64,000 bases of DNA from Eudromia elegans (taxonomy: Eukaryota; Chordata; Aves; Tinamiformes; Tinamidae), in the NCBI GenBank assembly GCA_003342815.1, contig PTEX01000006.1, positions 3,762,427 to 3,826,426 on the forward strand. Direction: 5' to 3'. Under the pieces are notes generated by a model that had not been told where the DNA came from, ran no database searches, and saw only the letters and a list, made by a program, of their open reading frames with translations. Position numbers and translations under genes: made by a program. This document shows, piece after piece, positions 1 through 64,000 of this stretch; the first letter of the stretch is position 1, and each line of letters begins with the position of its first letter.

Positions 1-3000
1 CAAAAGGGATCCTGGCAAACTTTCTGCTGTTTTTCAAGTTTGCAGGTAGTTTTTCAGGTTTTCAGGTAGTCCTGGCAGTGTGTACCCCACAGTGCCAAAC
101 TTGCTTGTCAACACCAAAGTCCTATTTTAACTCAGCTTGGCTTTCTCCCTGGGAGTATTGACATTGCAATAATATTTGCAGCCTGGTGTCAAGAAGTTCT
201 ATCACCACCGTGCTGAGGAGTGATGAAACCTGACGTCCTAAGTAACAAACAGTGCCTGTGCATTAAGGGATTAACAAATCAGTAGTGGTTATGGAAGTCT
301 TCCTGGCTGCTTTCCAAGAGTTAAACACAGAGCTGAAATAGCGCTTCATCCAGGGAAACCTGAGAACGCTGGTGCTGCAAATGATATTGCAAGCTCTGGA
401 GGAGGATTTATATTACAGTGGTCAGGGACACAAAGCCTCCTTGCTAGCTGGTGCATCCTGAGCAAGGTTTGTTCCTGTATCTTTGTGTGTCCAGGACGTG
501 AGGCTCTGGTGAGGCGTAATGAGGGCCCTTGTGTCACCTTCGGACACGAGTTAGTGCAAGGCTCCTAAATGTGCCCCTCTGAAAGTGCATCCTGACATTG
601 CCTTTTCCCTCGAGCCCGGTGAAACAAAGGCTCGGTGGGAGAGGCAAGAGCGTGCCAGCCGTGCTGGGGCTGCCAGCAGGGCGAGTGTGCCGTGAATCAC
701 GCTCCTCTTTTCCTGGTGACTCATTTGAGCAGATTAATGGAGAGAGATTTTTCTTGTGGGATCAAGAGCTACCATCCCATGAGCCACACTTCAGAGAGGG
801 ATGAAATCAAATGGAGAAATGGATGTTACTTATGCTAGCCGTATATGTTTTTTTTGGGTTTGCTCTCTTTTGCTTTTTAGGGTCATTTCTTTCCTTCCAT
901 AGTCTGGCATAGTCTCTGCTCAGCAGAATTAGCATCCTTTTTCCAACATTAGATTTGGAGAGATCGTAAGGCAAGCAATTAGTGTGGAAACTCCGTACTT
1001 CCAGTTGGGAAGTGAGCTCCCTTGTCTTTTCCTAGCCCGTCAATAATCACTGCGCTTTGCATCCTCCCTTCCGAGGAGAAGCTACTCCAATTTTATACCT
1101 TCCTTTGACTCAGGTTTGCACCCTGATGTTTTGCTGGCATGGCAGGGTTGTCTAGAAAGTCATGCTCTTGGATAACATTGTCGTGCTGGCAAAATCCCAT
1201 TTTCTGACAAAACACAGCTTTTATGGCCCTAGTTTGTATTGTTTTAGGAGAGATGCTGTAAGTGATTGCTGCTATCAAATGACGTTCATCAGTGCATGCT
1301 CGTGTGTGCTAGTAGGCTGCTGGGGCATAACCACATTGGGCAAAGACTACACGGTGCAGGTGGGACTTCAGTGTCCTGGGGCTGACAATGTTGGCCTCTC
1401 ACAAGTGTGATTGGCTTCACCCTCTGAAGAGGACCTGTGAGAAAGCGGGAGGCCCCTGCTGAGTGTCTGAGGGTGTCAGTTCCCACAGCCCCTCAATAGC
1501 CACCTAGTGTTTATGTGGCAGGGTTCAAATCCTTAGTTGGCTTCCAAATTCCTGTTACAGGAGAGGTGAAGTCCAAATATGTTCTGGTGTGTAGGCTTAA
1601 TTTTTCTGAAGTTTTAATCGAGGTGTAAAGAACACTAACGTAACCTCTAAGGAATGCTGGGTGTTGGCTTTGGAGGGCTTTACAGGCATCACTTATAGTC
1701 TTAAGTTCTCTGGGGAACAAGTACACTAAATTATACTGTGTGCATTGATTTAATCCACCCTACATCATGTGGAAGAGACAATCTTTCTTCTCTGTACCCT
1801 TGTGGGAATTGCATTGGTAACATGGTTAACCTTTCTTTTGCAATGAGATAAGTAGGCAGGGGGGCTGTCCATATTATTGGGATATAACACCTCTGTTGAG
1901 AGACTGCATTTGCTTTCTCTTCCTCTGAGCTGAAAGGGTCTAAATAAAAAGTAGATAATTGAAGCTGTCTCATGCTGCCTCTTTAAATGAACATATAATA
2001 ATATGCATTTCTCTCAAGATTAGAGGGACCTGTGTCTTTATGAGTTTCAAAAGTCACTTCTGGATAGTTTTATTACTAATGCATATATTTTAGAAATAAT
2101 CCTAGTGACAAATTTTTGGTCATTGTTCACCATATTTTACATTTTCCAATCTTTATGCCTAATGGCAATCATTCGACACATTTAAATAAAAGCTGAAGTT
2201 TAAAGGTCTCACAGACTCATCGCCTTGTTCTCACTTCTTATTTTAAAGCGTGACGTATCATAGACTGACTGTCGAGACTTGATTTGAAGTCTCTGCTAAG
2301 CCTAATCTGTTTTTTCCCTTCAGAACAGACACACTGGAGGATTCCGGCTGCTCGGAGATGCTCAGAGCACGTAGCAAACCTTTGCGTCAAAAAGCACAGA
2401 TTTGAGCAGAGCAGATGTGTCAAAAACAGGCAGCGAGACTCTGAGATAACAGGAAGTTTGGCATTGAAATAACAATGTATCTTTTAGGGAAATTTTCAGG
2501 GCCCCTTGCGGAGAACCAAAAGATGAAGAATTCTTCTCTAGGGAAAGGATAGCCCTTGGGAGGTATCAGGAACATTTGAGTGTTTAATTAAAATCACCAA
2601 ATATATTTCAGAGTTACTAGCACTTCACAGCACTTCAGCATCTGCCTGCTAGGCAATTGGGATTTCGAATATCCCTGGAAGATCTTTTTCTTAAAAACTC
2701 AAAAACAAATTGGAACAAAACAAAACTTGGAAACCTTGCAGTAAAACTGAACCTGTACAAATGATAGGAAATAATACTTGTAAAAGCTGGTACTAGGAGG
2801 TTTGCTGAGGTTTTTGAGTGGGGAGGTTCCACATGGATTCCTGGTAAGGTGATCTACAGACTCATAATTGTCTTCTTACGTGAATGTATATTTTGCAGGT
2901 ACTGAGCAGGCATTTGGTAGCATGGTGTTCTGAAAAAGAGGAAAAAATGGACACCTGGATTTAAGAGTGCCTGACAATCTTTAGTGTTGTGATAAACAAA

Positions 3001-6000
3001 TAGGTAGATGCAATTTAGCAAGGAGTTTGGTCTTTCCTGAAAAAAAGGAGACTGCAAGAGAAAAGTAATTGCACACAGAGGACTGGCTGCAGGACAGTTG
3101 CAATGCAATTTCTTCTGTTGTTTTAATAAGAGTCACTTTTGTGCCAAGTCAGCCATTAGCAGTTCCTGCTTGGCATTTGCCTCTCAGCTCTCAGAGTTGA
3201 TATCAGGTCTTAGTTTTTGGGCCTTTGAATTGCAGCTCGGGAGTTTTGTTGTGAGGCCCTTACTTGTGCCAAGAGTGTTGCATGTGTGTGCCACACATGG
3301 ACCAAAATTACCATCCTGTCTTATTTCCTCAAAGTCTCTCTATTGTTTGAGTGTGAGGAGAATAAGTATAATTGCTTTAATTTAAGACCTCACAAGGGAA
3401 ATAGAGGTTTTTTTTGTAATAGAGAGTAGCTTGAGCAAGACAGGTTTCCAGTGCATTGCATCTCCATTTAAATTCAAAATACCGAAGAGGATATGCTCTA
3501 AGCTGCTATATTGTTGTTATATATCTTTTAAATGTTGAGCTGCTCATCAACTTTAATTAAGCAAAAAGAAGACTCGTATTTGAGACCTCAGCAAAAGATT
3601 AACTTGAAGTCAGTGCGACTTTCTACAAATTCCATGGATACTGGAGTATACCTGATGCTGAACCACATTTTTATGAAACTTCTCTATTGCACTCTCCAAA
3701 ATTCAACTCAGGCTTCTGATTGCATTGCGTTACCTACCTGCATAGTTGCAACAAAATTTGACAGGACCCCTCAAATTGTAGCTTTGTCAGCTGTTGTGGG
3801 GGAAGCTTCGTGAAAAGGCAGCCTAGAAAAGCAATCTGCTTGTGAGTGTGTTTCATTTCATCCCCTTCTTTTATGAATTAGAATGACCAGGCTGACTGAT
3901 ACGACCAGTTTGCTATTAAGTTGACTTGAGATTTAAATAAACAATATGAATTTATTGAATACAACACTTGATTTTTTTGCTCCCAGAGGTGTACAGTTTT
4001 ATAAAAACAAGTTAAAAGTATCGCAGACTTTCAACCAGAATACTTTCAAATCATTTAAGACAGTAGAATTCATTCTGTTGACTTTGGACATCAGGATCTT
4101 GGACTGCTACCTATGCTAATAAATATTCTGTACACGCTTGCCTTCCATTCATGTATGGGGTCTCTTCTGAAAAACGTAAGCAATGAAAGAAGGGAACTTT
4201 TTTACCTTTTAGTGAAAGCTTTATCATCTGTCTTGTGGGTTTCTGTGATTGTAACCTACGGCGTCAAGTGATTTTACGAGATGTCACTGGATACACATAA
4301 ATTTTATTACTACAGAAACTTGGAATATGATTCAAAAAGCTTTGAATCTGGAAGGCAAATAAAAGCACTGTTTATTGAATCTTATATATTTAAAATAATT
4401 ATGTGGTCTCTTGCAGCTTAACTTGAGTCCTTCTAAAATTCCTGTGTGAAAGAGTGTGAGCACGAGACATAGATAAATACACACAAGTATACACAAGATC
4501 TTTGTGCCCCATTTACTTCTGTTGTGAGAGAGCAAGAACATTGGGTTTAATGAGGCTCAGTTTAACCTCTGGCTGTGAAATGCGGGATTAGTCATATCCT
4601 GGCCTTAACCTGCGTAATAATTTCGATAGATGGCACTTTTTTCTGTTTATGAGGACAGATTTAAAAAGCTGTTAATTACAGTTACAGCAACCTACGAAGT
4701 GACAATATTTAATGTCTGTATAATATGTAGACAGGTTCAAAGTATGCAGATTCAATGATCAATCTATCTAAGAAGGAGTGAAAAATGCATTCGTAAAGAA
4801 ACTAAGCAATAGCTAGAGAGGCTTAAGGAGAGACTTCTGCGATAACCTGAAACCCAGGACTACCTGAAGAAAAAATCTGTATGTTTTCTGAGGACAATTT
4901 TGGGATGTGTAGAAAGTTGATCTTTCATGGCTTTTGGAAAACAAAAAGCTTTAGGCAAGATGATGTTTGCAACAAAATTTTCAGTTTTGTCTTGCTTATC
5001 ATAAAGCCAAAATTGTACATCTAAATCCATGGAGGAAACTAGACAAGATTCAAAACATTTCATAAAAATCAGTCTGACTCCAACTGATTCTACCTTCTTA
5101 TTCAAGTCTTGGTTCAGCAGCACGTTTTGAACAGTCCTCCGGATCTCAAGGGCCTGAGTTTCCAGTCTGCAATGCACATTGTTCAGAAGAAGAGTGAAAA
5201 GACCATCAATGTCCTCTGACAGTTTGGTCCCAATGTTGCTTAAAGCCCATGGGAACCTTCTCTGATTTTTGTCAAGGAAATTCAGGTCTTTGTCTTCCTT
5301 ATTCCTAGCTCTCCTCCTTTGCAGGACATGGAGAGTGATCTGAGGAGAGCCTAGCTGCATTGCTTTGATTGAGTTTGTGCTAGTGGATATGAGGGTCCCA
5401 TTTGGCACCATTGGCTGGAGTACTGCTGAAAGATGGAAACATGGAAAGGTGGCTCCAGGGCATGGTCCAATAAGTCTATTCATGTGCTTAATGCCACGTC
5501 TGCATCTACTTGTCTTGTGGAATTGGGGCGGCATTCCTCAGCTTCTCTATTGGCATTGCTAATGAAGAGACTGATTTTGATGCTGATTAATGAGCCAGGG
5601 ATGGGCTCCCTCAGTCTGACACTCTCAAACTCTTGGCGCAGAAGCTACCAGATGCAGGCTATGCTCAACGTGAATGGTTACAGCTCCTTTTGGCTTTGTT
5701 AACTATTGAGCTGAATTTCTGTTTGGGTTAGAAACTGTGATGTCTACATCTCGGCTCCTCCATCCCATATTATCTTCTGAGCAAAGATTGCCAGTTGCAT
5801 GGTTATAATTATAGGCTGCAATTTGGTTTGAGCTGATTATCTCAGTCTGCTGTGAGTTATGGGGCTCATCCTTCTCTGACGGTCTAAAACACGAGGTAGA
5901 AAAAAACATTCATTTTCGAATGTTAACAATGAATTAGAGCCTGCTATCTCTATTGCTCCAGAGAATGGAAAAAATTGGAACTTGCGTTGCTTTTATTGCC

Positions 6001-9000
6001 TATATCCCACTGAGCCACTAATAGCGAAGAGAAAAGGTAGAATTTGTGGCATGCTGATTGAAGAGTGGAGAAGGAACCAGGAGAATAGGTACAGACCTTG
6101 GTCTGACTAAGGCTTTTGCTACAGCCTGGGGAGTGATCTCTGTCCAGCTGCACACCAGCAGTTCCTCTGTGTGTACATCAGGGATAAGACCCTCTGTACA
6201 GCAATTTGATATCTCCCCTTACAGCATGTTAGTATTATTACATGGAGCGGAAGATATTAAATAGTTCTAATACATCCCTTAACTTTTTTTTTTTTTTTGT
6301 CATTTTCAGGGTTCCTTAAGAATAAAATACTTCTGGTTTTTATTGCACTCTCATGTGTGTAATTTTCAGCATGGCTGATAAATCCTATTGAAGCTAATGG
6401 GACTCTTCACGTATGCTTAAAGTCAGATGTGTACTTTGCTGAGCTTATTTTTGCTTGAAAATGTCTTGTAGCATTAACTGAAATTACTCAACCTTAATTC
6501 AATTATACGTTAGCTTCACATAGTGAAATTGCAGATCCTTCAACTTCCCAGCGTGTGTGGCCCTAAAGTACTGCTCAGTGATCTAAAGAGGGAATCTTTG
6601 CACCAGGTCCCATGGTAGGGAATGCTCACCTGGATGTGAGGGCACCTAAAAGGGCTCTTAGTGTGAGGTGCAAGTTCTGCGGCAAGGTGTAGAGAGAAAC
6701 CTGGGTCTGTTGCAGTGGTGCCTGTGGTAGAGCTGTGAAAGGGAGACACGTTGTATTGTATTAGTGCACTGCATCCGTGAGGGTCCCAATTTTAGCTCAG
6801 ATACAGTTACCTGTTAGCATTACAGGATCAACTGAGGCCACTCAGTCGTTCGCTGGGGTTGTGTGTTCTGTGCTGAGTCTTTTGGAAGTGTAGCACAAAA
6901 TATCATGCCCTATTTTCTATTCATAGCCATGAATGAGAAGCAGCACTAGTATATTTAATTCCCAAGTCTTTTACTGATGTAGCGAGCATCCCATTCATGC
7001 CATTCAAGAAAAGTTTCTGCTCTGATTTACTGCAGCAAATGAAGAGTTACTCTACTGGCATGACTTGGGCAATCTTGGGATAGATTATTCTTACAGGCTA
7101 GTGTAGTCTGATAGTGCCACTGACTTCGGAGGCTGCCCTAAAATATCTGTAGTTATGAATAAGAGTAAGATGATTCAGTTGAGTCAACTGTATCTTGGGT
7201 CATTATGCACAAAATTGGGGTAGTAAGATATTAATGCGGATAGTAACGGGTTCTGCATTCATTCATTAATATAGGACAAAGAAGTTCAAATGTTAATATT
7301 AACATTATCTTCTCAAATGCTCCATGCAAGACCAGCTTATTTTGATCATCTGTAGCAAAGATAAAATATATCCAAGATGGTGAAATATCATTTATCCATT
7401 GCATTTCCAATTGTATAATGTTCTTCTGTTCCCTTCTAGCTGACTGACTGCAACAGCTTGCCACGAAATTTCAGTAAGGTAGAGAGTGATAATGTGTCTA
7501 CAAACAGCTTTTGGATCCAGGGGCTGCATTTTAATGCTGGTGCTGGTTGTTTGGGGCTCTGATTGCTTGTTCTTTCACATGCTAATGATGGCTATTTACA
7601 TTTTTAAATCATCCAAATATATTAAATATGCCTGTAATTATATTTGATTTCCATTCTGTACTTGTATAGAAGACATTTGTTAGTAAAATCTGAGTTTTCA
7701 AATCAAAACTAATTGCTTGCAAAAGAAGTTGATACTTTTAGTTGGATTGCTGCAGGACCAGCGTGCTCTTTGGAATAACAGTAAAAGTTTTCAGGTTAAA
7801 CCATTAATTACTCAGTTGCAAACAATGGCTTGTTGAGTGTCAAAACTGAGGCAGTTACTGGGACAATTATGATGCAAAAAGTCATTCCCAGTAGGTTTAA
7901 GTATTTGTACTGCAGTGACAGGGAAGTAATTCAAGTGAGGGACAGTACAGCAGTCCCTAAAGATAAAGACAGCCTGATCTAATGTACGAGAATCAAAACC
8001 TCTTCTCTGTTTTCTTCACAAAAACATATAATGTAAAGCCCAGGTCTCAACAGAGTTTTTGATCTGATATCTGGGATTTCAGGGGTGAAATTAGAATATT
8101 CAATAGGAATATTTTTTTTTGTACAGAGAGTTCCTCAAATCATAAAAGTTGCTTTCGGGATTATTTTGGCAGGGCGGGATGCCAGTGCCCTGTTGTTGGA
8201 GACCAGTTTCACTGCTTTTACTATTTGAATCACTGCTGAAGAAAATCCTGTGCTTTGTAGTCAAGAGAGTAGCCACTAAAAATGGCAATTGCTGGTTGCT
8301 GTGAGGGCTGAGGGTTAGTGTGCCTCGTTTGTGCAAAGAAAATCTTTTCAATGGGTGTGAATAAAGTCTCCAAATGGAAATCTTCTGGAAAGTCTGATCT
8401 CGGAGGCTTTCCCTATGCAGGAAGCCAAAAGGGGGTTTTGGCCAGGTGACAGCAGGAGCAGCTCAGGTGCTCAGTGGACTCCTCGGTGTCACCTTGGCTG
8501 TCCCGCGGGGCCTTGGCGGGATGTGGCTCTGTGGGGGTCCCGGATGCTCCAGTGGCACCTGCAGTGACCTTGGATACCCCTGAGGTGCTTAGACACCCCC
8601 CATTGCTGCAGGGGGACATTGCAATTAAGGGGGGAAAGCAAAGCTGCGATGCTCAGCCAAGGCTCTAATATTTTCATAGGGCACAGAGTCAAACTGATCA
8701 TTTGTGATTATTCTTTTTTGTCTGTGGAGAGTTTAGCTGTTGTGGCTTATGTCAGAGGAGAAAATTGTATTTTCAGTTAAAGGCTACTTATATAACCCTG
8801 TTTTGAATGCTCATTCGTTAGTTTCTGGAAGCTGACAGCACTGCTTCCTAATTTTCCTCCGTTACTTCAGAACATAATGCTAATTGAAGTTGTTCTAGAG
8901 TTTTGTTCTTCTCTTTCATAAATGCAGGGAAATATCTGTCAAGTAAATTTCTGTCTTTCTGTGTTTAACTTCTGCTAAGAATGCTTCATTTTGTTTCATC

Positions 9001-12000
9001 AAAGTGTTTAAGAATTAAATCTTTGTTGTCTTTTTTCTTCCTTCCAGCAGAAGTAGCACCAAGCTGTAATAGAAAAGATAATTTATCTAAGTTGTCTATA
9101 AGTTTTCAACACTTTATCTTCACAGTTGTTTCAACGTGGCCGTAGCAATGATCAGGCTTTACTGGACAGAAACAGAAAGGAAAATAAATGTTTCTTTGTA
9201 GTACTTTGACCTTAAAATACCATAAACACCATCCATCTTCCTGTGTTATTTGTGTTATTTCCAAATTGAATCACTCAGCACATCAGGTCAAAAAGTCAGA
9301 GGCCACCATTCCTTCTGCCTGCCAGCAGAATGGAAAGCTTTGATAGAAACAAGTGTCTGCTGTTTTATGTTTGTTTTTATGTTTTTGTCTTTTTTATTTA
9401 TTCAATTTTAGAACTTGTTAGGTACTAAAACCTTAATTTGTATATAAAATATTTGAAAATGTATATTTTTATGAGACATATTTTTCAGTGTCCACTCATG
9501 TTCATAGTTAAATTCCATGTCTAGAAAACAAAGTCAGGTTTATAGACCATTCTTTTCTTACTGCTACAAGTACTTGCTGATACGAGTACTACAAGTACAA
9601 AACTCGCTTCCCTTAAAGCAGGGATGTTCTACTTTAAGGAGGTCTCTTGTTCTGTCTCTTTCCTTCTCGTCTCTGCACTTCACCTTTCGAAAACATTCCC
9701 AATAAAAGTTCAGTTAAAACTCTCCCACGGAGAATTTAGTTCAGGAGAAAATTATTTTTTTCTGATAAATTCCTGGAAACTCTAGAAATGTGAAGTGATT
9801 TTACCTGAAAGGTTATTTATTAAAGACATGTTGCCCATTAATTGAGATAATCTTCAACACTGATGATGAACAGAGATGATCAGTGATTGTACTTTTAAAT
9901 GCCATTCTGACTAAAAAGCAATTTGAGATCCACTTACATCTCAGTAATGAAAACTGGGTAAGGTAATAAGAGATTTCATTTTGTGAGTGAATTGACAATG
10001 CAAATACCATGATTTTTAATTTAGATTTAAGTGGAGTAATGGCTACTCATTCTGATGCATCGTTAGTCATATTGCTTTTTAATGAGGGCTTCGCTTTTTT
10101 TTCCTGCTTAGCTCTAACACTGATATCAAATCCAAAAGAATGTGTAAATATTTAGGGAGATCTGATGAATATTTATCACTGTACCATTCCTATTAAAAAC
10201 CATTTCTCCTGAACTGACAAGCTAATGGAGTGGGTAGCATAGTGCTGGGACCTCTCCCAGCGGTTGCCATCAACCAGGACACGTGCAGTAGGTGAAGAAG
10301 AGATTGCAACTCGCATGCAGCAAGGCAGTGGAAGGTTGACCAGCCAGGGCAAAATCCTCTCCATGTAACCACCAAGAAACCCCTCTATCACATGTCTGGG
10401 GCTCAGTAAACCAAAGGGGCTAGTCATCATTTTTCTTTGCAAACTTCTAACCTTCCTCTGCAAGTCTTTACCTCACAGGGAAGGTGAAGGAAACACAGAT
10501 TTGCACTACACACTTTGTGACTGCAGGAGGAGGTAGCTCTTGCTTCACATCGTTTTGTCTCTGACTGTCCAGTGTGCAATGAAAAAGCAACACAGGCCAT
10601 AGTCTTTTCCAATGCCACCTTGTAAATTCAGGGGAAACCTAGACACGCAATATGCTGAAGTCATTCCGTGTCACTTGACTCTGTGTAAAATCGAACAGTT
10701 CCCAGTAGATGAGGTGATACAAGACTAGCATTCATTTCTCATGATGGCTTTCTTGAAAACTGGCCTTGTTTCTCACAGCTTGTAAAAGGAAAGTTGATAG
10801 GGTGAGTGTGCACTGTTTGTGAAACCACTGGGTCACACTGGATATTTTTTTCCAAAGAATGCAACATTTTGGAATAAAACAAGAGCTGAAGATATCCTAA
10901 ACAGACCACATAGCCGTAACAAAATGTTCTCGGTGCTGATAGAAAATGATGTATCTGCTCTGAGAGCACCAATGTCTCTACAAAATGGGAGCAAGAGCTG
11001 GAAATGAAGTTCCCACAGTTCCACAGATCTGTGCAGCAGCCACAGTCTCTAAAGGTTTTGGTTTCGGTCAGGCCTTTGAGGTTGCTGAGATTTTTACATA
11101 CAGTTGAGCTGATTTATGAGACATTCTGTTCAATTTTATTGCACTAGTGGTTTTTCTTTGGTTCTTTTGAAGTGGAAAACATCATTTCTGCAGCAAATGC
11201 AAGTCGAAAGTCTTAATGGAGCATAAAAAATCAAAAAGGTCAAGATTTTATAGTTTTAAAGTAGAGTACAGAGCATTGCTTTAGACTCTTAAAATATGTA
11301 AAGTTAATGAGCATGCTTATTGGTAATAAAAAGGTACAGTTCTTCCCCTAGATCCTTGATTTCGAGGACTTGCATATTGGCTTTTTATGAATGTACTGTT
11401 GTAAATGAAAAACTCTTGTGTCACTTCAGTCCCTGACTGTCTCAGAACCAGAATGAGAGAACTAATAATGCAGGGCAGAAACTTTGTCCTGAGAAGATTA
11501 GTCAGGCCAAAGTGGTTGTGTTCCTTCACATGCTGACAATGGATTGCTTTTATCAGTGTGGTTTGTAGAGTTGTGTAGATTACAGTTATCTATATGACTT
11601 TGTTTAGAACCTGTGAGTGGATGAAAATTTATAATCCAATAAGAAACTGTTACTTTTACACACATTTGGCAAGCTTAAGTGAATGACAGAAGCAGAGTTT
11701 ACAAATTCTTCCTTATTTTTGCATGCTTATGATTAGAAAATCCAATAATGATTTAAAAATAAGATCTAGAAAATATCTCCTAGTCTCTTTTCCTGATTTT
11801 ATTTTTACGTAGAGTCTTAAAAATGTTATCATTTGCATCTTAACAAATGTTTTAAATTGACTTGTATGAACTTAAGTAAAACAAACGTGTTCTCAGTGAT
11901 TTAATGGAGTGTATCTTGACAATTACATCTCCGACCGCTTGCAAGTGTTTTTTTTATAGGTGTTAAGGAGGGAGAAAAGCATTTTAATGCTATGACCCCT

Positions 12001-12146
12001 TCAGCTGCTCTTGTAGGGTGAAGTTGTTATGGGAAGGGATCATAGTACCGAGGTGATCATGGGACAAGCTAATACAGTGTTTTAAGCAGAATGGGCATAA
12101 CTTGGCTCCTTGTTAATATGGGCTGTTTTATTTTCTGTCTTTGCAG
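1..12146 (+). other. CCDC85C: CCDC85C intron, 5' part of gene outside window
   Basis: This 12 kb precedes the first recognisable CCDC85C exon. I looked for the preceding small exon (the family has a conserved stretch resembling a TYIRQLE coiled-coil end) and for the large 5' exon and saw neither, so both probably lie upstream of the window. The sequence is mostly unique-looking and moderately AT-rich. The only item that stands out is a 224-codon open frame on the - strand at 4860-5534, described separately. No RNA gene or clear transposable element was recognised. That this is one intron is inferred from the exon that follows. Confidence 0.6.
4860..5534 (-). CDS. unrecognised 224-codon ORF, possible retrocopy or pseudogene
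   Basis: An uninterrupted - strand frame runs from an ATG at 5532-5534 to a TAG at 4860-4862, with in-frame stops just upstream of the ATG. It is much longer than neighbouring chance frames at this base composition. The N-terminal 90 residues look low in structure. The remainder alternates charged and hydrophobic residues (for example FPWALSNIGTKLSEDIDGL and RRTVQNVLLNQDL) and ends in a hydrophobic stretch with LPKAFCFP. The pattern is faintly like the GAIN region of adhesion GPCRs, but that is only an impression and I assign no function. The last codons form a donor-like CAG/GTAGTC. No signal peptide or membrane helix is evident. It is antisense to CCDC85C. Confidence 0.25.
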   Translation of the reverse strand: MPPQFHKTSRCRRGIKHMNRLIGPCPGATFPCFHLSAVLQPMVPNGTLISTSTNSIKAMQLGSPQITLHVLQRRRARNKEDKDLNFLDKNQRRFPWALSNIGTKLSEDIDGLFTLLLNNVHCRLETQALEIRRTVQNVLLNQDLNKKVESVGVRLIFMKCFESCLVSSMDLDVQFWLYDKQDKTENFVANIILPKAFCFPKAMKDQLSTHPKIVLRKHTDFFFR

Positions 12147-34155
<22,009 letters not shown>

Positions 34156-37100
34156 GAGCGTCCTCCTGTGAACTGGCACTGACTCCCCGAAGACTAAAAG
34201 AGAGTTACTGTTTCTGGCTGCCTGGTTGCTGCGAGTTGGGGGTTGATATTTTCAAGCTTTTTTTCCTATTTTTTTTGCTTCTTTTGTAACTGTCAATAGT
34301 GTAAATATGGCAGCTAAAAGCCTGGTGTCAGGCTGTGGTGCTCTGGAACCGATGTTCGACGGGTAACCATTCAGTAATGCCAGACTTGCATCATTTGTAT
34401 TGTAGTCCAAACCTGCTTTGTTGTATGGTCTGTTTGTAGAATTAACCTGAGAGAATTTTTAAGAAGAACAAGAAGAAACTTTAACCCGCGAGGACGTCAC
34501 AGTTTGTCCTGCTTCTGCCCACCTGCTTGTTACCTGACTCGTGAAAGGCTAGTGGCTGCAGACGGAGCGCTTTTGGAACTTGCCAAGGAAACAGTGACTT
34601 GAATTCCCTGCTTTACAGCATGCCCGTTTCCTAAGCTGCTGCCGTTTGATTTGGAGGTCCTCACGTAGGGGAACGACATGGGACTGTTCTCCCACGGCGC
34701 CCTGGGGAGGGGTTGAACATGCGTGCTGCTCCTCCCCTGGGCTGGAGTGCCCCTCTCCCACGCAGCCAGAAGAGCTGGGGACTCCCTGGGAGCTGCTGCT
34801 GACCCATTTGTCATGAACAAACGACTCTCAGACTTCTGCAGTCATAATATGGATGGGCTGAAGTCACTCAGCCAGGCACCAGTATTCCCTGCAAATCTGG
34901 CAACGCCGTTCCCGTAAAGCTTTTCTCAGCACACAGTTCAGCAGAAACAGCTGTCCTAGCAGCACTTAGGCCTTTCACAGCGTCTTCAAGAGCAGCTCAT
35001 CTTTCACGTATGGAAGATTTGGGTGTTTTTGTTACTGTTCTTGCCGGAACCCTCACCTATATTGGTTACTGCATAAGGTAACCAGCCAACAACCCTGCAG
35101 AGCTCAACTGTAACATGGGCTGGGGGGTGAGACATTGAAGCTTTATTTTTGTTAATGAACCAAAACAAGTGGGTCTTTCCTCCTTCAAAGGGTTGTACAT
35201 AAAAACAATGGGACTTTTATTTTGTTAGTGTGGAGTAGCTGCTTGTATAGGTGTAGTAAGAATTTGACCCCCTTTCTATTCCAACTTGTCACAGCAACTG
35301 GCCCTGTATTTCAGTAGATGTTTCTCCCCATCTTTTCCTGATAGTCTAAGGAAGCTGGAGATTGTTATTAAACCCATTGGTGTAAAATAATGTTAAAGAG
35401 TGGTGTGTGTAAAGATCAACACGTCCTCTTCAAAAGTTGCGTTGTTCTGGTGACTAGCTTGAAGATTTAGTGACTTCAAACCTCATCACTTTTTTTTTAT
35501 TCTCTGTCAACTGAGAGTTGAAATGGCTCGACAGGCTTGTGCTGCTAAGAGAAATTTGTTCTACTAGTTGAATTCTTGACTCCCATTATTATACTGATAG
35601 GGAGCACCAATAATGAACCAAGGAGCTAGTGCTTGCAAGTTAGAAAGCAGGGAGTTGGTCCCACTGTGTAGAGTATAACTAGCTGCCTGGAAACCCTGAT
35701 TTGTAGGGTCAAAGCCTAGGTCTGTAACCCGTAAAAAGCTAAAAATACAACCAAATACATACTAACCAGGAAAAAGAAGAACTTCATTATAGGGTGTAGG
35801 AATAAAAACCTAACAGTCAAGATAAGCAGTTTATTTTAAAAAGAGGAGCTCAAGAACAAGATACCCTCCCCACCCTAACCCAGCCACTCGCCAGGAACTC
35901 ATTTCTCGCAGTGAGTAGAGACCCAGCTGGCTGACTGTAACCCTAGCAAGTACCTGCATCCAGTGTAAGTCCAGAAAAATCTGTTTTAGAATATGACTGT
36001 GTCCTCCAAGATATGACATCTTTCTTTAGAGGATTCCTGATTTCCTCCCCTTTTTTTGTTTTGCCTGTTTTGTCATTGCCCTGTTTTGTTCATTACTCTA
36101 TGATTACTTTTCTTCCTCCTGTATAATTTATATGCTGAGATTTTCCTACCAGAAAAGCTGTTGTGCTTCTGCCCCTTCCAGGGAAGGGAAAATCAGATGC
36201 ATCATTCTTTAACATCCAATGTTTAACAGGGGGGTTACTTTAATCTATCTGCTCACAAGCCCATTTTAATTTTGGTGGACTCTAATCTCTGGATTAAGGC
36301 AGAGAATTTAAACACATTGGGAGCAGGGTTAATTTATGCCAGTGAGTTTCAACTAAAGCAATATAAAGGCTGCCAGCACTTCCAGAAAGCGTGTTGATGA
36401 CGTGCTTACTATTTTAGGAGTATATTAGACTAGCGGGTCCTCTCATCAGGGTGAGTGATGCTAATCAGACCACTGTTACCACTGTTCTGAACAACCACGA
36501 AGCCCTCGAGCAAACACTCCCCTGACCAGACCTCTCCAAATCTATTTGGCCATGTTGGGCAAGGTCTGTTTCATTCCACAGAATGCAGAGCTCACCTACA
36601 GGGGATGCAGTGCTGTAACCGCGGTCCTGGGGGTGTTACAAGTCCCAGAAAGACAATTTACAGGGTAGCCAATTAGTTCAGCTGAACAACCTTCGTACCT
36701 GGAGGGTGTAATTTGTATTTTCAATGATCTTATTTGGCAGCCTACGTCTTCAATGCAAGATGTGCATTTTGCATTTACAGAACAACATACCAGTGTCCTC
36801 TGTGGAGTTTTCTGTTCGCTTGGCGCTTGCTGCTTTGTACCTAGCTCTGCTTGAGCTAAACAGTGTCTTCCTGGGGGTAAATGACACTCAATGACGCTAC
36901 AGGATGACTTGGGTGCTAACCTTTCAGCTGTCTAACACAGCAGCTTTATATGCATACTGAAATCCATTTAGCTACGTGCAGTCTTCAGCGCAAACCAGCT
37001 GAGGAGGGTTGTGCATTAACTTGGAGGGGAGCAGCCCTTGGAACAGCAGCCACTGCATCAATATATCCGGGGTAACAGCCTGGAGTCCATTTCCCCCCAC

Positions 37101-37835
37101 TGAAGCCCTGGGTCTGCCACCCTACAGCACAGGAGGGATCCCCTCACTCCCCCCAGCCTCCCTGTGCCTAGAGAGAGCAGAGTCACGTCCTCGACCCCTT
37201 TCAGAGTGACCGTCAGCATTCCCAGGGGGGTTCCTGAAAGGCTGCGGCAGCATCAGCTTCAGCTGGCTCTTTGCACCTTGCTAAGACTGCTGAGCACAAC
37301 CTTGTTTGAGAATGGCACATTTTTATCCAAATATAAAAATATTAAAAAAAGAGAACAAAAATGAGTGTTAAAGTGACCTTTTATCTTTTTAGAAGCCGTG
37401 GGGGAAGAAGAGTACTACTGATCTTTTTCAAAGTGCATGACTGTAAAGTGATAAAATTGTATATTTTTCATAATGTGGGGAAAGTCTATCTGTGCTGCTT
37501 TGGAAATCAGTCTGAAGTTTGATTTCTGTTAAACCTGTGATATTACAGCCCTGCTATATTTTCTGTATATGATTTACAAAGAACTGGAAAAGTTAGCACC
37601 TGCTGTTGTGTATATAGCAAAATTCTTTAGACTTTAGCACACGTTTTTACCTATTATTGAACCACTGTTTTTTGGGGGGAGGGAAAATGATAGTACAGAT
37701 TTTTTTGATAATGTGTGTAAAACATTCATTTGAAATATTTTAGTAAAAATGAAGTAAGAGATTGATTGTGATAGTGTATACTTTTAGTTGAATAAAATGA
37801 CATTGTTTCTAAATAAACGGATGAATAAGGTTTGG
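34156..37835 (+). other. CCDC85C: CCDC85C 3' UTR (about 3.7 kb)
   Basis: From the stop to the tandem AATAAA signals there is no further coding sequence, no splice acceptor with a continuing frame and no recognised transposon. AU-rich stretches occur in the last kilobase. A Pumilio-type element TGTATATA sits at 37609-37616, and a related TGTATATT lies near 37457. An earlier ATTAAA near 35369 could serve a shorter isoform. The exact 3' end is inferred from the signals. Confidence 0.75.
37791..37817 (+). terminator. CCDC85C: CCDC85C poly(A) signals (two AATAAA)
   Basis: AATAAA occurs at 37791-37796 and again at 37812-37817, in a T-rich context and far downstream of the stop. Cleavage would be expected at roughly 37,810-37,840. 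These are the last + strand signals before the convergent CCNK 3' end. Confidence 0.65.
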
Positions 37836-37909
37836 AAGACCACTGCTAAACTGTCTTGCACTGTGCCACAACTATGAATTCTGAACTGTTGTGAAAAACT
37901 TGGAAATCC

Positions 37910-38599
37910 ACTAAATTCAGAACCAATTTTATTTGGGTAGGTGTGAATGAAGTAGTCCCATTTATAACCAGGATGTAAATCACAGTAGGTTGTTACATTC
38001 AGACTTTCACACTTAGAAAATATATATATTATGTACAGGAATCTGCAAATAGGTGTAAACATACAATACTTTAAGATACCAGTACATTCCAAAACAAAAA
38101 TATCAGCAAGGCAAACACCTCAAAATGATTTCAGTCATCTAGCATTCAGAATCTCTTTTAAATAAAGTAGCTTTGATGCTTGACATCAAGCCTTGTTTTA
38201 ATAGTTGATGAAAATGAAGCTTCTTCCTATAGATGAGATTTCATAGTATCTGGCTATTTTGATACTCAAAAATAGGCACTGATTTCTAGAAGGAAATTTA
38301 CTTCTTACTGATATAATTGAGCCAATATGGCTGGTTAACATTTTTGCTAGTACAAAGTAATCCAGTGCTGGAATAGCTCGAGACAATTTAGACTTCAGTC
38401 AAATGCATAAAGTTAGAATAGATACTGCAAAGCTAATTAAAACCTAGAAGCCTCTATAACTCACCGTAAACAACGCAAACAGATCAGCTACGTTTCCATT
38501 TCATGGCCTCCCTTCTTGGCCCACGTCACCCGCGTCGCCCTCCTCTTGGTCTCGGCGACGCCGTTCTCGGCGGTGCACCGGGACGCGGGGCTCCTGCCG
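37910..38599 (-). other. CCNK: CCNK 3' UTR (predicted)
   Basis: An AT-rich, non-coding stretch between the CCNK stop and its predicted poly(A) signal. The base composition changes sharply from the extremely GC-rich final coding exon. The end point is inferred; a longer isoform would run into antisense CCDC85C 3' UTR. Confidence 0.55.
37928..37933 (-). terminator. CCNK: CCNK poly(A) signal
   Basis: TTTATT on the + strand reads AATAAA on the - strand, about 670 nt beyond the CCNK stop. An ATTAAA lies upstream at 38197-38202. The AATAAA is the best signal I see before the CCDC85C 3' end. Cleavage would be expected near 37,900-37,918. Confidence 0.5.
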
Positions 38600-39229
38600 C
38601 TATCTCATCCAGGTGGCGCGGCCGAGCCCGGCCACGGGCGGCATGCCGGGCGGCGGGATGGGGGGCGGCACGGGCGGCTGCCCCCCCGGCGGCACGGCGG
38701 GCGGCGGGTAGCTGNNNNNNNNNNNNNNNNNNNNNNNNNNNNNNNNNNNNNNNNNNNNNNNNNNNNNNNNNNNNNNNNNNNNNNNNNNNNNNNNNNNNNN
38801 NNNNNNNNNNNNNNNNNNNNNNNNNNNNNNNNNNNNNNNNNNNNNNNNNNNNNNNNNNNNNNNNNNNNNNNNNNNNNNNNNNNNNNNNNNNNNNNNNGGG
38901 GGGGTACACGTGCGGGTGGTAGGGCAGGTGAGCTGGGGGGCCGTAGGCCGGGGGCAGCGCTCCGTAGGTTGGTCCTTCCGTTTTCATCATGGACTGGAGG
39001 CTTTGGTAGCCCTCGCCGGACATGTAGGAATTTGTGGTGGACATCCCAGTAATGTAACTGGTGGGGGGTGGGGGTGGGGGCCGGTGCGGCAGGGGCGGTG
39101 GCTGATGCACCGGGGCGGGATGAGCAGGAGGAGGGATCTGCACCTTGGGCATGTCCACCGAGTCCACCGTGGAGCTCTGCTCCGCTTCTCCCATGGACAC
39201 CGCGCTGCTCAGAGGAGGAGGTTTGCGCT
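38600..39229 (-). CDS. CCNK: CCNK coding exon 10, proline-rich end with stop (gapped)
   Basis: The acceptor GTGTTGCAG precedes 39229. The frame reads [17 protein letters not shown], then [19 protein letters not shown], then the [14 protein letters not shown] block, and reaches HPHVYPP at the gap edge (38898). After the gap it resumes [14 protein letters not shown] and ends GLGRATWMR with TAG at 38600-38602. The exon is extremely GC-rich. The missing part is expected to be a Pro-rich stretch of about 60 residues. The frames on the two sides do not agree across exactly 183 Ns. Confidence 0.93.
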
Positions 39230-42200
39230 CTGCAACACACAAAGCTCTGCTTACTCTTGTGAAGGGGGGTGGCAGCAACAACACCCGAGTGGTCCTCAGC
39301 CCTCCTCCCATAACCGCAGCAAAAGGGAACTCCAAGTTCTCCAAGTCCCTCTACGCCATTCCATACCCAGTTAGATGTTCCTATGTCCCCAGCAAATTGC
39401 TGAGCTGCAGACCAGAGCTCCCAGATCGGCTTCTCCCAGCTCAGGAGTTAAATACTCTGTCCCCCCAACTTACCACTGCTTTTACTTATGACTTAAATAC
39501 TACAAAACAGTACATCAGAAGTTAGCGGACTATTGGAAAGACTCACAACCAGCAGGTTTTAAGGAGCCATGGGACCCAAGGCACCCCAAATGCTCTGACC
39601 AGTGTTTCCGTCCTGCACAGCCCGTGCCTCCCTTGCCTCCCTTTCACGTCTCTCACTCCAGAAGGCAGCCCAGGATTGATCACTGCACTTCCCTCAAATA
39701 CTTGGAGGCAATACTTGAGAATACAGGCCAAAGTCTCAGGTCTTTCACACTGAGTGCTCAATCTGTTTATCAAAAAGGGGGCAGCGGGAAGGGAAGGGGA
39801 ACAACACGTTTAGAATAAAGCAAGAAACTGGCATTGATTACTTGGGATGTGGAATCTGATAGACTCTGTTCCACTGATGACTTCCAGGTAGCTCAGTGTA
39901 TGACAGCCCAGGGGAGCGCACCAAAAAGATCAGAAATTTACAGAATCGCCCTTCGCCAGTTTCAAGATGGACCTGCATTCAGCTGTCCTCTGTAGAGCCC
40001 ACAGAAACTAGTTACCTGCACAGTTAGGATTTGTCTCATATAGAGTCATAGTTTTAGCAGCTACACTGACCTCTAGAAAAACTCCATAACCCAATTACGC
40101 CACGTATGTGCACTAGCTGTGGTACTTATGATTTCAAGATTTTGCAGCTCCTAAACTGCAAAAAAAAAATCTTTCTGAAGATATACTTATATTATACAAG
40201 ATTGATTAACTGAAGAATGGTGACTACCATCTTAAAACCAACCCCAAAGCCCCCAAACCACATACCATTCCTCTTAACTGGATTTTAACAAATGAGGAAA
40301 AAAAGAGTTTTCATGTATTTCAAAGCACTGCTTCTATCTCTTCATATTCCCTGTTAGAAGCTGTCATCTTGAAGCTGCATTATGAAGTACATGCTATAAA
40401 ATATTTATGTCATATCTAAGGGTCAGTGGCAGGACAGCTAACGTGTCAAAGTGCCAGAAGCACATTTTTTCAACAGTAAAATTTACTTTGCAAACATAAG
40501 GCATGCATGAAGTGTTAAAAGATCTCCATCAGATACATCCTCTTTGGGGCATAGCCAAGATTAAACACACCCCTTTTCTTGCAGTTACAAACCTGCATGT
40601 TCTATAATGCAGATGTTACATGCGGAACTTCAAGAGGACATTTCGAAGCTAGTGCCCTAACACTAAGGAGCCTTCTAAGGACACAAATCCCTTCTGCTTC
40701 CTCACCATGGCTAGTTTATTCCTCTAGGCTTTCACAGTCTGAGCTTTATCTTGCCTTTGTTCACACAGTGTATATTCATTTCCATCATAACTTTTTGGTA
40801 TTGATTAAAAAAAAACGTAAAAAGTGCATTCTACAAAGATGAAATGTCCTCCAAAACCTGGCTAGTACTACTGCTGATTAACTACTCATTTCCAAATCTA
40901 TCAATGAGAGCAACAATCCTTCCCCTCACGTGGTGGGGTAGCAACCACCATTGCAGTAAACTGCAAGAGAAGCAGCATTTAAGAAATAAAAGTTTACCTG
41001 GAGGTGGATGTGCAGGAGGTATCGGTGGATGCGAAGTTTCAATTTTGGGAATTTTAGATGGTGGTGGTGGTTCTGAAAAACATGGGAAAGTTCCCAATTT
41101 GCTACTGCACTGTTTGAAACTGATATAATTTACCATGTTCATACGAAGTGCAGTAGATACCCTATATACTAGGCACGTTTAATAAATGTAACTAGAATCA
41201 AGACCTATGTATAAAAGAATGGCATCAAGTATCACACAGCAGTCTGTCAGAAGACCACAGGCCTACAAATTCCAGCTATGTATTTTATAACTAAAGGATC
41301 CTAGTGACAGTATAAATGTGCATAACAGCACATGCAGATTTTAGCAGAAACTGGAACTTGTACATAGCGAAAGCTTCAGGAGGAGCTGAACCCCTGTGTC
41401 CTGCTAGGGGCAGGTGGAAGGTGAGAGAAGGGACAGGCAGCTCTTTGGAATCTCCCTGCAGAGCCAGAGGCAGGAGAGTTGGCACACTCCTTACCAAGGA
41501 AACGTTACAGAATCAAATCCGAGCTATCCTGAAACACGCTATCACAAAAACCAGAATCCAAAAAGCCCACCAGAAGAACTAGCCATGAGCACAGTTACAG
41601 CACACAGCTAAGAATGCAGTACAGGTATCAAATAGTTCCGATGACCCAAGCCTGCAAGTTGACTAGCTAAACACACATGAGACAGTGACTCATTATGGCT
41701 AAAAGAGCAATTTTGCTTACAGAAAATGAAAAGAATCATTAGGAAATACTGACATACCTGTTGCCTTTGTTTCTTCTTTGGGAGATACAGCCTGTTTAAA
41801 GAGAGGGAAAAAAAGAAAACATGACAACCATGGTAGCATACAAAGCATTTCAAAACAATAACAAGAAACACAAGCAGGAAACAACTCTGGCCTGTTGAAG
41901 GCTTTTTGTACAGATCTGAATAAAACAGAACCTGTTTCCAACTCAATCCTCCTCCCTCCTAAAAGAAGGGGAGGGCCCCCCTTTACCTGCTTCTCTGCTT
42001 GAGGAGGCTATTAATGCTCAACAGTACAATACTAGCTTAAGAAGAATGAAGAGACCAAGAAAAATTACATCCTTTTAAAATACAGTATTAAATATAGCAT
42101 TTTCTTGGTGTTCTCTTTATTGAGTGTTACCATCTTGTTTGTTTTATTTGTAAAATTTATGGCAGATATATCATGGTCTAGTAAACTGCTCACCAAGCTG

Positions 42201-45200
42201 CGAGCAACTGACTCTGCTTCTGTTCCTAACACTGCAACTTCACCGTCATTTGACCTTTGCCAAAGCCCTTCAGGTATTTATACTTTATTTATCAGGGCAA
42301 GAGAAGGGTGAAATTTTGCTCAGTATAAAGCCTTTTAGAAGCCTTCGAAATAGCCAATTATTATGCAAGAAGACAATTATCATGCAAAACTATATTAATG
42401 AACACTGAGGAAGACTCATAAAGCTTCACTTCTCCCTTCTGACTACACATTTTTTGGTATTGTTTTGCTTTAACAGTCACAGACAAGGGTGCCTCAGTAG
42501 TCTTTCCTAGCTCGCTGACTCCAAGAGAGTTGGCCAGTTGATAGACATTTCAAGAGTGAATTTTCATCTATTCTTCTGAGGATTCCCAAAATGTCTGTCC
42601 AGTGCAAAGCTACCCAAGACCTGCTTCCTGTGTTCCTTTCAATTCATCCCCTATCACCTTTCCCCCCTACTTATGGGCAGCCTTAATCTGTCTCTTCCCA
42701 CACACACACACACTTCCTGATGACCATGCAGACGCAACTGCCACCCTCACTTTAGTCAGGCTTTCTCTCCTCGACTTTCCAAAATTAAATTTCCCTGTTC
42801 GTAAGTCTATGCAAATATTCAATCTCTCCTACATTTTCACGGAGAAACAAGTCTCCACTATGACCTTCCAGTACTACAAAAAAAATCAGTAATTCTGTGC
42901 AGCCAAGTGTTCAGCTCAAGTCATAGGCAACTCTGTTACGGTGTTATTTGTTTACAGGGAGTAGTGTTCAGAAAGCAATGTCAGTGAGGTACCCTATTAG
43001 TATGGAACAAGCAAATGCAGCCAAATACGAAACAGCTTATGGAACAGAAAAACAAAAATCAGTTTATGCCATGAGTGTGGTGCGTTTTTTTGGTTTCGGT
43101 TGTTTGTTTTCAGCATAAACAAAGTCTATCAAAATATAAAGTACTTTCCTAAAATGGCAGTCATTTTGCATTTTTCCTCCTGTCAGTTTCACACGGCCAT
43201 TTTAGCCAGGTCTTTGCTTTATAGTGTATGTGTAGTGAGTGTGTGTATGTATGTGTGTGCATATATATATGCGTGTATATACACACACACACTGAATGCC
43301 ATCTCACTAGTTACAACTAATGATTTAACAGAATACTAGTTACTATTTGACACTTTCACAAGGTCAATCCACACCCTAACATAACTGTTCCCTTAATACT
43401 TTTTCTACAAGCCTTAAAAACTGCTCTCACTAAAAACAGATAGACACATACAAAAAAATCCAAATTATTTATGGTTTCTGACGTGCCAAACTGTGCCAGG
43501 TATATTTGTTCTAGACCAAAAAAAAGAAAAAAAATTCCCTGAATCAGATCTGACAGCCTGAACAGAATCTGTGCCAAATGTGGAGTTTAAAAAGAAGACA
43601 TACTACCTCTAAAGAGCTCTGTCAATTGTCAGTTTAGTTAATAAATGTTATCATTTCTCTATCCTGATCAACTCTAGAATACTTCAGTGTAAGAACTGCA
43701 CATTTAGTGCATTTCATCCTCTTAGAATTAGTAGGCTATATCTTGTATTAAAAGATACAAGTTTTAGATATTTAAATTTTCCTCTTTTTGGGGGGAGGCT
43801 GCTATAAGGAAGCAGCCAGAGGAATGAACTCTTTGTTCTTTCATTCCATCCTTTTTTGTTTCTTCCTGTTTCTTGCCACCTGCCCTCTAGTTTGGGTTAC
43901 AAGAAGACAGAATATAACTTGTACAAAATTTATTTCCTACATGGGAGTATTCTGGAGATCTTACTTTTGAAAACATTCCTCCTACTAAGTAGATGTGTTA
44001 CCCGAATCTTCACACTTTTATACTTTTTTTAGTAACTCAGATGTGAAACACAAAGCGTAGATAAAGGTTCAAAAGCTTCATTTGGACTTGATGACTGCAG
44101 ATAAGCACACGAGTACTTGAGACACCATCCAACTGCCAACACACGTTCTTATTTTCAACAATTAGGTGATAATGCAGACTATAAAATGAGACCTTAATGC
44201 ATTTTGCATTTGTAGGCTTCTACTGTTATTAGATTATTTTGGAAGATGCTTCCTAACCACTAGCACCAGAATTTTGACACACTTCTAAATAAAAGTAACC
44301 TTTCTCCTATGCTTGCAATGAAAGGTCAAAAAGATAAACAGTGTTTTCATCAGCACAGTACACATGTGGCAATTAAAAGCAAATATCCTATAGCAATCTG
44401 ACAAGGTATGAGCGCCATACCCTAAATCACGCATGCTCAAGAGTAAAAAAGATCTGGTAGCACAGAACCAGGAACAGAGGTTACCTTAACAGCTCATGTT
44501 CACTAATGAATCTGCCCTCAGGATTTGCCTCGAGTGCAGCGAATGTGCAGGATGCCCAGACTGTCAAGATTGTTCCATGCTTACATACTTGTCATACAAC
44601 TGACAGAAGTCTGCCACAGAATAATTACTTTCCGGTCTCATTTTAAAGGGAAACCACAAGTTTGCTGCACAGAGCAGGCCCTAAACCAAAGAGGCATGAA
44701 AATAAAATGTAAGTTCAAGTTCACTAAACTTACTGCTGGTCTTTTGATCTGTCTGGGAGGGCTTGACTGGGGAGAGGGCTTTTTTGATTGCTGTGCTTGT
44801 GCCTGCTGCTGCTGCTGCTGCTGTGCAGACTGCTGAGACTCCTTCTGCTGCTGAGCCTGGGACTGCTCTGAACCCTGGGGCTGCTGCGACTGCTGCACTG
44901 TAGGTGCCTGGGGTGCAGATTGAAGAGATGGCGGCTGCTGCAGCTGATGAGGAGTGTGATGAGGCATCTGCTGCTTCCCTTGTGAGTATAGATCCAGAAT
45001 CTGGTGACAGATATCTAGAAAGGAAGTGTCAAGATTAAATATCTGCAACATACAAGTAGACATTCAACACACAATGTTCAAGCTTTTTCCTTAAAAAAAA
45101 AAAGAAAATTTACTATAGTATTTTTAAGATTAGTTTTCAATTTACTCCCACATTTTTGAGTTCCTTTTGGCTATGGTGAATACGTAGGCACTTACGCAAC

Positions 45201-48200
45201 CCTCCAGGGACACAAACAAAGTGTCTTGGCATTAAGAAATTACATGTCATTATTGTGTGCTTGGAGAGCAACACAGCAAATAAACAACACAGAGCAAATG
45301 TTAAAAATATGTGTAATGGGATGGGTCAACAAAGTTTAAAGAATAACTAATCAGAAGTAAGAATAAATCCTTATTTCAACACACAGGGATCAAGAAGTCG
45401 GCATGGGATCGTGTAAGACCAACTGATAACGGGGTGCAGGAGCAGCACTCAAGGCAGACAAAGCTCTTACAGGAGGGCTAAATGAGCCCTTTGCATCTGC
45501 ATTAACTGAGGCAGTAGCGGGAAATGGAGATATCCATGCTACAACTTTCTTTGGCAGAGACTCAGCAGAAGATGTGTCTTGAATTTAAGAAACTCTGAAA
45601 CAAGCTGCAATCCAAATACAGCACATCGCCACATATTAAAAAAAAATTAGAATTACCAGAACTGGATGGTATTCATCTAAGAATTCTAGAAGAAACCAAA
45701 GGATAAAATATCTGAATTATGAACATTAGCATATATCCTTTCACTTAAAACACCCTTACTATCCAAGACTAGTTAAGTGACAAGCATGACATTGATTTTT
45801 AAATACAGTTTATAAAGCTGTTTACAGAATTATGGATTATATTTTTATCAGATAAGTTAATAAAAACTATAATAAAGACAAGTTAGTGGCTACTTATGCA
45901 TAATTTACTTAATGAGAGACAGCAGAGATCCTGCTTTATGAACTTCCTGGAGTTCTCTGAAAAGGACAAGCACTTTATAAATGAGTAATCCAGCTGATAA
46001 GAGTCTTAGATTTTGAAAAGAATTGACAGAATCTTCCACATACTTTCAAGGACTCTAAGCGACATCAGAATTGGAGTAAAGGGCTTGGTTAATAAGTTTA
46101 TTTGAAGAAAAGAACATGGTTAAAGTAAGGGATGAAGTCTCACAACACAGAAGAATTCAAGCTCTGTAGAAGTCTGTGTAGGGATCTCCGCTGTCTATGG
46201 GTGCCAAGGATATGGCAAAATTTACCAGTGACGCAAGGTTATTTCAATGAGTACAGTGACAGCAGTCAGTGGAGACCTAGTTCTAAGTTCTGTTGCTGTA
46301 ATCAGACAATATAGTTGCAGATGAAATTCAGTGCAGAAATATGCAAAATATGCACACGGGGAAAATGCTCCTACCTTTATATATAAAATAACAGACTTGG
46401 AGCTGGTCACTATGTTCAAAAGCAAGAGTTTAGAGATAAGACAGACACTTAAGTGAAAAGAGTGGCTCAGAGACCCACAACGTCAGAAGGAAAAAAAAAA
46501 AAAGTAAAAAATGAGTAGAAAACATTCTACTACCATACTGTACTTGGTAACATGTACAAACCCATGGCTCATTTATATATTGGGACCAAAATCACATATA
46601 TAAACCACCGCTCCTCTCAAAAGGAAGAGAAACAGAACTGGAAAACTTCAGATGGACAACTCAAATATCCAAAGGTAAGGAATGATTTCCATGTAAAAAG
46701 CACTCAAGGAAGCAGGAATTCTTCAGACCAGAAACTGCTTAGTAGATATGGTAACTGCCTGCAAAATCATGAATGCCTGGGGAAGGCTGACAGGGATAGA
46801 ACACCTCAGATAAGACGGTGCCACAAAACAAAGCTATTAAGAGTCAGGTTCCAAACAGAAAAGGTGCTGATCCCTAATGAAACAGGTAACAGACTTGCAG
46901 AATTCCTTGATAAAGATGTTATGTGGGCAAATAGCTTACTGTCGTTCAAGAGGTTACAGGATAAGTACATGGATGAGAGATCTATTGCAAGTAATTTATT
47001 AGTTATTGGGTTGAGAGTTGCATTAGGACTGAGCTCACAAAACCATTCAGACCAGATATTGAGACTGCATTAGGGGAAAATTATAAATGTTCTTATTTTG
47101 GAATTTCCTTCAGTCAGTACTGGAAAGGAACTGATTTTAAGACTGTTGGTCTCAATCAATATAGCCAATCCTATGACCATGAGCAACTAGTATCTTAATT
47201 ATTTGTATGACAGGATCATTAATCCTTAAATTTAAGGCTGTCAAAACGCAAAGACAAGGACAGAAGACCTTGAAGGCATTGTACAAAACCAAAACAGGTA
47301 GTTCCTATTTAAATTCTTACAGAGTATGAAATTCATGACAGCCGTGTTAAAAAGATTATCTTTTTGTTTTAGTCTATGACGACAGGATAAAGTCTAAAAT
47401 ATAAAGCGCTCCTCCATTCAGAAAAGCAATGGTCTGTGCAGGAAAGATCCCACTAGCTACTCCAAAAGAAAATCTGATGGATGAATTTATGCTTCGAGAA
47501 AACACAAAGGAACAATATTAAGATTCTGTAAGGATGAAAACGATCCAGAATAAGCAATTAGAAACTACAGAATCTAGTTCTCATTTCTAGCAAAGCGTAA
47601 GACAGGAATTCCTACTTGCAGTACTAGTATAACTCTGTTAAAGAGGTTGATCATCACGAGCAAAACACTGTGAACTTGCCTTCGTTAGTAGTACTACTGC
47701 TTAACAGCTGGGCTATGAACTAAATAATTATTAAAATAAATATTAACAAGAGACTAATCAGGACAATCAACATTCCACACTAAGCCATTCTAGAAGCTTA
47801 ATTATGAATTTGGATAGGGCATAGCATATACGTTCTAAGGTCAATACGCTATACAGGATTATTTCTGTGTCAGATGCAGAGAAAAGGTAGTTGGAATGTA
47901 CCTACTACCTGCATCACACAGTCATGGGAAAAAAAATCATTTGTCTGTAGCAGGTGTTTCTCATACCTTCCAGAACATCAACAGGGACGTCTTGGACAAA
48001 CTGTTCCCACCACCGTCTGTACATGGGTTTGGAGGTCCATTCTTGTATTTCAAACTTACACAAACGACCTGCTAAGTACATAACTGCAACAGCTATGATC
48101 TCCGGCTCCCACTGCAGTGACAGTGTAGTGCAGAGGCTAGAAGACATCAAAAAAACAAACAGATCTGAAGACAATTCTGATTGTCAAAGTAAAAAATTTA

Positions 48201-51200
48201 GAGGGTACAAACTACGTGGAGAAGCCTTGTTAAATAAAAAAACTTACAAAACGAAACTGTTTTAAACTACTGCTATTAAACAATATAATGTTAGGCACAT
48301 GATACAGGGAGCACTTGCCTGTAGCAGTAACATACCACACGTGGAGCTTTAAAATAAGAAACCTGAATACCACATGTATGGCAAAAAGATAAAAAGACAA
48401 TACAATATTACAAGTATGGGTAGCTACATTCCACTGTGGTCTTCCCTATGGCATTACGTTTTGACTCAAGCTCTAAAAAGGTTCCCTTTCAGTAGTTTTT
48501 GCTAAAACTAATGTTCTAAAGTAGATATATTTAATATCAAGAACATCAGCTATGTAATAATCTCATAATTTAAATTACAAATTTTTTCTTTTTGTGGCAA
48601 GTTAGCTCTTCTGTAGCTTCTGTAACAGAAGATCTGCTTAACCAATATACCTATTAAAACAATTTCACATCCCCTCAGCCAGATAGATTTGTGCCAATTC
48701 ACTGAAAATTTCATTGCTATGTCTTTAAATGCATGAAAATAGTAGCCTATGCAGTCATTTAAATAATTTTCTCTTGGTGGGCTACAGATGACTCAAGGCA
48801 AATGAGGCACTTCAATATTGGAGCAATCAAGCCAGCAATCACCAGTAAACACACAAGAAATAGCTCTCAAAACACTGAGTCACTATTATTATCTTTGGAT
48901 ATTTACTTGAATATGTGTTACAGCTGCAGAAGAAAAACAAACAAAAAACCACAAACAACAGCTGGTCTAAAGGCCTACAATGCAAAGTATAGGATTATTA
49001 TTCCAGGATCCTAGAAATCGAATACACTTCTAACATGGTGCCTATCAAGCAAGCACAAAACAGCCTCTTAAGAAGAGAGAGAAATCTTATTTGAAACAAC
49101 TACTCTAGCCCTACATCAGCATTTTCCTGAAATGCATTTTCCTGAGTTAATTACTAAACATCACAGAATTCCAAATTTAGTACTACTGAAGTATGAAGGA
49201 TATAGAAAGATTTTTCCTAAGACACTTTACAAGTAATAAGAGCCAAACTACACATTTTTCTTCTTATGCATCATCAAGAGGGGCAGAAGCTGAAGTATAC
49301 ATCTAGTGGCATGCAAACATGTTAACAAACCTTTTGCTTAAACTAATTAGGGCAGGTTATGGGCTATCACCTATTATGCAATCCAGTAACCTATTTGGGT
49401 TACCTTTACAGATTGAGAACTTGGACCCACAATGCAGTATTTAAAATTAGGCATACAAATAAGAACGCGTCTCTTTTTTTAATTGTGGGAAACTGCATTT
49501 CTGAAGACTCCAGACTTCAATAATGTCTTAAGAATGTGCTATAAAAAAAAACAATTAGACTTTTTAACTGCCATTTGTAAATTAACTTCTGGTGCAGAAC
49601 TGGGCTTGCAGTGACCGCTTGTGGGCGTAAGTATTGGCCGCATGTCCAAGTTAAATCCTTTTAGAGCTGGACACAAGAAAATCCTATTGCTTCTCCATTC
49701 CTGCTCTTGCCATTTCCCTTTAGTAACTTTGCTTCATACTCTTAATATATTAACATGCTGAGTTTTGCTTTATTAAAAACTAAACTATTCAACTTGCTCT
49801 GTAGAATCCAACTTAACAGAACTAAAGTATATAAAGTTCTATTTTAAAACACTAATACACATGCAAAAATGATTCAAGAAACTGTAATTTTACCTCTAAA
49901 ATAATATTTGTACTGGATTCAATGTCTTATTATTAAAATACACCTTTTTTTTCATAGTTGACCAACATGACAGAAAAACAACGCTGTTTAAAACCTAGAA
50001 TGAAGTACAGAAACAGAATGGTATCTTGCAGTAATGTATTTGCTCAGAATGAGGAACATGTCCTGGGCTGGGCAATAAGTCAGCTTCTCTCCTCAAGATC
50101 TAAAATGGTTTAATGTTTCGAAAGAATTTTCATTTTTTTCAAATGTGAGTATTAAATCCTTCCCACAAAATGTCACACACAGGTCTTAAAAGCCTAGCCC
50201 TTCTGCAATCATCCTGCCCAAAACCATGGTGAAAACTGGGAAACATCTGTATCAGAAAGAGGTCAGTTGCCTTCACTATTTGCAAATACCTAACTAGCAT
50301 TTCTCAAAGCAGTACCTGAGTCCCAAATGACCTTAACAATAGTAACAATCTCACTATCAGAAGTTGCTGCTGTGCCTTACCTGTCATTCACAAATGTCCA
50401 TGCCATTTGAACCAATTTCTGAATTTTATTTTTGTCTCCTGAAAAATAATCAGGAAAGTTATGATAAGCTATTAAAAAGGGCAAATAGCTTGAAAGACAA
50501 TAGCTCCCCACTCTTAATGTTAATTAAGTTTCCAAGATAAAGAACAAGTATGACTTGCTCACCCTGTACTATTTTACCTTTGAGCTGTTTGGCATACTTG
50601 AGCAGGAATTGGTATGGATGTTCCACTTGCAAATCAAACTTTATCGTTTGTAGTAATATTCTTTCCAGGACCATCACCTCTTCCTAGAGAATGTAACAAG
50701 GTAAACACAATATTGTTCCTTTTTTTTTTTAACTCATAAAATATTTTACGTTGGTGTAAAGTCTGACTACAGAGCATCTCCAAACAAATATGTGACTGCT
50801 TTCACTTGATTAAAGAATGTCTCCAAAGATACAATTAAAATATTTAATTTGAAAAAGCTTATTGCAAATATTATTTCTCCTTCTGTCTTTTTTTTTCCCC
50901 TGTACTTGAGAGAAGCAGAATTTTGTTAAGCTAAATATTCTAAACAGGAAACCTCCTGAAACTAAGATACAGTAAGATTTTCTATTAATTATTTCCCAAT
51001 ACCACATTATACTATCATCAAGATTTATCATGTTTGTACCTCCTGACCAAGTGGACCAAATTTCCTGTCCTTCTTTGCACCAGCCCCAATCAGAATTTGC
51101 ATAATGAAATGGAAATGAAATGTAAACCTTTTATTCCACCATTTGCCATCCTGGGCTTCAAAACTCATTTCAAAACTATTGTATTAGCAAGAAGTGTCAT

Positions 51201-53463
51201 CACAGTTATATGTTGAACACATAATTTTAACAACCGAAATTTAGCACCTTTACCTTTGGATCATCTCCAAACTGTCCAAACTGTACATCATTTAATAAAC
51301 TACGGGCTGTTTTGATTATATCTTTACATTTTTTAGGTGTTTCTTCAACTTTTCCTGCCAGGAAGAGACAGCAGGCTCCTGTGACCTAAAAAAAAAAAAA
51401 AAGTGGTTTCAGGAAGTTGTCTGCATTTCTAACACTTTACTGTATTGCACTGTAAAAGCACTATCAGCTTCCATTAATAGATCCTCAGAAGTTTCCCAGG
51501 GAAAACTTAATAAGGTTGTTAACGTCTCAATTATAGTGATAATTCAAGCTTTTACTTCTTCAAAGTTAATACAGAATTTGGACAACAGTCAAGTACACAC
51601 AGCTTTATTTCATGCTTAAACATCCAAAGAAGAATTTGTCTTGATAGAATATTGCCTGTCAAGCAGTTTTAAGATGGTAAAAAAAAGAAAGAAAAAAATC
51701 ACTGTCATGCAGCAATAACATAAAAAACTACAGCAGTTAGTCTTTGTAAAGAATATCACCATGACATAACTGAAATATCAATATAAATGTGTTTCTAAGC
51801 GTACAAGTGAAAATATAAACAAATAGAATACCATGTTTTAAGCTCTAATTGTTCATATAAAATGTTTATTTTGCATTATATGGAAAATATTATACTTCCT
51901 GGAACTATATTATCCTGTATTTAAAGGATGTTTATTTTTAAAACAATAACTCAAATACAAAAAGTTAAATGTTCTCCAAGTCACAGACCTTCTTAATATT
52001 GCTCTGCGACTCCTGACACTGTAATACTAAAAATAAAAGTTGACATTGCTTGGTTTATATCAGTGATGCTGTGAAAAACGTTTGTGTCTAGCTGCAGTGC
52101 CCAAGTAATCTGTTACCAATGGAAATCATTTCTGCTTAGCACAACTGCCGTATTAAGTAAACAATATTGTATATACTTACATATCTGGGGAACTGTTTGA
52201 AGGAATGAAACATGTAAAATCGGTGGAAATAAATTATTCCGGTTGCTAACGTATCATAGTGTCTGTGTTGCGGGTTAAGGATTTTTCAAGTGTAAAAACA
52301 GCATAAAACAAATTCCAAACCAAAGACACATAAGCAAAAGGATGCATTTTGATTCACCAAGTAACTCATCTGTCTGTTCAAAGAACAGTTGAAAAGCAAG
52401 TTACAGGCTTTAGAAGCCTGCCACCCAAAAAAAAAGACTTTACACATGATCAGTAAGGGCTTTGGATATGAACTGCATCGGGGCTGAACCACCGTCTTCA
52501 TGTAGTCTTATGTTTCAAGAGTGTTTTTTTTTTTTTTTTTTTTTTGGTGGCATGCTATGACCGTGCATTTCTTTTTTATAGGTTTTTGGTGTGGTCATCC
52601 ACATGACAAATTCCAAACCTGTCCAGAAAAGGCCCAAAACTGTGGAAGGTGCAGAAATTAATGGAACAATTATCACTTCATATCTAACTGTTTTTGTAGA
52701 GAATAGTCATTACCTATATTTATAAACGCAAATAAAAGTTAAATATGTTCCCTACACTTTCATTTAAGAACAAAAATGAAATTTCACTGTTGTCAGTTTC
52801 TATTAAATAAAGAAGTGGAAAAAAAAAGTACTAAGAACGTAGGAACCAAGAAATTACCTATTCTCTCCAACACAGTGGAGAGAAATTACTAGCATATAGA
52901 AAAAAATGCAGCTCCATCTTAAATAAAAACAGGCAGAGGGGCATTAGAAGTCTCATAGATAAAATATGCAGAAAAAGTTCAAAATCCAAAATTTAAGGAA
53001 CTTCTGTAGATTCATACAGTAAGAGATCACGCCATGCACAACTGGTAAGTCTTCCCTGCTCTGTTGCCACAGGAATTATGTTCAAGCCTTGATTATTCAA
53101 TAAACGGATAAATATTACACAGAAACTTTTTATACCAAAAGGTAGCTAATCATAGGCAATTTTTGATTCCTGACAAAGTAGCATCCGAACAATGAAAGAG
53201 ACATTTCTAGTATGCTTTACTTTCAAAACTGCAGTTCACAGAAACATTTATATATTTGAAGGATACAGGCCTAAACGTGTCCCTACATCAAATATGAATC
53301 TGGCCCCCTCTCTGCGGTATCTTGCCTCCGTAGCTGGATCAAGCCCTTCTAGCTGTGAAGGGGTATGTGCCAAATCCTTCTTATCCCAGTACCAGCATGG
53401 CTTTGTATGGTCCAGGTTTGCCAAGTTTACAGAAGGACTGGAATTTTCTTTGTTCTCCTTCAT
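38600..53463 (-). CDS. CCNK: CCNK, cyclin K (ten coding exons)
   Basis: Cyclin K activates CDK12 and CDK13, which phosphorylate the RNA polymerase II C-terminal domain and support transcription of long and DNA-repair genes. The coding join, 5' to 3' on the - strand, is 53463-53267, 52262-52181, 51385-51254, 50683-50578, 50438-50381, 48136-47967, 45014-44734, 41791-41758, 41072-40998 and 39229-38600. All splice sites are GT-AG and all phases agree. Residues 1-20 are a short leader ([12 protein letters not shown]). Residues from about 20 to 260 form the two cyclin boxes ([46 protein letters not shown]). Residues from about 260 are Gln- then Pro-rich, with [11 protein letters not shown] and [20 protein letters not shown]. 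The end is GLGRATWMR. Length is about 587, near the 580 I recall for human. A 183-N gap interrupts the last exon. Confidence 0.96.
38715..38897. other. assembly gap (183 Ns) in CCNK last exon
   Basis: A single run of N lies inside coding sequence, flanked by GC-rich, C-run sequence on the CCNK strand. On that strand the upstream frame ends on a codon boundary at 38898, while the downstream frame has its first full codon at 38713. That leaves 184 positions, which is one more than 61 codons. The true length must therefore differ from 183. Confidence 0.97.
39230..40997 (-). other. CCNK: CCNK intron 9 (coding numbering)
   Basis: Bounded on the - strand by CCAG/GTAAAC and GTGTTGCAG/. It carries a short C-rich part next to the last exon and is otherwise AT-rich and featureless. 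No repeat was recognised. Confidence 0.9.
40998..41072 (-). CDS. CCNK: CCNK coding exon 9
   Basis: Acceptor TTTTTCAG, donor CCAG/GTAAAC. The exon encodes [20 protein letters not shown] and then AHPPP, with a split Glu codon at each end (phase 1). The Lys-rich KIPKIE core in a proline context is conserved in cyclin K. Confidence 0.93.
41758..41791 (-). CDS. CCNK: CCNK coding exon 8 (34 bp)
   Basis: A very short exon between TTTAAACAG and AACAG/GTATGT. It reads [11 protein letters not shown] plus the first base of the next Glu. It joins in phase to the exon on either side. The match to cyclin K's VSPKEE segment supports it despite its size. Skipping it would shift the frame. Confidence 0.88.
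41792..44733 (-). other. CCNK: CCNK intron 7 (2.9 kb)
   Basis: Bounded by GCA/GTAAGT and TTTAAACAG/. The intron is AT-rich and contains the TG/TA/CA simple repeat at 43225-43292. No gene was recognised. Confidence 0.9.
43225..43292. repeat. mixed (TG)n-(AT)n-(CA)n simple repeat
   Basis: Imperfect GT/GTAT repeats lead into a perfect 14-bp palindrome (GCATATATATATGC, 43259-43272) and then TATACACACACACAC. The two arms are roughly inverted, so the tract could extrude a hairpin or adopt Z-DNA. It is probably a microsatellite. Confidence 0.85.
44734..45014 (-). CDS. CCNK: CCNK coding exon 7, Gln-rich
   Basis: Acceptor TTTCTAG, donor CCAGCA/GTAAGT. Residues 249-342 begin [18 protein letters not shown], the end of the cyclin fold. 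They pass through a Gln/Ser/Pro-rich linker and finish [17 protein letters not shown], a basic Ser-Pro stretch. A run of seven Gln (residues 313-319) comes from seven uninterrupted CAG codons; I recall four Gln there in human. Confidence 0.95.
44803..44823 (-). repeat. CCNK: (CAG)7 polyglutamine tract in CCNK
   Basis: Seven pure CTG triplets on the + strand encode seven Gln on the CCNK strand. The tract sits in a disordered linker between the cyclin fold and the proline-rich tail, so length variation is likely tolerated. Confidence 0.95.
45015..47966 (-). other. CCNK: CCNK intron 6 (3.0 kb)
   Basis: Bounded by GAAG/GTATGA and CTTTCTAG/. More than half of it is an old CR1 copy on the opposite strand (45,390-47,060). 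A 173-codon + strand open frame at 46552-47073 falls within that copy and is not a gene. Confidence 0.9.
45390..47060 (+). mobile_element. ancient CR1-like LINE, 3' part, antisense to CCNK
   Basis: Several segments match, in order, the old amniote CR1 (CR1-L3 type) consensus as I recall it. One near 46,030 resembles the GACACTGTCTCAC region. TGCAGATGAAATTCAGTGCAG then AAATATGCAAA lies near 46,315. CTTGGAGCTGGTCAC is near 46,396. GCAGAATTCCTTGATAAAGATGTT leads to AGATAAGTACATGGATGAGAG-like text near 46,900-46,980. Stops and indels are frequent, so it is long dead. The 5' limit is approximate. Confidence 0.6.
47967..48136 (-). CDS. CCNK: CCNK coding exon 6, second cyclin box
   Basis: Acceptor GATGTCTTCTAG, donor CTGGAAG/GTATGA. 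It encodes [20 protein letters not shown], then [18 protein letters not shown], then [19 protein letters not shown]. These are core helices of the second cyclin fold and are nearly invariant in cyclin K. Confidence 0.96.
48137..50380 (-). other. CCNK: CCNK intron 5 (2.2 kb)
   Basis: Bounded by GACAG/GTAAGG and TCTTCTAG/. AT-rich throughout. No repeat family or RNA gene was recognised. Confidence 0.9.
50381..50438 (-). CDS. CCNK: CCNK coding exon 5
   Basis: Acceptor TTATTTTTCAG, donor AATGACAG/GTAAGG. It encodes [19 protein letters not shown] and the first two bases of Ser, linking the two cyclin folds. Confidence 0.95.
50578..50683 (-). CDS. CCNK: CCNK coding exon 4
   Basis: Acceptor TTCTCTAG, donor CTCAAAG/GTAAAA. 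It encodes [20 protein letters not shown] and then [15 protein letters not shown]. It is followed by a short intron of 139 bp (50439-50577). Confidence 0.96.
50684..51253 (-). other. CCNK: CCNK intron 3 (0.6 kb)
   Basis: Bounded by CCAAAG/GTAAAG and TTCTCTAG/. AT-rich with T-runs. Nothing else is visible. Confidence 0.9.
51254..51385 (-). CDS. CCNK: CCNK coding exon 3, first cyclin box
   Basis: The acceptor follows a T-run ending TTTTTAG; the donor is CCAAAG/GTAAAG. It encodes [20 protein letters not shown], then [12 protein letters not shown], then [12 protein letters not shown] (44 residues). The [11 protein letters not shown] helix is the most recognisable cyclin-box signature here and carries the Lys and Glu typical of CDK contacts in transcriptional cyclins. 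Confidence 0.97.
51386..52180 (-). other. CCNK: CCNK intron 2 (0.8 kb)
   Basis: Bounded by AGATAT/GTAAGT and TTTTTAG/. AT-rich with several A-runs. No other feature was seen. Confidence 0.9.
52181..52262 (-). CDS. CCNK: CCNK coding exon 2
   Basis: It encodes the end of a split Leu codon, then [19 protein letters not shown] and SFKQFPRY. The donor is a standard U2 type, AGATAT/GTAAGT. The acceptor (CAACACAG) lacks a polypyrimidine tract, in keeping with the U12-type signals of the intron before it. Confidence 0.95.
52263..53266 (-). other. CCNK: CCNK intron 1 (coding numbering), U12-type signals
   Basis: On the gene strand the donor is /GTATCCTT (53266-53259), the minor-spliceosome 5' site consensus. 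A TCCTTAAC branch-site match (CCTTAAC at 52280-52274) has its likely branch A at 52275, 13 nt from the next exon. No polypyrimidine tract precedes the AG. The intron is phase 2. It also holds a run of 22 T on the + strand (52524-52545). Confidence 0.85.
52524..52545. repeat. poly(T)22 / poly(A)22 run
   Basis: A run of 22 T on the + strand inside the U12-type intron. It could be the tail of a small retro-insertion on the - strand, but I saw no target-site duplication or recognised body. Confidence 0.8.
53267..53463 (-). CDS. CCNK: CCNK coding exon 1 with start codon
   Basis: ATG at 53461-53463 begins [20 protein letters not shown], then [20 protein letters not shown], then [16 protein letters not shown] and [10 protein letters not shown]. 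This is the accepted cyclin K start. The exon probably begins at 53535, after a good pyrimidine tract (TTTCCCTTTTTCTTTTAAAG), giving 72 nt of 5' UTR in this exon. A second AG at 53478-53479 is closer but has a poor tract. Confidence 0.96.
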
Positions 53464-53535
53464 TTATTAAAATAGAACTGTTCTTGCTTGATACGTTTTC
53501 AAAAGGAAGTCTTCAGGTAGTAATAGCTTTAGAAC

Positions 53536-54865
53536 CTTTAAAAGAAAAAGGGAAACACACATCTTTGAAAATATTGGGAAAGTAACCTTTTTTTTTTCAT
53601 GTTAAAACAATGAGTAGTCAGCTACTAAGCTTACAACATGTACCGTGAGTCTGGAAGCTACTGTATCATCTAAAACCATTCCCAAAGCAAGGCTGATTGC
53701 ATTCCATTAATATGTTGTTTTCCTGCATTGATTTGTATTTCACAAATCTACACTGACAGTTACCAGTTCCATAGATAAGTTTTTGGCATTTGGGGGATGA
53801 CAGATGCTCTCCCTTTAAAGTGAGAATAAAGATTGGCTTAGCATCTTTACTTCCTTTCAGGTAATAAAATAAGATTAGACTATTTCACCACAATGCAATA
53901 AACCACACATACTGTGCACTATTGTAGTCATGTGCAAAGGTTCCTGCAGTAAATGGTAATTACGATATGATATAATTTATTGCTCCAAGCATAACAGTCA
54001 GAGAAACACCCACTTGTAAAGCTACTAAAATTAGGTTAAGCCTAATTTTCCAGATGTTTTCCGCTTGAAAATCAAACAGAATCTACATAAACTGTCAGAA
54101 TACCTAATGTCTACAAGGAATTCCTGCCTCTAACTTCACAAAGTTTCTCTTTTTCAGAACAAGAGAAACCACCTCTGCTCCACATTCTCACTTGGGGGAT
54201 CTCCACTGCTAAAGACACCAGTGACAGGCAAATCCACATCTGTCACAATAAGTGAGCAGATACTCGAAATCCTTTCTACGGTCAGCAAAACAGCTCAGTG
54301 CCACTACCAGGCACTTCTGGTGTTATTACCAAGAAAGTATTCATCAGTCTTCAAGCACCAAATAAAGAACAAAGAAAACGGTCTCTAAGTTCACTGAGCA
54401 TTTTCAAGCAGTATCAGCACTAAAATTTTCTTCCTGAAAAGCAGCAAGAGCTACTTCTACAAGCAGCACAGCCCTCCCCACTGTAAAATCGTAAAAATCA
54501 AACCAAAACAGCCCTGAGACGCCCTCAAAGCAGTCACCTCCGGCTCGCCAACCAAACCTACAAGAACCAACGCTTTTCTGTTTTCTCCCTTTAACAAACT
54601 CGCAAATACCGATAAGATCTCACAATTAAGAATCTTTACTTTTCCCCTCGCTCATTAGCACAGAGGTGATGGAGGTGGCCCCGGCAACCCGAGGGAGGGG
54701 GGGGAAGCTGCTCCTCCCCCCACCTCCGGCGCCCCCTCCCGCCGCAAACAGTGCCTCCGCTGTCCGGCCGTCACCCCCTCCTGCCGCTCCAGCCTCGTCA
54801 CCCCCTCCCCGAGGCGGGATAAAAGGACCCGCCCCAACGCCCCGTCGCTCCGTACCGCATTTACA
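53536..54865 (-). other. CCNK: CCNK intron in the 5' UTR
   Basis: Predicted intron between non-coding exon 1 and the ATG exon. It is AT-rich at the 3' end and becomes very GC-rich from about 54,655, where the CpG-rich promoter region starts. No other gene was recognised. Both boundaries are inferred from splice motifs only. Confidence 0.55.
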
Positions 54866-54960
54866 GGCCCCGCTCGGCAGAGGAAACCCCAGGGCAGCGC
54901 GGCGCCACTAACGACAGCACTGCCCTCGCTCCCTGCGCGCCGCCATCTTGGGAAGCAGGC
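54866..54960 (-). other. CCNK: CCNK non-coding exon 1 (predicted)
   Basis: A GC-rich stretch just inside the promoter, with a YY1 word near its 5' end and a donor candidate GGGGCCT/GTAAAT (GT at 54864-54863). An alternative donor GCG/GTACGG lies slightly further on. The transcription start is inferred from the YY1 position; no frame is expected. Confidence 0.4.
54941..54950 (-). promoter_or_regulatory. CCNK: YY1 site at CCNK transcription start
   Basis: CAAGATGGCG on the CCNK strand, within AAGATGGCGGC. This is the YY1 consensus in the orientation that usually lies just downstream of a TATA-less start site, which places the CCNK start at about 54,950-54,965. Confidence 0.6.
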
Positions 54961-55400
54961 CAGGCCGCGCTTGCGTCATCACGCCGGCGGCGCGCGGTCG
55001 CGGCGCGCGGGCCGCCGCGGCCGCCTCTTGACCAATGGGAGCCCGCGCCTGCCGCGGCCAATCCCGCCTCCTCCAGCTCCTGCCGAGCTAGAGGAGCTGG
55101 CACGCAACCTGCGCCCCTCGCCTCAGCATGGTCCAATCGGAAGCCAGGAGCAAGGTGATTGCCAGCCGCTCGAGCCAGTAGAAAACTGGAGGCGCGGATT
55201 TAACGGCAGCCAATGGGCGAGCAGTCACGCCCTCTCCCCAACCGGTAGCGGAGGTGTAGCTTTGCTCCCCAGCCATTGGCCGTCAAGGGGCTTGCAGGGG
55301 GTGGGGCCTCGCTTGCCGGCGCGGCCGTGCCAATGGCAGCGGGGCGGGGGCGGGGCGTGCGGGGGNGGGGCGGGGCGTGCGGGTCTGGGGCTGCCTCTGC
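54960..55400. promoter_or_regulatory. CpG-island divergent promoter, six CCAAT boxes
   Basis: About 440 bp of GC- and CpG-rich sequence separate the two divergent transcripts. CCAAT pentamers occur at 55032, 55058, 55133, 55210 and 55330 on the + strand, and ATTGG (reverse) lies at 55275. GC boxes (GGGGCGGGG) cluster at 55341-55380. No TATA box is placed for either gene. NF-Y and Sp1 binding are inferred from the motifs. Confidence 0.75.
55341..55388 (+). repeat. G-rich tandem GC-box repeat with one ambiguous base
   Basis: Two near copies of a CGGGGCGTGCGGG unit are separated by a G-run with a single n at 55366. Four or more G-runs make a G-quadruplex plausible on the + strand. The ambiguous base is probably a read-through problem in the G-run. 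Confidence 0.6.
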
Positions 55401-55453
55401 CACCGCCTCCCCCGGCGAGAGGAGCTCGGCCCGCGCGCAGCCGCCCCGCGCAG
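55400..55453 (+). other. SETD3: SETD3 non-coding first exon (predicted)
   Basis: GC-rich sequence ends CCGCGCAG/GTAACG, a good donor at 55454. No ATG-started SETD3 reading frame is present, as expected if translation starts in exon 2. SETD3 is the actin histidine-73 methyltransferase. The name rests on the CCDC85C-CCNK-SETD3 order known in human and on the head-to-head arrangement, not on coding sequence. The 5' limit is a guess. Confidence 0.45.
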
Positions 55454-57163
55454 GTAACGCGGCGCCCGCGGCCCGGCCCGGCGCTCCCCGCGGGGTCTCG
55501 CCCCGCCACGGCCCCCGCCGCCACCTCCCCTTCCTGGGAGCGCGCGGCTCTTTCTGGGCCTCGCCGCCCCCCCCTCACCGCCGCGCGGCCGTCACGGCGC
55601 TGACCCCGGGCGTCCCCTCCCACCGCGGGCGGCCGTTACGGGGCCGCTACGCGACCGTTACGCGCGCGCCGCATGCCCCGACCCGCCCCCCGCTCGTCAT
55701 CCCGCTGCCCTCGGCTGTGCGTGGGTTTCCTTCGCCACTAGGAAAGCAGAGTGAAACGAAAGGTTTAAAACTGCTTTCTCCGTGGTGTAATTCTTTTTTG
55801 TTTTATTTGATTTTTTTTTGCTTTATTTTGTTTTAAATATCTATATGTGACACATTTTGAATACTCCTTCAGCTTTTCAAAGAGCCTTCCATAGCTCCAG
55901 TCCTCAGGATTTGGCTCCATAGCGTTTCTGCTGGTATGTGATTCTCCGGGGCCTTTCCATGGTAGTGAAAGTGCTCTGGCTTGTTCCTTCTTCTCATGCA
56001 GTCCATAACCTGCTGTTAATATTGGGTTTAACCGAACAAGGGGAAAGGTGGCTTTTAAAATTAGAATACGTGCTTTGCATTTAAGTAAAGTGTAATTTAA
56101 ACTGCTTATCTACAAGGAAATTATTCCTGCAACAGCCTAAGTGTTGCAACCTCTCTGAATTGTTGCTGAAAGGAAATTTTCAGTGAAATTGCTCTTGGGC
56201 TCCCTTTGCTGCTCAGAGCAGAGTTTGTAGAGCAGCTTCAGCTGAGTTTGTGCTTTGCATGTGCCTCTAATTCTCAGCAACTTCCTAACTTCTACATTAG
56301 AGTGGCAGTTCTAAATACAGAATTTTGGAACTAGTGTAGGTAAGAAAACAACTGTATTCTTCTACATGTCTGGTAAGGTATGAAATAAGGAGCAGATGTA
56401 GCAGTTATTGGAGAGACTAGCAAAATCATGGTAGGAGGGTGGTAATTTTTGCCTAATTAGGTTATTTAGTGCTATGGTAGAGACTCAAGCATGATAGCTC
56501 TAATTGAAGTTTCAGTTATGTTTAGTTAGCTGGATTAAGTATGTGTTGAAATAAAATCTGAAAAGGCATTCTTGTCCTAGCATGCCTGGATATAGAGCTG
56601 GGATCCAGGCAGGAGAGAAGCCCAAGCCCTGAAATAATTTGTAATCTCCACATTAATGTTTCCAGTTAGTGGTGATCTGAGCTGTATGCTGAAGTTCAAT
56701 CAGAAATTTTTTGATAGGCTTGTAATTGTGGTATTGTATTTGACATACTGTGTTGTATTTTTAAGCTACTGCAGGTTGAAAAGCAAGGATCTTAATGGTA
56801 TTGTTATTATAATTGATAAAATGAACCTGGATATAATACTTTATCATAATGATAGTGATCATATAGTTAAACTAATATAATGGGTGTTTCTCAGAAAATG
56901 AGTGTTTAGAAATTGTTGGTCTGAGGTTATTGGAGATACCAGAGGATCTGCATTTTTGCTGCCAGAACGTTGTAATGTTCAGCACTTTGTAAATAAAGTG
57001 AGATAGGACGTGCCGTGGTGCCAGTGTGTTAAGCAACAAGTGCTTTGTAGTACTGGGCCCTTATTCCTTCTGTCTTTGTTCTAATGCCTGACCCAGGGTG
57101 AACTGCTGATCCTCAGGTAGGAGTTCTAGGTATATGAAGTGCTAGTTATATAAAGACCATATT

Positions 57164-57187
57164 AAAAAAAAAAAATAAAAAAAAAAA
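57164..57187. repeat. A-rich simple repeat
   Basis: Twenty-four bases that are all A except one T. No retro-insertion body was recognised beside it. Confidence 0.8.
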
Positions 57188-59989
57188 TCAATGCACTAAT
57201 CTTCATCTTTTATCCTCGAAAGAAAGGAATTAAAAACCTTTCAGAATCCTCAGGAAGAGCTACGTTCAAATGTGGAAAGGAAAAGAGTAGGGTGACAAGG
57301 TGGAATTTGGTCTGCTTGCTTATTGTGGGTTTCTTTTTTGTTTTGTTTTTCAGAATAAGTATTTTTGCTCTTCAGATTAAAGAATTCTCTGAGGAGCCAA
57401 TCTGTAGGGGAGATGGAAAGGTTATTGATCATTGAGAGACAATCAGAATTGTGGCTTGTGCTCTAGCTAATAAGTTGTCTTCACTTGAGGATCAGCAGGA
57501 TGTTTGCAGCAGAAAGCATTTCTCCTGTCTCCAACCGTAAGATTTAGTAAGAGCAGGGAAAAGAAAACAATATTTTTAGATATAATATCTTCAGTATTGG
57601 CAAACTGATAAGTGATAGTAATTATTGCTGTTAACTGAAATACATAAGCTTGTCTTGGAGATTTAGCCTTTATGTCTTGCCACTCTTTGCACCTTTTGAG
57701 TTTTGTCCTGCTTTCAATTTAATAGTTTCATGCAAGCAGTTTATACTTTGTATGAAGCAGTTCCATTTTTGGTCTTTAGGCAGGTTCAATTGAAGTTAAA
57801 GAAATAACGTCAAATTCTCTACTGAGAGCACTTCCTACTTTTTAGTAGTTCTAAAAGTGTTTTGAAGCATAGCATGTCAGAATATTGACAAGACAGTGTT
57901 CTTTGAGTCTAATTTTAAGGCTCAGTGTTTTTGCAGGTTGCTTCCTGATAATTGGTTGAATTTGATAAAATCAATAGAATTTTATAAATTGATCAAGTGA
58001 ATATTTAATTTTAGTAACTAGTTTTGGCATTACACTGCAGCAGGGTTCTCTCAGTATCTGAGTAATATTTATATACCATTGATTTTCCTTAAGCTAATAA
58101 CAAAGCAAATTATTTTTTTTTTCCAGAGTGGTTACATACAGCGGTTATGTTAACTTCTCATTTTTCAAGTGCTTTTATATTTTGCAGTAATGTTAGTGAG
58201 CCTATGATGGTACAGATTTTCATAGCAAACAAGGGATTATGAATTTAATTCTGTCTGTCCTTTGCCAGCTGACTTATTAGAGGCACTTTAGCTGCCTGGA
58301 TCTAGTTTCAGAGGTTTAATATGTCTTAAGCAAAAATAAAATGTAAATTATGTGAAAGGACCAGTCAAATCTATAACTAAACTACATTACAAGTTATTAT
58401 TAGTGCTAAAATGCTCTATTATGGTGGTGTTGGTGGATTTGCAGCTGGACTATGAAGAAGTTTTTAGTGCAGTAATTAAACAAGTTCAGTGCCCGGGTGC
58501 TTTAACATTACTTTACATTCTTGCTCTTGTCCTTCCTCTGCCATAACCTTCTTTGCTCCCTTTTTCTGTTTTTAGCTCCTCTGTCCTACATTGGCTCTTG
58601 CCTGCATCTCTCCACCAACTGACGATTTCAGTTGTTCTGTCCCTGTATGTCCTTTACTCTCTTCCCACACTGTTCAGCATTTCTGCTCATCTTTCTATAC
58701 CTTACTGCTTGGAGGGCTGAAGAAGTGGCATTAAAATCTTCATTTTGGGATCCGTTGTGCTAGAGCAGAGTACCTGTCAGATGCAGGAAAAATTTCACAT
58801 CATCTTCTCTTGAAATGTCCTGAGATGTGAGTGACTTTGAGCTTGATTTTACCTCCTGTGAATATTTGGGAGCGGGTATTTAGGTGCCTCAAAGCTGGCC
58901 AGTCTAGGTGAGAGTGTTATATGGCAAAGGTAAAGTTTCTGAGCCTACAGCTGCTGATACCCTAATAAGAACTAAAATAGAATATAACTTCTCATTTGGT
59001 TCTTCTGCATTTCTATAAATGCTTCTACATTGCTTCTCTTTCTACAAATCGTACAGGAGGTTTTCTTTGAGCCTACAGTAAAGGCTGTGAAATGCACAGT
59101 CTGACGGATGAGAATGCACTTCCTGTTAGGTTTTACTCTCGGCTGCCTTCTTGGTATTTCTGCAGGACCTCTGCTGGGAGCGACTGAACAACTGTGCTGA
59201 GCTGCCGTGGCTCTCAGCCAGCACGTTAATGTAGGCCAAAACTGTCTGTGTAGCTGGAGATGGACTGTAAGTGTACCAGTTATAATTAGCTGCTTTGCAG
59301 TTGTTTCTGTTAAGGTGCCAGCAGCCTGCACCTGAGAGGAGGACAATGCCTCACTGGGGCTCTTGTGCTAGAGCTTGGATTCTTTTAGGGTATGTTTTAG
59401 GGTATGATAGTATTAGAATTATGCAACTCCTAACACAACTAAATCTTCCAAGCATTGCATGTATTTATTATTAAGCAGTTAATAGAATTGGAATTCTGAA
59501 AGGTAGTTTTGCAGATTTCCCTGCAGATAACTCAAGTTATGTTTGTGAATGTATGTGAGCACATATATCAATGTATAGAAATGTTAACTTGGAGAGATGT
59601 TTGTATTGCTCCCTTGATTTAGTTTGTCTATTCAAAGGGGTTTTTTGGGTTTTTTTTTTTTTAATTAGAGAAATTTTTTTTTACAGTCAGCAAGTAAAGT
59701 TCCTAACCTATGAACCATAAAATGTCAGAAGCTGGTGAACAACTGGAAGAAGGAAAAAAGTCATGTGAAATCTCACTTTTAAGAAAGATAGTACCACTGA
59801 AAATGGTCTAAGATTCTTCTCTTTTATGATTAAGATATTTGGTTAAAATATAATAGAGAAATACTGTATTTGCAGACTGAGCATTCCAAACACTCACGAG
59901 AAGGATGCATAGTCTAGGAGATGGTAGATAAAATACTGTCTGTTCTTATAGGCACAAAGATGGACTCCTTAGTTGTCTGAAGGGGTGTT

Positions 59990-61830
59990 CCTAAAGCTAG
60001 GAGGTCTTGCAAAATGGCTGGGTTTGGAGATTGCCAAGTCCAACCCCTCCTGAAAGGAGACTGCTCAGGACCTTGTCCAGTTGTGTTTTAATATCTGCAA
60101 GTATATAGACTACACACTTTGTATGGTGACCTGTTTCAGTGGTCAATTATCTACATAGTAAGTTTTTTTTCATGGGTAGGTAAAATTTTATGTGTATCAT
60201 TTGTGCCTGTTGCCCACTGTGAGAACCCCTGTTTGTCTCTTTACTCTCTCTCATGCTGCTTTCCCCACTACCTCCCTTCAGGTGTTTAGACACATTGGTA
60301 ATATCCTCATGAACCTTTTCTTCCTCAGGCTGTGAAATCCCAGTTTTCTTAGCCTCTCCCTGCATGACAGATGTTCCAATCCCTTAATCATCTTTGTGGC
60401 TCTTCACTAGATCTTTTCTCTTATCTCCGTGCCTTCCTCGCGCCGGGGAGTTCAGAACTGGCCAGGGCACTCCTGGTGTGGTCTCGCCAGTGCTGAGTAG
60501 TCATGAATAATTCAGCCCACTGTCAACATGTTTACTGTTGCAGCCAGAGAGGCTGTTGGCCACCTTTGCCACAAGGATACTCTGCTAGCTTTTGTTCAAC
60601 TCTTTGTCCCTTAGGACCCCCACGACCTTCATCCACCAAATCCTTCTCTGCAAAGCAGCCTTTCAGCTTGCTGGCCCCTGCTGTGTGCTGCTGTGGAAGG
60701 TTATATCCCTCCTTGTGCAGCTCCTTCCATTTCCTTTTGAACTTCATGATATTCCTGTCTGACCACTTCTCTGGCCTGTTAGGGTCCCTCTGAATGGCAG
60801 CACAGCTATGTGCACCACTTGTCACCATTTTGTATCCTTTGCCGGTTTGCGGAGGATTCACTCTGACTCCTCGCTCAGGACATGAATGATCTGCAGCAGC
60901 ATTGGCCTCAGAATTTGCCCCTGGGATTACCTTGCTGAAGACTGGCCTGCAGCTTCATACTGCTGCTTGCAATTTCTTAGGTCTGGCAGTTCAGCCAGTT
61001 ATTGTTCTTGCACCAGTGTCTGTATTCCTAATCTGTGTTTCATCAGTTGATCTGAGGATGCAATGGGAGTTGATGGCAAAAGTCACTAAAGTCAAGGTAA
61101 TCAACATGCGTGGCTCTGTACCTGTCCCCTGGGCAACCTCCTCATCTTCTAAAGCTGTCAGGTTGCTTAGGTGTGATTTCCACTCCTACTGAATAATTCC
61201 AGTCACCTTTTTGCCTTCTCTCTGGAGATTTCTGGGATCATTTGCTCCAGCACCTTCCCACAGACTGAAATGAGGCTGACTGGTCTGTAGTTCTCCAGAT
61301 GCTCCTTTTTGCCTCCTTCAAGATAGGAGTGACACTCGCTTTCTTTCAGTGCTCGAGAACCTTGCCCAGCTGCCACAGCCTTTCAAAGACAGAGACCTTG
61401 AGGTTGACATGGCTGAGCTCACTTGGATGGATCCATCCAGTCATTCTGGATTGTGTGTACACAATTTTTTTAGGCAAATTCTTTTCCACTGGACATAAGT
61501 CTTCCATGCTGTGCATGTTTTTCACATGGTCTTTGGCATGTAGGATTCCTGAGGGCAGGTGTTTTCAGTCAAGAGCTTGTAATATATTAAAAACCTCAGC
61601 CTTTAGTCCTTGCTAAGAAGCTCTCCTTTGCTGTTCAGCAGCAAGCTTGTGCTTTTGCTAGTCTTGCTTTTGTTGCTGTTGCACCTGAGGGAGCTTATCT
61701 TGTTGCCTTGCACATCCCTTGCCAGGTTCAACTCTGGATGGGCTTTGACTCTTCTACTGCCTCCTTCCCTGCCATGTGTGCACAATGTCTCTATAGCCTT
61801 CCTGCTTCCAGCTCTTCTGGATATGTTTTA
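59990..61830 (-). mobile_element. degraded CR1 LINE (RT region to 3' end)
   Basis: The complement of the CR1 consensus can be followed along the + strand. Recognisable words include CAAGTCCAACCCCTCCTGAA (60,038), CAGGACCTTGTCCAG, CCCTTCAGGTGTTTAGACAC, CCAATCCCTTAATCATCTT, TCGCCAGTGCTGAGTAG, GAACTTCATGA, GGTCCCTCTGAATGGCAGCA (60,783), TTCAGCCAGTTA, AAAGTCAAGGTAATCAACAT, GAGGCTGACTGGTCTGTAGT (61,272) and CACATCCCTTGCCAGGTTCA. The element lies 3' end first, so it is on the - strand. Many substitutions and gaps break the reverse-transcriptase frame. The terminal 8-bp repeats were not found. Confidence 0.85.
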
Positions 61831-64000
61831 ATGTTTGAGTTTAATAGGAGTTTCTTTTTCATAAATTCAGACCTCCAAATAAAAATAAAAAATGAAGCAT
61901 CAAATGTTTAGACAAGGGTCTTTGTCCTACTAATGTTCAAAAGTGAAAGCATTCTATTTAGAGGTGTGGTTGATTTGACATTATATTCTTCTACCTACTA
62001 TATGCCAATATAGTCTTCCATTGACTATTGTCAGAGTGAAATAGTTTGATATCAGTATGTGTACAAAGTTGTTCTTTAAAAAACAGTAACAATATGTTTA
62101 TATCTTAGTTTTGGAGGGAGTCTTATGCCTGTTTAAAAGTTAGTTCATTAAGTGCTGCCAGTTGAGTCCTTTCTGTAAGCATTTTTAAGGTCTGCATTTT
62201 CTTTTCCATTGAACATGCTAGTAGGAAGTATCTACAACTCGGTTTACATCCTTTTATATAAACAAATCTATCTTCTCAAGATAAGCTCACTGTGTTCTGG
62301 GTCAATGTTCTACTGCCCTGTGCAGGAGCTGTGGCTTCTCTGGGAGCTTCCAGAGGGCAGGGAATGGAACTGCTGATTCTCAGGGGCTTGATGAGACTGA
62401 GACACTTCAGCAGGCTGTCCTTGGCACCAACTTCCCTGAACCAGCACAATTTTGTCTCACTTCTGCTTCCCACTCAGAAGGAAACACTGGGTTTTGGTAT
62501 TAATGGCTGGAGACAGTTGTGCAGGTATTTATCATCTTGCAGTTGGATGACCTTCACTTTGGGAGCCATACCTTCTCTAGAAAAAGCGTGTCTCAGCAGG
62601 AAGTTTCATGATTTCCAGTCTTCCACATTCCCTCTCTGCTTCTCCAGAGGAATTCTGCTTCTGGAATATTGCTTTTAGACTTGGAAAAGTAGCCCAGCTT
62701 GCTCCAAGCTGGTGGAGGAGGAGAAAGCCTGTCTGCTTTGGATGGCCAGCAACAACATTTTGTCTTGCGCTTTCCTGTCCAGAGTTGCTACTGATGGCAT
62801 GTTAATCCGCTAACTCCTCTTAAAATAGAGGTGCCTCTTTTCCCTCTGGAGTTTGCCTCCACCTGATTCTGTCAGTCATGGGCAAATGAAGCTGATTCTC
62901 ATTCCAGCTGGAGAGGTTTTATTTGGTAGTGCACTGAAGAAGCTGATATCAATATTGTAAAGCTTGGAAAGTTGCAGAAAAAGACTTGGATTTTCATGGA
63001 CAGTCAGATTTGGATTGGTGTCTATTCTCTATTCCTCTTTCCAGAAGTCAGTATTTAACAATTACTTCTTAACTTGCTTCTACCTCATTTTTGGAAACAG
63101 TATGGTGAGGTCTGGAAGGGTTCATGAAATTCCATTTTTTCCATTTCACTGACCTAGTCAAAAAAAAAGATATTCCAGCTTTCAAGACAATGACAGATAC
63201 TGTTTCGACAGATTCTGTCTTGTCACTGTAGGATGCTTGGTATGTACAACCTGTTCCTCTGGCTTGTTACATCTTTGAATGGATGCCTGAATGTGAGAAA
63301 CTGTCTCATGGTACTTTGAGTATGGGCATTGGAAAGACTAAAATGTTACAATAACTTCCTAATGTGATAGCTGCTTACTTTATTTTAGTGTCTCAGTCTC
63401 TGTAAATCTGCTGGAGGTAGGAGTACAATTTTTTTTGCCCTTTTTAATGATGGTACATGCAGCTGAACATTATTCTGTGTGCGCTAACAAACTGAGGTCA
63501 CAGTGCTTGAAGATTGCAAGTTTAATGCAGTAAGGTAACTTTTTCCCCACCATTATTTCACTCTTTCACATTTAACACAAAAATGCTTTGAAACTTAGAG
63601 GAACATTTTTGCTTTTGAAAAAACACAGCTTTTCTTTTTTCCCATCCTTTCTACTCTTCAGATATCTCTCAGGAATGTCAGATCAGGTTAATAATAGGAA
63701 CTTGCTTTGAGCAAATTTCTGCAGATTTTTACCCTGACAGTATATGACACTTTGTCCTAAGGCACAAGACTTGACCACTCTTGCTTTGGAAAGTGCTGCT
63801 GCTCCCAGAATGCATCTTTTTCTAGTGGATAGAAATATTGCTGTGGGTGATACTGGGGTCATATGTTGGGAACTGCTCATGAATGATATAGTCATTACCT
63901 GGGTTTGTGTTCAGTTCTGTCCTTTATATGCACTTTAAAGGGAGAATCCTTTGGTCCTTTCCATCATTATCCTGACTGAGATGTCCTTTTTTGATTTAGG

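Follow-up and report, generated by a model that had tools for sequence, protein, structure and literature searches.

A U12-type intron in CCNK of Eudromia elegans and same-site introns in CCNT1 and CCNT2

The retention of minor introns has been assayed by RT-qPCR in mouse leukaemia cells for genes including Ccnk and Ccnt2. According to the passages of that work on these assays, retention was raised in all cases following Rnpc3 recombination, and the "Ccnk_U12_intron" was among the introns more retained upon Rnpc3 loss (EMBO Rep. 2025, PMC12332006). Minor introns also accumulate in certain gene families, and the sodium and calcium channel alpha subunits, E2F, MAPK and RASGRP are described as minor-intron-rich in the main text of PMC6865273, in which the string "ccn" has 0 occurrences and the cyclin T/K family is not named. 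Of 391 human U12 introns compared with chicken, 369 also belong to the U12 type in that bird (PMC2831892, Table 1, based on U12DB), so a U12 intron would be expected in bird CCNK as well.

We analyzed a 64,000-nucleotide stretch of the Eudromia elegans genome (hereafter the window), in which the original prediction had assigned a U12-type intron to CCNK. The nine coding introns of the gene were placed through the conserved protein and GT-AG ends, with only the coding part from the ATG considered. The predicted intron was recovered on the minus strand with exactly the coordinates proposed, and the features of the gene are as follows.

53267..53463, minus strand: first coding exon of CCNK, with the ATG at 53463, ending in ...RLG plus CT; the -1 base is T
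52263..53266, minus strand: first coding intron (intron 1), U12-type GT-AG, 1004 nt, phase 2; first base 53266, last base 52263
53259..53266, minus strand: U12-type 5' splice site GTATCCTT
52274..52281, minus strand: U12-type branch site TCCTTAAC, branch A at 52275
52263..52264, minus strand: 3' splice site AG, the sole AG downstream of the branch A
52181..52262, minus strand: second coding exon, starting with A plus CAC (H67YDTL) and followed by the U2-type donor GTAAGTATA
38600..52180, minus strand: rest of CCNK, with the other eight coding introns, each U2-like by consensus

The U12 branch consensus TCCTTRAC is expected about 10 to 20 nt upstream of the 3' splice site. In CCNK intron 1, the branch A lies 13 nt from the first base of the next exon, the distance originally predicted, and the branch site is directly followed by CCGCAACACAG, giving the 3' end CCGCAACACAG|ACAC; compared with the longer 9-mer TTCCTTRAY, it departs at a single position, the first, which is A. 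At the donor, where the exon/intron border reads CCT|GTATCCTTC, the claimed full match was borne out, with eight of eight positions agreeing with the consensus RTATCCTT (PMC2831892), taken in its GT form. GT-AG U12 introns are reported to favour U at -1, and U12 introns to avoid phase 0 (PMC7367187, PMC10639083); because of these preferences, the -1 T and the phase 2 position of intron 1, which splits the codon CT|A of Leu66, also count for the U12 type. The pyrimidine fraction at -23 to -4 is 0.50, and there is no tract adjoining the 3' end, in agreement with the original prediction.

The exon join, which had been held to be fixed by the protein, proved to be so. When coding exons 1 and 2 were joined and extended by one residue of exon 3, 92 of the 94 residues were identical to human cyclin K (chain 6b3e_B), and the two differences, at residues 13-14, are far from the intron 1 junction. 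The Pfam Cyclin_N match covers residues 41-155. Sliding the boundary in either direction is impossible because the joined sequence would change (the exon closes with T where the intron closes with G, and the intron opens with G where the next exon opens with A).

By comparing intron 1 with the other eight coding introns of CCNK, we found 0 of 8 donor mismatches and 1 of 9 mismatches to the branch 9-mer in intron 1, against 2-5 of 8 and 2-5 of 9 in the others. The pyrimidine fraction at -23 to -4 is 0.65-0.85 in seven of these eight introns; intron 9, with 0.45, falls below intron 1, so that the lack of a polypyrimidine tract is a weak sign and this measure alone cannot separate intron 1 from the rest.

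Either spliceosome can use GT-AG ends, so the termini of intron 1 would also suit a U2-type intron that resembles the U12 consensus by chance, and donor/branch pairs are indeed common where no protein fixes the junction. Two such pairs were observed in the 64 kb, which is not unusual (simulated mean 1.0; at least one pair in 56 of 100 simulated windows), and both use the same branch site, with donors at 53266 and 60580. Likewise, the donor 8-mer is not enriched genome-wide (11,412 + 11,353 occurrences versus 20,917 + 20,614 for the reversed pattern). The unanchored motif statistics were dropped as evidence, since simulated windows hold pairs as commonly; because unanchored pairs are ordinary, it is the protein anchoring that carries the evidence for the U12 type. 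At the protein-fixed junction, the chance of finding both motifs is about 1.6e-7, or 1.4e-6 over the nine introns (first-order Markov model on intron 1, 12 branch placements). Furthermore, the donor has 3 of 6 mismatches to GTAAGT, which together with the -1 T and the missing adjacent pyrimidine tract does not fit the U2 type; the mouse ortholog is retained upon Rnpc3 loss (PMC12332006), and the same signals appear in the two paralogs CCNT1 and CCNT2. Taken with these observations, a chance U2-type resemblance is extremely improbable.

The mouse record bears directly on the class of the intron. In PMC12332006, the methods state that the primers were placed in an exon and in the adjacent minor intron. 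The mouse Ccnk forward primer encodes ARFIFD; 16 of its 20 bases agree with the exon in our window, and its end lies 20 nt short of the intron 1 junction. The reverse primer, inspected by eye in three frames, shows no likeness to the protein of the next exon. Based on this primer position and primer design, we take the mouse Ccnk_U12_intron as the ortholog of CCNK intron 1, located in the same gene and at the same exon junction. The two belong to different species and were matched through the exon primer, not through intron sequence, and retention on Rnpc3 loss is a feature of the mouse intron. The rise in mouse retention corroborates the U12 assignment, and it also answers the question, left open in the original prediction, of whether this intron had been catalogued: the Ccnk minor intron is already in print for mouse (PMC12332006), and its occurrence in Eudromia elegans confirms its conservation. 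Two other reports were set aside. The human CCNK tandem donor was not used, as U12 introns were excluded in that study and the intron is not specified in the part concerned (PMC2423196); PMC10277747 mentions cyclin K and minor introns separately, with minor introns appearing in reference titles.

The protein consequence of failed splicing can be read from the intron itself.

53248..53250, minus strand: in-frame stop upon retention of CCNK intron 1, giving a 71-codon product

On translation, the read-through adds five non-native residues past Leu66 before the stop. The truncated 71-residue product would keep only about 26 of the 115 Cyclin_N residues (41-155) as native, so that intron 1 retention would place a stop inside the cyclin box and leave no complete cyclin box. 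Loss of cyclin K protein or nonsense-mediated decay would probably follow.

A genome search with a cyclin T2 probe, in which the best candidates were scored, gave four matches on two contigs, corresponding to two exons in each of two genes. In each gene, the two exons part at the residue that aligns with CCNK Leu66 or right next to it. We named the genes T1 and T2 by eye from their likeness to known cyclin T chains. Two putative cyclin L genes were also located with a cyclin L probe, from which they take their name; L1 and L2 are taken together here.

G000:C717:2665687-2666120: CCNT2 U12-type intron, 434 nt, CGT|GTATCCGAG ... TTCCTTGAT; branch A 14 nt from the exon
G000:C580:17060-17191: CCNT1 U12-type intron, 132 nt, CGT|GTATCCGGC ... 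TTCCTTAAC; branch A 13 nt from the exon
G000:C44 and G000:C264: two cyclin L genes; each has a U2-like intron in phase 0, lying two codons beyond the K/T site

The CCNT1 and CCNT2 introns are both in phase 2, splitting past its second base a Val codon that is aligned to CCNK L66, and the alignment of the cyclins has no gap at the intron site. Each of them carries 2 of 8 donor mismatches and 0 of 9 branch mismatches; with the branch letters included, their pyrimidine fractions at -23 to -4 are 0.70 and 0.65 for CCNT1 and CCNT2, respectively, so they are not pyrimidine-poor. In this one genome, every K/T gene that we found, three of three, thus has a U12-type intron at one aligned codon and in one phase. 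The cyclin L introns follow Gln and have the donors GTGCGC and GTGGGT, in which no U12 donor was seen by eye, and in cyclin C there is no intron at the K/T site, where the coding sequence reads straight through. As for mouse, the Ccnt2 minor intron is U12-type according to the assay passages of PMC12332006, like the CCNT2 intron found here at the CCNK-aligned codon; by hand translation its forward primer encodes GVEADE, upstream of the CCNT2 site, which is consistent with a common position and goes no further.

Because codon, phase and rare class coincide in K, T1 and T2, while cyclins L and C differ, the simplest reading suggested by these sequences is a single ancestral minor intron that predates the divergence of K and T. 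Alternatively, the three introns could have arisen, or been converted to the U12 type, independently at one codon. The comparison rests on one genome, and dozens of candidate minor-intron gains have been proposed in the main text of PMC6865273, both of which leave some room for separate origins; the coincidence in all three K/T genes, set against a U2-like intron two codons later in cyclins L and none in cyclin C, makes them improbable. Single inheritance from a K/T ancestor would also match the channel alpha subunit, E2F, MAPK and RASGRP families, whose paralogs share minor introns in the same manner, as is expected from duplication of an ancestral gene. Among the papers listed in our searches, which covered main texts, we found no published statement of a minor intron shared by K, T1 and T2.

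The U11 and U12 snRNAs of the minor spliceosome appear to be encoded in this genome. Over 944 Mb in 723 contigs, with the best candidates scored, we obtained one U11 snRNA match (106 bits) and one U12 snRNA match (152 bits), both over the family cut-off. The U11 match starts with AAAAAGGGC, and by eye the AAGGG near its 5' end can pair with TCCTT of the CCNK donor with one G-U; also by eye, GTAAGGA within the U12 match is complementary to TCCTTAAC with one A bulged, as in the standard model of this pairing. Within the 64-kb window, Rfam returned nothing at the gathering score.

According to the above-described analysis, we are highly confident in the joint reading that CCNK intron 1 is a GT-AG U12-type intron, is the ortholog of the mouse Ccnk minor intron, most likely descends from the K/T ancestor and truncates the protein when retained. 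In this species, it is presumably used as a minor intron, judging from its signals. The intron would already have been present in the gene from which cyclin K and cyclins T1/T2 descend, and it would be removed by the U11/U12-U4atac/U6atac spliceosome; if minor splicing failed, intron 1 would be retained, and the resulting 71-codon frame would end before the cyclin box is complete.

Cyclins T1 and T2 partner CDK9 and cyclin K partners CDK12/13, which are RNA polymerase II Ser2 kinases. Through the CCNK intron, CDK12/13 activity may be tied to minor-splicing capacity. On the other side, the minor intron of CCNK is rather probably a passive leftover that plays no regulatory part in cyclin K supply, a view that is compatible with the U12-type assignment and opposes the regulatory proposal only. 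A 2023 survey argues that the evolution of minor introns may in large part be accounted for by neutral processes (PMC10639083). Against such passivity, mouse Ccnk retention rises on Rnpc3 loss (PMC12332006), and minor introns can act as switches, given that U6atac is unstable and limiting (PMC3728624); in HeLa cells, as described in the same source, U6atac is regulated, being lowered fast by transcription attenuation and raised by p38MAPK. A change in cyclin K protein is not part of either result, and the passages on Ccnk retention in PMC12332006 describe no change in the activity of the kinase or in the protein cyclin K itself.

Returning to the regulatory proposal, a broader version is conceivable, although we hold it to be unlikely: the ancestral minor intron may have been kept in K, T1 and T2 so that the supply of elongation kinases is gated by minor splicing. 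If such gating were true, transcription and minor splicing would form a feedback loop, because U6atac falls quickly on transcription attenuation. Apart from this loop, the site common to K, T1 and T2 suggests that the Ser2-kinase cyclins may fall jointly where minor-splicing capacity is short, and we infer that a joint fall could play a part in minor-spliceosome disease and in the tumour effect of a minor-spliceosome block. The intron site common to K, T1 and T2 is the part worth following.

Several further observations concern the gene and its surroundings. A 183-N run at window positions 38715-38897 lies inside the last CCNK exon, and the reading frame differs on either side of it, with the C-terminal ...GLGRATWMR in another frame; since the frame differs across the gap, its length is probably an estimate. 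Upstream of CCNK, a GC-rich stretch at 54650-55600, noticed by eye, is promoter-like. The putative plus-strand neighbour of CCNK would be SETD3, as in human. On the minus strand at 61206-61382, a reading frame containing ...HLENYRPVSLISVCGKVLEQMI..., for which Pfam gave no match, presumably represents a remnant of a CR1-type LINE reverse transcriptase.
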